From positions 297,709 to 361,708 of the forward strand of contig NZ_BBLY01000001.1 in the NCBI RefSeq assembly GCF_000971175.1: a stretch of 64,000 nucleotides of DNA, written 5' to 3'. Both the position numbers and the translations under genes were made by a program. The DNA comes from Demequina pelophila. Lineage in GTDB: Bacteria; Actinomycetota; Actinomycetes; Actinomycetales; Demequinaceae. The notes below the pieces were generated by a model. That model had not been told where the DNA came from and searched no databases. It saw nothing but the letters and a program-made list of their open reading frames with translations. Position 1 is the stretch's first letter. Each line of letters begins with the position of its first letter. Below are positions 1 to 64,000 of the stretch, one piece after another.

Positions 1-1095
<1,095 letters not shown>

Positions 1096-1121
1096 GGTCG
1101 CCGGTAAGGGGCCCGGGCCCG

Positions 1122-2715
<1,594 letters not shown>

Positions 2716-2721
2716 GGCGCG

Positions 2722-3678
2722 TCAGTCCTTCCGGTCGCGCCGCGAGCGACGGGCGGGGGAGAGGCGTCCCCACCTCGTCGTCTCGGGGGACGACGCGTCG
2801 GTCGCCTCGTCCTGCTCGGGCGCCCCGCCGTGGCTCGCCTCCGTGACGATGGGGATGGCTCCGGTCACGACCTCGTCGAACGACGGGAGCGCGGGCTCGG
2901 GCCCCGGCTCGTGCGCCCCGGCGGCGGCCTCGGCCTCCAGCCGGCGCCGCCGCTCGCGGCGCGACTCCTTCACGGGAACGGCGGGAGCCTCGGGCTCGCG
3001 CACCGGCGGCGGGGCCATGGGCACCTTCTCGCGCTCGCGCGGGGGCGAGGGCAGCACGTCCTTGCGCCGGCGTCCGGTCTCCGCGATGCCGCGTGCGTGA
3101 AGCGCCTGGCCCAGCTGGAGCGCGAAGCCCACGGACCGGGTCGCGGACGGCACGAGCACCGCGCGCAGCGACCGGTCCATGCCGCGGGCGCGCGCGGCGA
3201 TGCGCGCCTCGACCATGATGCGCGCGGCCTCGGGCAGCGCGCGCAAGGTGAGCGCGACCATGACGCCGATGGTGTCCGGCGGCAGGATCCACCGCAGCGG
3301 CTGCGCCATCGTGGAGACGAAGTCGAGCATCTCCTCCATCGACGTCGAGCTCGCGATCGCCAGCGCGAGCGCCGCGATGGAGATGAGGTCGCCCGCGAGG
3401 TCGAGCGCGCGGATGTAGTCGCCGCGCCAGACCTGGAAGAGCGTCGTCAGCGCAGCGATGACGATGATGAGGCTCATGCCCTTGAGCGTGGCCTTCGCCG
3501 GCGGCAGGGTGGACGCGAGCAGCAGCAGGCACGCCGCGGTGATGCCGATCGAGGTGACCGGCTCGGAGATGATGAGGCACGCGACCGACAGGCCGAGCAT
3601 GAGCAGCACCTTGAACCACGCGGGCGCGAGGTGCATGGGCGTCCGGCGGCGCCGGTAGAGCCCGAAGAGCGAGATCAC
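2722..3678 (-). CDS. bioN: biotin ECF transporter transmembrane subunit (EcfT/BioN) with long charged tail
   Basis: This is the T-component of an energy-coupling-factor importer: a membrane scaffold that couples the ATPase to the substrate-binding S-component. Several hydrophobic segments occupy residues 20-160. They are followed by the two coupling helices with the family's Ala-Arg-Gly motifs at residues 164-166 and 195-197. Residues from about 205 to 318 form an Arg/Glu/Pro-rich, probably disordered extension that canonical EcfT proteins lack. The start is GTG at 3678, overlapping the bioM stop (GTGA). Position behind bioY and bioM makes biotin the likely substrate. T-components can be shared among several S-components, so exclusivity is not shown. 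Confidence 0.9.
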   Translation of the reverse strand: MISLFGLYRRRRTPMHLAPAWFKVLLMLGLSVACLIISEPVTSIGITAACLLLLASTLPPAKATLKGMSLIIVIAALTTLFQVWRGDYIRALDLAGDLISIAALALAIASSTSMEEMLDFVSTMAQPLRWILPPDTIGVMVALTLRALPEAARIMVEARIAARARGMDRSLRAVLVPSATRSVGFALQLGQALHARGIAETGRRRKDVLPSPPREREKVPMAPPPVREPEAPAVPVKESRRERRRRLEAEAAAGAHEPGPEPALPSFDEVVTGAIPIVTEASHGGAPEQDEATDASSPETTRWGRLSPARRSRRDRKD

Positions 3679-4382
3679 GCAGTCGCCCCCTGCGAGGCGC
3701 GCCCGAACATGAGGTCGCGGTACAGCCGGATCGCCTCCTTGGGGTCGCCGTCGAACACCACCTCGCCCAGGTCGATCACCAGGGTGCGGTCCGCGCGCGA
3801 GGCGGCGTCGAGGTCGTGCGTGACCTCGATGACCTGCAGCGGCAGCGACCGCAGCAGCGCGCCCACGTGCGCGCGCCAGCGCAGGTCCAGGAGAGTCGTG
3901 GGCTCGTCGGCGACCAGGATCGAGGGGGTCGTGGCGAGCACGCCCGCGAGCGCGAGCAGCTGGCGCTGGCCACCCGACAGGGCGTTGACGGAGACGTCCG
4001 CCTTGCTGGCGAGGCCGATCTCGCGCAGCGCGTCGAGCGCGGCCTTCTCCCGCTCGCCGCGCTTCCTGATGACGCGGCGCAGCGACAGCATCACGTCCTC
4101 GATGGCCGTGGGCATGATGAGCTGCGCGGAGGCATCGGTGAACAGGTAGCCCACCTTGCGGCGCACGTCGGCGCCGCGCTTGACGGTGTCGAGGCCGTCG
4201 ACCTCGACGGATCCGCTCACCGGCGTGACCAGGCCGTTGATGAGGCGCGCGAAGGTGGACTTGCCGCCGCCGTTGGCGCCGATGATGCTGATCCGGTCCT
4301 CGGTCAGCGTGAGCGACGTGGGCTCGAGGATGGGCACACCGGAATCGGGCGCGACGACGGCGGCATCCTTGAACTCGATCAT
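3675..4382 (-). CDS. bioM: biotin ECF transporter ATPase (BioM)
   Basis: ATP-binding subunit of the biotin ECF importer, 235 residues. It has Walker A GANGGGKST (35-43), a Q-loop glutamine near 87, the ABC signature LSGGQ (135-139), Walker B ending in Asp-Glu (159-160) and the switch histidine at 189, so it looks catalytically complete. I start it at ATG 4382, where the sequence begins MIEFKDA like other ECF ATPases; the open frame continues 20 codons upstream into bioY without family-like sequence. It begins 10 nt after the bioY stop and overlaps bioN, so the three genes form one operon. Confidence 0.93.
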   Translation of the reverse strand: MIEFKDAAVVAPDSGVPILEPTSLTLTEDRISIIGANGGGKSTFARLINGLVTPVSGSVEVDGLDTVKRGADVRRKVGYLFTDASAQLIMPTAIEDVMLSLRRVIRKRGEREKAALDALREIGLASKADVSVNALSGGQRQLLALAGVLATTPSILVADEPTTLLDLRWRAHVGALLRSLPLQVIEVTHDLDAASRADRTLVIDLGEVVFDGDPKEAIRLYRDLMFGRASQGATA

Positions 4383-4392
4383 GCGGACAAGG

Positions 4393-5091
4393 TTAGGCGG
4401 TGGCGGTCCCGCCCGATTCCTCCGCCAGGGCGACCCGTGCATCGTCCCTGGTCGCGCGCGTGGCGACGCGCGCCCTGCCCAGCAGGCCGGGGAAGGTGCG
4501 GTGGACGGCGGCGGCGACCACGCCGGCCGCTGCGACCTTGATGAGGTCCGGGACGATGAACGGGATCACGCCCACGGTCACCGCGGAGACGCAGTCGGAG
4601 TCCGTCAGCCCGGTGCAGCTGACGGGCATGACCGGCATGCCCGTGCGCCACGCGAGCCACGGCACGCCCACGGCGTAGACGAGCGGCAGCGACACCAGCC
4701 CGGCGGCGGCGAGCATCGCGGCGGACCACACGCGGCGATGCAGCAGGCCGCGGCGGGCGAGGGCGCGCGCGATGAACCCGATCGCGGTCGCGGCGAGGAT
4801 GAACCCGAACAGGTACCCGCCGGTCGGGCCGCTGAGCACCACGATCCCCGCGACGCCGTTGGCGAAGATGGGCGCGCCCATGAGGCCCATGAGGAGGTAC
4901 AGCGACACGGCCGCGAGCGCCCGCCATGGTCCCAGGACCAGCCCGGCGAGGACCACCGCGAAGGTCTGGAGCGTGATGGGCACGCCTCCCAGGAGGGTGA
5001 ACTCGGGCACCAGCGTGGACGCCGCGATGACCGCCGCGAAGACCGCGACGAGCGCGATGTTCTGGCCGGTGAGATGACGATGCAGCGACAC
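4393..5091 (-). CDS. bioY: biotin transporter substrate-binding subunit BioY
   Basis: BioY is the membrane S-component that binds biotin in ECF uptake. The 232-residue protein is strongly hydrophobic, with about six membrane segments and the BioY-like stretches GVPITLQTFAVVLAGLVLG and GPTGGYLFGF. The GTG at 5091 is favoured over the upstream ATG at 5124 because GGAGG sits six bases before it and the protein then begins at the expected distance from the first helix. It is the first gene of the bioY-bioM-bioN operon and is divergent from the ABC-F gene. No biotin synthesis genes are in the window, so uptake may be the main supply (inference). Confidence 0.93.
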   Translation of the reverse strand: MSLHRHLTGQNIALVAVFAAVIAASTLVPEFTLLGGVPITLQTFAVVLAGLVLGPWRALAAVSLYLLMGLMGAPIFANGVAGIVVLSGPTGGYLFGFILAATAIGFIARALARRGLLHRRVWSAAMLAAAGLVSLPLVYAVGVPWLAWRTGMPVMPVSCTGLTDSDCVSAVTVGVIPFIVPDLIKVAAAGVVAAAVHRTFPGLLGRARVATRATRDDARVALAEESGGTATA

Positions 5092-5212
5092 GGGCGACCT
5101 CCGGGGATAATGGACGGCGGCCACCCTACCGACGGGGTACCCCGCTCAGGGCCGATGCACGGAACGTTGTGGGGATGCCACAAACCTTTGGTCCCCCAAG
5201 TCAGGAGTACGT

Positions 5213-6811
5213 GTGATCGTCGCCAAGGATCTGGAGATGCGCATCGGCGCCCGCGTGCTGCTGCACCCTGCGAGCTTCCAGATCGGGCCCGGCGACCGCG
5301 TGGGCCTGGTGGGCCGCAACGGCGCCGGCAAGACGACCATGACCCGCATCCTCGCGGGCGAGGGGCAGGCGACCGGCGGCCAGGTCACCCACAAGGGGCG
5401 CATCGGCTACCTGCCGCAGGACCCGCGCGAGGGCGAGCCCACCCAGATGGCGCTCGACCGCATCCTGGGCGTGCGCGACCTGGCCGGCCTGCTCACCAAG
5501 ATGCGCGCGGCCGAGGAGGCCATGGCCGGCGACGACGAGAAGGCGCGCGACAAGGCCATGAACGCCTACCCGCGCCTCGAGGAGCGGTTCCGGGCGGCGG
5601 GCGGCTACGCGGCCGAGTCCGAGGCGCAGAAGATCGCGGCCAACCTGGGGCTCGACCAGCGCATCCTGGGCCAGCCGCTGGGCACGCTGTCGGGCGGTCA
5701 GCGCCGGCGCGTCGAGCTCGCGCGCATCCTCTTCTCCGACGCGGAGACGCTCCTGCTCGACGAGCCGACCAACCACCTCGACGCGGACTCGATCATCTGG
5801 CTGCGCACGTTCCTCGCCCAGTTCTCCGGCGGGCTCATCGTGATCTCGCACGACGTGGACCTGGTCCGCACGGTGGTGACCAAGGTGTTCCACCTCGACG
5901 CCAACCGCGGCGAGCTCGACCAGTACGCGATGGGATGGGACCTCTACCTCAAGCAGCGCGAGACCGACGAGAAGCGCCGCCGCCGCGAGCGCGACAACGC
6001 GGAGAAGAAGGCCGCAGCGCTCATGGCCCAGGCCGCCAAGATGAAGGCGACCGCGACCAAGGCCGTCGCCGCGCAGAACATGGCCAAGCGCGCCGAGAAG
6101 ATGCTGGCCGGCGTCGAGGGCGAGCGCGTCCAGGACCGCGTGGCCGCGCTGCGGTTCCCTACGCCCGCCGCGTGCGGCAAGACCCCGCTGCGCGCCTCCG
6201 AACTGTCGAAGTCCTACGGCTCGCTCGAGGTCTTCACGGATGTGGAGCTCGCGATCGACCGCGGCTCGCGCGTGGTGGTGCTGGGCCTCAACGGCGCCGG
6301 CAAGACCACGCTGCTTCGCCTGCTGGGCGGGGTCGAGGACGCCGACACCGGCCAGGTCGAGCCCGGCCACGGACTCAAGCTGGGCTACTACGCCCAGGAG
6401 CACGACACGCTCGACCTCGACGCCACCGTGCTGGAGAACCTGCGCCACGCCGCGCCCGACCTCACCGACACCGAGGTCCGGAACGTGCTCGGCTCGTTCC
6501 TCTTCGCCGGAGACGACGCGCACAAGCCCGCGCGCGTCCTGTCGGGCGGCGAGAAGACGCGCCTCGCGCTCGCGACCCTGGTCGTGTCCCAGGCGAACGT
6601 GCTCCTGCTCGACGAGCCCACCAACAACCTCGACCCCGCCTCGCGCGCGGAGATCCTGCGCGCGCTGCGCACCTACGAGGGCGCCGTCGTCCTGGTCACC
6701 CACGACGAGGGAGCCGTCGAGGCCCTCGAGCCCGAGCGCGTGCTGCTGCTGCCCGACGCGGTCGAGGACCTGTGGAACGACGAGTACCGGGAGCTCATCT
6801 CGCTCGCGTAG
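5213..6811 (+). CDS. ABC-F family ATPase (ribosome-associated, two nucleotide-binding domains)
   Basis: Soluble tandem ABC protein of 532 residues without membrane segments, typical of the ABC-F family. That family acts on ribosomes as translation factors or antibiotic-protection proteins. The first ATPase domain has GRNGAGKT (34-41), LSGGQRRR and LLLDEPTNHLD. A Lys/Arg/Ala-rich helical linker follows at about 245-300. The second domain has GLNGAGKT (near 358), LSGGEKTR and LLLDEPTNNLD. GTG 5213 follows AGGAG closely. The sequence cannot tell a housekeeping EttA/YbiT-like role from resistance; the short linker and housekeeping surroundings favour the former. Confidence 0.9.
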   Translation: MIVAKDLEMRIGARVLLHPASFQIGPGDRVGLVGRNGAGKTTMTRILAGEGQATGGQVTHKGRIGYLPQDPREGEPTQMALDRILGVRDLAGLLTKMRAAEEAMAGDDEKARDKAMNAYPRLEERFRAAGGYAAESEAQKIAANLGLDQRILGQPLGTLSGGQRRRVELARILFSDAETLLLDEPTNHLDADSIIWLRTFLAQFSGGLIVISHDVDLVRTVVTKVFHLDANRGELDQYAMGWDLYLKQRETDEKRRRRERDNAEKKAAALMAQAAKMKATATKAVAAQNMAKRAEKMLAGVEGERVQDRVAALRFPTPAACGKTPLRASELSKSYGSLEVFTDVELAIDRGSRVVVLGLNGAGKTTLLRLLGGVEDADTGQVEPGHGLKLGYYAQEHDTLDLDATVLENLRHAAPDLTDTEVRNVLGSFLFAGDDAHKPARVLSGGEKTRLALATLVVSQANVLLLDEPTNNLDPASRAEILRALRTYEGAVVLVTHDEGAVEALEPERVLLLPDAVEDLWNDEYRELISLA

Positions 6812-7137
6812 CGGCGCCGTTCCACCCCGCGCAAGCACCACCTGTTGTCCGCGCAACGACAACCATCTACCCGTGGGACGCGGCGACCTCCCCAAAGCGA
6901 CCGTCAGCTACCCATTTGCCTGAGCGGCGCAGGTGGGGCGGCGCGCGGGGTCGGCCGGAGGGGGAGTTGCTTCCGTCGCACTAGCCGAATTCGTGCACTT
7001 TGGGCGGTCCGTCCGCACCGACCCGCCCAAACTGCATGAATTCGGCTAGCGTCGCGCAACACACCGCCCTGCCCCCGGCACGTGAACGGTCGGGCGGATT
7101 CGAGCGCATCGATTCCACGCGCCCGCCTCAGGGACGG
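6812..7137. other. 326-nt gene-free stretch between convergent ABC-F and SURF1-like genes
   Basis: No coding sequence is supported here. It holds a short inverted pair TTGTC...GACAA around 6843-6866 and, at 6981-7049, a long near-perfect inverted repeat annotated separately. Confidence 0.7.
6981..7049. repeat. 27-bp near-perfect inverted repeat (giant hairpin) between convergent genes
   Basis: Arms 6981-7007 and 7023-7049 match in 25 of 27 positions when one is reverse-complemented. They begin CTAGCCGAATTC and end TTTGGGCGG, around a 15-nt loop. The arms include an EcoRI-type GAATTC and are AT-richer than their surroundings. CGTCGC occurs as a 6-bp direct repeat just outside both arms (6974-6979 and 7050-7055). 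It lies between convergent genes, so a bidirectional terminator is possible, but the stem is much longer than usual; a small mobile element remnant is the alternative. Confidence 0.8.
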
Positions 7138-8091
7138 CTAGAGAGCGTCCTCGATCTCCTCATCGGAGAGTTCCCGCGTGCGCCGGGCCGATGCACGGGC
7201 GGGCCTGGCGGGGCGCGCACGCTTTCGAGCGGCGACGGACGCAGGTCCGGGTGCGGCGTCGGAAGGCGCTGCGGCCGGCGGGGCAGCGGCGGAGGCGGCG
7301 GCCGGCGGGGCGGGGCCTGCGGCCGGCGGGGCAGGAGCGGGCTCCGACTCGTCGTTGGAGGTACGCTCGGCGCTCAGCACCCACTCGCGGCGCGCGAGCA
7401 GCACGCCGCCGACGGGCGCGATGAGCGCGAACGCCCACCACTGCCACGCGTAGGCGAGGTGCGGGCCCAGGCTGAGCGTGGGCAGTGGGACGGGGGAGCC
7501 GAACGCGTCGACGCAGCCGTCGGCGGAGCATGCCTGGGTCACCACGGCGTAGCCGTCGATCGGCTCGGCGGGAGGCGCGGGCATCTGCGCGGCCGCGATG
7601 CGGGTGGCGCCGTCGTCACGGCGGCCGTCGTCGGGCTCGCTCTGGCGCAGCACCGCGGTGACGGTCACGTCGCCGGCGGGCCAGGCGGGCACCGCGAGGT
7701 CCTCGAGGGGGCCGGGCACCGGGATGTGCCCGGCGTTGAGCAGCAGCGCTCGGCCGGAGTCGGTCTCCATCCACACGAGCAGCTGGTAGACGCGCTCGCG
7801 GTCGACCGGACGGTTGCGCAGCAGGGTGAGCGAGTCGCCCACGATGCGGCCGGTCACCTCGACGGCGCGCCACTCCTCGGTCGCGTCGACCGCGAGGTCC
7901 GTGCCCACGGCCTCCTCGAGCGAGGCCGGCGGCAGCGAGGCGTTGGCGTCCGAGGCGGCGATCGCCTCCGAGCGCGCCACGTGCTTGCCGTACTGCCACG
8001 CGCCCGCGCGGACCCCGACCACGGACACCGCCAGCCCGACGGCGACGATGATCGCCGCCGTGAGCGCGCGTCGCGCGGGGGAGTGGGGCAC
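7138..8091 (-). CDS. SURF1 family cytochrome c oxidase assembly protein
   Basis: SURF1 proteins help assemble haem-copper cytochrome c oxidase in the membrane. The 317-residue protein has the classic layout. An N-terminal membrane helix (about 8-30) is followed by a periplasmic domain with WRAVEVTGRI, LLRNRP and LLLNAGHIPVPG, matching the SURF1 consensus, and then a second helix around YAWQWWAFALIAPVGGVLLARREW. After it comes an Ala/Pro-rich tail of about 75 residues, probably disordered. The GTG start at 8091 is chosen because a TAGCAT -10 box lies 7 nt upstream, giving a leaderless transcript. The gene is divergent from fabG. Confidence 0.88.
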   Translation of the reverse strand: MPHSPARRALTAAIIVAVGLAVSVVGVRAGAWQYGKHVARSEAIAASDANASLPPASLEEAVGTDLAVDATEEWRAVEVTGRIVGDSLTLLRNRPVDRERVYQLLVWMETDSGRALLLNAGHIPVPGPLEDLAVPAWPAGDVTVTAVLRQSEPDDGRRDDGATRIAAAQMPAPPAEPIDGYAVVTQACSADGCVDAFGSPVPLPTLSLGPHLAYAWQWWAFALIAPVGGVLLARREWVLSAERTSNDESEPAPAPPAAGPAPPAAASAAAPPAAAPSDAAPGPASVAARKRARPARPARASARRTRELSDEEIEDAL

Positions 8092-8098
8092 GCTCCCG

Positions 8099-8104
8099 AT
8101 GCTA
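8099..8104 (-). promoter_or_regulatory. -10 box TAGCAT, leaderless start of SURF1-like gene
   Basis: TAGCAT on the minus strand ends 7 nt before GTG 8091, so transcription should begin at or next to the start codon. Confidence 0.6.
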
Positions 8105-8231
8105 GCGGCGGCCGCCGGGCCGCCAGGCCCCCGCCACCATCGCATCGTCCCCGGTCCATGTCGTAGAAATCCCCAAAGTCCGGGGTGCGACCTTGGAAGC
8201 GGCGGTGACGGCGTGCGCGGCGGGGCCGGGA

Positions 8232-8237
8232 TAGCGT
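8232..8237 (+). promoter_or_regulatory. -10 box TAGCGT, leaderless fabG promoter
   Basis: TAGCGT ends 7 nt before ATG 8245; there is no ribosome-binding site between them. Confidence 0.6.
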
Positions 8238-8244
8238 GGCGGTC

Positions 8245-8949
8245 ATGAGTCGTCACGTCATCGTCACCGGCGCGAACCGCGGCATCGGCCGCGCGATCGC
8301 GGAGGCCTTCGTCGCCCAGGGGGACACCGTCTCCACCATCTACCGGGGAGGCGACCTTCCCGAGGGCGTGGACGGCGCGATCGCGGACGTCACCGACACG
8401 GATGCGGTGAACGCCGCGTTCGACCAGCTCGAGGAGCGCCACGGCCGCGTTCGCGTCCTGGTCGCCAACGCGGGCGTCACCAAGGACGGCCTGCTCATGC
8501 GCATGTCCGACGAGGACTTCGAGCGGGTCGTCGACGTCAACCTCACCGGCACCTTCCGGTGCGTGCGCCGCGCGGTGAACTCGATGCTGCGCGAGCGGTT
8601 CGGGCGCATCGTGCTCGTCGGCTCGGTCGTGGGCCTCATGGGCAACCCCGGCCAGGTCAACTACTCCTCGTCGAAGGCGGCGCTGGTGGGCATGGCGCGC
8701 TCGATCACCCGCGAGGTGGGCGCGCGCGGCATCACCGCGAACGTCATCGCGCCGGGCTTCATCACCACCGCGATGACCGCGGAGCTGCCCGAGGCCACCG
8801 TCAAGCAGTACGAGGCCACCATCCCCGCCAAGCGCTTCGGCGCCGTCGAGGAGGTCGCCGCCGCGGCCACCTACCTGGGCTCCGACGCCGCCGGCTACGT
8901 CTCGGGCGCGGTGCTGCCCGTCGACGGCGGCCTGGGCATGGGCCACTAG
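8245..8949 (+). CDS. fabG: 3-oxoacyl-ACP reductase (FabG/MabA-like)
   Basis: NADPH-dependent beta-ketoacyl-ACP reductase of type II fatty acid synthesis, 234 residues, a short-chain dehydrogenase. It has the dinucleotide-binding TGANRGIGRAIA near the N-terminus, the VANAGV motif, and the Tyr-x3-Lys catalytic pair in YSSSKAAL. The C-terminus PVDGGLGMGH is typical. ATG 8245 fits the leaderless promoter better than the in-frame GTG 8236, which overlaps the -10 box. An InhA-like enoyl reductase follows 23 nt downstream, the same pairing as mabA-inhA in mycobacteria, which supports the assignment. Confidence 0.95.
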   Translation: MSRHVIVTGANRGIGRAIAEAFVAQGDTVSTIYRGGDLPEGVDGAIADVTDTDAVNAAFDQLEERHGRVRVLVANAGVTKDGLLMRMSDEDFERVVDVNLTGTFRCVRRAVNSMLRERFGRIVLVGSVVGLMGNPGQVNYSSSKAALVGMARSITREVGARGITANVIAPGFITTAMTAELPEATVKQYEATIPAKRFGAVEEVAAAATYLGSDAAGYVSGAVLPVDGGLGMGH

Positions 8950-8972
8950 AACTCAAGGAAGCGAGACACACC

Positions 8973-9740
8973 ATGGGCATGCTCGAAGGCAAGAACATCC
9001 TCGTCACCGGGGTGCTGACGGAGGGCTCGATCGCCTTCCACGTCGCGCGCCTGTGCCAGGAGCAGGGCGCGACGGTGGTCCTCACCGGCGTGGGCCGCTC
9101 CCTCAAGATCACCCAGGCGATGGGCCGGCGCCTGCCGGTCCAGGCGGCGGTGGTCGAACTCGACGTCACCGACCCCGACCACCTCGCGGCGCTCGCGGAC
9201 CGGGTCAAGGAGCACGTGCCGCACCTCGACGGCGTGGTCCACTCGATCGGCTTCGCGCCCCAGTCCGTCATGGGCGGCAACTTCCTCGCCGGCGAGTGGG
9301 ACGACGTCGCCACGGCGATGCACATCTCCGCGTACTCGCTCAAGGCGCTCGCGGTCGCCGCCGAGCCGCTCATGGTCGAGGGCTCCGCGATCGTGGGGCT
9401 CACCTTCGACGGCCGCTTCGCGTGGCCCGTCTACGACTGGATGGGCGTCGCCAAGGCCGCGCTCGAGGCCACCTCCCGCTACGTCGCGCGCGACCTGGGG
9501 CCGCAGGGGATCCGGTGCAACATCGTCTCCGCGGGGCCCATCAAGACCACCGCGGCGCGCCACATCCCGGGATTCGAGCAGATGGAGGGTCACTGGTCCG
9601 AGCGCGCCCCGCTGGGGTGGAACTCGGATGACCCGGAGCCCACCGCGCGGACCGTGACGGCCCTGCTCTCGGACTGGTTCCCGGCCACCACGGGCGAGAT
9701 GATCCACGTCGATGGCGGCGTTCACGCGATGGGCCAGTAG
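8973..9740 (+). CDS. fabI: enoyl-ACP reductase (InhA/FabI type)
   Basis: NADH-dependent enoyl-ACP reductase, the last step of each fatty acid elongation round. The 255-residue protein reads like InhA throughout: GSIAFHVARLCQEQGA for the cofactor site, DGVVHSIGFAPQ, MHISAYSLKAL, and the catalytic Tyr-x6-Lys in YDWMGVAK. It ends in TTGEMIHVDGGVHAMGQ. The start is ATG 8973 behind AAGGAAGCGAG; a second ATG two codons later cannot be excluded. It forms a two-gene operon with fabG. It belongs to the isoniazid/triclosan target class; nothing visible predicts resistance. Confidence 0.95.
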   Translation: MGMLEGKNILVTGVLTEGSIAFHVARLCQEQGATVVLTGVGRSLKITQAMGRRLPVQAAVVELDVTDPDHLAALADRVKEHVPHLDGVVHSIGFAPQSVMGGNFLAGEWDDVATAMHISAYSLKALAVAAEPLMVEGSAIVGLTFDGRFAWPVYDWMGVAKAALEATSRYVARDLGPQGIRCNIVSAGPIKTTAARHIPGFEQMEGHWSERAPLGWNSDDPEPTARTVTALLSDWFPATTGEMIHVDGGVHAMGQ

Positions 9741-9747
9741 CCTCCGC

Positions 9748-9753
9748 TAGGCT
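9748..9753 (+). promoter_or_regulatory. -10 box TAGGCT, leaderless promoter of SixA-like gene
   Basis: TAGGCT ends 6 nt before GTG 9760. Confidence 0.55.
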
Positions 9754-9759
9754 GACCAC

Positions 9760-10275
9760 GTGCCCACGCTCATCCTTGCCCGTCACGCCAAGGCAGAGGG
9801 CCCCACGCCCGGCCTGACCGACGACGCCCGCCCGCTCGCGCTCATCGGCCGCAAGGCCGCCGCCCGCCTCGGCGAGGTCATCGCCGAGGCCGGGTACAAC
9901 CCGGACCTCGCGCTCGTGTCTCCCGCGGTGCGCACCCAGCAGACGTGGAAGCTCATGGAGGCCTCGCTCGCGCCCACGTCGGCCAGCACCATCGACGCGC
10001 TGTACGAGACCCACGTCCAGGGCGTGCTCGCCGAGCTCGCGGAGCTGGGCGACGTCGAGACCGTGATCGTCGTGGGGCACGAGCCCACGTCGTCCGCGAC
10101 CGCGGCCTTCCTGGCCGGCAAGGGGTCGGACACGCCGGCCCTCAAGCGCATCGCGCACGGCATCCAGACCGGCACCGCCGCGGTGCTCGAGTTCGAGGGC
10201 GAGTGGGACTCGCTCAAGGCGCGCTCGGCGAGGCTCCTCACGGTGCTGTCCGGCCGCGACGTCGAGGTCCCCTGA
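9760..10275 (+). CDS. SixA-like histidine phosphatase superfamily protein
   Basis: Member of the histidine phosphatase (phosphoglycerate-mutase-like) superfamily, 171 residues. It opens with LILARHAKAEG, the RH motif whose histidine takes the phosphate, and has the second catalytic histidine in VIVVGHEPTSS. A shared arginine-containing region is SPAVRTQQTW. Size and the RHAK sequence match SixA, which removes phosphate from phosphohistidine in signalling proteins, but the substrate here is unknown. The start is GTG 9760 behind a leaderless promoter. A GH88-like gene begins 8 nt after its stop, so the two are probably co-transcribed; no functional link is evident. Confidence 0.85.
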   Translation: MPTLILARHAKAEGPTPGLTDDARPLALIGRKAAARLGEVIAEAGYNPDLALVSPAVRTQQTWKLMEASLAPTSASTIDALYETHVQGVLAELAELGDVETVIVVGHEPTSSATAAFLAGKGSDTPALKRIAHGIQTGTAAVLEFEGEWDSLKARSARLLTVLSGRDVEVP

Positions 10276-10283
10276 CCCCTCGC

Positions 10284-11234
10284 ATGACGGACGCCGCCGC
10301 GCTGACGCGCGCCCTCCTGACCTTTCCGCGCGCCTCGTGGGAGCAGGGTGTCGCCTCGCATGCGGCGCTCGACCGGGGAGATGCGGCGCTGGCCGCGATG
10401 CTCGCCCGCCACGGCGTCTCGCACGCCGCGCCCGACGGGCGGCTCGGCGCGCTCGGCGAGGCTGCCTCGGTCAACTCGGGCGCGCTGCTCGAGGCGACGC
10501 TTCGCCTGGGGACGGGGGACGATGCGGCGGCCCGGGCCGCGCAGACCCAGCGCTGGTGGCTGCTCCGGTACGCGCCGCGCGACGACTCGGGCGTGCTGCA
10601 TCACCGGCTCGACTCCGAGGAGGTGTGGGCCGACTCGGTCTACATGATCGTGCCCGCGCTGGTCGCGTGCGGGGACATCGCCCCGGCGGACATGCAGTAC
10701 CGCATGCACCGCGAGCACCTGTGGGATCCGGCGACGGGCGTGTACCGGCATCGGCGCGACCTCGCGACCGGCGAGCTCACCCGCGGGGCGCGCTGGGCCG
10801 GCGCGAGCGGATGGGTGGCCGCGGGCCTGGCCCGGTCGCTCCGGCTGGGAGTGGCGGCGGAGCAGATGCGGGAGCGGTGGCGGCGCGAGACGCGCGAGCT
10901 GCTCGACGCGTGCGCCGCGTTCGAGCGCCCGGACGGCCGGTTCCACGACGTGCTCGACGACCCGGAGTCCTTCGTCGACGGCACCGCCGGGCTCATGCTC
11001 GCGTACGCCGCCCTTACCGGCGCGGCCGGCGGCTGGCTGCCGGAGGCCTACGCGGAGTCGGGGGAGCGGTGGCTGGCCGCGTCGCTGGCCCGGGTGGACC
11101 AGGACGGCTTCGTCCGCGAGGTGTGCGGCGCGCCGCTGTTCGACCGGCCCGGGGTCTCGCCCGAGGCGCAGGCGTTCGCGCTCATGGCGCTGGCCGCGCG
11201 CGAGCGGCTCGACGGCACGCTCCCCACGACCTAG
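10284..11234 (+). CDS. GH88/GH105-like six-hairpin glycosidase family protein
   Basis: The 316-residue protein resembles unsaturated rhamnogalacturonyl/glucuronyl hydrolases of the six-hairpin (alpha/alpha-barrel) fold. Recurring helix-loop repeats include FPRASWEQGVASHAAL near the start, EEVWADSVYMIVPALVACG in the middle and SFVDGTAGLMLAYAAL later. The DSVYM and DGTAG segments match the region where this fold places its acidic catalytic residue. No signal peptide is seen, so it acts in the cytoplasm on imported sugars if it is an enzyme. The start is ATG 10284, 8 nt after the SixA-like gene. The stop is 3 nt from the end of convergent serB. The substrate is unassigned. Confidence 0.65.
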   Translation: MTDAAALTRALLTFPRASWEQGVASHAALDRGDAALAAMLARHGVSHAAPDGRLGALGEAASVNSGALLEATLRLGTGDDAAARAAQTQRWWLLRYAPRDDSGVLHHRLDSEEVWADSVYMIVPALVACGDIAPADMQYRMHREHLWDPATGVYRHRRDLATGELTRGARWAGASGWVAAGLARSLRLGVAAEQMRERWRRETRELLDACAAFERPDGRFHDVLDDPESFVDGTAGLMLAYAALTGAAGGWLPEAYAESGERWLAASLARVDQDGFVREVCGAPLFDRPGVSPEAQAFALMALAARERLDGTLPTT

Positions 11235-11237
11235 GCC

Positions 11238-11870
11238 TCAGGACCGGGCGCGGATCACCTCGAGCGCCTCGTCCAGGCGCTCGCCGTTGAGGGCGACGTC
11301 GGCCTGCTCCTGCACGATCGGCTTGGCGTGCCACGCGATGCCGAGGCCCGCGGCCGCCATCATGTCCAGGTCGTTGGCACCGTCCCCGATGGCCACCGCA
11401 TCGGCCAGGGGGCAACCCACCTCCGCCGCGAAGGCGCGCAGGGTGTCGGCCTTCGCCGCCCGATCGATGACCGGGCCGACGGTGCGGCCCGTGAGCCGCC
11501 CGTCGACCACCTCGAGCGAGTTCGCACGGAAGCGGGTGATGCGCAGCCGCTCCGCGAGCCCGCCCACCACCTCGACGAAGCCGCCGGAGACGAGCGCGAC
11601 CTCCCAGCCCTCGTGCTGGAGCGTCGAGATGAGCGACTCCGCGCCGGGCGTGAAGCGCACCTGGGCGAGCACGTCCGCGAACACGGAGTCGGGGACACCC
11701 GCGAGCGTGGCGACGCGCTCGCTCAGCGAGGCCGAGAAGTCGAGCTCGCCGCGCATGGCGCGCTCGGTCACGGCCGCGACCTGCTCGCGCGTGCCCGCGC
11801 GCTCCGCGATGAGCTCGATGACCTCGGACGTGATCAGCGTGGAGTCGACGTCGAGGACGCAGAGCCTCAC
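11238..11870 (-). CDS. serB: phosphoserine phosphatase
   Basis: HAD-family phosphoserine phosphatase, the last step of serine synthesis. The 210-residue protein shows motif I DVDSTLI (nucleophile Asp near residue 7), motif II in VALVSGGF, and motif [21 protein letters not shown] with K-containing DRAAKADTL before it, the arrangement of SerB. It lacks the N-terminal ACT domains that many actinobacterial SerB proteins carry, so it is the short form. The start is GTG 11870, overlapping the glgC stop by four bases (GTGA). It is thus translationally coupled to a glycogen gene, an unusual partner. Confidence 0.9.
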
Positions 11871-13105
11871 TCGATGACCGTGCCCTTCGCGACGACCGTG
11901 ATGCCGGACTCCGTGACGGTGAAGCCGCGCGCGAGGTCGTGCTCGCGGTCGATGCCCACGCGGGCACCCTCCGACACCACCACGTCCTTGTCGAGGATCG
12001 CGCGGTGCACCTGGGCGTGGCGGTTGATCTGCACGCGGTCCAGCAGCACCGAGTCCGAGACGGTCGACCACGAGTGCAGGCGCGCACCGGGCGACAGCAC
12101 CGAGCCCGTGACCGTCGCTCCGGAGACGATGACCCCCGGGGAGACGACCGAGTCCGCGGCGTGGCCCAGGCGGCCCTCCTCGGAGTGGATGAACTTGGCC
12201 GGCGGGTTCGTGATGAGCCCCTGGTGCAGCGGCCACTCCTCGTTGTACACGTTGAACACCGGCATGACCGCGATGAGGTCCATGTGGGCGTCGTAGTACA
12301 TGTCGAGCGTACCCACGTCGCGCCAGTAGTCGCGGTCGCGGTCGGTCGAGCCCGGGACGTCGTTGCGAATGAAGTCGTAGACGCCGCAGGAGCCCTTCTC
12401 GACGAAGTAGGGGACGATGTCCCCGCCCATGTCGTGCTTCGACGTCGGGTTGTCGGCGTCCGCCTGGAGCGCCTCGAGCAGCGGGCCCGCGGTGGCGACG
12501 TAGTTGCCCATCGACGCGAGGATCTCGTGCGGGCTGTCCGGCAGGCCCTCGGGGTCGGTCGGCTTCTCGAGGAACGCGCGGATCCTGTCCGGCTGGGTCG
12601 GGTCCGCGTCGATGACGCCGAACTGGTCGGACAGCGAGATGGGCTGGCGGATGCCCGCGACGGTGAAGTCCGCGCCGGACTCGATGTGCGCGTCGACCAT
12701 CTGGGAGAAGTCCATGCGGTACACGTGGTCCGCACCCACGATCACCACGTAGTCGGGGCGCTCGTCCTCGATGATGTTGACCGTCTGGTAGATCGCGTCG
12801 GCGGAGCCCAGGTACCAGTGGGGGCCGCGACGCTGCTGCGCGGGCACCGGGGCGACGTAGTTGCCCAGCAGCGGCGACATGCGCCACGTGCGCGCGATGT
12901 GGCGGTCGAGCGAGTGGGACTTGTACTGCGTCAGCACGACCACGTGGAGGTAGCGCGAGTTGACCAGGTTGCTCAGTGCGAAGTCGATCAGGCGGTACGT
13001 GCCACCGAACGGCACGGCGGGCTTGGCGCGGGCGGCGGTGAGGGGCATGAGGCGCTTGCCCTCACCCCCGGCTAGGACGATGGCGAGAACTTTCGGCGCT
13101 GACAT
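11867..13105 (-). CDS. glgC: glucose-1-phosphate adenylyltransferase
   Basis: ADP-glucose pyrophosphorylase makes ADP-glucose, the donor for glycogen and maltose-1-phosphate synthesis. The 412-residue protein begins [19 protein letters not shown] with the nucleotide-binding GGEGKRL and KPAVPFGG. It continues with YEGTADAI-type sequence ([12 protein letters not shown] here), GADHVYRMD and a C-terminal left-handed beta-helix domain of hexapeptide-like repeats. ATG 13105 follows a TATGCT -10 box by 6 nt. glgA is divergent across a 73-nt spacer, so both glycogen genes can be controlled together. Confidence 0.95.
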
Positions 13106-13111
13106 GGGGCC

Positions 13112-13117
13112 AGCATA
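13112..13117 (-). promoter_or_regulatory. -10 box TATGCT, leaderless glgC promoter
   Basis: TATGCT on the minus strand ends 6 nt before ATG 13105. Confidence 0.6.
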
Positions 13118-13165
13118 GGGGTTTCTTCGGGGTGCGATGTGAGCCTTGGCACACGTCGGAGCGAC

Positions 13166-13171
13166 TAGGTT
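13166..13171 (+). promoter_or_regulatory. -10 box TAGGTT, leaderless glgA promoter
   Basis: TAGGTT ends 7 nt before ATG 13179. Confidence 0.6.
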
Positions 13172-13178
13172 GGTGGCC

Positions 13179-14381
13179 ATGCGAGTCGACATCCTCACCC
13201 GTGAGTACCCGCCCCACATCTACGGCGGCGCCGGCGTCCACGTCAACGAGCTGGCCGCCGTGCTGCGCGGCCACATCGACGTGCGGGTCCGCGCCTTCGA
13301 CGGACCCCGCGAGGAGGAGGGGGTGACCGGCTACGAGGCCCTCGGCGGCGGCGTGGGCGACGCCTCGCTCGACGTCCTCGCCCACAACCTGCCCATGGCG
13401 AAGGACGTCGCCGGCGCGGACCTGGTCCACTCCCACACCTGGTACGCGAACATGGGCGGCCACTTCGCCTCGCTGCTGCACGGCGTCCCGCACCTGATCT
13501 CCGCGCACTCGCTCGAGCCGCTGCGGCCGTGGAAGGCCGAGCAGCTGGGCGGCGGCTACCGCGTGTCCTCGTGGATCGAGAAGACCGCCTACGAGGCGGC
13601 CGCCGGCATCATCGCCGTCTCCGACGGCATGCGCAAGGACGTGCTGCGCTGCTACCCGGACGTCGACCCCGCGAAGGTCCACGTGGTCCACAACGGCATC
13701 GACCTGTCCGCCTGGGCCAAGCCCGTCACCGACGAGGAGCGGGCGAAGGCCGATGCGGTGGTCGCCGAGTGGGGGATCGACCCCACCCGTCCGGCGATCG
13801 TCTTCGTGGGCCGCATCACGCGCCAGAAGGGCCTGCCGCACTTCCTCAAGGCCGTCGAGCAGCTGCCCCAGGACATCCAGGTGGTGCTGTGCGCCGGCGC
13901 CCCGGACACCAAGGAGATCGCCGCCGAGGTCTCCACCGCGGTCGCGAAGCTCCAGGAGGAGCGCGACGGCGTCATCTGGATCGAGAAGATGCTCCCGCGC
14001 CCCGAGCTGGTCGCCGTGCTCGACGCGTGCACCGCGTTCGTGTGCCCGTCCGTCTACGAGCCGCTGGGCATCGTCAACCTCGAGGCCATGGCCGTGGGGC
14101 TCCCGGTGGTCGCGACCGCGACCGGCGGCATCCCCGAGGTGGTCGTCCACGGCGAGACCGGCACGCTCGTGCCCATCGAGCAGGTGCAGGACGGCACCGG
14201 CACCCCGCTCGACCCCGAGGGCTTCTCGCGCGACCTGGCCGCGGCGCTGACCGACATGGTGGCGGACACGGACCGGGCCGCTCGCATGGGCGAGGCCGGC
14301 CGGCAGCGCGCCGCCGACGCGTTCTCGTGGGAGGCGATCGCGGAGCGGACGCTCGACGTCTACCGCCAGATCCTTCGCTAG
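13179..14381 (+). CDS. glgA: GT4 glycogen synthase / alpha-maltose-1-phosphate synthase (GlgA/GlgM type)
   Basis: Retaining GT4 glycosyltransferase of 400 residues. It starts [21 protein letters not shown], the N-terminal glycine-rich donor loop of actinobacterial GlgA/GlgM. The C-terminal half has [10 protein letters not shown] and the Glu-rich nucleotide-sugar motif ALGIV-like [21 protein letters not shown]. In mycobacteria this GT4 type (GlgM) mainly transfers glucose from ADP-glucose to glucose-1-phosphate to make maltose-1-phosphate; the sequence alone does not separate that from classical glycogen synthase. Divergent glgC supplies the donor. Confidence 0.88.
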
Positions 14382-14384
14382 GCT
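14379..14384 (+). promoter_or_regulatory. -10 box TAGGCT, leaderless promoter of ABC ATPase gene
   Basis: TAGGCT overlaps the glgA stop codon and ends 7 nt before ATG 14392. Confidence 0.6.
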
Positions 14385-14391
14385 CGCGCCC

Positions 14392-15174
14392 ATGACTGAG
14401 GTGCTCGCATTCGAGGGCGTGACGGTGCGCCGGGGCGACAACGACATTCTCCGCGACGTGTCGTGGACCGTCGACGACCGGGATCGCTGGGTGATCCTGG
14501 GGCCCAACGGCGCGGGCAAGACCACCCTCATGTCCATCGTGGGCGCGCGCCTGCACCCCACCTCGGGCACCGCGCGCGTCCTCGACGAGACGCTCGGGGA
14601 GACCGACGTGCGGGAGCTGCGCGTGCGCGTGGGCCTCTCGAGCGCCGCGCTCGCCGACCGCATCCCCGGGCACGAGACGGTCAAGAACGTGGTCATGACC
14701 GCCTCGTACGGCGTCACCGGGCGCTGGCGCGAGGAGTACGACCCCATCGACGAGGAGCGGGCCGATGCGCTGCTCGCGGCGTTCGGCATGTCCGGCTTCG
14801 CGGGGAGGGAGTTCGGGACGCTCAGCGAGGGCGAGCGCAAGCGCGTCCAGGTGGCCCGCGCGCTCATGGCCGACCCCGAGCTGCTCGTGCTCGACGAGCC
14901 CGCCGCGGGCCTGGACCTGGGCGGCCGCGAGGAGCTGCTCGCCGCGCTCACCGAGCTGGCGGGGGACCGGCGCTCGCCGGCGATCCTCATGGTGACCCAC
15001 CACGTCGAGGAGATCCCGGTGGACTTCACCCACGTGCTCCTCATGCGCGACGGCCGGATCGTCGCCGCGGGCCCCCTCGCGGAGACCCTCACGGAGGCGA
15101 ACCTCGAGGCCACCTACGGCATGCCGATCGCCCTCACGGAGGCCGACGGCCGCTACGCCGCCCGGGGCGCCTGA
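14392..15174 (+). CDS. ABC transporter ATP-binding protein (orphan)
   Basis: Single ABC ATPase of 260 residues with GPNGAGKTT (Walker A, about 39-47), LSEGERKRVQVARAL as signature (LSEGE rather than LSGGQ), LLVLDEPAAGLDLGGRE and the switch histidine in MVTHHVEEIP. The LSEGERKR/DEPAAGLD style matches the YlmA/ModF-like group of ATPases. No permease lies beside it; an NfeD/SPFH pair follows after a 136-nt gap. It could serve a permease elsewhere or have a non-transport role; the substrate is unknown. Transcription likely starts at the ATG from its own leaderless promoter. Confidence 0.8.
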   Translation: MTEVLAFEGVTVRRGDNDILRDVSWTVDDRDRWVILGPNGAGKTTLMSIVGARLHPTSGTARVLDETLGETDVRELRVRVGLSSAALADRIPGHETVKNVVMTASYGVTGRWREEYDPIDEERADALLAAFGMSGFAGREFGTLSEGERKRVQVARALMADPELLVLDEPAAGLDLGGREELLAALTELAGDRRSPAILMVTHHVEEIPVDFTHVLLMRDGRIVAAGPLAETLTEANLEATYGMPIALTEADGRYAARGA

Positions 15175-15257
15175 CGGTCCATCCCGCCACGTAATCCCCG
15201 GGGTGAGCGCCGCCCTGGCGGGCGGTGCGACCGTCCTGGCCGTGCATCGTCCCCCGG

Positions 15258-15263
15258 TACGAT
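15258..15263 (+). promoter_or_regulatory. -10 box TACGAT upstream of nfeD-SPFH operon
   Basis: TACGAT lies 47 nt before ATG 15311; the leader carries the GAGGAGG ribosome-binding site. A GGGMCGATGC-family 10-mer sits just upstream (15244-15253). Confidence 0.45.
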
Positions 15264-15310
15264 GTGGGGAGACGGCAAGCGCCATCGGGCGCGACGCGAG
15301 GAGGCGGACG

Positions 15311-15748
15311 ATGCAGTTCCTGTGGTGGTTCATCGGTGCGATGATCCTGGGCGCGGCCGAGCTGTTCACGCTCGATCTGCTGTTCGCGATGCTCGCCGTG
15401 GGCGCGCTCGCCGGCGGCGTGGCCGCGCTGCTGGGCGCGCCGTGGTGGCTGAGCACGATCGTCGCGCTGGCCGTGGCCTCCGCGCTCATCGCCGGGCTGC
15501 GGCCCTTCCTGCTGAAGACGCTGCGCGCCAAGGGCGAGGCACAGCCGCAGACCAATACCAAGGCGCTGGTGGGCCGCGAGGCCCGCGCCATCGACGAGGT
15601 CACCGAGGTGCGTGGCCGGGTCAAGCTCGCGGGCGAGGTCTGGACCGCCCGCACCGAGAACGACGCGCCGCCCATCCCCGAGGGGTCCGAGGTGCGCGTG
15701 CTGAGAATCGATGGGGCGACGGCGATCGTCGGCCCCGAGGAGGCATGA
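15311..15748 (+). CDS. NfeD-like membrane protein with OB-fold domain
   Basis: NfeD-family protein of 145 residues. Two or three hydrophobic helices (residues 3-70) are followed by a soluble OB-fold domain with the hallmark LVGREARAIDEV...GRVKLAGEVWTARTEN and VRVLRIDGATAIVGP. NfeD proteins partner SPFH/stomatin proteins in membrane microdomain complexes, and the next gene is exactly such a protein. ATG 15311 follows GAGGAGG at good spacing. The stop overlaps the start region of the SPFH gene, indicating coupled translation. It is the short form without the N-terminal ClpP-like protease domain. Confidence 0.9.
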   Translation: MQFLWWFIGAMILGAAELFTLDLLFAMLAVGALAGGVAALLGAPWWLSTIVALAVASALIAGLRPFLLKTLRAKGEAQPQTNTKALVGREARAIDEVTEVRGRVKLAGEVWTARTENDAPPIPEGSEVRVLRIDGATAIVGPEEA

Positions 15749-16827
15749 TGGAAGACGCTCAGATTGTCACGATCGTCGTGTGGGTCGCTGTCGCGGTTCT
15801 CGCGCTGTTCGTCATCACCGCGATCGCGAAGGCGGTCGTGGTGGTCCCGCAGACCCAGGCGATCATCGTCGAGCGGCTGGGCCGCTACCACGTCACCATG
15901 GATGCCGGACTGCACCTGCTGGTGCCGTTCATCGACCGGGCGCGTGCCAAGGTGGACCTGCGCGAGCAGGTGTACTCGTTCCCGCCGCAGTCGGTGATCA
16001 CGTCCGACAACCTGGTGGTCGACATCGACACGGTCATCTACTTCCAGGTGACGGACGCGAAGTCCGCGGTGTACGAGATCCAGAACTACATCATCGGTGT
16101 CGAGCAGCTCACCACCACGACGCTCCGTAACATCGTCGGCACCATGGACCTCGAGCAGACGCTCACCAGCCGCGACCAGATCAACGGCCAGCTGCGCGGC
16201 GTGCTCGACGAGGCGACCGGCCGCTGGGGCATCCGCGTCAACCGCGTGGAGCTCAAGTCGATCGAGCCGCCGCTGTCCATCAAGGACTCGATGGAGAAGC
16301 AGATGCGTGCCGAGCGTGACCGCCGCGCCGCGATCCTCACCGCGGAGGGCGTCAAGCAGTCGGCGATCCTGACCGCGGAGGGCGAGAAGCAGTCCGCGAT
16401 CCTCAAGGCCGAGGGTGAGGCGCAGTCCAAGATCCTCACCGCCGAGGGTGAGGCGCGCGCGATCCTGCAGGTGTTCGACGCCATCCACGAGGGCGACGCC
16501 GACTCCAAGCTGCTCGCGTACCAGTACCTGCAGGTGCTGCCCGAGATCGCGAAGACCGAGTCGAACAAGGTGTGGTTCGTGCCCACCGAGTTCACCGGCG
16601 CGCTCAAGTCCATCTCCGCGGCGTTCGGCGCCGAGGAGTCGCTGTCGCCGCTCGAGCGCGACCCCGAGCGTGCCCGGACGGGCTCGCGGATCACCTCCGC
16701 GCTCGCCGACCCGCGCGAGGCGCTCGAGGAGGCCCGCCGCCAGGCCGAGGGCTTCGCCGCCGAGGCGGACCAGGCCGGCACCGGCTCGGGCCGCAGCTTC
16801 GACCCGGACGCAGAGAAGGGGCAGTAA
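15748..16827 (+). CDS. SPFH/Band 7 (stomatin/QmcA-like) membrane protein
   Basis: Membrane-anchored SPFH protein of 359 residues: an N-terminal helix (about 5-28), then the Band 7 domain with VVPQTQAIIVERLGRYH and the ITSDNLVVDIDTVIYFQV core. A coiled-coil region follows with four near-repeats of the form AILTAEGxKQS (about residues 185-235). The C-terminal 60 residues are acidic and probably flexible. Such proteins form oligomeric cages or microdomains with NfeD. ATG 15745 and ATG 15748 are both in frame; GGAGG ends at 15743, so 15748 has the better spacing. A strong terminator follows at 16880. Confidence 0.9.
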   Translation: MEDAQIVTIVVWVAVAVLALFVITAIAKAVVVVPQTQAIIVERLGRYHVTMDAGLHLLVPFIDRARAKVDLREQVYSFPPQSVITSDNLVVDIDTVIYFQVTDAKSAVYEIQNYIIGVEQLTTTTLRNIVGTMDLEQTLTSRDQINGQLRGVLDEATGRWGIRVNRVELKSIEPPLSIKDSMEKQMRAERDRRAAILTAEGVKQSAILTAEGEKQSAILKAEGEAQSKILTAEGEARAILQVFDAIHEGDADSKLLAYQYLQVLPEIAKTESNKVWFVPTEFTGALKSISAAFGAEESLSPLERDPERARTGSRITSALADPREALEEARRQAEGFAAEADQAGTGSGRSFDPDAEKGQ

Positions 16828-16879
16828 GGGGTTCGGCTCGCGCCGCACCTACTCGACGCTCTCCCTACCGCTTCGTCCT

Positions 16880-16918
16880 CCGAAACGAGGCCATCTGGTT
16901 CAGATGGCCTCGTTTCGG
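16880..16918 (+). terminator. perfect 18-bp stem-loop terminator after the nfeD-SPFH operon
   Basis: Arms 16880-16897 and 16901-16918 pair perfectly (CCGAAACGAGGCCATCTG and its reverse complement) around the 3-nt loop GTT. There is no long T-run after it. Position between converging transcription units suits a bidirectional terminator. Confidence 0.85.
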
Positions 16919-16950
16919 CCGTGTGCGGGGCTCAACCCAGGCCGATGCGC

Positions 16951-17005
16951 GCCTCGCTCAGCCGGGCGGCGCCTCGGTCAGCCGGGCGGCGCCTCGCTCG
17001 GCCGG
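16951..17005. repeat. 20-bp tandem repeat, about 2.75 copies, at the 3' end of the DUF2157-like gene
   Basis: Units at 16951-16970, 16971-16990 and a partial unit 16991-17005 differ by one or two bases. The last codons and stop of the minus-strand gene fall inside the array, so the array repeats that gene's SEAPPG-stop end downstream of itself. Confidence 0.8.
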
Positions 17006-18126
17006 CGCGTCCGGTCCCGCACCATCCACACGGCGGCGACCACCAGCAGCACGCCCGTCGCGAGCACGCCGAGCCACGTCGCGAACGCGTCCTCGACGAC
17101 CTCCTCGATGAGCTGCGGCATGGCCGTGAGCAGGCCGATGCCGCCGGGCACGATCAACACCGCCACGTCCCGGCGCGTGATGGCGGCCACGATCATCGCC
17201 ACCGCGCACGCGACGGCCGCCGCCAGCACCCACGCGCGGGCGTCGTCGAAGGCGCTGGTCTGCAGCCCGTAGATCACCGTGAGCCCGCCGATCACGAGTC
17301 CGAGCTTCTCGGGCACGAGCCGCCCCAGCGCGGACAGCACGATCCACACGGCGCCGATGGCGGCCGTCGTGAGGCCCGAGGCGAGCGACATGGTCATTCC
17401 GCGATCGTCGAGCACCGTCGCGTAGAGCGCGGTCGCGGTGGCGAGGATGCCGGCGAGCAGGGCCATCTGGGCCAGCGCCCGCCGTCGCGCCGCGTAGATC
17501 GCCGCCGCAACCGCCGTGGCTGCGCCCGCCGCGATCAGCGCCGACGCGGGGTCCTCGACGCCGCCGCTGTCCGCGGAGAGCCAGGCGAGCCACGCGGTGA
17601 GGCCCACGGTCACGGCCAGCAGCGCGGAGGCGAGGCGCTGGGCCGGCGCCGTCGGATAGCGCGCCGTCACCAGGCCCGCGACCAGAGCGGCGATCGTCAG
17701 CGCCGCGACGACGCCCACCCGCGCCGCGTCGTTGAGGTCCTCCCACGCGTTGCCGATGAGGAACGTCACGGCCGACACGACGAGCACCGCGCCCAGGTAG
17801 CCGACGATCTCGCCCACCACCGCGAGCGCGTGCGGCGCGGCCGGTGGGGCCTCGTGCGCGGCCTCACGCGAAGCCTCCGACCCGGGCGCTGCCGGCGCGG
17901 CCTCACGCGAAGCCTCCGACCCGGGCGCTGCCGGCGCGGCCTCACCGGGCGGGGAGGGAGGCGTGGTCCCGTCCGGTGAGGAGATCTCCGTCGTCTCCAT
18001 CTGGCCGCGCTCGCGTTCGAAACCGAGCAGCCGCTCGGCGGTCTCGCGATCGATGAGGCCCGCCTGGGCCCACGCCTCGATGCGCGAGGCGATCCCCGGT
18101 CCGGTGCCTGCCGGTGCGTCGTCCAT
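16978..18126 (-). CDS. DUF2157-like multi-pass membrane protein
   Basis: Predicted membrane protein of 382 residues. A soluble N-terminus (about 1-95) has a helical ASRIEAWAQAGLIDRETAERLLGFERERG segment, the amphipathic start of DUF2157 proteins. It is followed by an Ala/Pro/Glu-rich spacer made of a 13-residue repeat and then about ten hydrophobic helices (about 100-370). The function of the family is unknown. ATG 18126 is the start with the family-like N-terminus. The gene's 3' end lies in a 20-bp tandem repeat. The divergent TrmH gene begins about 100 nt upstream. Confidence 0.7.
   Translation of the reverse strand: MDDAPAGTGPGIASRIEAWAQAGLIDRETAERLLGFERERGQMETTEISSPDGTTPPSPPGEAAPAAPGSEASREAAPAAPGSEASREAAHEAPPAAPHALAVVGEIVGYLGAVLVVSAVTFLIGNAWEDLNDAARVGVVAALTIAALVAGLVTARYPTAPAQRLASALLAVTVGLTAWLAWLSADSGGVEDPASALIAAGAATAVAAAIYAARRRALAQMALLAGILATATALYATVLDDRGMTMSLASGLTTAAIGAVWIVLSALGRLVPEKLGLVIGGLTVIYGLQTSAFDDARAWVLAAAVACAVAMIVAAITRRDVAVLIVPGGIGLLTAMPQLIEEVVEDAFATWLGVLATGVLLVVAAVWMVRDRTRRPSEAPPG
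17858..17945. repeat. 39-bp tandem repeat inside the DUF2157-like gene
   Basis: Two identical 39-bp units (17858-17896, 17897-17935) and the first 10 bp of a third. The unit encodes the 13-residue linker AAPAAPGSEASRE. Being in frame, copy number could vary without breaking the protein. Confidence 0.85.
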
Positions 18127-18218
18127 GGCGCGCCACCTTCCCTCCGCGCGGCGACTCCCGTTACCTGCGATTTTACTCCCGGGATGGGCGCGCTGCACGG
18201 GCGTCGCGGGCGCCCTGA

Positions 18219-18224
18219 GACAAT
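18219..18224 (+). promoter_or_regulatory. -10 box GACAAT, leaderless promoter of TrmH-like gene
   Basis: GACAAT ends 6 nt before ATG 18231. Confidence 0.5.
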
Positions 18225-18230
18225 GCCGCC

Positions 18231-19085
18231 ATGCCCGTGATCCGCCTCGCCGACGCCCCCGCCGACGCCGCTCCAGCCGACGCCGCGCACCCCGAGGCGT
18301 CCGCCGCGGACCCGCTCGCCGACTACCGCGGCCTCACCGACGTCGCCCTGCGCCGCGTGCTCGAGCCCGAGCGCGGCCTCTACATGGCCGAGGGCGCCAA
18401 GGTGATCTCCCGCGCGCTCGCCGCCGGCCACGAGCCCCGCTCCGTGCTCGTCACCGAGCGCTGGCTCCCCGGCGTCGAGGAGGCCCTCGCCGCCGCCGGC
18501 GTCGACGCGCCGGTGTATGTCGGCTCGGAGGCCCTCCTCGAATCCGTCACCGGATTCCAGGTGCACCGGGGCGCCCTGGCGGCCATGCATCGTCCCGTGC
18601 TGCCCAGCCTGGAGGAGCTCGCCCGGGAGGCCCGGCGCATCGTGGTCCTCGAGGGGATCGTGGACCACACGAATGTGGGGGCCATCTTCCGGTCCGCGGC
18701 CGGGATCGGGGCCGACGCGGTGGTCGTCGCGCCCACCTGCGCGGACCCGCTGTACCGGCGCTCGGTCAAGGTGTCGATGGGGACCGTGTTCCAGGTGCCG
18801 TGGACGCGCGCGACGCAGTGGCCGGACGCGCTCGACACCCTGCGCGGCCTGGGCTTCGCGGTCGCGGGCCTCGCCCTGAGGGACGACGCGGTGCCCCTCG
18901 ACCAGTACGCGGCCCGCGGCCACGAGCGGGTCGCCCTGGTCATGGGCGCCGAGGGCGACGGACTCACCCGCGCCGCGCTCGCCCATGTCGACGACGCGGT
19001 CGTCATCCCCATGCACGGGGGAGTGGACTCCCTCAACGTCGCGGCCGCCTCCGCGGTCGCGATGTGGGCGCTGCGGGCCCGCTGA
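18231..19085 (+). CDS. TrmH/SpoU family RNA 2'-O-methyltransferase
   Basis: SPOUT-class RNA ribose methyltransferase of 284 residues. The N-terminal substrate-binding part is followed by the three SpoU motifs that build the knotted SAM site: NVGAIFRSAAG (motif 1), VMGAEGDGL (motif 2) and IPMHGGVDSLNVAAASAVAMW (motif 3). The N-terminus before DYRGLTDVAL is Ala/Asp-rich and variable. The family methylates tRNA or rRNA; the target nucleotide cannot be read from the sequence. ATG 18231 has a close -10 box and no ribosome-binding site. Confidence 0.9.
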   Translation: MPVIRLADAPADAAPADAAHPEASAADPLADYRGLTDVALRRVLEPERGLYMAEGAKVISRALAAGHEPRSVLVTERWLPGVEEALAAAGVDAPVYVGSEALLESVTGFQVHRGALAAMHRPVLPSLEELAREARRIVVLEGIVDHTNVGAIFRSAAGIGADAVVVAPTCADPLYRRSVKVSMGTVFQVPWTRATQWPDALDTLRGLGFAVAGLALRDDAVPLDQYAARGHERVALVMGAEGDGLTRAALAHVDDAVVIPMHGGVDSLNVAAASAVAMWALRAR

Positions 19086-19098
19086 GCCCCCTTCTTCC

Positions 19099-19279
19099 CC
19101 GGACACTCCGCACGGATTCCGGCTCGACACGGGACCCCTCGCGGTTCGGGACACTGAGGACCGCTTTGCGGGGGCAACTGCGCGCTGCGGGACAGTGTGG
19201 ACCGCGGATGCCGCGGTGGACCAGTCCGCAGTGTCCCGCAGCGCACGCGGATCGCACTCTGGCGGTCCTGACTGTCCCG
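19099..19279. repeat. intergenic repeat cluster, GCGGTCCnnnnTGTCCCG / CGGACACTCCGCACGGAT family
   Basis: Copies: CCGGACACTCCGCACGGAT at 19099-19117 (identical 19-mer at 49860-49878); CGGGACACTGAGGACCGC at 19147-19164; CGGGACAGTGTGGACCGC at 19188-19205; AGTCCGCAGTGTCCCG at 19223-19238; GCGGTCCTGACTGTCCCG at 19262-19279. They occur in both orientations and relate to the argG-argH spacer repeats. Confidence 0.8.
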
Positions 19280-19340
19280 GTCGGGAGGCGAGGCGCTCGG
19301 GGCGTGGAGCTCGCGTCATGCCTCGGGGCGACGGTGCAGA

Positions 19341-19456
19341 TCACCTGTCCACACGTTTTCTGCGCTGCTCCACACACGGCCCGGCGTGTCGTCGGCGTGT
19401 CGCCGCGATATCAGCGAATTTGCGGCGGATCCCGGCTGCCGTGTGTGGACAGGTGA
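19341..19456. repeat. 14-bp inverted repeat with DnaA-box-like cores
   Basis: TCACCTGTCCACAC (19341-19354) is exactly repeated inverted at 19443-19456. The core CTGTCCACA matches the actinobacterial DnaA box TTGTCCACA in 8 of 9 positions on both arms. A further arm, CCACACACGGC (19370-19380), can compete for pairing with the right-hand copy. Confidence 0.6.
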
Positions 19457-19508
19457 CGGCCGTCGCGCCGGTCCTCCACGGCGCCTTGCCGGTGTCGGAG
19501 GGGTGGTT

Positions 19509-19514
19509 CATAAT
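19509..19514 (+). promoter_or_regulatory. probable -10 box CATAAT of the imu operon
   Basis: CATAAT is the only AT-rich hexamer near the operon and lies 11 nt before the SOS box, so LexA bound there would block initiation. Confidence 0.45.
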
Positions 19515-19525
19515 CGAAGACGTGT

Positions 19526-19541
19526 TCGAACATGTGTTCGA
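19526..19541. promoter_or_regulatory. LexA operator (SOS box) of imuA'-imuB-dnaE2
   Basis: TCGAACATGTGTTCGA is a perfect palindrome-type match to the actinobacterial SOS box TCGAAC-N4-GTTCGA, 34 nt before the imuA' start. In mycobacteria this cassette is LexA-controlled and DNA-damage induced; the same control is inferred here. Confidence 0.93.
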
Positions 19542-19574
19542 ATGGGTGGACGATGAGACGGCCGGGAGGTGGGT

Positions 19575-20297
19575 ATGGAGACGGTGGAGGCTCGCCTCGC
19601 CAAGGCGCGTGAGGCGCTCGCGGGGGTGCAGCGGAGGGTCGGCACCACGCGGGAGCGATGGGAGGCTCCCGTGCTCCCGCTCGCGCCGGTGCTCGACCAG
19701 GTGCTGCCGGAGGGGTTGAGGCGCGGGCGCGTGGTCGCGGTGGACGGCTCCACGTCGCTCCTGCTCGCGCTCGCGGCGGAGGCGTCGCGCGCCGGGGCGT
19801 GGACCGCGTTCGTCGGCCTGCCCTCGGTCGGGGTGGTCGCGGCCGCCCGACGCGGGATCGATCTGGACCGGGTGGCCGCGATCCCGCATCCGGGCGCCCA
19901 CGCGGCCGCGGTCGCCGGTGCGTGCGTGGAGGGGATGGAACTGGTGTTGCTCGGGACGGGCCTCGCACTGTCGGACGCGGACCGGCGCCGGCTCGCCTCG
20001 CGGGCGCGCGAGCGTGGCGCGGTGCTGCTGTGCCAGGGGCGATGGCCCGGCGCGCACGCGACCGTAACGGCGCTGAGGTCGCGGTGGCACGGGCTGGGCG
20101 CGGGCGACGGGCGGCTGCGCGGCCGCGACCTCACCGTGCAGGTCGAGGGCCGCAACGCGGGCGCGCCCAGATTCGTGACCGTGCCGCTGGACGGCGAGGC
20201 GCCGTTGCTCGGTCGGGGCGGCGCGCCCGGGCGCGCCGCGGCGCGGGTCTCTTCCGGAGCCTCGGCGGGGCGGCGCGCCCTCGGAGGCGCGGCATGA
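19575..20297 (+). CDS. ImuA' (RecA-like accessory protein of the mutagenic repair cassette)
   Basis: First gene of the SOS mutasome cassette, 240 residues. It looks like a degenerate RecA-fold protein: PVLPLAPVLDQVLPEGLRRGRVVAVDGSTSLLLALAAEASRAGAWTAFVGLPS aligns in layout with the RecA core. The Walker A is replaced by DGSTSLLLA, with no P-loop lysine. The Gly/Ala/Arg-rich C-terminus is probably flexible. In mycobacteria ImuA' links ImuB, DnaE2 and the replisome. ATG 19575 is spaced 5-6 nt from GGGAGG and preferred over GTG 19569. Its TGA overlaps the imuB ATG. Assignment rests mostly on position. Confidence 0.75.
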   Translation: METVEARLAKAREALAGVQRRVGTTRERWEAPVLPLAPVLDQVLPEGLRRGRVVAVDGSTSLLLALAAEASRAGAWTAFVGLPSVGVVAAARRGIDLDRVAAIPHPGAHAAAVAGACVEGMELVLLGTGLALSDADRRRLASRARERGAVLLCQGRWPGAHATVTALRSRWHGLGAGDGRLRGRDLTVQVEGRNAGAPRFVTVPLDGEAPLLGRGGAPGRAAARVSSGASAGRRALGGAA

Positions 20298-22067
20298 GCG
20301 CGCGGGCGGGGGTGCGTGCGGGTGCCTCTCGGGCGGGGGCGCCTCGAACGTCCACGCCGTCCCGACCCGGCGCGCCCCGACCCGGCGCCGTGGTCGCCGC
20401 GGTCGAGACCGTCCGCCGCGTGGTCCTGTGGGTGCCGGACTGGCCCGTCGTCGCCGCGATGGCGGACGCGGGGCTGGGGGCGGAGGCGCCCGCGGCGGTG
20501 CTCCACGGCCGCGGCCTCGTCGCGGTATCCGCGGCCGCGCGGGCGGCCGGGGTGCGCCGCGGCTCGACCCGTCGGGTCGCCCAGCGGGTGCTGCCCGACC
20601 TCGCGATCCTGCCCTTCGACGAGGCGCGCGACTCGCGACGGTTCGAGGCGGTCGCCGCCGCGGCCGAGCAGGTGGTCGCCGGCGTGGAGATCTCCCGTCC
20701 CGGCCTGATGATCATTCCTGCCGGGGGAGCGGCCCGCTTCCACGGCTCGGAGGAGGCCCTGGCGGAGGCGCTCGTGGGCGCCGTCGCCCAGGATGCCGGC
20801 GTCGAGTGCTCCGTGGGCGCCGCGGACGGGCTGCTCGCCGCCGTGCTGGCCGCCCGCGGCGCGGACCTGGTGCCGCCCGGCGCCTCGCGCGACTACCTGG
20901 CGCCCGCCGCGGTCGACTCGATCACGCTCGCCGCGATGGAGCGCGCCCAGCGCGCCGAGGTCGAGCGCTTCGCGAGCGTGCTCGTGCGACTCGGCCTCCA
21001 CACCCTGGGCGACCTCGCGGCGCTGCCGCGCCCGGACCTGCTGTCCCGCTTCGGCCCGGTGGGCGCATGGGCGCATCGGCTCGCGTGTGGGGAGGACCTC
21101 GCCCCGCCGGTGCTGCGCCGCAGCGAGGAGGACATCGCGGTCGAGCACGTCTTCGAGGACCCCGCCGAGCGGATCGAGCAGCTCGCCGCCGTCGCCGCCG
21201 TCGCCGCAGAGCGCCTCGATCAGGCGCTGCTCGAGGCCGGCGTGCGCTGCGGCCGCGTGCGCATCACCGCGCGCACCGAGCGCGGCGAGGACCTCGAGCG
21301 CGTGTGGCGCACGGACGTGGGCACCCGCGCGGGCGCCTTCGCCCGCCACATGACGGACCGCGTGCGCTGGCAGCTCGAGGGCTGGCTGTCGGGGCGCGCG
21401 GGAGGGCCGGAGCCCGCGCCGCTGACGGCGCTCGGACTCGTGGCCGAGGACGTCGTGCCGCTCGGCGACGAGCAGGCCTATCTGTGGGGCGGAACCTCGG
21501 GCGCCGATGCGCGCGCCCACCGCTCCCTCGAGCGCGTCCAGGGGCTCCTCGGGGCCGAGGGCGTGCTCGCGGTCGCCGAGCAGGGCGGTCGCTCTCCCCG
21601 CGACAGGGCGTTGCTCACGCCCTGGGGCCAGGAGGCGCCGCCCGCCCGCGCGATCGCCCACCCGTGGCCGGGGCGCATCCCCGACCCGCCGCCCGCGACG
21701 GTGCCGCCGGCCCCGCGCCCCGCCCTCGTGCTGGACGCGGGCGGCGGCCTCGTCACCGTCAGCCGTCGCCTCGCCGTGAGCGCGCCACCCACCTGGGTGC
21801 GGCTCGAGGCGGACCCGGACGACGAGCGCGCTCGCGCGGCGAACCGGCACCCCTCCTCCGGGCACGTGGGCCGCGTCGAGGGGCCGGTGTGGGACATGCC
21901 GCGCCCGGTCGAGTCCTGGGCCGGACCCTGGCCGGTCGCGGAGCGCTGGTGGGCCCAGGACGGCTCGCGGCGCGCCTACCTCCAGGTCGCGCTGAGCGAC
22001 GGCGACGGCGGCACCACCGCGGTGCTGCTGGCCTTCACCCAGGGGCACTGGGAACTCGAGGGCGTCT

Positions 22068-22075
<8 letters not shown>
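20294..22075 (+). CDS. imuB: ImuB, catalytically degenerate Y-family polymerase-like protein
   Basis: Y-family polymerase-like scaffold of the translesion mutasome, 593 residues. It connects DnaE2 and the beta clamp rather than synthesising DNA. After a basic Ala/Pro N-terminus (1-40), the palm begins RRVVLWVPDWPVVAAM, where active polymerases have a metal-binding acidic DMDxFFA sequence, so the catalytic carboxylate is missing as expected of ImuB. A helix-hairpin-helix-like segment LGLHTLGDLAALPRPDLLSRFG and a little-finger region follow. The long Pro-rich C-terminus is typical. ATG 20294 overlaps the imuA' stop; its own stop overlaps the dnaE2 start by 8 nt. Confidence 0.88.
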
Positions 22076-25463
<3,388 letters not shown>

Positions 25464-25500
25464 CGGCGGGCAGTGGTCATCGAGCCCCTCCGAGCCGTGC

Positions 25501-25506
25501 TAAAGT
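25501..25506 (+). promoter_or_regulatory. -10 box TAAAGT of tRNA-Leu
   Basis: TAAAGT in an AT-rich stretch about 44 nt before the mature tRNA 5' end; the only -10-like hexamer there. Confidence 0.4.
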
Positions 25507-25549
25507 TTTCTTCGCGCTGAGGCGCTCCACGGAGTTCCTTGGTCCACTC

Positions 25550-25635
25550 GTCCGGGTGGCGGAATTGGCAGACGCGCTAGCTTGAGGTGCTAGTGCCCGT
25601 ATTAGGGCGTGGGGGTTCAAGTCCCCCCTCGGACA
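25550..25635 (+). tRNA. tRNA-Leu (anticodon GAG)
   Basis: 86-nt class II tRNA. Acceptor arms GTCCGGG and CTCGGAC pair with one G-U. The D arm contains GGCAGACGCGC. The anticodon stem CTAGC/GCTAG encloses loop TTGAGGT with anticodon GAG (reads CUC/CUU). A long variable arm (GCCCGTATTAGGGCG) and the T arm GGGGGTTCAAGTCCCCC follow; discriminator base A. The CCA end is not fully encoded. It forms the left edge of a lower-GC island. Confidence 0.96.
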
Positions 25636-25660
25636 CCGTGTGATGTCTCAGGACATCGTG

Positions 25661-25699
25661 AACGGGTGAACCCCCAGTGATGGGGGTTCACCCGTTTTT
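25661..25699 (+). terminator. strong hairpin terminator after tRNA-Leu
   Basis: Arms 25661-25675 and 25682-25696 pair perfectly over 15 bp (AACGGGTGAACCCCC) with a 6-nt loop and are followed by a T-run (the arm ends TT, then TTT). On the minus strand the same hairpin holds the stop codon of the transposase remnant. Confidence 0.85.
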
Positions 25700-25864
25700 G
25701 CGTTGGTAGCCGCGGCTGGGGTCGAGGGTGAAGGTCGCGAGGGTGTTGCCGGTGTCGGCGGTGATGATGGTGGCGTCGCGGTCGTGGATGAGTGCAATGA
25801 TCTCGGTGCGGGCGTGGGCGCGGCCGATGCCGAGGTGGTGGAGGCGCACGCAGCGGCGAACAGT
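25688..25864 (-). pseudogene. IS481-type transposase, C-terminal remnant (58 codons)
   Basis: On the minus strand, between an in-frame TGA at 25865-25867 and the stop at 25688-25690, the frame reads TVRRCVRLHHLGIGRAHART, then EIIALIHDRDATIITADTGN and TLATFTLDPSRGYQRKNG. This matches the characteristic C-terminus of IS481-family integrases (RLHHIGIGRTHA... and ELTLDPTRDYQ, from my knowledge of the family). The catalytic DDE core is absent and upstream sequence in this frame carries more stops, so it is a dead fragment. It shows that a mobile element once occupied the tRNA-Leu flank. Confidence 0.8.
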
Positions 25865-25922
25865 TCACCCTGTGACCTGGCCGGCCTGTCTGGCTGCACG
25901 GCGGATTGGCTAGCGCACACGA

Positions 25923-25928
25923 TAGATT
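25923..25928 (+). promoter_or_regulatory. -10 box TAGATT of the DUF262 gene
   Basis: TAGATT lies 38 nt before GTG 25967; the leader carries GGAGG (25957-25961) at 5-nt spacing. Confidence 0.5.
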
Positions 25929-25966
25929 GATCCCCCTTGGTAGTGGTTCCGTAGGTGGAGGTATCA

Positions 25967-28321
25967 GTGCAACTCGACAAGCCGACCCTTGGCGACGTGG
26001 TTGACGGCGCGAAGACGCGCTATCAGATTCCCCTCTATCAGCGGACCTATGACTGGGGAACTCCGCAGTATGAGCAGTTGTGGGCAGATGTCCTTAGCCT
26101 CGCGGTTGCGAGGCGGGAGACCAAGGCCAAGGAGCACTTCCTCGGCACGTTGGTCTTGGACATGGGCCATCAGACTCCGAACGAGAACACATTTCTCGTA
26201 GTAGACGGCCAGCAGCGCCTCACAACGCTCACCATGCTGCTCGCGGCGCTTCGCGACGTCTACAAGGAGAGCGGCAGCTCCCGCGACAACGACACGGCCG
26301 AAGAGATCCATGAAGACCGCCTGGTGCATCGCAAGAAGCTCTCAGGCCCGGAGCGGTTTCGTCTATGGCCGACGCAGGGTGATCGCGCTGCCTACATGGA
26401 GGTGATTGACGGCGAGGTGGATCGCCGATCTGGCAGCAACATCGTTCAGGCGTACCTGTACTTCGTCAAGGCTATCCATGCCGCGATCAAGGAATCTGAA
26501 GTCGAACTATGCGAGCTCTATGACGCGATTCTCGACGGTCTGCGCTTCGTGTCAATTACGGCAGAAGCGCAGGACAACGTTTACGCCATCTTCGAATCGC
26601 TCAACAACACAGGCCTGAAGCTCACACAGGGCGACTTGCTTCGAAACTTCTATTTCTCGCGGCTCGGCGACCTTGCTGAATCGACCCATGAGTCATTCTG
26701 GTATCCGATGCAAGAGAGGCTCTCCCGCGCCGACCTTGCCCACCTCTTCTGGCTTGATATGACGTGGAGCAACACGGAAATCAAGAAGGACGACACGTTC
26801 AAGGAGCAAGCAGCCCGCGTAAGCGGATTGAGCCCCGAGGGTCTTCGAGATGAAGTGAAGCGGTTCAACCATCTCTCGGTGCTCCTTGAGGTAATGCGAC
26901 GTCCGAGCAACGAGACGGACTCAGCCGTGCGTCGTGCACTCCAACGCCTAGTGGACTTTGGCATTGAGTCGATCGACCCTCTCGTCCTTGGCCTACTCAG
27001 CCTGCGACAACAAAACCGGACCGACGCCACCCAGACTGCCGACGCGCTGGCGGTCATTGAAGCCTTCCTCGTGCGAAGGCTGGTCGTGCGTGCGCCACAC
27101 AACGCGCTCTCGCGTATCCTCATGCGCGCTTTCGGGTCTATTGACGAGTCCGATCCTGCAGGGTCGTTGCGCGACTACTTGTCTCGAGACAACAAGGACT
27201 TCGCGACGGATGATCAGATCCGCGAGGCGGTCGTGTCTGTGAACTTCTACCGATCGGGGTCTCGGAAGCAGCAAAAGACACTGCTGATGTGGCTTGAGGG
27301 CGCACTGGCCGGCAACGAACCCGCGGACCTCTCAAGGGCAACCGTTGAGCACGTGCTTCCTCAGAAGCTCAGTGACGACTGGCGTGGCGAGTTGAGTCCG
27401 GATCTTGGTGAATTCGATTCGCCCGAAGCAGTGCACGAGACGTACGTCCACACCTTGGCGAACCTCACTCTCTCGGGCTATAACTCCGCGCTGAGCAACA
27501 AACCGTTTGCGGAGAAGCGCAGCCTTCTCGTTGAGAAGGGGAACATCGAACTCAACAAGTGGATCGCTGGCAACGGGCAGTGGAGGCGCACCCAGATCAT
27601 CGAGCGCGGCAAGCTGTTGAGTGAGCAAATCATCACCTCCTGGCCCGGCCCGATTTCGGTGGCCCCCGTTGCGGACTCGTCGGCGCGCAATACGGAGGAG
27701 GTCGCTGATGCACTTCAGCGCGTTCCCGCGGGGAAGTGGGTTTCCTTCGGAGACCTCGCTAATGCGACTCAACTGACCATCGCCGCGGTCCGAGATGTCG
27801 TGGCTAAGGAAGACATCCAGTTCGGATGGCGTGTTATGGAAGCCGACGGCCGGTACTTCTCCGATAGTGCGTCAAGTGCATCGCGAGATCAACTTGAGAC
27901 CGATGGCGTTCAATTCGATGCCGCCGGTGCAGCGATGCAACAGCACCGTTGGCACTTCGCCACGAATGACAGTGACGCCCCAGTCGGTACACAGTCCGTT
28001 GCTAGCGAACTCCATGCCGGGCCAATCAAGGACTTCCTCGACGAGGCGGCAAACAGGCTGGCCCCCTCAGTTGCCGAAGCGCTGCGTGCCACCACTGCGG
28101 AGTTGCTGGCGCGCGGCGGGCGTGTTCTCTTGAGCATCGATGCTCAGGAGCAGGATGTGTTCACGGCAGCTCTGCATGACGTTGACGTCTCGGAGGCATT
28201 CGCAGAGGTACGACTGACCCCCTTTGGCGGCTTGTGGATTCGTCGGGATGTCTCTACCGAGTTTGAGTTGGTCGACGCGAAATCTGTCTCTGCGCTCCGT
28301 TTGCCAGTCCGCGCCGACTGA
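25967..28321 (+). CDS. DUF262-DUF1524 (GmrSD-like) protein with alkyltransferase-like DNA-binding segment; candidate modification-dependent defence nuclease
   Basis: 784-residue multidomain protein. Residues 21-30 (IPLYQRTYDW) and 80-87 (DGQQRLTT) are the signature motifs of DUF262, the nucleotide-using domain of GmrS/SspE-type enzymes; FESLNNTGLKLTQGDLL (209-225) is also typical. Residues 460-511 hold the DUF1524 HNH-type nuclease: VEHVLPQ with its histidine, then LANLTLSGYNSALSN. About residues 580-640, ALQRVPAGKWVSFGDLANAT to WRVMEADGRYFSD, resemble the helix-turn-helix DNA-binding domain of O6-alkylguanine-DNA alkyltransferases, without its PCHR cysteine site. The last 110 residues are unassigned. 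Family knowledge: DUF262/DUF1524 pairs restrict modified DNA. Inference: the extra domain reads the modified base. GTG 25967 is chosen for its GGAGG. Base composition is foreign to the window. Confidence 0.82.
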   Translation: MQLDKPTLGDVVDGAKTRYQIPLYQRTYDWGTPQYEQLWADVLSLAVARRETKAKEHFLGTLVLDMGHQTPNENTFLVVDGQQRLTTLTMLLAALRDVYKESGSSRDNDTAEEIHEDRLVHRKKLSGPERFRLWPTQGDRAAYMEVIDGEVDRRSGSNIVQAYLYFVKAIHAAIKESEVELCELYDAILDGLRFVSITAEAQDNVYAIFESLNNTGLKLTQGDLLRNFYFSRLGDLAESTHESFWYPMQERLSRADLAHLFWLDMTWSNTEIKKDDTFKEQAARVSGLSPEGLRDEVKRFNHLSVLLEVMRRPSNETDSAVRRALQRLVDFGIESIDPLVLGLLSLRQQNRTDATQTADALAVIEAFLVRRLVVRAPHNALSRILMRAFGSIDESDPAGSLRDYLSRDNKDFATDDQIREAVVSVNFYRSGSRKQQKTLLMWLEGALAGNEPADLSRATVEHVLPQKLSDDWRGELSPDLGEFDSPEAVHETYVHTLANLTLSGYNSALSNKPFAEKRSLLVEKGNIELNKWIAGNGQWRRTQIIERGKLLSEQIITSWPGPISVAPVADSSARNTEEVADALQRVPAGKWVSFGDLANATQLTIAAVRDVVAKEDIQFGWRVMEADGRYFSDSASSASRDQLETDGVQFDAAGAAMQQHRWHFATNDSDAPVGTQSVASELHAGPIKDFLDEAANRLAPSVAEALRATTAELLARGGRVLLSIDAQEQDVFTAALHDVDVSEAFAEVRLTPFGGLWIRRDVSTEFELVDAKSVSALRLPVRAD

Positions 28322-28455
28322 ATCTGGCTCACTGTTGCTTGTGGCGTCGTCAAGAGCGCGTCGCCATCGACATCCGCTGCGTCAACCTCTCGATTCCGAG
28401 GGACCGCGACCGCAAACTTGTCGTCGACCCCGTCGGAACCACTTCCCGGCGTGGA

Positions 28456-28461
28456 TACGAT
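28456..28461 (+). promoter_or_regulatory. possible -10 box TACGAT of the membrane glycosyltransferase-like gene
   Basis: TACGAT lies 90 nt before GTG 28552, in the 230-nt spacer after the island gene. No other candidate is evident. Confidence 0.35.
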
Positions 28462-28551
28462 GCGACCAGCGCCACCGTCCGCGCGCGGCGCCCGTTCCAC
28501 GCCGCCGCGGGCCGCGCGCACGACGCGTCCCGCCCACCCGAAGGAGCCCCG

Positions 28552-29952
28552 GTGCCCGAGCCGACCCGCACCCGGGTGCCCCCGCCCGCCGAGTGGCTGG
28601 GCCGCGCCGAGGAATGGGCGGCCGGCTTCCGCGACTCGCGAGCCTCGCGCTGGTGGGTGACGCTGCTCTACGTCGTCGTCAGCGCCGTGATCGTCATCCC
28701 CGTGGTGACCGGTCCGGGCACGGCGCTGTCGCGCATCGACGAGCCCACCCACGCGGACTACGCCTACCAGGTCGCCCACGGCACGGTGCCGTACGCCGGG
28801 TCGGTGATCGCGCCGGAGATCCGCGACCTGTGGGCGTGCGCGGGCCAGGAGCGGTACGAGCTGCCCGCGTGCGGCGACGACGCCGAGGCGTGGGAGTTCC
28901 CCTACCAGGGGCAGCAGTACAACTACCCCCATCCGCCGCTGTACTACGCGGTGGTCGGCGTCCCGGCCCGCGCGATCGCCGCCGTCACGGGCACGGACTT
29001 CATCACGGCCGCACGCCTGCTGGGCATCGGCTGGCTCGCCGGCGGCATGCTGATGCTCTTCGTGGCCCTGCGCCGCTGGCGCATCGACCCCGCCGCCGCG
29101 ATCATCGCGCCGCTCCTGCTCCCGGCCTTCCCCCGCGTGCTCCACGCGGTGACCACCGTCAACCCGGACGCGGCCGCAATCCTGATCGGCGCATCGGCCC
29201 TCTGGCTCGCCGCGCGGATCCTGGTCGACGACGACGCACCGTGGTGGCTGGGCGCCCTGCTCGCCGGCGCGGCCGGCATATCGAAGACCATCACCACGGT
29301 GCCGTTCATCGCGCTCGGCGCGCTCATGACGTTCCGCGCCCTGCGCGACTGGCGCCGCCGCGGCCGCCCGCGAGGCAGGGACGTCGCCATGATCGCCGGG
29401 ATGGCGGGGGCGATCCTGCTGCCCTACCTCGCCTGGAGCGCGTTCCAGTCCGGACACGGCGACCCCCACTGGGTCAACCCCCTGGTGGGCCTCAACACGA
29501 GGGACGTCGTGGGCCTGCCGGGCTCGGAGTGGATGGAGACGCTGTTCAGCGGGCTCGAGCTGGCGTCCGACTACTACGTGCAGCCGCCGCTCAACGTGGC
29601 CCTGCTGGTGTCGTGGACCCGCCTGCTCAACGTGCTCATCATCGGCGCGATCTTCGCCGTCATCGTGGCCTGCGCCAAGGAGCCGGCCCGCCGCTCGCTC
29701 GGATGGCTGGTGCTCGCGGGGACCGCGCTGTTCCCGACCATCGTCCAGATCCAGGCCTACTTCAACACCGCCGTGCCGCAGTACTTCCCCCACGTCACGG
29801 GACGCTATGGGCTCGCGCTCATCCCGGCGGCCGTCGCGTGCATCGTGGTCGCCGCGCACAAGGCCGGCTATCGACGGCTGGTGTACGTGCTCAGCGCGGG
29901 CGGGCTGGTGGTGCTGGCGGTCGTCATCGGCAACGGGGTCCTCGTCTCCTGA
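28552..29952 (+). CDS. multi-pass membrane protein, GT-C glycosyltransferase-like (DUF2142/PMT type)
   Basis: Polytopic membrane protein of 466 residues with about ten hydrophobic helices. The first external loop carries RIDEPTHADYAYQVAHGTVP, an acidic Asp-Glu pair right after the first helix, as in GT-C glycosyltransferases that use lipid-linked sugars. The loop continues with PYQGQQYNYPHPPLYYAVVG, also typical of this fold. Donor and acceptor are unknown; cell-envelope glycosylation is a reasonable guess. GTG 28552 follows AAGGAG; the frame is open further upstream but that part lacks membrane sequence. The M20 peptidase gene begins 16 nt after the stop, with its own promoter. Confidence 0.7.
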   Translation: MPEPTRTRVPPPAEWLGRAEEWAAGFRDSRASRWWVTLLYVVVSAVIVIPVVTGPGTALSRIDEPTHADYAYQVAHGTVPYAGSVIAPEIRDLWACAGQERYELPACGDDAEAWEFPYQGQQYNYPHPPLYYAVVGVPARAIAAVTGTDFITAARLLGIGWLAGGMLMLFVALRRWRIDPAAAIIAPLLLPAFPRVLHAVTTVNPDAAAILIGASALWLAARILVDDDAPWWLGALLAGAAGISKTITTVPFIALGALMTFRALRDWRRRGRPRGRDVAMIAGMAGAILLPYLAWSAFQSGHGDPHWVNPLVGLNTRDVVGLPGSEWMETLFSGLELASDYYVQPPLNVALLVSWTRLLNVLIIGAIFAVIVACAKEPARRSLGWLVLAGTALFPTIVQIQAYFNTAVPQYFPHVTGRYGLALIPAAVACIVVAAHKAGYRRLVYVLSAGGLVVLAVVIGNGVLVS

Positions 29953-29955
29953 CGC

Positions 29956-29961
29956 TAGCCT
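29956..29961 (+). promoter_or_regulatory. -10 box TAGCCT, leaderless promoter of M20 peptidase gene
   Basis: TAGCCT ends 7 nt before ATG 29969. Confidence 0.6.
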
Positions 29962-29968
29962 TCTCGGC

Positions 29969-31267
29969 ATGACCGAGTCCGACGTCGTCTCCCTCGCCCG
30001 CGACCTCATCCGCATCGACACCTCGAACTACGGGGACGCCGACGGCCCCGGCGAGCGCGAGGCGGCCGAGTACGTCGCATCGTTCCTCTCCAATCTGGGC
30101 CTCGAGCCCACCATTCGCGAGTCCGAGCCCGGCCGCGCGAGCGTGGTCGCCCGGTGGGAGGGTTCCGACCCCGCCCGCCCGGCGCTGGTCCTGCACGGAC
30201 ACCTCGACGTGGTGCCCGCGTTCAAGGAGGACTGGAGCGTCGACCCGTTCGGCGCGGAGATCAAGGACGGCATGATCTGGGGCCGCGGCGCGGTCGACAT
30301 GAAGGGCGCGGACGCGATGTACCTCGCGGCCGTCAAGCGCATGATCGACGCGGGGGAGCGCCCGCCCCGCGACATCGTGCTCGCGTTCTTCGCCGACGAG
30401 GAGCACGGCGGCCGCAAGGGCGCCAAGTGGATGGTCGAGAACCACCCCGAGGACTTCGAGGGCGCCACGGAGGCGGTGTCCGAGGTGGGCGGCTTCTCCA
30501 TCGAGGTGGCCGGCCGCCGCGTCTACCTGTTCCAGACGGGGGAGAAGGGGATGCAGTGGCTGCGCCTCGCCGCGCAGGGCATCCAGGGCCACGGCAGCCT
30601 GGTCCACCGCGACAACGCGGTGACGCACCTCGCGGGGGCGATGAGCCGCATCGGCCACCACGAGTGGCCGCTCGAGATCACGCCCACCGTCGAGCGCCTG
30701 CTGCGCGGCGCCGCGGACATCCTGGGCGTCGACTACGCCGAGGACCCCGAGACGCTCGACCGGCTGGTCGCGGGCCTGGGCAGCGTGGGCCGCATGGTCG
30801 AGGCCTCCCTGCGCAACACGTCCAACCCCACGATGATGGACGCCGGCTACAAGACCAATGTCATCCCCGACGTCGCGGGCGGGTTCGTCGACAGCCGCTT
30901 CCTGCCCGGCCAGCAGGAGCAGGTCCTGCGCACCATCGAGGAACTCGCGGGCACGCACGTCAAGGTCGAGCAGTACATCACCGAGCGCGCGATCGACCTG
31001 CCCTTCGACGTCCCGCTGGTGCGCAAGGCCATCGACGCCGTCACCGCCGACGACCCCGACGCCGTGGTCCTGCCGTACATGATGATGGGCGGCACGGACA
31101 ACAAGCACCTCGCCTCGCTCGGCATCGCCGGCTACGGCTTCGCGCCGCTGCGGCTGCCCCCCGAGCTCGACTTCCCCGCGCTGTTCCACGGCATCGACGA
31201 GCGGGTGCCGGTCGAGAGCCTCGAGTTCGGCACGGACGTAATGGTGCGGTTCCTGCGCGACTGCTGA
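29969..31267 (+). CDS. M20 family metallopeptidase/deacylase
   Basis: Di-zinc M20 hydrolase of 432 residues with no signal peptide. Metal-binding and catalytic motifs are complete: LVLHGHLDVVP (His and catalytic Asp), WGRGAVDMKG (bridging Asp), FFADEEHGG (catalytic Glu and metal Glu) and a C-terminal LFHGIDERVP histidine. A dimerisation lid domain sits between about 190 and 310. The family includes dipeptidases, acylases and succinyl-diaminopimelate desuccinylases; the overall sequence resembles the actinobacterial M20 group of unknown substrate rather than DapE. Transcription starts at ATG from a leaderless promoter. Confidence 0.88.
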   Translation: MTESDVVSLARDLIRIDTSNYGDADGPGEREAAEYVASFLSNLGLEPTIRESEPGRASVVARWEGSDPARPALVLHGHLDVVPAFKEDWSVDPFGAEIKDGMIWGRGAVDMKGADAMYLAAVKRMIDAGERPPRDIVLAFFADEEHGGRKGAKWMVENHPEDFEGATEAVSEVGGFSIEVAGRRVYLFQTGEKGMQWLRLAAQGIQGHGSLVHRDNAVTHLAGAMSRIGHHEWPLEITPTVERLLRGAADILGVDYAEDPETLDRLVAGLGSVGRMVEASLRNTSNPTMMDAGYKTNVIPDVAGGFVDSRFLPGQQEQVLRTIEELAGTHVKVEQYITERAIDLPFDVPLVRKAIDAVTADDPDAVVLPYMMMGGTDNKHLASLGIAGYGFAPLRLPPELDFPALFHGIDERVPVESLEFGTDVMVRFLRDC

Positions 31268-31359
31268 TCCCCCGGGGACGATGCGCGGGCCGGGGCGGCC
31301 TCGAGCCTCCCGGGCCTCGCCGGGGCCCGCGCCGCGGCGCGTCCACGAGCCACCCCACC

Positions 31360-31365
31360 TAGGCT
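31360..31365 (+). promoter_or_regulatory. -10 box TAGGCT of the serine-hydrolase lipoprotein gene
   Basis: TAGGCT lies 38 nt before ATG 31404; the leader has GAGGTGAG as ribosome-binding site. Confidence 0.5.
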
Positions 31366-31403
31366 GGACGGGGAGCACCGGCGACGGGGCGAGGTGAGAA
31401 CCC

Positions 31404-32552
31404 ATGCGCGCGAGGGCGCCGATCGTGGTGGCGGCGACGGCCGCGGCGGGCGTGCTCGGCCTCGCGGCGTGCGGCGGCGGGGGACCGTCGGCCCAGGAGC
31501 TGGCCGCCGTCGAATACGCGCCCGAGGCCTTCGACGGCTTCGAGGCCTCCACCCCGGAGGCGGAGGGCCTCGTCCCCGACGCGGTCGCGGAGGTGTTCTG
31601 GCGCGCCGGCGAGCTCGAGTCCATCCACAGCCTCACGGTCATCGCGAACGGCCGCGTGGTCGCGCAGGACTACTTCAACGGCACCGGCCCGGAGCTGTCG
31701 CAGAACGTGCAGTCCGTGACGAAGAGCTACACGGGCGCGCTCGTCGGAATCGCGATTGAGCAGGGCTGCATCGACGGACTCGACCAGCCGATGATGGACT
31801 TCTTCCCCGAGCTCGCCGCCCGCGTCGAGGACCCGCGGAAGTTCGACATCACCATTCGCCAGCTGCTGCAGATGCGCGCGGGCTACCCGTGGCTCGAGGC
31901 CTCGGCGGAGGGCGTCGAGCTGCTGTTCCACGGCTTCGCGCCATCCAACATCGTCGACGTGCCCCTCGCGCGCGACCCGGGCACGGGGTGGGACTACTCG
32001 AACCTGTCCTCGCACTTCTTGGCGACCATCGTCACCCGCGCCTGCGAGGTGGAGGACCTGCAGGACTTCGCGCAGGAGCACCTGTTCGACCCGCTCGCCA
32101 CGACCCCGAGCGACTGGACCACCGACTGGGAGGGGTACCGGCTGGGCTACACGGAGCTGTTCGTGACGGCGCGGGAGATGGCGCGCTTCGGCCAGATGTA
32201 CCTCGACGGCGGCGCGGTCGACGGCGAGCAGGTGGTGCCCACCGCATGGGTGGAGCAGTCCTGGACCCCGTACACGGAGGGCGCCTGGTACTACAAGGTG
32301 GGCGACAACTTCGACCGGACCGCGTACGGCTACCAGTGGTGGATCATCGACGCCGGACCGCACACCTACTTCCTCGCCTGGGGACACGGCGGCCAGCAGA
32401 TCGCGGTGCTCCCCGAGCTCGACATGGTCGTGGTGGTCACGGCGGACCCGCTCCGCGGTCAGCTGGGGGACAAGCCGTGGGCGCTCGAGAAGGCCAACCT
32501 GAACCTGGTCGCGGACTTCATCGCGGGTCTGCCCGCCAAGGAAGGGACCTGA
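31404..32552 (+). CDS. lipoprotein serine hydrolase of the beta-lactamase / class C PBP-like family
   Basis: Exported lipoprotein of 382 residues: a short basic start, a hydrophobic stretch and the lipobox LAAC with Cys23, so Lgt and LspA would anchor it outside the membrane (lgt itself is in this window). The catalytic domain has the SxxK motif SVTK at 104-107, the YSN motif at 198-200 and an HGG triad-like GHGGQQ near 331. That is the class C beta-lactamase/DD-peptidase/esterase arrangement. Such AmpC-fold proteins are often peptidases or esterases, and resistance cannot be inferred. The stop is one base from the end of the convergent DUF5703 gene. Confidence 0.85.
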   Translation: MRARAPIVVAATAAAGVLGLAACGGGGPSAQELAAVEYAPEAFDGFEASTPEAEGLVPDAVAEVFWRAGELESIHSLTVIANGRVVAQDYFNGTGPELSQNVQSVTKSYTGALVGIAIEQGCIDGLDQPMMDFFPELAARVEDPRKFDITIRQLLQMRAGYPWLEASAEGVELLFHGFAPSNIVDVPLARDPGTGWDYSNLSSHFLATIVTRACEVEDLQDFAQEHLFDPLATTPSDWTTDWEGYRLGYTELFVTAREMARFGQMYLDGGAVDGEQVVPTAWVEQSWTPYTEGAWYYKVGDNFDRTAYGYQWWIIDAGPHTYFLAWGHGGQQIAVLPELDMVVVVTADPLRGQLGDKPWALEKANLNLVADFIAGLPAKEGT

Positions 32553-32553
32553 C

Positions 32554-32805
32554 TCAGGCCGCGTCCGTGCGCTTGACCTTGAGGGCGCGACGCTTGAGCC
32601 ACACCCGCCGCGCGCCGCCGCGGTACAGCTGCGTGCGCGCCAACTCCCAGCGTCCGTACTCGGCGTGCTCGGTGAGCATGGCCCGTGCATCGTTCCTGGG
32701 CATATCGCGGGGGATGTCGACCACCCGCCACTCGATGCGCGAGGTCTCCGCGTCGGTGCGGCGACGCGGATCGATCACGTGTGCGGAGCGGTGGCGGTGG
32801 GTCAT
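32554..32805 (-). CDS. DUF5703 family small protein
   Basis: Basic 83-residue protein with the compact core EYGRWELARTQLYRGGARRVWLKRR that I recognise from the actinobacterial DUF5703 family. The function is unknown. ATG 32805 is preceded by GAGGAGGG at a short, good spacing, so this start is well supported. A divergent gene for a small acidic protein begins 43 nt away; the two often sit together in related genomes (from memory), suggesting a shared role, but nothing in the sequence says what. A variant of the window's frequent 10-mer (GCATCGTTCC) lies inside it. Confidence 0.7.
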   Translation of the reverse strand: MTHRHRSAHVIDPRRRTDAETSRIEWRVVDIPRDMPRNDARAMLTEHAEYGRWELARTQLYRGGARRVWLKRRALKVKRTDAA

Positions 32806-32835
32806 CGTCCCTCCTCAATACCAGACATATGGGGG

Positions 32836-32841
32836 TACTGT
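32836..32841 (+). promoter_or_regulatory. -10 box TACTGT, leaderless promoter of small acidic protein gene
   Basis: TACTGT ends 7 nt before ATG 32849. Confidence 0.6.
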
Positions 32842-32848
32842 CTCAGAC

Positions 32849-33151
32849 ATGAGTGGAACCGCCCAAGAGGCCCTCCGCATGTTGGTGTCCGCCTTCGAGG
32901 AGCACCTCGCCGCCGTGCAGCAGCGCCGGGGCGAGCAGGACGTGGCCGTGGACGACGCGTACGACGCGCTGGCGGAGGCGTTCGACCGTTACGAGGCGGC
33001 GATGGACGTCGAGCATGGCGAGTCGCTGCCCATGCTGCTCGACGAGGACGGCGACCTCGAGGAGGAGCTCGACGAGCTCGACCCCCACGCCGAGGAGGAC
33101 GAGGACGAGCTCGACGACGACGTGGTCGACTTCGACCTCGAGCGCGAGTAG
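32849..33151 (+). CDS. small highly acidic hypothetical protein
   Basis: 100-residue protein. The first 60 residues look helical (EALRMLVSAFEEHLAAVQQR and DDAYDALAEAFDRYEAAM). The last 40 are almost all Asp/Glu (DEDGDLEEELDELDPHAEEDEDELDDDVVDFD). No domain of known function is recognised. Homologous actinobacterial proteins are sometimes labelled primosomal, a name I see no evidence for. The acidic tail could mimic nucleic acid or bind a basic partner; the divergent neighbour is a very basic protein. The start follows a leaderless promoter. Confidence 0.7.
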   Translation: MSGTAQEALRMLVSAFEEHLAAVQQRRGEQDVAVDDAYDALAEAFDRYEAAMDVEHGESLPMLLDEDGDLEEELDELDPHAEEDEDELDDDVVDFDLERE

Positions 33152-33209
33152 TCGCGGCGTTCCGCCGGATTCCGGGGGACGATGCGCGGGTCGCCCGGGC
33201 GGGTGGCCG

Positions 33210-34172
33210 TCAGGGCCGCTCGGGGTAGCCGAACGTGATCCGGGACACCTCGTCGAGGGCCGTGGCGATCGCCTCGGGCAGGACCAGATCCGCGGCCCCG
33301 AGCATCGTCCGCAGCTGATCCGTGGTGCGCGCGCCCACGATCGCGGCGGCCACCGCCGGCCGCCCCAGCAGCCATGCGAGAGCGGCCTCCTGCGCGGTGA
33401 CGCCCAGGCCGTCGGACGCGGTCACCAGCGCCTGCACGATCGCCCCGCACCGGTCGTCCAGGTAGGGCGCCACAAAGCCCGACAGGTGCTCGGAGGCGGC
33501 GCGCGAGTCCGCGGGGATCGCGGTGCGGTACTTGCCGGTGAGGACGCCGCGGCCCAGGGGAGACCAGGCGAGCACGCCCATGCCCAGGGACGATGCCGCG
33601 GGCACCACCTCGCGCTCGACGCCCCGCTGGACCAGCGAGTACTCGACCTCGGTCGCGGCCAGCGCCGGCCGGCGCCCCGCGAGGGTCGCGGCCTGCGCCG
33701 TCGCCCAGCCGGGGTAGTTGGACACTCCCACGTAGCGGGCGCGACCCGAATTGACGGCGATCTCGAGGGCGTGGACGGTCTCGTCCGCGTCGGTGGCCGC
33801 GTCGTGCCGCTGCACCAGCCACAGGTCCACATGGTCGGTGCCCAGGCGTCGCAGGGACGCGTCGAGCGTGTCGAGCATCGAGTCGCGCGAGGCGTCGACG
33901 ACGCCGCCGGTCGCGGTGCGGCGGATGCCGGCCTTGGTGACGATCTGCACGTCCGCGCGGGACACGCCGCCCGCGAGCAGCCCGCCGATGAGTTCCTCCG
34001 AGCCGCCGCCCGCGTAGGACGCCGCGGTGTCGATGAGCGAGCCGCCGGCGTCGACGAAGGCGCGCAGCATGGTCGCGGCCTCGTCGGCGCCGGTGTCGCG
34101 GCTCCACGTCATGGTGCCGAGCGCCAGGCGCGATACCTCGAGACCCGATGAACCCACCCGTGCGCGTTGCAT
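33210..34172 (-). CDS. aldo/keto reductase
   Basis: NADPH-dependent aldo/keto reductase of 320 residues with the TIM-barrel layout of the family. GTMTWSRD lies early, the catalytic tetrad is visible as Asp and Tyr in DTAASYAGG, Lys in VTKAG and His in VQRHD, and YVGVSNYPGWA and the cofactor segment near AIVGARTTDQL follow. The substrate is unknown; it resembles general bacterial AKRs of the YajO/Tas type. ATG 34172 has a TACCGT -10 box 7 nt upstream. It is divergent from uppP with 66 nt between start codons. A GGGMCGATGC-family 10-mer lies inside the gene at 33587-33596. Confidence 0.9.
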   Translation of the reverse strand: MQRARVGSSGLEVSRLALGTMTWSRDTGADEAATMLRAFVDAGGSLIDTAASYAGGGSEELIGGLLAGGVSRADVQIVTKAGIRRTATGGVVDASRDSMLDTLDASLRRLGTDHVDLWLVQRHDAATDADETVHALEIAVNSGRARYVGVSNYPGWATAQAATLAGRRPALAATEVEYSLVQRGVEREVVPAASSLGMGVLAWSPLGRGVLTGKYRTAIPADSRAASEHLSGFVAPYLDDRCGAIVQALVTASDGLGVTAQEAALAWLLGRPAVAAAIVGARTTDQLRTMLGAADLVLPEAIATALDEVSRITFGYPERP

Positions 34173-34179
34173 GGGTGCG

Positions 34180-34185
34180 ACGGTA
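34180..34185 (-). promoter_or_regulatory. -10 box TACCGT, leaderless promoter of aldo/keto reductase
   Basis: TACCGT on the minus strand ends 7 nt before ATG 34172. Confidence 0.55.
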
Positions 34186-34225
34186 CCGGGCACCGGGGTC
34201 CCGGGGGATCGCGACGCGCGGCGGC

Positions 34226-34231
34226 TACTGT
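34226..34231 (+). promoter_or_regulatory. -10 box TACTGT, leaderless uppP promoter
   Basis: TACTGT ends 7 nt before ATG 34239. Confidence 0.6.
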
Positions 34232-34238
34232 GGCGCCC

Positions 34239-35105
34239 ATGATGGAATGGTGGGAAGCGGTCATCCTCGGCCTGGTGCAGGGACTCACGGAGTTCCTGCC
34301 CGTGTCGTCGTCGGCGCACGTGAGGGTCATCGGGCCGCTCCTGCCGCATGGCGCGGACCCGGGCGCGGCCTTCACCGCCATCATCCAGATCGGCACCGAG
34401 CTCGCGGTGCTGCTGTACTTCCGCAAGGACATCGCCCGCATCGTCACGGAGTGGTTCCGCGCGCTCGGGGGCGCCGACGGCACCGGCTGGAGGGCGCGCA
34501 TGGGCGCGCACCGTGCCGATGCCCGCATGGGCTGGTTCGTCATCCTGGGCTCGATCCCCATCGTGGTGCTGGGCCTGCTGCTCAAGAGCCACATCGAGAC
34601 CAGCCTGCGCAACCTCTACCTCACCGCCACGGTGCTCGCGCTCTTCGCCGTGGTGCTGGCAATCGCCGACAAGGTGGGCGCCAAGCGCCGCGAGATGCAC
34701 GAGGTGCGCCCGCGCGACGCCGTCGCGCTCGGCTTCGCACAGGCCATGGCCCTCGTCCCCGGCGTCTCGCGCTCGGGCGGCACCATCTCCATGGGACTCT
34801 TCCTGGGCCTCACGCGCGAGACCGCGGCCCGGTACTCGTTCCTGCTCGCCATCCCCGCCGTCATGGGGTCGGGGCTGTTCGAGCTGGTCACCGAGTTCGA
34901 GACGCTCACCTCGCCCGGCGCGCCCGGGCTGCTCAACACGCTCATCGCGTCCGTGGTCGCGTTCGGCGTGGGCTACGTGGTGATCGTGTGGTTCCTGCGC
35001 CTCATCAGCCACCGGTCGTACATGCCGTTCGTCATCTACCGCATCTGCGCGGCGGCGGCGATCTTCGCGATGCTCGCGGCGGGCATCATCCTGCCGCTGC
35101 AGTAG
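34239..35105 (+). CDS. uppP: undecaprenyl-diphosphate phosphatase
   Basis: Integral membrane phosphatase that recycles undecaprenyl pyrophosphate to the monophosphate carrier for cell wall synthesis; also known as BacA because extra copies give bacitracin tolerance. The 288-residue protein has the two re-entrant active-site motifs: GLTEFLPVSSSAH (about 15-27, with the catalytic Glu) and PGVSRSGGTISMGLFLGL (near 171). About eight membrane helices are present. The start is set by the leaderless promoter; a second ATG follows immediately. It is convergent with the PAC2 gene. Confidence 0.95.
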   Translation: MMEWWEAVILGLVQGLTEFLPVSSSAHVRVIGPLLPHGADPGAAFTAIIQIGTELAVLLYFRKDIARIVTEWFRALGGADGTGWRARMGAHRADARMGWFVILGSIPIVVLGLLLKSHIETSLRNLYLTATVLALFAVVLAIADKVGAKRREMHEVRPRDAVALGFAQAMALVPGVSRSGGTISMGLFLGLTRETAARYSFLLAIPAVMGSGLFELVTEFETLTSPGAPGLLNTLIASVVAFGVGYVVIVWFLRLISHRSYMPFVIYRICAAAAIFAMLAAGIILPLQ

Positions 35106-35163
35106 TCAGGCGACTCGCTCGCCACGGCCAGGGGGCAGGCAGGGGGCCGATGCGCGGGCCGGG

Positions 35164-36030
35164 TCAGGCCTTGCCGTTGCCCCTGTCGCGGCGGCGGAGG
35201 AACTGCTCGAACTCGGCCGCGATCGCCTCGCCCGACGCCTCGGGCAGGCTCGTCTCGTCCATGACGGACTCGAGCTGGGTGACGTGGGCACCGATCTCCT
35301 CGTCGTCGGCCGCGAGCTCGTCCGCGCCGCGCTGCCAGGCGTCGACCTCGTCGGCCAGGTCGCCCAGGTCGATCGGCTCGCCCAGGAAGCGCTCGATCTG
35401 CGACAGGATCGCCACCGTGGCCTTCGGGCTCGGCGGGTGCGCGATGTAGTGGGGCACGCCCACCCACACGGAGACGACGGTGATCCCGCGCAGGTGCGCC
35501 TCGTGGCCCAGCACGCCCAGGATGCCGGTGGGTCCCGCGTAGTCGGAGCGCTCGAGGTCGAAGGCGCGGCGCGCCTCGGCGCTCTCGCTCGTCACGAACG
35601 TGGGCAGCGGCCGGGTGTGCGGAGCGTCGACCAGCAGGGCCCCGCAGGTGATCAGCGTCGACACGTCGAGGGCCTCGGCGTGGTCGAGGATCTCCGCGAC
35701 GAACCGGCGCCAGCGCATCGACGGCTCGATGCCGCGCACGAGCGCGACGGTACGGTCGCCCACCCACGGGCCGTTGGCGGTGGAGACCACCGTGCCGGGC
35801 CAGGAGATCACGCGCTCGCCGTCGGGCAGGGTCTGGATGGCCGGCCGGGCGACCTGGAAGTCGTGGTACTCCTCGGGGTCGAGCACGGCGAGCTCGCGCG
35901 CGGTCCACGCGGTCGCGAGGTGGTCCAACGCCGACGACGCGCCCGAGCCGGCGTCGTTCCAGCCCTCGAAGGCGGCGATCATCACGGTCTCGTCGGCGGC
36001 GAGGGCGGCGGGGTCGCGTTCGGCGTTCAT
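35164..36030 (-). CDS. PAC2 family protein
   Basis: PAC2-domain protein of 288 residues, a family related to archaeal and eukaryotic proteasome-assembly chaperones but widespread in actinobacteria without known function. Typical segments are MIAAFEGWNDAGSGASSALDHL near the start, GPWVGDRTVALVRGIEPSMRW, and GILGVLGHEAHLRGITVVSVWVGVPHYIAHPPSPKAT. A coiled, acidic C-terminus ends in a basic RRRDRGNGKA. The gene lies near the Pup ligase cluster, an association seen in related genomes. ATG 36030 has a TAGGCT box 6 nt upstream that overlaps the promoter of the divergent HAD gene. Confidence 0.85.
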   Translation of the reverse strand: MNAERDPAALAADETVMIAAFEGWNDAGSGASSALDHLATAWTARELAVLDPEEYHDFQVARPAIQTLPDGERVISWPGTVVSTANGPWVGDRTVALVRGIEPSMRWRRFVAEILDHAEALDVSTLITCGALLVDAPHTRPLPTFVTSESAEARRAFDLERSDYAGPTGILGVLGHEAHLRGITVVSVWVGVPHYIAHPPSPKATVAILSQIERFLGEPIDLGDLADEVDAWQRGADELAADDEEIGAHVTQLESVMDETSLPEASGEAIAAEFEQFLRRRDRGNGKA

Positions 36031-36036
36031 CGGGCC

Positions 36037-36046
36037 AGCCTAGACT
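36037..36046. promoter_or_regulatory. overlapping divergent -10 boxes of the PAC2 and HAD genes
   Basis: The 10-bp AGCCTAGACT contains TAGGCT on the minus strand (36042-36037, 6 nt before the PAC2 ATG) and TAGACT on the plus strand (36041-36046, 8 nt before the HAD GTG). The two boxes share the central TA, so the two leaderless promoters should exclude each other at any instant. Confidence 0.65.
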
Positions 36047-36054
36047 TTCGCTCC

Positions 36055-36744
36055 GTGGATGTTAACGAGCCCCGCCCCGCCGCGGTCCTGTGGGACATGG
36101 ACGGCACGCTGATCGATTCCGAGCCGTACTGGATCGAGGCCGAGAAGGACCTCGCGCGCGGCTTCGGCGTCGACTGGACCGACGAGGACGGCATGCTGCT
36201 CGTGGGCAACAACCTGCCCACGAGCGCGCAGATCCTCATCGATCGCGGGGTCGACATGGAGCCCGGCGACCTCATCGACCACCTCCTGGTCCGCGTGACC
36301 GCCCGCGTCCGTGAGTCGGTGCCGTGGCAGCCGGACGCCCGCGCCCTTCTCGAGAAGGTGCTCGCGGCGGGCATCCCGTGCGCGCTCGTGACGGCCTCCT
36401 ACCGGCTCTTCGCGGATGCCTTCGTGTCGCGCGCCCCCGACGCCTTCGCGGCCGTGGTCGCGGGCGACGACGTCGAGCGCGGCAAGCCCGCACCGGACCC
36501 GTACCTGCTCGCCGCGCAGCGCCTGGGCGTGCCCATCGAGCGGTGCGTCGCGATCGAGGATTCGCGCACCGGCATCGCCTCCGCGCACGCCTCGGGCGCC
36601 GCGACCCTGGGCGTGCACCGCCTGGTCCCCATCGAGCCGCGGCCGGGCCTCAGCCGAGTGCGCTCGCTCGAGGGCCTCGACGTGGCCTTCCTGGGGCGTC
36701 TGGTCCAGGGCGAGGTCGTCGACGAGCTCGCCGACGCGGTCTGA
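36055..36744 (+). CDS. HAD superfamily hydrolase (beta-phosphoglucomutase/GPP-like)
   Basis: HAD hydrolase of 229 residues with an alpha-helical cap inserted after motif I, as in sugar-phosphate phosphatases and phosphoglucomutases. Motif I is WDMDGTLIDSE (Asp14 nucleophile, Asp16 acid/base), motif II VTASYRL, motif III lysine in GKPAPDPY, motif IV IEDSRTGIASA. Asp in the second position suits a phosphatase or mutase; the substrate is unassigned. GTG 36055 (MDVNEP...) is fixed by the -10 box 8 nt upstream. The next gene, RecB-like, is convergent with a 28-nt gap. Confidence 0.88.
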   Translation: MDVNEPRPAAVLWDMDGTLIDSEPYWIEAEKDLARGFGVDWTDEDGMLLVGNNLPTSAQILIDRGVDMEPGDLIDHLLVRVTARVRESVPWQPDARALLEKVLAAGIPCALVTASYRLFADAFVSRAPDAFAAVVAGDDVERGKPAPDPYLLAAQRLGVPIERCVAIEDSRTGIASAHASGAATLGVHRLVPIEPRPGLSRVRSLEGLDVAFLGRLVQGEVVDELADAV

Positions 36745-36772
36745 CCCGGGCCCGGCCCGGCTCCACCCCGAC

Positions 36773-37606
36773 TCAGGCGGTCGCGGGCCGCACGCCCGTC
36801 GCGCGCTCGACCGCGTCCGGGTCCAGCGCGAGCTCGGCGCCGCCGAACTCCGGGCAGCGGTCCTGGAAGCTGCACCACCCGCACAGCTTCGACGTGCGGG
36901 TCCGGAACCTGCCGGCGGCCGCGGCCGCGGTGATCTGCGCCCACAGCTCCCGGATCTCGTGCTCGATCTGGGCGATGTCGTCGCCCGTGGGACGGATCTC
37001 GAGCCGGCCGCCGTCGCGCAGGAACAGCAGCTGGAGCAGCGCCGGCCGGCGCTGACGGATGCGCTCGATCACCAGGGCGTAGAAGCGCATCTGGAAGCGC
37101 TCCTTGCGGGCACCCCAGCGGGGGTCGGGGGTCTTGCCGGTCTTGTAGTCCACCACCCGGATGGACCCGTCGGGCGCGATGTCGATGCGGTCGACGATGC
37201 CGCGCAGCAGGGGCCCGTCCTCGAGCTGCACCTGCACGAACTCCTCGCGCCCCGCGGGCTCGAGCCGCTGCGGGTTCTCGAGCTCGAAGTACGTCGACAG
37301 CCGCTCGCGCCCCTGCGCCAGCCACTCCGCCTCCGCCGCGGCGTCCGCGTGCAGGTCCGCGAGGCGGGGGTCCTTCTCGAGCATCGCCCGCCACCGGGGC
37401 TCGATCGCGCCGTGCGTCGCCTCCACCGTGCGCTCGCGCGCGGGCAGGTCGTACAGGTCCTCGAGCACCGCGTGCACGAGCGTCCCGAGCGTCGCCGCGG
37501 CGGACGGTGGCTCCGGGAGCCGGTCGATCACGCGGTAGCGGAACAGCAGCGGGCACTGGGTGAAGTCGCCCGCACGCGACGGCGACAGGGAGGGAGCGGC
37601 GGCCAT
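36773..37606 (-). CDS. RecB-like PD-(D/E)XK nuclease with iron-sulfur cysteines
   Basis: Stand-alone RecB-family nuclease, 277 residues. Family landmarks are the N-terminal SPSRAGDFTQCPLLFRYRVID, GTLVHAVLEDLY, and the catalytic core RGIVDRIDI followed by RVVDYKTGKTPD with Asp and Lys. Cys18 and the C-terminal Cys242, Cys245 and Cys251 (CGWCSFQDRC) match the four cysteines that hold a 4Fe-4S cluster in AddB/Cas4-type nucleases. It is not next to a helicase, and there is no CRISPR array, so Cas4 is not implied. ATG 37606 sits 6 nt after a TACGCT box. Confidence 0.88.
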   Translation of the reverse strand: MAAAPSLSPSRAGDFTQCPLLFRYRVIDRLPEPPSAAATLGTLVHAVLEDLYDLPARERTVEATHGAIEPRWRAMLEKDPRLADLHADAAAEAEWLAQGRERLSTYFELENPQRLEPAGREEFVQVQLEDGPLLRGIVDRIDIAPDGSIRVVDYKTGKTPDPRWGARKERFQMRFYALVIERIRQRRPALLQLLFLRDGGRLEIRPTGDDIAQIEHEIRELWAQITAAAAAGRFRTRTSKLCGWCSFQDRCPEFGGAELALDPDAVERATGVRPATA

Positions 37607-37612
37607 GGAGAC

Positions 37613-37618
37613 AGCGTA
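37613..37618 (-). promoter_or_regulatory. -10 box TACGCT, leaderless promoter of RecB-like gene
   Basis: TACGCT on the minus strand ends 6 nt before ATG 37606. Confidence 0.5.
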
Positions 37619-37757
37619 GGCGGAGCCTCCGACGCGGCCCGGCGGGCCTGGGGACGGGCGCCCGCGGCGGGGGACCAGGGACACACCCCACCAGGGCCGA
37701 TGCGGTGGTCGGCACCGGCCACGAGCGCCGCCTCGCGGCGGTGTCGGAGGCCCCCGC

Positions 37758-37763
37758 TACGGT
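37758..37763 (+). promoter_or_regulatory. -10 box TACGGT, leaderless promoter of M50 protease gene
   Basis: TACGGT ends 7 nt before ATG 37771. Confidence 0.5.
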
Positions 37764-37770
37764 AGGCGGC

Positions 37771-38871
37771 ATGAATCGACCCGCCCGCTCGCGTGGCATC
37801 CCGCTCGGCCGCGTGCTCGGCGCGCGGGTGCTCCTGCGCCCGTCCACGGTGCTCATGGCGGTGCTCATCGCCGTCCTCGTCGGCACCACGGAGCAGGGCC
37901 TGACCCGCCAGAGCTTCACGCTCGGCCTCGCGGTCGCCGTGGGCCTGTTCCTCGCCGTCTTCCTCCACGAGGTCGCGCACACGGCCGCGGCGCGCGCGTT
38001 CGGCCGCGAGGTCGACGAGATCGTGCTGACGTTCCTGGGCGGCCACACCCAGTTCCAGGCGAAGGACCCCCGCCCGCTCGAGATCGGCGTCATCGCCGCC
38101 GCCGGCCCCGTCGCCAACGCGCTGCTGGGCGCGGGCGCCTGGGCCACGGCCAACGTGCTCACCGGCATCCCCGGGATGATCGCCGGGGCGTTCGGATGGC
38201 TCAACCTCATCCTCGCGGCCTTCAACGCGCTGCCGGGCACCCCGTTGGACGGCGGCCGCGTGCTCAACGCGATCGTGTGGGCCGTGCGCGGCGACCGCTG
38301 GGCGGGGCACCGCGCGGCGGCATGGGGCGGGCGCATCATCGCGATCGGCGTCGTCGTCTGGGCGGTGGGCGCCCCGCTGCTCGACGGCAGGCGCCCGGAC
38401 CTCATCACCATGCTGTGGTCCGTCCTGCTGTTCTCCGTGATCTGGCCCGCGGCCACCCAGGAGCTCAAGGCCGCCTCCGTGCTGTCGCGCCGCGAGGACG
38501 TCACGCCCCTGGGCCCGGGCGTGTCCGCGATCGGGGTGCCCTACCAGCTGTCGGTGCAGCAGGCCCGCGAGGCGGCCCAGGCGGCGGGCGCGCGCGAGGT
38601 GGTCGTCCTCGCCGCGGACGGCCAGCCGGCCGGCCACTTCCCGGTGCAGCTCACGGACGTGGTCCCCGAGGCCGAGCGCGCCACCACGCCGCTGTCCGCC
38701 GTCACCATGCCCGTGGTGCGCGGCGCGGAGATCCCGGCGAGCCTCCGGGGAGAGGAGGTGGTCCAGGCGCTGCTGCCGTGGCTGGGCAAGACGGACGTGC
38801 TCGTCATCACCGACCGCGGCGCGCCCGTGGGCATCGTCATGGTCGAGGACCTCAAGCGCGCGCTCACCTGA
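37771..38871 (+). CDS. site-2 protease-like M50 metalloprotease with CBS domains
   Basis: Intramembrane zinc protease of 366 residues. The zinc motif HEVAHT is at 66-71 within a hydrophobic helix, and the third ligand lies in NALPGTPLDGGR near 152-163. The C-terminal 125 residues look like a pair of CBS domains (VVLAADGQPAGHFPV, VLVITDRGAPVGIVMVEDL), the usual architecture of SpoIVFB-type proteases regulated by nucleotide binding. The substrate is unknown. It opens the run of genes leading into the pupylation cluster, with trmI following 37 nt after its stop from a separate promoter. Confidence 0.88.
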   Translation: MNRPARSRGIPLGRVLGARVLLRPSTVLMAVLIAVLVGTTEQGLTRQSFTLGLAVAVGLFLAVFLHEVAHTAAARAFGREVDEIVLTFLGGHTQFQAKDPRPLEIGVIAAAGPVANALLGAGAWATANVLTGIPGMIAGAFGWLNLILAAFNALPGTPLDGGRVLNAIVWAVRGDRWAGHRAAAWGGRIIAIGVVVWAVGAPLLDGRRPDLITMLWSVLLFSVIWPAATQELKAASVLSRREDVTPLGPGVSAIGVPYQLSVQQAREAAQAAGAREVVVLAADGQPAGHFPVQLTDVVPEAERATTPLSAVTMPVVRGAEIPASLRGEEVVQALLPWLGKTDVLVITDRGAPVGIVMVEDLKRALT

Positions 38872-38895
38872 CCCGGCCCGCGCATCGTCCCCGCC

Positions 38896-38901
38896 TAGAC
38901 T
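38896..38901 (+). promoter_or_regulatory. -10 box TAGACT, leaderless trmI promoter
   Basis: TAGACT ends 7 nt before ATG 38909; a GCATCGTCCC motif (38882-38891) sits just upstream. Confidence 0.6.
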
Positions 38902-38908
38902 GACGCGC

Positions 38909-39934
38909 ATGACCCAGGCCACCCCGATCGGCGCCGAGCAGCGCCGGGGCCCGCTGCGCGCGGGCGACAAAGTCCAGCTGACCGACCCCAAGGGTCGGCA
39001 CCACACCATCGTCCTCACGCCCGGCAAGGCCTTCCACACCCACCGCGGCATGTTCCAGCACGACGACGTCATCGGCAGGCCCGAAGGCACCGTGGTGCGC
39101 AACACCGGGGGCATCGAGTACCTGGTGCTGCGGCCGCTGCTGAGCGACTACGTGCTGTCGATGCCGCGCGGCGCCGCGGTGGTCTACCCCAAGGACGCCG
39201 GGCAGATCGTGCAGATGGCGGACATCTTCCCGGGCGCCCGCGTGGTCGAGGCCGGCGTGGGCTCCGGCGCGCTCACCATGTCGCTGCTGCGCGCGGTCGG
39301 CGACGGCGGCCAGCTGGTCTCGATCGAGCGCCGCGAGGACTTCGCGGACATCGCCCGCGCGAACGTCGAGGGGCACTTCGGCGGGCCGCACCCCGCGTGG
39401 CGCCTCGAGATCGGCGACTTCGCCGACCGCGTGGGCGAGGCATTCCCCGCGGGCACGGTCGACCGCATCGTCCTCGACATGCTCGCACCCTGGGAGAACA
39501 TCGAGGCGGCGGCCGATGCGCTGGCGCCGGGCGGCGTCCTCCTCGCCTACGTCGCGACCACCACCCAGCTGTCCCGCCTCGCGGAGGATCTGCGCGAGCA
39601 CGGCGGCTTCACCGAGCCGCAGGCGTGGGAGACCATGGTCCGCACGTGGCACCTCGAGGGCCTCGCGGTCCGTCCCGACCACCGCATGGTGGGCCACACC
39701 GGCTTCCTCATCACCGCCCGCCGCATGGCGCCCGGCGTCGACGCGCCGCTGCGCCACCGCCGGCCCGCGAAGGGCTCGTACCCGCACGAGGAGACGTGGA
39801 CGCCGGCGGACCTGGGCGAGCGGCCCGTGTCGGAGAAGAAGATCCGCAAGGTGCGCCGGGACGTGACGGCCGGCACCGCGGACGGCGCGACGACGCCCGC
39901 GGCCGACCACGGCACCCCCGCCGGGGAGGACTGA
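38909..39934 (+). CDS. trmI: tRNA (adenine-N1)-methyltransferase TrmI
   Basis: SAM-dependent enzyme that methylates adenine 58 of tRNA, 341 residues. The N-terminal beta-domain (GDKVQLTDPKGRHHTIVLTPGKAFHTHRG) leads to the Rossmann core: motif I VEAGVGSGALTMSLL near 110, IERREDF, and IVLDMLAPWENI. The C-terminal 60 residues are basic and low-complexity. In actinobacteria trmI regularly precedes the proteasomal ATPase gene, as it does here: the arc ATG follows directly after the trmI stop with no spacer. The two are therefore translationally coupled. Confidence 0.93.
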   Translation: MTQATPIGAEQRRGPLRAGDKVQLTDPKGRHHTIVLTPGKAFHTHRGMFQHDDVIGRPEGTVVRNTGGIEYLVLRPLLSDYVLSMPRGAAVVYPKDAGQIVQMADIFPGARVVEAGVGSGALTMSLLRAVGDGGQLVSIERREDFADIARANVEGHFGGPHPAWRLEIGDFADRVGEAFPAGTVDRIVLDMLAPWENIEAAADALAPGGVLLAYVATTTQLSRLAEDLREHGGFTEPQAWETMVRTWHLEGLAVRPDHRMVGHTGFLITARRMAPGVDAPLRHRRPAKGSYPHEETWTPADLGERPVSEKKIRKVRRDVTAGTADGATTPAADHGTPAGED

Positions 39935-41341
39935 ATGGTTGCCGACGCGCAGGACATCATCGGCCGGCTCGAGCGCCAGAACGCTGACCTGCAGCGGCTG
40001 CTCACCACCGCGCGCGACCAGATGGGGGAGATGCGCCAGCAGCTCGCGGACGCGTCGCAGCCCCCGCAGACCTTCGCGACCTTCGTCGCCTGGGCCGGCA
40101 GGCACGCGGACGTGGTGGCCAACGGCCGCCGCATGCGCGTCGCGGTCCTGCCCACGCTCGAGGCGCGCCTGAACCCGGGCGACGAGGTGCTGCTCAACCC
40201 CATGAGCGTCGTGGTCGACGTCGCGGTCCCCGAGCGCAGCGGCCAGGCCGCGATCGTGCGCGAGGTGATCGACGACGACCGCGTGCTGGTGGTCTCCCGC
40301 GGCGAGGACGAGCGCGTCGTCGTGCTCATCGGCGGGGACGCGGCCGCGCGCGTCCACGAGGGCGACACCGTCATCATCGATCCGCGCACCGGCTTCGCGT
40401 CCGAGAAGGTCGAGCGCACCGGCGTCGAGGCGCTCCTGCTCGAGGAGGTGCCGGACATCGACTACGCGCGCATCGGCGGCCTCGCCCCGCAGATCGAGCG
40501 CATCCGCGACGCCATCGAGCTGCCGCTGACCCACCCCGAGCTCTACCGCGAGCACGACCTGCGTCCGCCGCGCGGCCTGCTGCTGTACGGCCCGCCCGGC
40601 TGCGGCAAGACCCTCATCGCCAAGGCGGTCGCGCATTCGCTGGCCGATGCGGTGGGCGCCGACCGCTCCTACTTCCTGTCGGTCAAGGGTCCCGAGCTGC
40701 TCAACAAGTACGTGGGCGAGACCGAGCGGTACATCCGCACCATCTTCGAGCGTGCCCGCGCCAAGGCGCACGGCGGCGCCCCCGTGGTGGTCTTCTTCGA
40801 CGAGATGGACGCGCTGTTCCGGGCACGCGGCTCGGGCGTGAGCTCCGACATGGAGACCACGATCGTCCCGCAGCTGCTCACCGAGCTCGACGGCGTCGAG
40901 TCGTTGGGCAACGTCATCGTCATCGGCGCCTCCAACCGCGAGGACATGATCGACCCCGCGATCCTGCGCCCGGGCCGCCTCGACGTGAAGATCGAGATCT
41001 CGCGCCCCGGCCCCGAGGCCACCGCGGACATCTTCGGCAAGTACCTCACGCCCGACCTGCCGCTCACGGCCGCGGACCTCGCCGCGCACGACGGCGACCG
41101 CGCGGCCACCGTGCGCGCGCTCATCGCCGGGGCCGTCGCACGGATCTTCTCCCACGCGGACGCCTCCCAGCACGTCTCCGGCGCGGTGGTGCGCAACGTC
41201 GTCGACCGCGCCAAGACCCGCGCCATCAAGGGCGTGGTCGCGGGCGGCGAGCGCGGCGTCACGCTGGCGCACCTGGTCGACGCGGCGGACCAGGAGCTCG
41301 ACGAGGCGCGCGCCGTCGCGGCCCGGTCCCTGGGCGGCTGA
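39935..41341 (+). CDS. arc: AAA+ Pup-receptor ATPase ARC/Mpa, lacking the C-terminal proteasome-docking motif
   Basis: Hexameric unfoldase that recognises pupylated proteins, 468 residues. An N-terminal coiled coil (about 5-40) that binds Pup is followed by two OB-fold segments (about 55-165) and the AAA+ module with Walker A GPPGCGKT (219-226), Walker B VVVFFDEMD (Asp289, Glu290) and the arginine-bearing RPGRLDVKIEI. The protein stops at AVAARSLGG. Proteasome-linked ARC/Mpa proteins end in a QYL-type tail that opens the 20S gate; that tail is absent. With no prcBA genes in the cluster, this ATPase may work without a 20S core (inference). ATG 39935 directly abuts the trmI stop. Confidence 0.93.
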   Translation: MVADAQDIIGRLERQNADLQRLLTTARDQMGEMRQQLADASQPPQTFATFVAWAGRHADVVANGRRMRVAVLPTLEARLNPGDEVLLNPMSVVVDVAVPERSGQAAIVREVIDDDRVLVVSRGEDERVVVLIGGDAAARVHEGDTVIIDPRTGFASEKVERTGVEALLLEEVPDIDYARIGGLAPQIERIRDAIELPLTHPELYREHDLRPPRGLLLYGPPGCGKTLIAKAVAHSLADAVGADRSYFLSVKGPELLNKYVGETERYIRTIFERARAKAHGGAPVVVFFDEMDALFRARGSGVSSDMETTIVPQLLTELDGVESLGNVIVIGASNREDMIDPAILRPGRLDVKIEISRPGPEATADIFGKYLTPDLPLTAADLAAHDGDRAATVRALIAGAVARIFSHADASQHVSGAVVRNVVDRAKTRAIKGVVAGGERGVTLAHLVDAADQELDEARAVAARSLGG

Positions 41342-42856
41342 ATGCGCATCCGCGGCATCGAGACCGAGTACGGCATCGTCGACCCCGACGAGCCGCGCGC
41401 CAACCCCATCCTGCTGTCCTCCCGGCTGGTCGCCGCCTGCCGGGCCTGGGCGGGCCAGGCGACCGCCCGCTGGGACTACGGCGGCGAGGACCCGCTGCAG
41501 GACCAGCGCGGCTTCCGCCGCTCCCGCATGAGCGCGACGCCGGACATGCTCACCGAGGACCACGAGTACGACCCCGAGCGCGGCACCGTGACGCTGCGCC
41601 GGCGCCGCGGCTCCTGGGAGGACCCGGCGCACCTCAACGCGGTGCTGGCCAACGGGGCGCGCTTCTACGTGGACCACGCCCACCCCGAGTACTCCGGCCC
41701 CGAGGTGACGACGGCCCGCGACGCCGTCACGTGGGACCGTGCCGGCGACGCGATCGCGCTCGCGGCCGCCGCCCGCTACGCCGCGGACGAGGACGGCCGC
41801 GTCGAGCTGTACAAGAACAACGTGGACGGCAAGGGCGCGAGCTACGGCACGCACGAGAACTTCCTGGTGCGCCGCGACGTCGACTTCGAGGACCTCGCGC
41901 GCCGCCTCACCCCCCACCTGGTCACGCGCCAGGTGTACACGGGCGCGGGCCGCGTGGGGCTGGGACAGTTCGGCGACGAGGCCGGCTTCCAGGTCTCCCA
42001 GCGAGCGGACTACATCGAGGCGGAGGTGGGCCTCGAGACCACCCTGCGCCGGCCCATCGTCAACACGCGCGACGAGCCGCACGCGGACCGCGACCGGTAC
42101 CGGCGCCTGCACGTGATCCTGGGCGACGCGAACCTCTTCGACGTCGCCACCTGCCTCAAGATGGGCACCACGTCGCTCGTGCTCGCCGCGATCGAGGCGG
42201 ACGACGAGCGTCTCGACGCGCTCGAGCTCGCCGCCCCGGTGGAGGCCGTGCGCGTCGTCTCGCGCGACCTGGGCCTCGCCGCGCGCCTGCCGCTCGCGGA
42301 CGGCGAGGCCGCCACGGCGCTCGAGGTGCAGCGGGCCCTGCTGGAGATCTGCCGTTCCTACGCCGCGGACGCGGACGACGCGGCCGTGCTCGCGCGCTGG
42401 GAGGACGTGCTCGAGCGGCTCGCGCGCGATCCCGGGTCCGCGGCGCGCGAGGTCGAATGGGTCGCGAAGCTCCAGCTGCTGGGCCGCATGCGCGCCCGCC
42501 ACGCCTCGCCCGCCAGCCCGGACGGGCTGCCGTGGGACGACGCCCGCCTCGCCGCGCTCGACCTGCAGTGGTCTCGCCTGGGCGACGGCCTGGCCGCCCG
42601 GCTCGACGCAGCCGGGGCGGTGGAGCGCATCGTCCCCGATCACGAGGTCGAGGCCGCCGTGGCCCGCGCCCCGCAGGACACCCGCGCGCGCCTGCGCGGC
42701 GGCATGGTCGCCCGCGCGGCCGGCGTGGTCGACGCGGCCGGCTGGTCCACGGTGGTGCTCGACCGCGAGTCCGACCACGGCCACCTCGAGGTGGTCCACC
42801 TGGACGACCCGCACGTCGCGACGCACCGGCTGCTCGACTCCCTCATGGAGGGCTGA
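41342..42856 (+). CDS. dop: Pup deamidase/depupylase Dop
   Basis: Dop converts the C-terminal Gln of Pup to Glu and can remove Pup from targets; it is related to glutamine synthetase. The 504-residue protein begins MRIRGIETEYG with metal-binding glutamates 7 and 9 and has YKNNVDGKGASYGTHENFLVRR, RPIVNTRDEPHA and the longer Dop-specific loop RRSRMSATPDMLTEDHEYDPERG (about 60-82) that PafA lacks. A deamidase is needed because the Pup encoded next door ends in Gln. ATG 41342 follows the arc stop immediately. pup follows 27 nt after its stop. Confidence 0.95.
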   Translation: MRIRGIETEYGIVDPDEPRANPILLSSRLVAACRAWAGQATARWDYGGEDPLQDQRGFRRSRMSATPDMLTEDHEYDPERGTVTLRRRRGSWEDPAHLNAVLANGARFYVDHAHPEYSGPEVTTARDAVTWDRAGDAIALAAAARYAADEDGRVELYKNNVDGKGASYGTHENFLVRRDVDFEDLARRLTPHLVTRQVYTGAGRVGLGQFGDEAGFQVSQRADYIEAEVGLETTLRRPIVNTRDEPHADRDRYRRLHVILGDANLFDVATCLKMGTTSLVLAAIEADDERLDALELAAPVEAVRVVSRDLGLAARLPLADGEAATALEVQRALLEICRSYAADADDAAVLARWEDVLERLARDPGSAAREVEWVAKLQLLGRMRARHASPASPDGLPWDDARLAALDLQWSRLGDGLAARLDAAGAVERIVPDHEVEAAVARAPQDTRARLRGGMVARAAGVVDAAGWSTVVLDRESDHGHLEVVHLDDPHVATHRLLDSLMEG

Positions 42857-42870
42857 GGCCGGCCCGCGGC

Positions 42871-42876
42871 TACAGT
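42871..42876 (+). promoter_or_regulatory. -10 box TACAGT, leaderless pup promoter
   Basis: TACAGT ends 7 nt before ATG 42884, giving pup its own promoter in the cluster. Confidence 0.6.
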
Positions 42877-42883
42877 GGGACGC

Positions 42884-43069
42884 ATGGCCCAGCTGCAGTC
42901 GCAAGGACAGCCCTTCGAGGACGACGACGCGCCCGAGGCGCCCGCCCCGGCCCCCGCCGCGCAGGCGAACACGGACGCGATCGACTCGCTGCTCGACGAG
43001 ATCGACGAGACGCTGCAGGTCAACGCGACGCAGTTCGTGCGCTCCTTCGTGCAGAAGGGCGGCCAGTAG
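42884..43069 (+). CDS. pup: prokaryotic ubiquitin-like protein Pup
   Basis: Small protein modifier of 61 residues, covalently attached to lysines of target proteins. The N-terminal half is acidic, Pro/Ala-rich and disordered. The helical, receptor-binding half reads DAIDSLLDEIDETLQVNATQFVRSFVQKGGQ. The C-terminus is GGQ, the form that needs Dop deamidation to GGE before ligation. ATG 42884 is favoured over GTG 42875, which overlaps the -10 box. pafA starts 5 nt after the stop; in proteasome-bearing relatives prcB and prcA usually lie between pup and pafA. Confidence 0.97.
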   Translation: MAQLQSQGQPFEDDDAPEAPAPAPAAQANTDAIDSLLDEIDETLQVNATQFVRSFVQKGGQ

Positions 43070-43074
43070 GCCGC

Positions 43075-44484
43075 GTGATCTCCACCGACATCCCGGCGCC
43101 GCTCGAGGTCGACCCGGCGCGCCGCATCTTCGGGCTCGAGACCGAGTTCGGGCTCCACCTCGACGCCGCGAACGCGCGCGCCGTCACGCCCGAGGAGGTG
43201 GCCGGCCACCTGTTCCACTCGGTGGTCGCGTGGGGGCGGTCCTCGAACGTGTTCCTGCCCAACGCCTCGCGCCTGTACATCGACGTGGGCGCGCACCCCG
43301 AGTACGCGACCGCCGAATGCGACAGCCTCGAGGACCTCATCGCCCTCGACAAGGCGGGCGAGCGCATCGTCGCCGCCCTGGTCGCCGGGGGAGAGGAGCG
43401 CCTGCGCGCCGCCGGCGTGGACGGCCGGATCCACCTCTACAAGAACAACACGGACTCGGCCGGCAACAGCTACGGCTGCCACGAGAACTACCTGGTGCGC
43501 CGCCGGGCGGACTTCAAGGCCTTCGCCTCCGCGCTGCTGCCGTTCCTGGTGACCCGGCAGATCGTCACCGGCGCCGGCTGCATCACCCGCACGCCCACCG
43601 GCGCGCACTACAGCTTCTCGCCGCGGGCGGACCACATGTGGGAGGGGCTCAGCTCCGCGACCACCCGGTCGCGGCCCATGATCAACACGCGGGACGAGCC
43701 GCACGCCAACGCCGAGCTCTACCGCCGCATGCACGTCATCGTGGGCGACTCGACCATGGCCGAGCCCACGACGCTGCTCAAGGTGGGCGCGACGGACCTG
43801 CTCCTGCGCGTCATGGAGGCCCGGGTCCCCGTCCCGGACCTCACCCTGGCGCACGAGATGCAGGCGATCCGCGACGTCGCCCACGACCTCACCGGCGCCG
43901 CGACGGTCGAGCTCGCCGATGGCCGCCGCCTCACCGCGGTGGAGGTGCAGCAGACCTACCTCGACGCGATCCGCGGCCACGTGGGCGGCATCATCGCGCC
44001 CACGGCGCAGGTCGACCAGATCCTCGACCTGTGGCAGCGCGGCATCGACGCGGTGCGCACCCAGGACCCGTCCCTCGTCGACACCGAGCTGGACTGGGCC
44101 ATCAAGCTGCGCCTGCTGCGGCGCTACCAGGAGCGGCTCGGCTGCGCGCTCGACGACCCGCGCCTCGCGCGCCTCGAGCTCGCCTTCCACGACGTCGCGC
44201 CCGGCCGGGGCCTCGCCCCCCGGCTCGAGGCCGAGGGCCTCATGCGGCGCATCGTCCCCGAGGACGCGATCGAGCGCGCCATGACCACGGCCCCCGCGAC
44301 CACCCGCGCCCACCTGCGCGGCCGTTTCGTCGAGGCGGCGCTCGCCGCCGGCCGCGACTACACGGTCGACTGGGTGCATCTGAAGATCTCCGGCAGCGCC
44401 GGCCGCACGGTGCTGCTCAAGGACCCCTTCCGCCACGAGGACGAGCGCGTCGACGCGCTCCTGGAGATGCTCGACCCCGCCTGA
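43075..44484 (+). CDS. pafA: Pup--protein ligase PafA
   Basis: Ligase that joins deamidated Pup to substrate lysines, 469 residues. It shares the glutamine-synthetase-like fold with Dop: RRIFGLETEFGLH (metal-binding glutamates at about 22 and 24), LYKNNTDSAGNSYGCHENYLVRR, RPMINTRDEPHA, and ARGRF-like RAHLRGRFVEAALAAGRDYTVDWVHLK near the end. The Dop-specific loop is absent, which separates it from its paralogue. GTG 43075 lies 5 nt after the pup stop. The cluster order arc-dop-pup-pafA is complete except for the 20S core genes. Confidence 0.95.
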   Translation: MISTDIPAPLEVDPARRIFGLETEFGLHLDAANARAVTPEEVAGHLFHSVVAWGRSSNVFLPNASRLYIDVGAHPEYATAECDSLEDLIALDKAGERIVAALVAGGEERLRAAGVDGRIHLYKNNTDSAGNSYGCHENYLVRRRADFKAFASALLPFLVTRQIVTGAGCITRTPTGAHYSFSPRADHMWEGLSSATTRSRPMINTRDEPHANAELYRRMHVIVGDSTMAEPTTLLKVGATDLLLRVMEARVPVPDLTLAHEMQAIRDVAHDLTGAATVELADGRRLTAVEVQQTYLDAIRGHVGGIIAPTAQVDQILDLWQRGIDAVRTQDPSLVDTELDWAIKLRLLRRYQERLGCALDDPRLARLELAFHDVAPGRGLAPRLEAEGLMRRIVPEDAIERAMTTAPATTRAHLRGRFVEAALAAGRDYTVDWVHLKISGSAGRTVLLKDPFRHEDERVDALLEMLDPA

Positions 44485-44488
44485 GGCC

Positions 44489-44494
44489 TACACT
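44489..44494 (+). promoter_or_regulatory. -10 box TACACT of the FKBP lipoprotein gene
   Basis: TACACT lies 35 nt before ATG 44530. The leader has a 6-bp GGCCCG/CGGGCC hairpin (44501-44516) and an AAGGAG ribosome-binding site. Confidence 0.5.
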
Positions 44495-44529
44495 CTTGGG
44501 GGCCCGTCTCCGGGCCGTGGAAGGAGACC

Positions 44530-45456
44530 ATGCGCCGCCTCGTCACGCCCGCGCTCGCCCTCGCGGCGCTCGTCGCGCTGCCCGCCCTGACCGCCTGCTC
44601 GGCGACCGCGCCCGACGCGGACGCCAGCGCGAGCCCCGCGGCCACGATCGACGACATCGTCATCACCAACTCGGACACCCTCGCACCCGCGCTCGAGCTG
44701 CCCGCGGGCGCCGAGTTCGCGGCCGAGGCGGCCAAGGTCGTGTGGGACGGCGACGGGCAGCGCCTGCAGGAGGGCCAGCCGCTGCTGCTCGACATCTACG
44801 GCGAGTCGCTCACGGGCGGCACGCCGGTCATCAACACGTACGACGGGCTGCCGCGCTCGTTCCTCATGACGGAGGACATGGTGGGCGAGGCCATGTACGC
44901 GGCGCTCCACGACCTGCGGGTGGGGGCGCGCGTCCTGGTGGTCGCGCCCCACAGCGACGAGTCCGGCGAGGACTCGATCGCGATGGTCGTCGACGTGCTG
45001 CCCGTGACCACGACCGGCACGGAGCTCGAGCCCGACCCGGGCCTGCCCACCGTGACGCGCGACGCGACCGGCGAGCCGTCGATCGACCTGGGCGAGCGCA
45101 CCGACGCGCCCGCGGACCTCACCGTCGCGACCCTGATCGAGGGCCGGGGCCCGCAGGTGCGCGAGGACTCCTATCTCACCGTCAACTACACGGCGGTGTA
45201 CTGGGCGGACGGCTCCGACGGCGAGGCAGAATGGAGCCGCGGCGACGTGTTCGAGTCGTCGTGGCCGCTGGAGAAGGCCCCGTTCCAGTTCCAGCTGGGA
45301 CAGGGCCGGGTCATCCGCGGCTGGGAGGAGGGCCTGCTCGACCAGACGGCGGGCTCCCAGGTGCTCATGGTGGTGCCCACGTCGTACGGGTACGCCACCA
45401 AGGGCACGCTCGTGTTCGTCGTCGACATTCTCGACGTGTGGAATCCGGAGGTGTGA
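44530..45456 (+). CDS. FKBP-type peptidyl-prolyl isomerase lipoprotein, two FKBP-like domains
   Basis: Exported lipoprotein of 308 residues with signal sequence and lipobox LTAC (Cys23). The C-terminal domain is a recognisable [61 protein letters not shown] and [11 protein letters not shown]. The preceding 130 residues ([16 protein letters not shown]... [13 protein letters not shown]) look like a second, diverged FKBP domain. It probably helps fold exported proteins. In related genomes an FKBP gene commonly follows pafA. hisF begins immediately downstream, without a gap for its own promoter. Confidence 0.88.
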
Positions 45457-45457
45457 C

Positions 45458-46228
45458 ATGGGCGTGTCCGTCCGTCTGATCCCGTGCCTGGACGTCGACG
45501 CGGGACGCGTCGTCAAGGGCGTGAACTTCGAGAACCTGCGAGACGCCGGGGACCCCGTCGAGCTCGCCTCCACGTACGGCGCCGCCGGCGCCGACGAGCT
45601 CACCTTCCTGGACGTCACCGCCTCGTCCGGCGACCGCGAGACCACCTACGACGTGGTGCGCCGCACCGCCGAGCAGGTCTTCGTGCCCCTCACCGTGGGC
45701 GGCGGCGTGCGCACCCCGGACGACGTGGACCGGCTCCTGCGTGCGGGCGCGGACAAGGTGGGCGTCAACACGGCCGCGATCGCGCGGCCCGAGCTCATCT
45801 CCGACATCGCCCGCCGCTTCGGCAACCAGGTGCTCGTGCTGTCCGTGGACGCGCGGCGCTGCCAGGACGGCACCACCACCGAGTCGGGCTTCGAGGTCAC
45901 CACCCACGGCGGCCGCCGTGGCACCGGCATCGACGCGGTCGAGTGGGCGCGCCGCGGGGCGCAGCTGGGCGCCGGCGAGATCCTGCTCAACTCCATGGAC
46001 GCCGACGGCACCACCGACGGCTTCGACCTCGAGATGCTGGGACGCGTGCGCGACGTGGTCTCCGTGCCGCTGATCGCCTCGGGCGGGGCCGGCACCGTCG
46101 AGCACTTCGTCGAGGCGGCCAAGGCGGGGGCCGATGCGGTGCTCGCCGCGTCCGTGTTCCACTTCCAGACGCTGACGATCGGCGAGGTCAAGGACGCGAT
46201 GCGCGCCGCCGGGATCGAGGTCAGGTGA
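45458..46228 (+). CDS. hisF: imidazole glycerol phosphate synthase cyclase subunit HisF
   Basis: Cyclase subunit of IGP synthase, which with HisH makes imidazole glycerol phosphate and AICAR in histidine synthesis. The 256-residue TIM barrel opens [19 protein letters not shown] with catalytic Asp12, has the second catalytic Asp near 131 in LVLSVDARR, and phosphate-binding GGGVRT and ASGGAGT loops. ATG 45458 starts right after the FKBP stop. The other his genes except hisI are outside the window. Its stop overlaps the first ABC exporter gene (GTGA). A GGGMCGATGC copy at 46128-46137 encodes its GADA segment. Confidence 0.96.
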
Positions 46229-48087
46229 CCCGGCGCGACGACTACGCGCTGTCGGGGAGCTTCACCCGCAAGTCCGCCCAGCTCATCGGGCAGGCCATGC
46301 GGACCGAGCCGGTGAGGTTCTGGACCGCGATCGGCTTCGCCGCGGTGTTCTCCATCTCCACCGTGGTCTTCGGCACGCTGCTGGGCGAGATCACGGACGA
46401 CGTGGTGATCCCCGGCGTCGCCGGCGACCCGCTGGGCGGCGTGTGGGGCGAGCTGTCGCAGGACCCGCGCACCGCGATCCTGTGGGCGGGCGCGGCGTTC
46501 CTGGGCATCGGCGTCATCAACGCGGTCCTGGTGGGCGCGCGCCGCATCGCCCAGGGCTACGGCGTCGCCGGCGTGGGCGCGCACCACCGCAGGACGGTGG
46601 CCGATGCGCTGGCCTCCCTGCCGCTCGGCTGGCACCGGGCCAACCCGTCCGGGCGCCTCCTGTCCGCGATGTCGTCCGACTCCGAGACGGCGACCGCGCC
46701 CCTGTACCCGTTCGCCTTCACGGTGGGCGCGTTCGTCATGATGTTCGCCGCCGGCTTCTCCATGTGGCGCATGGACCCGTGGCTCGCCGTCACCGGCCTC
46801 GCGGTGGTGCCCGTCATCTTCGCCATCAACGTGGTCTACGAGCGCGTCATCACGCCGCGCTGGGACCTGGGCCAGAGCCTGCGCGCCGACGTCTCGACCA
46901 TCGCCCACGAGTCGTTCGAGGGCGGCACCGTGGTGAAGGCGCTGGGCGCGGAGGAGCGCGAGACGCGCCGCTTCGCGGACAAGGCCAACGCGCTGCGCGA
47001 CGCGGACACGCGGGTGGGCCGCACGTCGGCGTGGTTCGAGCCCATGATGGACGTCATCGTGCCCCTGGGCGCCGTCGCGCTCATGGTCGTCGGCGCGGTG
47101 CGGGCCGAGGCCGGCGCCGTCACCGTCGGCAACGTGGTCTCCGCGATCTACCTGGTCACCCTGCTCGCCGTGCCCATCCGCGGGCTCGGCTGGGTGCTGG
47201 GGCAGATGCCGCAGGCGCTCGTGGCCTTCCGCCGCATCGGCGAGATCTCCCAGGCCGCGACCGAGGTCGACGAGCCCGGTCACCTCGACGTCCCGCGCAC
47301 CGGCGCGGGGGCCATGAGCTTCGACCGCGCGGACATCGGCGCCGACGACGGCGACGGGAACCTCGCGATCATCCTGCGCGAGGTCTCGCTCGACCTCGCG
47401 CCCGGCACCGTCACGGCGCTCGTGGGCGCGACCGGCGCGGGCAAGTCGACGGTCGCGCTCGCGGCCTCGCGGCTCGCGCGCCCCACGTCCGGGCGGGTGA
47501 CGCTGGACGATGCGGACCTCCAGGGGGTCGCGCAGCTCGGGGACCACGTGGCCCTGGTCCCGCAGACGGCCTTCGTGTTCGCGGGCACCGTGCGCGACAA
47601 CGTCACGCTGGGCGAGGACTACTCCGACGCACGGGTGTGGGAGGCGCTGCGCGCCGCCAACGTGGTGGACGTCGTGGAGAACCTGGGCCGCGACGGCGGC
47701 AGCGGCCTCGACGCGGTGCTCGCCGAGCGCGGCATGAACCTGTCCGGCGGCCAGCGTCAGCGCATCGCGCTCGCCCGCGCCCTGGTGCGCCGCCCGCGCG
47801 TGCTCGTGCTCGATGACGCCACCAGCGCGGTGGACCCGCGGGTCGAGCGCGACATCCTCACCGGGCTGTCCGGCGACGGCGACGGCCCGACCGTCCTGAT
47901 CATCGCCTACCGGTTGGCGTCGATCCTGCTGGCCGACCACATCGTCCACGTCGACCGCGGCCGCGTGATCGACGCGGGCGCCCACGCGGACCTGGTCGCG
48001 CGCGACGCGGGCTACCGCGAGCTGGTGCTCGCCTACGAGGAGGACTCGCGGCGCCAGGCCGCCGAGGAGGCGGAGCGCATCGGATGA
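46225..48087 (+). CDS. ABC exporter half-transporter, degenerate nucleotide site (subunit 1)
   Basis: Half-size ABC exporter of 620 residues: six membrane helices (about 35-330) then an ATPase domain with Walker [10 protein letters not shown] (401-409) and a canonical LSGGQ signature (506-510). Two catalytic positions are changed: Walker B ends LVLDD, with Asp531 where the catalytic Glu should be, and the switch histidine is Tyr562 in IIAYRLA. That is the pattern of the degenerate partner in heterodimeric exporters such as TmrAB and TM287/288. The partner follows with an ATGA overlap. The substrate is unknown. The pair is inserted between hisF and hisI. GTG 46225 overlaps the hisF stop. Confidence 0.9.
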
Positions 48088-49853
48088 CCGAGATGACCTT
48101 CCCGCAGCTGTTCCGGCGCGGGCTCGAGCTGAGCCCCGAGTTCCGCCGCGGCCTGGGCGTGACGCTGGCGCTCGCGGCCGTGGCGGCCGCCGGCCGCGCC
48201 GCCGTGCCGTTCCTCACCCAGCGCATCACCGACTTCGGCCTGCTCGCGCCCGACGGCGTCGACGTGCGCTTCGTGGTCGAGCACGCCCTCATGGGCTCGG
48301 TGGTGCTCGTCCTCGCCGCGATCGTCGCGTGGCGCGTGCGCGCCCGCATGGTCACCGCCGCGGAGGCGGGCCTCGCGACGCTGCGCATCCGCGCGTTCGG
48401 CAAGGTGCACGAGCTGTCCGTGCTCACCCAGAACGAGGAGCAGCGCGGCCGCTACGTCTCCCGGGTGACCGGCGACGTCGAGACCATGCGCGACCTCATG
48501 CAGTGGACCGGCGCGGCGATGGTCATCTCCGCGCTCGAGTCCGCGGTGGTGTTCTCCGTGATGCTCGCGTACTCCTGGCAGCTGTCGCTGCTGGTGCTGC
48601 TCGCCTTCGTGCCGATGGTCGGGTCGCTGCTGTGGATCCAGCCGCGCGTCCGCAAGGCCTTCCAGGGGGTGCGCCAGCGCATGGCGGACCTGCTGGGCCG
48701 CACCTCCGAGCAGATCGTCGGCGTGTCGACCATCCGCTCCTACGGCGTCCAGGAGCGCATGCGCTCCCGGCTGCGGGCGGACATCGACGGCATCCTCGCC
48801 GCGGAGAAGAAGGCCTCCGTGCTGGCCTCCCTCAACTTCTCCTCGACGGTGGTGGGGCAGTCGCTCGCCACGGGCCTCGCGCTCATCGGCGGCACCTACC
48901 TCGCGCTCGACGGCCGCGTGTCCGTGGGCACCGTGGTGGCGTTCGCGTTCCTGGTGCACATGTTCTCCGGGCCGCTCATGTGGATCATCGAGATGCTCGC
49001 GGAGATGCAGCGCGCGATCGTGGGCTGGCGACGCGTGGTCGAGCTGGTCGACCAGGAGGTCACCGTCGCGGACCCGGCAGCGTCCGGCACCCCCATCCCG
49101 CACGGCCGCGGCGACCTCGCGGTGTCCGGGGTGCGGCTCACGTATCCCGGCGGCCCGGAGGTGCTCAAGGGCATCGACCTCGACCTGCCCGCCGGCCGGC
49201 GCCTCGCCCTCGTGGGCCAGACCGGCTCGGGCAAGACCTCGCTCGCGCGCCTGCTGTCGCGCTTCTTCGACCCGACCGACGGCACCGTCCGCGTGGGCGG
49301 CGTGGACCTGCGCGAGGTCCCCATGTCCTCGCTGCGCCGGTCCGTGGCCGTCGTGCCGCAGGAGGGCTTCCTCTTCGACGGCACCATCGTGTCCAACCTG
49401 TCGTACGCGCTTCCCGACTCCTCGCCCGAGGACCTGCGGGCCCGCGCGGGCGCGGCCTTCGAGTCGCTGGGCCTCGACGGCTGGATCGACACCCTGCCCG
49501 AGGGCCTCGACACCCCGGTGGGCCCCCGCGGCGAGCTGCTGAGCGCGGGGGAGCGGCAGCTGGTCTCCATCGCGCGGGCCTACCTGCGCGACCCGGACCT
49601 GCTCATCCTCGACGAGGCGACCTCCGCCGTGGACCCCGCCACAGAGGTGCGCATCTCCCGCGCCCTCGAGTCGCTCATGCAGGGTCGCACCGCCGTGGTC
49701 ATCGCCCACCGCCTGTCCACCGCCGAGCGCGCCGACGTCATCGGCGTCATGGAGCAGGGCGAGCTGGTCGAGGTGGGCCCGCACCGCGAGCTGGTCGAGG
49801 CCGGCGGCATCTACGCCAGGCTGCACGAGGCCTGGGTGGCCCAGACCCGGTAG
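48084..49853 (+). CDS. ABC exporter half-transporter, catalytic partner (subunit 2)
   Basis: Half-size ABC exporter of 589 residues with six membrane helices (about 25-310). Walker [10 protein letters not shown] is at 378-386. Walker B LLILDE has the catalytic Glu511, and the switch His542 in VIAHRLS is intact, but the signature is LSAGE (486-490) instead of LSGGQ. In a heterodimer each site pairs one subunit's Walker motifs with the other's signature, so the weak signature here falls in the same site as the degenerate Walker B and H-loop of subunit 1. The two proteins therefore complement exactly. The substrate could be a lipid, peptide or drug. Confidence 0.9.
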
Positions 49854-49859
49854 TCCCCT

Positions 49860-49958
49860 CCGGACACTCCGCACGGATGGGCGGGCGACACGCCGTGGCC
49901 GGGCCCCGCATCGGCCCGCATCACCGGCGCGTCGCATCCGAATCCGTGCGCAGTGTCC
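49860..49958. repeat. 99-bp intergenic element with 17-bp terminal inverted repeats
   Basis: CCGGACACTCCGCACGGAT (49860-49878) is matched inverted by ATCCGTGCGCAGTGTCC (49942-49958) with one mismatch. The left arm is identical to 19099-19117. A GCATCGGCCC motif (49908-49917) lies between the arms. It occupies most of the spacer between the ABC exporter and hisI. Confidence 0.8.
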
Positions 49959-50010
49959 AACCGGCCGTCCCCAGGGGAGCGTCCCGGGCGCACCGTGGGA
50001 GGATGAGCGC

Positions 50011-50370
50011 ATGCCCTTGGACCCGCAGATCTCCGCGCGCCTCAAGCGCGACAGCAACGGCCTCGTCTGCGCGGTGGTGCAGCAGCACGACACGCGCGAG
50101 GTGCTCATGGTGGCGTGGATGAACGACGACGCCCTGCACGAGACGCTGACGACCGGCCGCGCCGTCTACTGGAGCCGCTCGCGACAGGAGCTGTGGCGCA
50201 AGGGCGACACCTCGGGCAACACCCAGCGCGTCGTCCGCGTCAGCCTCGACTGCGACGCCGACGCGCTCCTGCTCGAGGTCGACCAGCAGGGCCCCGCGTG
50301 CCACACCGGCACGCGCACCTGCTTCGAGGCCGGCGGGGACCTGGGCGCCGTGCCGGGGGAGACCCGGTGA
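50011..50370 (+). CDS. hisI: phosphoribosyl-AMP cyclohydrolase
   Basis: Zinc enzyme for the third step of histidine synthesis, 119 residues, monofunctional (no HisE domain). Recognisable parts are [40 protein letters not shown], with the conserved WSRSRxELWxKGxTSGN, and the metal-binding cysteines in [10 protein letters not shown] and [13 protein letters not shown] 50011 has GGAGG 7 nt upstream. The stop overlaps the trpE GTG (GTGA), coupling His and Trp biosynthesis genes, an arrangement common in actinobacteria. It is separated from hisF by the ABC exporter pair. Confidence 0.95.
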
Positions 50371-51908
50371 CCCGCGCCGAGGTCCAGTGGGGCCAGACCT
50401 GGCCCGACTTCGACGGCTTCGCGGCGCTCGCCGCCACCCACCGCGTGGTGCCCGTGGTGCGCCGCCTGCTCGCCGACTCGCTCACGCCGGTGGCCGTCTA
50501 CCGCGCGCTGGGCCAGGAGCGGCCGGGCACCTTCATCCTGGAGTCCGCGGAGCCGGACGGCACCCGCGCCCGATTCTCCTTCGTGGGCGTGCGCTCGCGC
50601 GCGATGCTCACCGTCGACGGCGACGAGGCGCGCTGGTCCGGCGACGTGCCCGTGGGTCTCGCGGACGGCGCCCCGCTCGACGTCATCGCCCACGCGCTGC
50701 GGGAGCTCGCCTCCGAGCCCATCGAGGGCCTGCCGCCGCTGACCGGCGGCCTCGTGGGTGTCATGGGCTGGGACATCATCCGCCAGTGGGAGCCCACGCT
50801 GCCGGCCAAGGCCCCGCGCGAGATCGACGTGCCCGACGTGCTGCTCCTGCTCGCCACGGACCTGGCCGTGTTCGACCACCGCGACGGGTCGGTGTGGCTC
50901 ATCGCCAACGCGGTCAACGTGGACGCCCAGGACTCGGGCAAGGAGGGCGCCTACGCGGACGCCGTCGCGCGCCTCGACGCGATGCAGCGCGAGCTCGAGT
51001 CCGCCCCCGCGGGTGCGGTGTCCGTGCTGGGCGACCACGACGAGCCGGCCGTGGTGCAGCGCAGCGCGCCGGGGGAGTACGAGAAGGCGGTCGACTTCGC
51101 CAAGGAGGCCATCCGCGACGGCGAGGTGTTCCAGATGGTGCCCTCGCAGCGCTTCGACCTCGACTGCGACGCGAGCCCGCTCGACATCTACCGGGTGCTG
51201 CGCACGCTCAACCCGAGCCCCTACATGTACTGCTTCCAGCTGAAGGACGACCAGGGCCGCGAGTTCGCGGTCGTGGGCTCGAGCCCCGAGTCGCTGTGCA
51301 CGGTGAAGGACGGCCGGGTCTCGACGTTCCCCATCGCGGGCTCGCGCCCGCGCGGGGCGACGGTCGCGGAGGACCTCGCGCTCGAGGAGGACCTCCTCGC
51401 GGACCCCAAGGAGATCGCCGAGCACGTCATGCTGGTCGACCTCGCCCGCAACGACCTGGTGAAGGTGTGCGCGCCCACCTCGGTCGAGGTGGCGCAGTTC
51501 ATGGCCGTCAACCGCTACTCGCACATCATGCACATCTGCTCCACGGTGCTGGGCGAGCTCGAGGAGCCGCACGGCGCCCTCGACGCCTTCACCGCGGTGT
51601 TCCCCGCCGGCACGCTGTCGGGCGCGCCCAAGCCGCGCGCGATCCAGCTCATCGACGAGATCGAGCCGACCCGCCGCGCGTTCTACGGCGGCGCCGTGGG
51701 CTACTTCGACTTCGCGGGCAACATGGACATGGCGATCGCCATCCGCACCGCGCTGCTCGAGGGCGGCAAGGCGCACGTGCAGGCCGGCGCGGGCATCGTC
51801 GCGGACTCCGTCCCGGAGAACGAGGCGGCGGAGACCCGCCACAAGGCGGCCGCGATGATCCGCGCGATCTCGACGGCATCGCGCCTGGTCAAGTCCTCGG
51901 AGGGGTAG
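50367..51908 (+). CDS. trpE: anthranilate synthase component I
   Basis: Makes anthranilate from chorismate, the first committed step of tryptophan synthesis, 513 residues. The C-terminal chorismate-binding domain is unmistakable: [77 protein letters not shown] and [22 protein letters not shown]. The N-terminal domain has the tryptophan feedback-site sequence ILESAEPDG (family LLES) near residue 52. The partner glutaminase trpG is not in the window. GTG 50367 overlaps the hisI stop. Confidence 0.96.
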
Positions 51909-51978
51909 CGCCCGCGGCCACGACGGCGGAAGGCGACGCCCCCGCGAAGGAGGCCCCGCATCGGCCCGGGACCACCCC

Positions 51979-51984
51979 TACACT
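51979..51984 (+). promoter_or_regulatory. -10 box TACACT upstream of the HGxxPAAW-like gene
   Basis: TACACT lies 31 nt before ATG 52016; the leader carries AAGGAG. GCATCGGCCC (51958-51967) is just upstream. Confidence 0.5.
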
Positions 51985-52015
51985 GGCGGCACGTCCCCGT
52001 CCCCAAGGAGTCGCC

Positions 52016-52252
52016 ATGTCGTCCGTCAACCTCGAGCCCGAGGACCTTCCCGACGTCGCCCCGCACAACCACGGCCGCACGCGCGCGGCGTGGGTCACCA
52101 ACGTCGGCCTGGTCATCGCCGCGGTGCTCGTGTCCATCGGCATCGGCTGGACGGTGTGGCCCGTCGTGTGGGTGGGCGTGGGCGTCGCGGTCGTGTCCCT
52201 CGTGGTCGGCGCGGTGATGCGCGCGCTGGGCCACGGCCAGCCCCTCAGGTAG
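52016..52252 (+). CDS. small two-helix membrane protein of the HGxxPAAW type
   Basis: 78-residue protein with an N-terminal soluble part containing HNHGRTRAAWVTN and two hydrophobic helices (about 30-48 and 51-68). I recognise the actinobacterial HGxxPAAW family, which lies between trpE and trpC in many genomes; here the proline is replaced (HGRTRAAW). The function is unknown; position suggests a link with tryptophan metabolism, which is inference. ATG 52016 follows AAGGAG. trpC starts 47 nt after the stop from its own promoter. Confidence 0.75.
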   Translation: MSSVNLEPEDLPDVAPHNHGRTRAAWVTNVGLVIAAVLVSIGIGWTVWPVVWVGVGVAVVSLVVGAVMRALGHGQPLR

Positions 52253-52286
52253 CGCCCGCGTGACGGGAGCGCCCGTGCGCCCGCGT

Positions 52287-52292
52287 TACGAT
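52287..52292 (+). promoter_or_regulatory. -10 box TACGAT, leaderless trpC promoter
   Basis: TACGAT ends 7 nt before ATG 52300. Confidence 0.6.
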
Positions 52293-52299
52293 TGTCCGC

Positions 52300-53124
52300 A
52301 TGGGTGAGGGTGGATTGACCGTTCTGGACGCTATCGTCGCGGGAGTGCGCGAGGATCTCGCGGTCCGCCAGGAGGCCGTCTCGATGGACGCGCTCAAGGA
52401 GCGCGCCGCCGCCATTCCGGCGGCCATCGACGCGCGCCGGATCCTTGCGGGCGACGCGATCTCCATCATCGCGGAGGTGAAGCGGTCGAGCCCCTCGAAG
52501 GGGGAGCTGGCGGAGATCTCCGACCCCGCGCTGCTCGCCACCGAGTACGCCGCCGGCGGCGCCTCCGTCATCTCCGTCCTGACCGAGCAGCGCCGCTTCC
52601 ACGGCTCGCTCGAGGACCTCGACAACGTGCGCGCCAAGGTGGACATCCCCATCCTGCGCAAGGACTTCATCGTCACCCCGTACCAGGTGTGGGAGGCGCG
52701 CGCCCACGGCGCGGACGTGGTCCTGCTCATCGTCGCCGCGCTCGAGCAGCTCGCGCTCGAGAGCCTCATCGAGCGGGTGCACTCCCTGGGCATGACCGCC
52801 CTGGTCGAGGTGCACGACGAGGAGGAGGTGATGCGCGCCGCCGACGCGGGCGCCACCGTCATCGGCGTCAACGCCCGCAACCTGCGCACCCTCGAGGTGG
52901 ACCGCGGCACGTTCTCGCGCATCGCGCCCTCGATCCCGGACGGGATCCTGCGCATCGCGGAGTCCGGCATCCGCGACAGCCACGACGTGGTCGAGTACGC
53001 CCGCATGGGTGCCGACGCGGTGCTCGTGGGCGAGGCGCTCGTGAAGGACAGCGACCCCCGCGCGACCGTCGCCGCCATGGTCGCGGCCGGCGCCCACCCC
53101 GCGCTGCGGTCGGTGCGCCCGTGA
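52300..53124 (+). CDS. trpC: indole-3-glycerol phosphate synthase
   Basis: Closes the indole ring in tryptophan synthesis; 274-residue TIM barrel. Conserved segments are [19 protein letters not shown] (catalytic Lys and substrate phosphate loop), [51 protein letters not shown] and IAESGIRD. It is monofunctional, without a fused TrpF. ATG 52300 has a leaderless promoter, so trpC-trpB-trpA-lgt can be expressed apart from trpE. Its stop overlaps the trpB GTG. Confidence 0.96.
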
Positions 53125-54326
53125 CCGAGTCGCTGCAGGCCGCGCCGGGCCCCTACTTCGGCGACTTCGGCGGCACGTTCGTCCCCGAGGCCCTCATGGC
53201 GGCCCTCGACGAGCTCTCCGACGCGTACGACAAGGCGCGCATCGACCCCGAGTTCACGCGCGAGCTCGACCGACTGGCCCGCGACTACACGGGCCGCCCG
53301 TCGATCGTCACCGAGGTGCCCCGCTTCGCCGCCCACGCCGGCGGCGCGCGCGTCATCCTCAAGCGCGAGGACCTCAACCACACCGGCTCGCACAAGATCA
53401 ACAACGTGCTGGGCCAGGCGCTGCTGACCAAGCGCATCGGCAAGACCCGCGTCATCGCGGAGACGGGCGCGGGCCAGCACGGCGTCGCCTCCGCCACCGC
53501 GGCCGCGCTCATGGGCCTCGAGTGCACGGTGTACATGGGCGAGGAGGACACCCGCCGCCAGGCGCTCAACGTCGCCCGCATGCGCCTGCTGGGCGCGGAG
53601 GTCATCCCCGTCACCACGGGCTCGCGCACCCTCAAGGACGCGATCAACGAGGCGTACCGCGACTGGGTCGCGAACGTCGAGACCACCAACTACCTGTTCG
53701 GCACCGCGGCCGGCCCCCACCCGTTCCCCGCGATGGTGCGCGACTTCCAGCGCGTGATCGGCGTCGAGGCGCGCGCCCAGCTGCTCGAGCTGGGCGGCCT
53801 GCCCGACGCCGTGGTCGCGTGCGTGGGCGGCGGCTCCAACGCGATCGGCGTCTTCGACGCCTTCCTGGACGATGCCTCGGTCCGGCTGATCGGCTGCGAG
53901 GCGGCCGGGCACGGGGTCGAGACGGGCGAGCACGCCGCGACACTGACGGCCGGCCGGCCGGGCGTGCTGCACGGCTCGCGCTCGTACATCCTGCAGGACC
54001 AGGACGGCCAGACCATCGAGTCGACGTCGATCTCCGCGGGCCTCGACTACCCGGGCGTGGGCCCCGAGCACGCGTTCCTGCACTCGATCGGCCGCGCCGA
54101 GTACCGCCCCATCACGGACGCGCAGGCGATGGACGCCTTCCGCCTGCTGTGCCGCACGGAGGGCATCCTGCCCGCGATCGAGTCCGCGCACGCCCTCGCC
54201 GGCGCGCTGGACCTGGGCCGCGAGCTGGGGCCCGACGCCACGATCCTGGTGAACCTCTCCGGGCGCGGCGACAAGGACGTCGAGACCGCCGCGCGCTGGT
54301 TCGACCTGCTGGAGGAGGACGCGTGA
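53121..54326 (+). CDS. trpB: tryptophan synthase beta chain
   Basis: PLP enzyme that condenses indole with serine, 401 residues. The PLP lysine lies in [15 protein letters not shown], the indole-channel and substrate region in [14 protein letters not shown], and the phosphate-binding loop in [23 protein letters not shown] is typical of the TrpB1 class that pairs with TrpA. GTG 53121 overlaps the trpC stop, and its own stop overlaps trpA (GTGA). A TGGACGATGC near-copy of the window's frequent motif encodes LDDA at 53867-53876. Confidence 0.97.
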
Positions 54327-55117
54327 GCCTTGTGACCGCCCGGCTCGACGAGGCCGCGGCGGCGGGCCGCGCCGCGCTCATCGGGTACCTGCCCGTCGGC
54401 TATCCCGACGTGGAGACCTCGGCCCGCGCCATGGTCGCCATGGTCGAGGAGGGCTGCGACCTCATCGAGGTGGGCATGCCGTACTCCGACCCGGTCCTCG
54501 ACGGGCCCACCATTCAGCAGGCCGCGGAGGCCGCCCTGCGCGGCGGCGTGCGGGTCTCGGACGTCTTCACCGCGGTCCGCGCCGTGGCCGACGCGGGCGC
54601 GCCCGCCGTGGTCATGAGCTACTACAACCCGATGCTCCAGTACGGTCTCGAGCGCTTCGCGGCGGACCTCGCGGCCGCCGGCGGCGCGGGCGTCATCCTG
54701 CCGGACCTCACCCCCGAGGTCGCGGGCGACTGGCTCGCCGCGGCGAAGGCCCACGGCCTCGACAGCATCTTCCTCACCGCGCTGTCCTCGACGCCGGAGC
54801 GACTGCACATCACCGCGGCCGCCTCGTCGGGCTTCGTCTATGCCGCCTCGATCATGGGCACCACCGGCGGCACGCCGGTGAGCGACGCCGCCGAGCGCCT
54901 CGTGGCCGACACGCGCGCCGCGGGCGCCGCCCGCGTGTGCGTGGGCCTGGGCATCACGACGGGGGAGCAGGCCCGCAAGGTGGGCGCCTACGCCGATGGC
55001 GTGATCGTCGGCTCGGCGTTCGTGCGTCAGCTGCTCGACCACGAGGGCGAGGCCGGCATCGAGGCGCTGCGCGCCAAGACCCGCGAGCTCGCCTCCGGGG
55101 TGCGGTCCGCCCGATGA
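54323..55117 (+). CDS. trpA: tryptophan synthase alpha chain
   Basis: Releases indole from indole glycerol phosphate and passes it to TrpB; 264-residue TIM barrel. The catalytic Glu and Asp are in [41 protein letters not shown] and the phosphate loop GVIVGSAFV are conserved. Family members often have FTAGDPD near the start, where this protein reads [16 protein letters not shown] 54323 overlaps trpB; the stop overlaps lgt by an ATGA, so lgt is translated with the tryptophan genes. Confidence 0.96.
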
Positions 55118-56094
55118 GGACGTCCATCCCGAGCCCCCCGGTCGAATGGAGCCAGATCCACCTGGGGCCGCTCACCATCCACGTCTACGCGCTGTGCATC
55201 CTCGCGGGCATCTTCGCGGCCCTGTGGCTCACGGCCCGGCGCTGGAAGGAGCGCGGCGGCGACCCCGAGAAGGTCATGGACGTCGCCTTCTGGGCGATCC
55301 CCTTCGGCATCGTCGGCGGCCGCCTCTACCACGTCATCTCCACGCCCGGCCCGTACTTCGGCGAGGGCGGCGACCCGCTGGCCGCCCTGCGCATCTGGGA
55401 GGGCGGCCTGGGCATCTGGGGTGCGGTCGCCCTGGGCGCCTTCGGCGCCTGGCTGGGCGCGCGCCGCGCCGGTGTGAGCTTCCCCACGTTCGCCGATGCG
55501 GTGGCGCCGGGCGTCCTGCTCGCCCAGGCGATCGGTCGCCTGGGCAACTACTTCAACCAGGAGCTCTTCGGCGCGCCGACGACGCTGCCGTGGGCGCTCG
55601 AGATCGAGCCCGCCTTCCGTCCCGAGGGCTACGAGCAGTTCGCGACCTTCCACCCCACCTTCCTCTACGAGATGGTGTGGAACCTCGCGGGCGTCGCGCT
55701 CCTCCTGTGGCTCGACCGGAAGTACGACCTGCGCGGCGGGCGCACCTTCTGGCTCTACGTCATCGTCTACGTGTCCGGCCGGCTGTGGATCGAGGCCGTG
55801 CGCATCGACACGGCCGTGCACGTGCTGGGCCTGCGCATCAACATCTGGGTGTCGATCGCGGTCCTCGCGGGCGCTATCGTGGCCTTCATCGTGCTCGGCC
55901 GACTCCAGGCCCGCATACCCGCGGAGGAACGACCCGACCGGTCGCGCCTGGCGGCCGCCGAGACCGACGACCCGAGCGAGGCGACCCCGCGCGAGGGCGC
56001 GGACGACGACGCGGCCACCCCCGCATCGTCCCCGGGCACCGCCGATGGGCGTGCCCAGACCGAGGACGGTACCGAGCCCGACGAGGGCCGCTGA
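55114..56094 (+). CDS. lgt: prolipoprotein diacylglyceryl transferase
   Basis: Membrane enzyme that adds diacylglycerol to the lipobox cysteine of lipoproteins, such as the two in this window. The 326-residue protein has about seven membrane helices, GGRLYHVISTPGPYF, IWEGGLGIWGA and the Lgt signature IGRLGNYFNQELFG. The last 65 residues (from about 262) are charged and low-complexity, an extension frequent in actinobacterial Lgt. ATG 55114 overlaps the trpA stop. A GCATCGTCCC motif lies in the tail-coding part (56021-56030). Confidence 0.95.
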   Translation: MRTSIPSPPVEWSQIHLGPLTIHVYALCILAGIFAALWLTARRWKERGGDPEKVMDVAFWAIPFGIVGGRLYHVISTPGPYFGEGGDPLAALRIWEGGLGIWGAVALGAFGAWLGARRAGVSFPTFADAVAPGVLLAQAIGRLGNYFNQELFGAPTTLPWALEIEPAFRPEGYEQFATFHPTFLYEMVWNLAGVALLLWLDRKYDLRGGRTFWLYVIVYVSGRLWIEAVRIDTAVHVLGLRINIWVSIAVLAGAIVAFIVLGRLQARIPAEERPDRSRLAAAETDDPSEATPREGADDDAATPASSPGTADGRAQTEDGTEPDEGR

Positions 56095-56125
56095 GCGGCG
56101 CTTTCACCCGTGTGAGCGGGCACGG

Positions 56126-56131
56126 TAGGCT
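56126..56131 (+). promoter_or_regulatory. -10 box TAGGCT of gltBD
   Basis: TAGGCT lies 10 nt before a short Arg-rich reading frame and 75 nt before the gltB ATG; the only -10-like hexamer in the 112-nt spacer. Confidence 0.5.
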
Positions 56132-56141
56132 GAACATCCGT

Positions 56142-56207
56142 GTGAACATGGGTCGACGGCGCCCCGAAACCAACAGGTCCCGCGAGGGACGGCGAAGGAC
56201 GGTGTGA
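56142..56207 (+). CDS. possible 21-codon arginine-rich leader peptide coupled to gltB
   Basis: GTG 56142 opens a frame reading [21 protein letters not shown], then TGA at 56205-56207 whose last base is the A of the gltB ATG (TGATG). Eight of 21 residues are Arg, using CGA and AGG codons that are rare in this window. Start and stop placement suit a leader peptide whose translation controls or couples gltB. An internal ATG (56148) is an alternative start. It may be non-coding; there is no homology evidence. Confidence 0.35.
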
Positions 56208-59200
56208 TGGTCGCGCATCTTGGCGCTCCCGAGGCCCACGGCCTCTACAACCCGGCGTACGAGCACGACGCCTGCGGCGTGGCCTTCGTGGCGACGCTGC
56301 GCGGGACGCCGGGGCGGGACATCGTCGAGGCGGGCCTCACCGCTCTCAAGAACCTCGAGCACCGCGGCGCCGTGGGTGCCGAGACGGAGACCGGCGACGG
56401 CGCGGGCATCCTCACGCAGGTGCCCGACCGCTTCCTGCGCGGCGCCGTCGACTTCGACCTGCCGGCGGCGGGGGAGTATGCGGTGGGCATCGCCTTCCTC
56501 ACTCCCGGCACCGAGCGCGCCGAGACCGCGGCGTTCGAGCGCGCGGCCCAGATCGAGGGCGTCCGGGTGGTCGGCTGGCGCGACGTGCCCGTCGTGCCGG
56601 ATCCGCTGGGACCGAGCGCGCGCGCGGCGATGCCCGTGTTCCGCCAGGTGTTCGTCTCCGCAGACGGGCTCGCCGGCATCGACCTGGACCGCCGCGTCTA
56701 TCGCGTGCGCAAGCGCGCGGAGGCCGCGGGCGGCCCGTTCTTCGCCTCGCTGTCCGCGCGGACGCTCACCTACAAGGGCATGCTCACCACGTACCAGCTC
56801 GAGCAGGTCTTCCCCGACCTGACCCACCCGGACTTCGAGTCCGAGCTGGCGCTGGTCCACTCGCGCTTCTCCACCAACACCTTCCCGTCGTGGCCGCTCG
56901 CGCAGCCGCTGCGCGGCATCGCCCACAACGGCGAGATCAACACGGTGCAGGGCAACCGCAACTGGATGGCCGCGCGCGAGGGCACGCTGCAGTCGGACCT
57001 GCTGGGCGACATGGCGCCGCTCATGCCCGTGTGCACCCCGTCGGCCTCCGACACCGCGTCCTTCGACGAGGTGCTCGAGCTGCTGCACCTGGGCGGCCGG
57101 TCCATCGAGCACGCGGTGCTCATGATGATCCCCGAGGCGTGGCAGAACAACGCCGACATGGACCCCGCCAAGCGGGCGTTCTACGAGTACCACTCGTCGC
57201 TCATGGAGCCGTGGGACGGTCCTGCCGCCCTGCACTTCACCGACGGCACGGTCATCGGCGCGACCCTCGACCGCAACGGTCTGCGCCCGGGCCGCTTCTG
57301 GGTCACCTCCGACGGCCTGGTCGTGTGCGGCTCCGAGGCGGGCCTGCTCGACCTCGACCCGGCCACCGTGGTGCGCAAGGGCCGCCTCCAGCCGGGACGC
57401 ATGCTCCTGGTCGACACGGGCGCCGGACGCATCGTCGAGGACGAGGAGATCAAGGCGCGCCTGGCCGCGCAGCGCCCGTACGAGCAGTGGGTGGAGGATC
57501 ACGCGGTCCGCCTGTCCCAGGTCCCCGACCGCGAGCACGTGGTCCACTCGGCCCGCTCCGTCCAGCGCCGTCAGCGCGCCTTCGGCTACACCGAGGAGGA
57601 GCTCAAGATCCTGCTCGCGCCGATGGCGAAGACCGGCATCGAGCCCATCGGCGCGATGGGCTCGGACACCCCCATCGCGGTGCTGTCGAAGCGGCCGCGG
57701 CTCATGTTCGACTACTTCGTGCAGATGTTCGCGCAGGTGACCAACCCGCCGCTGGACTCGATCCGCGAGGAGATCGTCACCGCGGTGGGCGGCGCGCTGG
57801 GCCCCGAGCCCAACCTGCTGGCCGCCACCCCCGAGCACGCGCGCAAGATCATCATCGACTTCCCGGTGATCGACAACGACGAGCTCGCCAAGATCCTCCA
57901 CATCGACCAGGACCCGAAGCGCCGGGGCGTGTTCTCCTCGCGCAAGATCCGGGGCCTGTACCCCGTGCGCGGGGGAGCGGACGCCCTCGACGCGCGCCTC
58001 GCGGAGATCTTCCGAGAGGTCGACGAGGCCATCGAGGACGGCGTGTCCTTCCTGGTGCTGTCCGACCGCGACTCGAACCCGGACCTCGCGCCCATCCCGT
58101 CGCTGCTGCTCACGTCGGCCGTGCACCACTACCTGGTGCGCACCCACCGCCGCACGCAGCTGTCCATGGTGGTCGAGGCCGGCGACGTGCGCGAGGTGCA
58201 CCACGTCGCGCTGCTCATCGGCTACGGCGTGGGCGCGGTCAACCCCTACCTCGCCATGGAGACCGTCGAGGACCTCGCCGCGCGCGGCTACCTGGGCGAC
58301 GTCACCGGCCCGCAGGCCACGCGCAACCTCATCAAGGCGCTCGGCAAGGGCGTCCTCAAGATCATGTCCAAGATGGGCATCTCCACCATGGCCTCCTACC
58401 GGGGCGCCCAGGTGTTCGAGGCGATCGGGCTGTCGCGCGAGCTGGTGGACCTCCACTTCAACGGCACCCCCAGCCAGATCGACGGCGTGGGCCTGGACGT
58501 GATCGCCAAGGAGGTGGCGCTGCGCCACGCCGACGCGTACCCCGCCTCGGGAGAGCTGCCGCCGCACCAGCGCCTGCGCACCGGCGGCGAGTACCAGTGG
58601 CGCCGCGACGGCGAGGAGCACCTGTTCGACCCGGAGACGGTCTTCAAGCTCCAGCACGCGACCCGCACCCGCCAGTACGACGTGTTCCGCCAGTACACCG
58701 ACCGCGTGGACGACCAGTCGCGTCGGCTCATGACCCTGCGCGGGCTGCTCGAGTTCCGCTCCGACCGCGAGCCGGTCGACATCGACGAGGTCGAGCCCGT
58801 CAGCGAGATCGTCACGCGCTTCAACACCGGCGCGATGTCCTACGGCTCCATCTCGCAGGAGGCGCACGAGACGCTCGCCGTCGCGATGAACCGCCTGGGC
58901 GCCCGCTCCAACACCGGCGAAGGCGGCGAGTCCGTCGACCGCCTCTACGACCCCGAGCGGCGCAGCGCGATCAAGCAGATCGCGTCGGGCCGCTTCGGCG
59001 TCACGAGCGAGTACCTGGTCAACGCGGACGACATCCAGATCAAGCTCGCCCAGGGCGCCAAGCCCGGGGAGGGCGGCCAGCTGCCGGGCACCAAGGTGTA
59101 TCCGTGGGTCGCGGAGACGCGTCACTCGACGCCGGGCGTGGGGCTCATCTCCCCGCCGCCGCACCACGACATCTACTCGATCGAGGACCTCAAGCAGCTC

Positions 59201-60739
59201 ATCCACGACGCGAAGAACGCCAACCCCAAGGCGCGCATCCACACCAAGCTCGTATCCGAGGTGGGCGTGGGCACCATCGCCGCGGGCGTGGCCAAGTGCA
59301 AGTCCGACGTGGTGCTCATCTCCGGCCACGACGGCGGCACGGGCGCGAGCCCGCTCAACTCGCTCAAGCACGCCGGCGCGCCCTGGGAGATCGGCCTCGC
59401 CGACACCCAGCAGACCCTCGTGCTCAACGACCTGCGCGACCGCATCGTGGTCCAGGTCGACGGACAGATGAAGACCGGCCGCGACGTGGTCGTGGCCGCG
59501 CTGCTGGGCGCCGAGGAGTTCGGCTTCGCGACCGCGCCGCTCGTGGTCGAGGGCTGCATCATGATGCGCGTGTGCCACCTGGACACGTGCCCCGTGGGCG
59601 TGGCGACCCAGAACCCCGAGCTGCGGGAGCGCTTCTCCGGCAAGCCCGAGTTCGTCGTGACCTTCTTCGAGTTCATCGCGCAGCAGGTCCGCGAGCACCT
59701 CGCCGCCCTGGGCTTCCGCTCGATCGCCGAGGCCGTGGGCCACGTCGAGGCGCTCGAGACCCGCGCCGCGATCGACCACTGGAAGGCTCAGGGGCTCGAC
59801 CTCACGCCCGTGCTCGCCCGGCCCCGCGAGGGCGCCGCGCTGCTCAACTCGACCGGGCAGGACCACGGCCTCGAGCACGCGCTGGACAACGACCTCATCG
59901 CCGCCGCGGAGCCCGCGCTCGAGCGCGGCGAGCCCGTGACCATCGCCCGCGAGGTGCGCAACACCCACCGCACGGTGGGCACCATGCTCGGCTACGAGGT
60001 GACGCGTCGCTACCGTGGCGCGGGCCTGCCGGATGGCACGATCGACATCACGTTGACCGGATCCGCCGGGCAGTCGTTCGGCGCGTTCGTGCCCCGCGGC
60101 ATCACGCTGCGCCTCGAGGGCGACGCGAACGACTACATCGCGAAGGGGCTGTCGGGCGGCCGCGTCGTCGTGCGCCCGCCCCGCGAGGCAGCCCTCGACG
60201 AGGAGCGCGACGTCATCGGCGGCAACGTGGTGGGCTACGGCGCCACCGGGGGAGAGATACTGCTGCGCGGCCAGGTGGGCGAGCGCTTCCTGGTGCGCAA
60301 CTCGGGTGCGACCGCCGTCGCGGCGGGCGTGGGCGACCACGCGCTCGAGTACATGACCGGCGGCACCGCCGTGATCCTGGGCCGCACCGGGCGCAACCTG
60401 GGCGCCGGCATGTCCGGCGGCACCGCATACGTCCTGGACCTGAGGACGGAGCGCGTCAACGCGCAGGCGCTGGCCGCGGGCGAGCTCACCCTGGGCCCGC
60501 TCGACGCCGAGGACGAGGTGATCGTCCGGTCGCTGGTCGAGCGGTTCGAGGCGGAGACCGGATCGCCGGTCGCGCGCGAGTTGCTGGGCGACTGGGAGGC
60601 CTCGGCCGCCCGTTTCACCCGTGTCCTGCCCGCACAGTACGCCCGCGTCCGCGAGGCGCTGGCCGAGCTCGAGGCGAGGGGCGGCGACCTGCGCGCCCCA
60701 GGCGCCTGGGCCGAGTTCCTGGAGGTGACCGGTGGCTGA
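56207..60739 (+). CDS. gltB: glutamate synthase (NADPH) large subunit
   Basis: GOGAT alpha subunit: transfers the amide of glutamine to 2-oxoglutarate, 1510 residues. The N-terminal Ntn glutaminase follows a short propeptide, with nucleophile Cys23 in [10 protein letters not shown] central domain and the FMN-binding synthase domain ([42 protein letters not shown]) follow. The 3Fe-4S cysteines are in CHLDTCPVG near 1125, and the C-terminal GXGXG beta-helix ([34 protein letters not shown]) ends it. ATG 56207 is chosen by distance to GAAGGA and the typical N-terminus. It overlaps gltD by 8 nt. Confidence 0.97.
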
Positions 60740-62198
60740 CCCCCGTGGATTCCTGAAGGTTCGCGAGCGGGAGGTGCCGGCGTACCGCCCGGTGCCGGTC
60801 CGCCTGCGCGACTGGAAGGAGGTGAGGGACGAACTCGGACGCGACGAGGTGGTCCTCAAGCGCCAGGCCGGTCGCTGCATGGACTGCGGCATCCCGTTCT
60901 GCCACCAGGGCTGCCCGCTGGGCAACCTCATCCCCGAGTGGAACGACCTGATGTGGCGCGGCCAGGACGCCGACGCGCTCGACCGCCTCCACGCGACCAA
61001 CAACTTCCCCGAGTTCACCGGACGGATCTGTCCCGCGCCCTGCGAGACCTCGTGCGTGCTCGGGATCAACCAGCCCGCCGTCACCATCAAGAACGTCGAG
61101 GTCGAGATCATCGACCGCGGCTTCGAGGCCGGCCGCGTCACCCCGCACATCGCGCAGCGCCACACCGGCCGCACCGTCGCGGTGGTCGGCTCCGGACCCG
61201 CCGGACTCGCCGCCGCCCAGCAGCTCACCCGCGCCGGCCACACCGTGGCCGTGTACGAGCGGTCCGACCGCATCGGCGGACTGCTGCGCTACGGCGTGCC
61301 CGACTTCAAGATGGAGAAGCACCACATCGACCGCCGCGTGGCGCAGATGGAGCGCGAGGGCACCCGCTTCCGCACCGGCATCGAGATCGGCAAGGACCTC
61401 ACGTGGGAGGACCTGCGCGCCCGCTACGACGCCGTGCTCATCGCCACCGGCGCGCCGGTCGAGCGCGACCTGCCCATCCCCGGCCGCGACCTCGACGGCG
61501 TCCACTTCGCCATGTCCTACCTCGAGCAGGGCAACCGCGCCGCCGCCGGGGAGGACATCCCCGGCCAGCTCACGGCCGAGGGCAAGCACGTCATCGTGAT
61601 CGGCGGCGGCGACACCGGCTCCGACTGCATCGGCACCGCGCTGCGCCAGGGCGCCGCCTCGGTGACCACGCTCGCGATCGGCAAGAAGCCGCCGGTCGAC
61701 CGCCCCGGGAACCAGCCGTGGCCCACCGACCCCCGCGTGTTCGAGGTCTCCTCGAGCCACGAGGAGGGCGGCACCCGCGAGTACCTCGCCTCGACCGTCG
61801 AGTTCGTGGGCGACGAGTCCGGCCATGTGCGCTCCCTGCGCGTCGCCGTCACGCAGTACAACCCCGACGGCTCGCGCACCCCGACCCCCGGGACGGAGCG
61901 CGACATCCCCGCGGACCTGGTCCTCATCGCCATGGGATTCACTGGGCCCGAGGTCACGAGCCTCGCCGCACAATCCCAGGTAGCGTTGACGGCGCGCCGT
62001 CATATCGAGCGCACGGACGACTATGCGACTACCCACGACGGGGTGTTCGTGGCCGGCGACGCCGGCCGCGGAGCCTCGCTCGTCGTGTGGGCCATCGCGG
62101 AAGGCCGTGCGGCGGCGGCGGCCATAGATGAATACTTGTCGGGGAGCACCGAGCTTCCCGCACCCGTGACGGCGCATCAGGTTGCGCTGCGCGCCTAA
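60732..62198 (+). CDS. gltD: glutamate synthase (NADPH) small subunit
   Basis: GOGAT beta subunit: passes electrons from NADPH through FAD to the large subunit, 488 residues. N-terminal cysteines for two 4Fe-4S clusters are in [18 protein letters not shown] and CPAPCETSC. The FAD site is [17 protein letters not shown], the NADPH site [17 protein letters not shown], and the C-terminal FAD segment [22 protein letters not shown] 60732 starts inside gltB, 8 nt before its stop, so the two subunits are made together. pyk follows 18 nt after its stop with a separate promoter. Confidence 0.97.
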
Positions 62199-62203
62199 CC
62201 CCT

Positions 62204-62209
62204 TAGGTT
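62204..62209 (+). promoter_or_regulatory. -10 box TAGGTT of pyk
   Basis: TAGGTT ends 7 nt before ATG 62217; GGAG lies in the gap, so both leaderless and led initiation are conceivable. Confidence 0.55.
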
Positions 62210-62216
62210 GGAGAAC

Positions 62217-63635
62217 ATGCGAAACGCGAAGATTGTCTGCACGATCGGCCCGGCCACCGCGCCGCTGGAGCAGATGCGCAAGCTCGTCGGAGCGGGGATG
62301 GACGTCGCCCGCATCAACCGCAGCCACGGCTCGGAGGAGGAGCACGAGCAGGTCTACCGCAACGTGCGTCAGGCCGCCGAGGAGCTCGGCCGCAACGTCG
62401 CCGTCCTCGTCGACCTTCAGGGCCCCAAGATCCGCCTCGAGAAGTTCGTCAACGGCCCGCACGAGCTCGCCGTCGGTGACGTCTTCACCATCACGAACCG
62501 CGACGTCGAGGGCACCAAGGACATCTGCGGCACCACGTTCAAGGGCCTCCCGGGCGACTGCAAGCCCGGCGACATGCTGCTCATCGACGACGGCAAGGTC
62601 CGCCTCGAGGTCACCGACGTGACCGAGACCGACGTCACCACGCGCTGCGTCGTGCCCGGCAAGGTCTCCAACAACAAGGGCATCAACCTCCCCGGCGTCG
62701 CGGTCTCCGTGCCGGCGCTGTCGGAGAAGGACGAGTCGGACCTGCGCTGGGGCCTCAAGCTCGGCGCCGACTTCATCGCCCTGTCGTTCGTGCGCAACGC
62801 GAAGGACTACGAGGACGTCGCCCGCATCATGGCCGAGGAGGGCCGTTCGGTCCCGGTCATCGCCAAGGTCGAGAAGCCGCAGGCCGTCGACAACCTCGCC
62901 GAGATCGTCGACGCGTTCGACGGCGTCATGGTCGCCCGCGGCGACCTGGGCGTGGAGCTCCCGCTCGAGGAGGTGCCGCTGGTCCAGAAGCGCGCCATCG
63001 AGCTGTGCCGCTCGCAGGCCAAGCCGGTCATCGTCGCCACCCAGGTGCTCGAGTCGATGACCACCTCCCCGGTGCCCACCCGCGCCGAGACCTCGGACTG
63101 CGCGAACGCGATCCTGGACGGCACCGACGCGGTCATGCTCTCGGGCGAGACCTCGGTGGGCGACTTCCCGATCGTCACCGTCGAGACCATGGCGCGCATC
63201 GTCTCCAACACGGAGTCGAAGGGCTTCTCGCGCATCGCGCCGTACCTGTCGACCCCGCACACCCGCGGTGGCGCCGTCACGCACGCCGCGGCGGAGATCG
63301 CCCAGAACCTCGACATCAAGTACATCGTCACGTTCACCCAGTCGGGCGACTCGGCGCTGCGCATGTCGCGTCTGCGTCCGAACACCCCGATGCTCGCCTT
63401 CACCCCGAACGAGCACACCCAGAAGCGCCTCGCGCTGTCCTGGGGCATCCACGCGGAGCTCGTCGAGCGCGTCGACAGCACCGACGCGATGGTGAACCTG
63501 GTGGACTCGTTCCTCAAGGAGTCGGGTCGCGCGGTCGACGGCGAGTACGTCGTCGTCGTCTCCGGCACCCCGGTGGGCGTGCCCGGCACGACCAACTCGA
63601 TCTTCGTCCACAAGGTGGGCCAGGTCCGCGGCTAA
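62217..63635 (+). CDS. pyk: pyruvate kinase
   Basis: Glycolytic enzyme making ATP and pyruvate from phosphoenolpyruvate, 472 residues. It begins MRNAKIVCTIGPAT and has VARINRSHGS, VLVDLQGPKIRL, the active-site lysine in VIAKVEKPQAV and metal-binding VMVARGDLGVELP, plus the effector-binding C-terminal domain. GTG/TTG codons upstream are less likely than ATG 62217, given the -10 box position. Codons here use slightly more C-ending, evenly spaced choices typical of a highly expressed gene. A strong terminator follows. Confidence 0.97.
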   Translation: MRNAKIVCTIGPATAPLEQMRKLVGAGMDVARINRSHGSEEEHEQVYRNVRQAAEELGRNVAVLVDLQGPKIRLEKFVNGPHELAVGDVFTITNRDVEGTKDICGTTFKGLPGDCKPGDMLLIDDGKVRLEVTDVTETDVTTRCVVPGKVSNNKGINLPGVAVSVPALSEKDESDLRWGLKLGADFIALSFVRNAKDYEDVARIMAEEGRSVPVIAKVEKPQAVDNLAEIVDAFDGVMVARGDLGVELPLEEVPLVQKRAIELCRSQAKPVIVATQVLESMTTSPVPTRAETSDCANAILDGTDAVMLSGETSVGDFPIVTVETMARIVSNTESKGFSRIAPYLSTPHTRGGAVTHAAAEIAQNLDIKYIVTFTQSGDSALRMSRLRPNTPMLAFTPNEHTQKRLALSWGIHAELVERVDSTDAMVNLVDSFLKESGRAVDGEYVVVVSGTPVGVPGTTNSIFVHKVGQVRG

Positions 63636-63653
63636 GCATCCGCACAGCCTCGA

Positions 63654-63685
63654 GGGGCCCGTCGGCGTTCGCGCCGGCGGGCCCC
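63654..63685 (+). terminator. terminator hairpin after pyk
   Basis: Arms 63654-63667 and 63672-63685 pair over 14 bp with one G-T wobble (GGGGCCCG core) around a TTCG tetraloop, followed by TTCGCCGTTT. Confidence 0.85.
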
Positions 63686-63766
63686 TTCGCCGTTTGCACG
63701 GCGACGATGCGCGCGGGACCGGGGCGGCGGCCCGGGCCCGGCGTGCGGGCCGCCTCCCGCGCGCGC

Positions 63767-63772
63767 TAGCCT
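63767..63772 (+). promoter_or_regulatory. -10 box TAGCCT of the sucrose-phosphorylase-like gene
   Basis: TAGCCT lies 41 nt before ATG 63814; the leader has GAGGAGAG as ribosome-binding site. Confidence 0.5.
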
Positions 63773-63813
63773 TCTTGGCGAGGGCACGCCGAGGTGCCAT
63801 TGAGGAGAGTGTC

Positions 63814-64000
63814 ATGGTCCGCAACGGCGTCCAGCTCATCACCTACGCCGACCGGCTCGCCGGCGACCTCCCGGGCCTGCGTGCCCTCCTGACGGCCGAG
63901 CCCTGGGCCTCCGCCTTCACTGGCGTGCACGTCCTCCCGTTCTTCACCCCCTTCGACGGGGCCGATGCGGGGTTCGACCCGGTCGACCACACGCAGGTCG
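63814..64000 (+). CDS. sucrose-phosphorylase-like GH13 enzyme, 3'-truncated by window edge
   Basis: Only the first 62 codons are present. They read VRNGVQLITYADRLAGDL and GVHVLPFFTPFDGADAGFDP..DHTQV, which matches the start of GH13 subfamily 18 enzymes (sucrose phosphorylase and relatives that phosphorolyse sucrose, glucosylglycerate or similar). The FFTPFDGADAGFDP stretch is the diagnostic part. Which substrate it uses cannot be told from this piece. ATG 63814 follows GAGGAGAG at good spacing. A GGGMCGATGC copy (63959-63968) encodes the GADAG segment. Confidence 0.85.
   Translation, partial: MVRNGVQLITYADRLAGDLPGLRALLTAEPWASAFTGVHVLPFFTPFDGADAGFDPVDHTQV

Follow-up and report, generated by a model that had tools for sequence, protein, structure and literature searches.

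A probable GmrSD-family nuclease of Demequina pelophila fused to an alkyltransferase-like domain that lacks the known flipping and pocket residues

The window analysed here is a 64,000-nucleotide stretch of the Demequina pelophila genome (contig NZ_BBLY01000001.1, positions 297,709 to 361,708). An open reading frame at 25955-28321 of its forward strand encodes a GmrSD-family protein with a DUF262 domain, a DUF1524 nuclease domain, an alkyltransferase-like (ATL) domain and a further C-terminal domain, and it lies between a tRNA-Leu and a probable membrane protein gene (Table 1). The GTG start at 25967 agrees with the N-termini of close relatives in the alignment. To the left of the insertion, the region 19569-25463 is conserved and looks like an ImuA'-ImuB-DnaE2 mutagenesis cassette, the names being given by reading.

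Table 1. Features at the nuclease locus, in window positions
Feature	Position	Strand	Basis or remark
tRNA-Leu (gag), left landmark	25550..25637	+	ARAGORN
Perfect 16-nt inverted repeat after the tRNA, probable terminator	25661..25696	+	repeat search
58-codon open remnant of a transposase C-terminus	25691..25864	-	translation and ORF matches
GmrSD-family DUF262-DUF1524-ATL protein	25967..28321	+	784 aa; GTG start, GGAGG upstream
DUF262 / GmrSD_N domain	25991..26656	+	Pfam PF03235, E 1.4e-35
DUF1524 / GmrSD_C HNH nuclease domain	27206..27625	+	Pfam PF07510, E 6.8e-24
ATL domain, residues 570-664	27674..27958	+	Atl1 fold match, domain profile, residue counts
C-terminal α/β domain, residues 677-784	27995..28318	+	model secondary structure, alignment
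Downstream gene, right landmark	28480..29949	+	matches in other genomes; probable membrane protein by eye

The initial annotation had described the product as a DUF262-DUF1524 enzyme, and this is borne out by both Pfam matches, by the DGQQR and EHxxP motifs and by the fold of solved members. The DGQQR motif (residues 80-84, at 26204-26218) is kept in all 119 aligned proteins, a set from which P0017 (544 aa) was left out. The HNH motif of the window protein comprises E461, H462, P465 and Q466 (27347-27364), the first three of which are kept in 119/119 and the last in 118. SspE, DndI and BrxU are among the top fold matches of the predicted model, with SspE and DndI at the head of the list as the closest solved folds. 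Among the 25 of 36 PADLOC matches listed, the best model is 'Orf5' (E 6.9e-119), and HEC-06, a type IV methyl-directed enzyme and SspE were matched as well. Compared with the BrxU and GmrSD type IV restriction enzymes, the window protein has the ATL and C-terminal domains in addition.

The tail of the protein varies within the family: many ATL-bearing members have a further C-terminal domain and others stop after the ATL domain. Judging from the model and the alignment, the C-terminal α/β domain of the window protein is a diverged counterpart of this optional tail. OspA also appeared among the fold matches of this domain and was taken as a chance likeness of β-sheets. When the C-terminal half alone (P0121) was used as a query, no protein was retrieved at E <= 0.001. 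One relative (P0098) carries DUF4268 in the tail position (E 1.4e-11); no DUF4268 match was listed among 44 sequences scanned, and the tail is therefore not filed under this family.

The downstream gene was matched in 16 of the 39 genomes searched, including that of D. pelophila, and 14 of the other matching genomes served as the empty-site set, with stretches of 3.7-4.6 kb (G019, with a partial 31% match, was excluded). The nuclease gene is present in none of these 14 same-genus stretches, which are thus empty sites. In 13 of them tRNA-Leu(gag) immediately precedes the downstream gene, and 9 of the 14 contain the end of the upstream dnaE2 gene. The exception (L112, genome G022) showed no tRNA-Leu in the roughly 3.2 kb that precede the downstream gene before the contig ends. 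In 24 other same-genus genomes the best long match to the window protein is 32% identical, and a 45% match in G015 extends over 84 residues only. The gene is apparently a recent single-gene insertion beside a tRNA in a GC-rich genome, and the earlier suggestion that it is foreign and tRNA-adjacent stands.

The transposase remnant between the tRNA and the nuclease gene matches a 307-aa ORF at 74% and ORFs of 159-449 aa at 36-50%, all in other genomes, and its matching ORFs are multi-copy in three of those genomes; no match was found in plasmids. Two of the matching ORFs were scanned and contain rve/rve_3 integrase-core domains, one of them together with a sub-threshold IS481 match. By our reading the remnant is IS481-like, and it was probably left by a mobile element, on the left flank of the insertion. 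A search for att-like direct repeats and terminal inverted repeats gave a longest common word of 9 nt in the flanks, and the repeat pairs were short and chance-like, so that we propose no attachment site here. Four phage records match the window protein, covering the 69-71% of the query that corresponds to the nuclease core, and of 50 matching plasmid records one covers at least 80%.

The nearest relatives of the window protein are 75% (P0002), 67% (P0003) and 66% identical (P0006 and P0005, the latter from Nesterenkonia aurantiaca). A quick maximum-likelihood tree was built from 94 core sequences, after four of 98 rows had been left out because their cores were broken or short; 50 of the 51 ATL-bearing rows fall into one set of 53 rows. 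Based on this tree, the fusion forms one main actinobacterial clade, and the organisms of its 37 loci all belong to the Actinomycetota by their record titles. The remaining ATL-bearing row (L152) has a long branch and lies outside this clade. Three of the 53 clade rows have no detectable ATL domain, so the module may be dispensable. Two loci look broken: L150, where the ORFs for pieces of the core and for the ATL part are separated by several kb (9004-10579 and 15201-17762), and L145, with a split core.

A same-genus genome (G014, contig C6, 1868300-1872000) encodes a 1005-aa protein, L196, that lies outside the close family (29% identity) and has DUF262, DUF1524, RAMA, DUF4357 and a finger-less ATL domain (ATL profile E 2.6e-26) in a row. 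Because of this architecture outside the close family, the ATL module seems to have moved between lineages. The same protein has two putative reader modules in tandem. Among ten non-ATL relatives scanned, three carry RAMA, DUF4357 or DUF4268: directly after the nuclease in L093, further on in L092 and as a weak match (E 0.0095) in L082.

The fusion itself was described by the initial annotation as a variant not known as a described system. This part of the claim falls, since the occurrence of PF01035 (DNA_binding_1) in several GmrSD homologs, mainly from Streptomyces, was reported in 2015 in a passage of Machnicka et al. (PMC4619093) and in the JGI annotation several relatives bear the name 'alkylated DNA nucleotide flippase Atl1'. 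The window protein has the same three-part architecture as the homologs of that passage, of which it is a diverged member, with a PF01035 match (E 0.0028) below Pfam's own cut-off. In the open-licence PMC literature we recognised no paper on the function of GmrSD-ATL proteins or on their helicase neighbour, and the 2015 paper is the only one found there to mention the fusion. As far as could be found in that literature, the GmrSD-ATL enzymes are common and apparently uncharacterised, and the window gene is a new member. Two findings described below appear to be new in the same sense: that flipping and pocket residues have been lost, and that a GajB-like helicase recurs as a neighbour.

An alkyltransferase-type domain without the active-site cysteine had been noticed in the initial annotation, which proposed a comparison of the region with alkyltransferase and ATL domains. 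Similarity was found by fold match and domain profile: the closest fold match of the fused domain in the predicted model is Atl1, the fold of the AGT C-terminal domain is present and the domain is closest to ATLs. Cys stands at the catalytic position in none of 169 fused domains (119 proteins, the window's own included, and 50 loci). The window protein reads FGWRV where alkyltransferases have PCHRV, and without the catalytic Cys it is by motif not an O6-alkylguanine-DNA alkyltransferase.

In the account of ATLs in PMC10779285, the hallmarks are the Arg finger (R39) and the flipping Tyr (Y25), while in Atl1 W56 and P50 are placed at the alkyl group, with R69 at the base. Only part of this set remains in the fused domains. 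Arg is missing from the finger position in 166/169, one of which (L049) has Arg one position off; the eight commonest residues there are V (88), Q (34), A (16), N (9), I (5), S (4), R (3) and G (3), and the three domains with Arg are those of L057, L053 and L058. The W56 position has Trp in 0/169, with A in 142, G in 12, V, S and T in 4 each, P in 2 and R in 1. The P50 position is absent from all 169, the loop being shorter than in Atl1, and at the R69 position Gly prevails (112); as marks these two count for less, since only Atl1 of the four references has Pro and Arg there. The flipping Tyr is retained in 153/169 and R58 of the PCHR motif in 167/169. The window protein itself has Ala at the finger position, Phe594 at the Tyr position and Gly for the ATL Trp.

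Stand-alone proteins of the host's lineage were used as controls. From 60 PF01035 places in its genus and order, 30 OGT loci were obtained, and from 6 weaker ATL-like places the motif filter recovered 2, so that the ATL control has n = 2. All 30 OGTs have the Cys and 29 have the finger Arg (the single one without it has Q there and an adjacent Arg), and both ATLs have the finger Arg, the Tyr and the Trp. Together, the finger Arg is present in 31/32 controls and Cys or Trp in 32/32, in contrast to the fused domains. The two actinobacterial ATLs read PWWRV, and because of the resemblance to the fused xAWRV the fused domain may stem from an actinobacterial ATL. The helix-turn-helix has a median net charge of 0 over the 169 fused domains and +3 in each of the four references; in the host lineage the median is +2 in the 30 OGTs and -0.5 in the 2 ATLs. 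The fused domains are thus neutral to acidic, but since the two host-lineage ATLs are not basic either, charge was rejected as proof against DNA binding and is only a hint.

The search for the same fusion and its neighbours, which had also been proposed earlier, yielded the fusion clade and, near 16 of its 37 loci, a UvrD-like helicase of one family within 8 kb; at the window gene the helicase was not found. Among the 16 loci, the gap (measured from tblastn ends and longest ORFs) is at most 150 bp in 10, and in 6 the two genes are on the same strand within 150 bp. Four loci with contigs too short to judge (L032, L048, L058 and L059) and a weak match (L030, 32% over 65%) were counted as without the helicase, and L050, with the helicase but without a detectable ATL domain, is among the 37. 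The copy at L033 (716 aa) scores on the PADLOC GajB models (E 8e-34). In comparison, the helicase is near only 1 of 43 other loci (L092), a contrast that is confounded by taxonomy, as these loci are mostly from other phyla. The trait needs 6 changes on the tree with short-contig and protein-only rows scored as lacking. In the window no helicase match was found at E <= 1e-12, so that a Gabija-like pair is not seen there, nor was the helicase found in the flanks of 14 order-level relatives, which span about 8 kb or, near contig ends, less. As in Gabija, where GajB is a UvrD-like helicase, many clade members are accompanied by such a gene; unlike in Gabija, the helicase of the clade adjoins a gene for a GmrSD-type nuclease rather than GajA.

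Other neighbours were seen as well, after clustering of raw ORFs had been swamped by false frames in the GC-rich DNA and was replaced by codon-position picking and direct tblastn. In the three Micromonospora loci scanned, a Ser/Thr kinase with TPR matches lies upstream, and its copy at L033 scores on PD-T4-6 models. Three Streptomyces loci (L065, L046 and L074) have, at about 2-10 kb of the locus, a conserved AAA helicase of ~2000 aa upstream of the GmrSD-ATL gene, with an MTES_1575 nuclease domain in the L065 copy. L065 and L046 also have a ~300-aa protein between the two, for which Pfam gave no match in L065. On a Streptomyces plasmid, a copy without the helicase is found 6-11 kb away from a type I-E CRISPR operon; at plasmid locus L124, outside the 37, no helicase match was found.

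The proposal that we favour, with about an even chance of being right, is a stand-alone, type IV-like nuclease of the GmrSD family, with an ATL-derived module that attaches to DNA but does not flip bases in the canonical manner. Its direct basis is the domains, the intact motifs, the predicted fold, the empty sites, the one main fusion clade and the loss of flipping and pocket residues. The gene would have arrived alone, by horizontal transfer, next to the tRNA-Leu. By analogy with the family, the DUF262 domain with its DGQQR motif would bind and hydrolyse NTP and control the DUF1524 HNH domain, which would nick or cut incoming DNA. According to PMC12707154 and PMC4619093, the action of BrxU and GmrSD is directed at modified DNA and involves NTP, and SspE and DndI nick DNA under the control of NTP and phosphorothioate sensing (PMC11662687). 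The ATL-derived domain would be a C-terminal accessory module that places the enzyme on its target, probably by the helix-turn-helix, acting without the Arg-finger base flipping or the alkyl pocket of true ATLs, and the function of the whole would be anti-phage. A self-contained, type IV-like action is likeliest because no match to DndC (TIGR03183) was found in the 2.68-Mb assembly and no modification gene was seen by eye beside the gene in the ORF list. Against DNA docking, the neutral helix-turn-helix speaks against strong DNA binding and there are the three clade rows without the domain. DNA docking is nevertheless the simplest role for the module, followed by a rebuilt reader or a protein-binding module.

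One alternative, which we consider rather unlikely, is that the domain is still a modification reader but with a rebuilt pocket, where the change of Cys to Ala opens space and an invariant Trp591 and an aromatic residue at position 621 form a new site. Trp591 is found in 119/119 proteins and in none of the four aligned references, and position 621, the old His position, is always aromatic or His in the 119 (W 81, H 26, Y 12). In other GmrSD proteins the nuclease is followed by RAMA. A role of RAMA in reading modified DNA has been proposed. Yet Trp591 may be structural, and W at 621 also occurs in the two actinobacterial ATLs and so need not be new.

Another hypothesis, equally doubtful, is that the ATL-derived domain makes no DNA contact and serves as a protein-protein or autoinhibitory module, for example by docking the helicase or by holding the nuclease shut. 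The neutral helix-turn-helix and the closeness of the GajB-like helicase in the clade would fit it. However, with no helicase found near the window gene, any of the 14 order-level relatives or 21 of the 37 clade loci, docking of the helicase cannot be its general role. A wider reading is also only tentative and on the unlikely side: that GmrSD-ATL proteins are an actinobacterial defence family with the finger-less, cysteine-less ATL as a new DNA or nucleotide reader, which together with the GajB-like helicase makes an undescribed two-gene system in Streptomyces, Micromonospora and relatives, the window copy being solitary.

An Atl1-like mechanism, as had been proposed from the sequence at the outset, is improbable: the domain would flip alkylated or bulky modified bases out of the helix, recognise them and thereby direct the nuclease to modified DNA. 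Atl1 is indeed the best fold match, the Tyr and the PCHR Arg are largely kept, the finger Arg persists in a few members and relatives restrict modified-base DNA, as stated in part of PMC12707154. But the Arg finger and the pocket Trp are gone from nearly the whole family, whereas host-lineage controls keep the Arg in 31/32 and Cys or Trp in 32/32, the loop is shortened, and the window protein has Phe for the Tyr as well. The fused domain thus probably does not work as an ATL in the usual way; it differs from Schizosaccharomyces pombe Atl1 and the bacterial ATLs in these residues and in its fusion to a nuclease. The database name 'alkylated DNA nucleotide flippase' is probably misleading for the relatives, since the fold is stripped of the known sensing residues. 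Least probable is that the enzyme senses phosphorothioates as SspE and DndI do and depends on a system that modifies DNA with sulfur: these two are the best fold matches, and the phosphorothioate-sensing Tyr25 of DndI (from a section of PMC11662687) aligns with the Tyr of the YQR motif kept in the window protein, but this Tyr is present in 117/117 relatives with letters there and is thus no special mark of such sensing, and the genome has no match to DndC, whereas SspE and DndI work with phosphorothioate systems.

The picture that arises is of a repair-protein fold that was reused in restriction enzymes and then stripped of its known sensing residues. The xAWRV motif, the conserved Trp591 and the recurrent helicase neighbour are testable handles on what these enzymes recognise.

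In the D. pelophila genome as a whole, PF01035 is matched only by the window gene and by one OGT on contig C8. A relative of the clade helicase (37%) is encoded on contig C5, close to a different DUF262 gene. A separate defence island, outside the window, is seen on this contig at about 18000-57800 (L158, L159), with a 2069-aa DruE-like helicase, a GajB-like UvrD helicase, a DrmD-like SNF2 helicase and two further DUF262 genes (585 and 602 aa).
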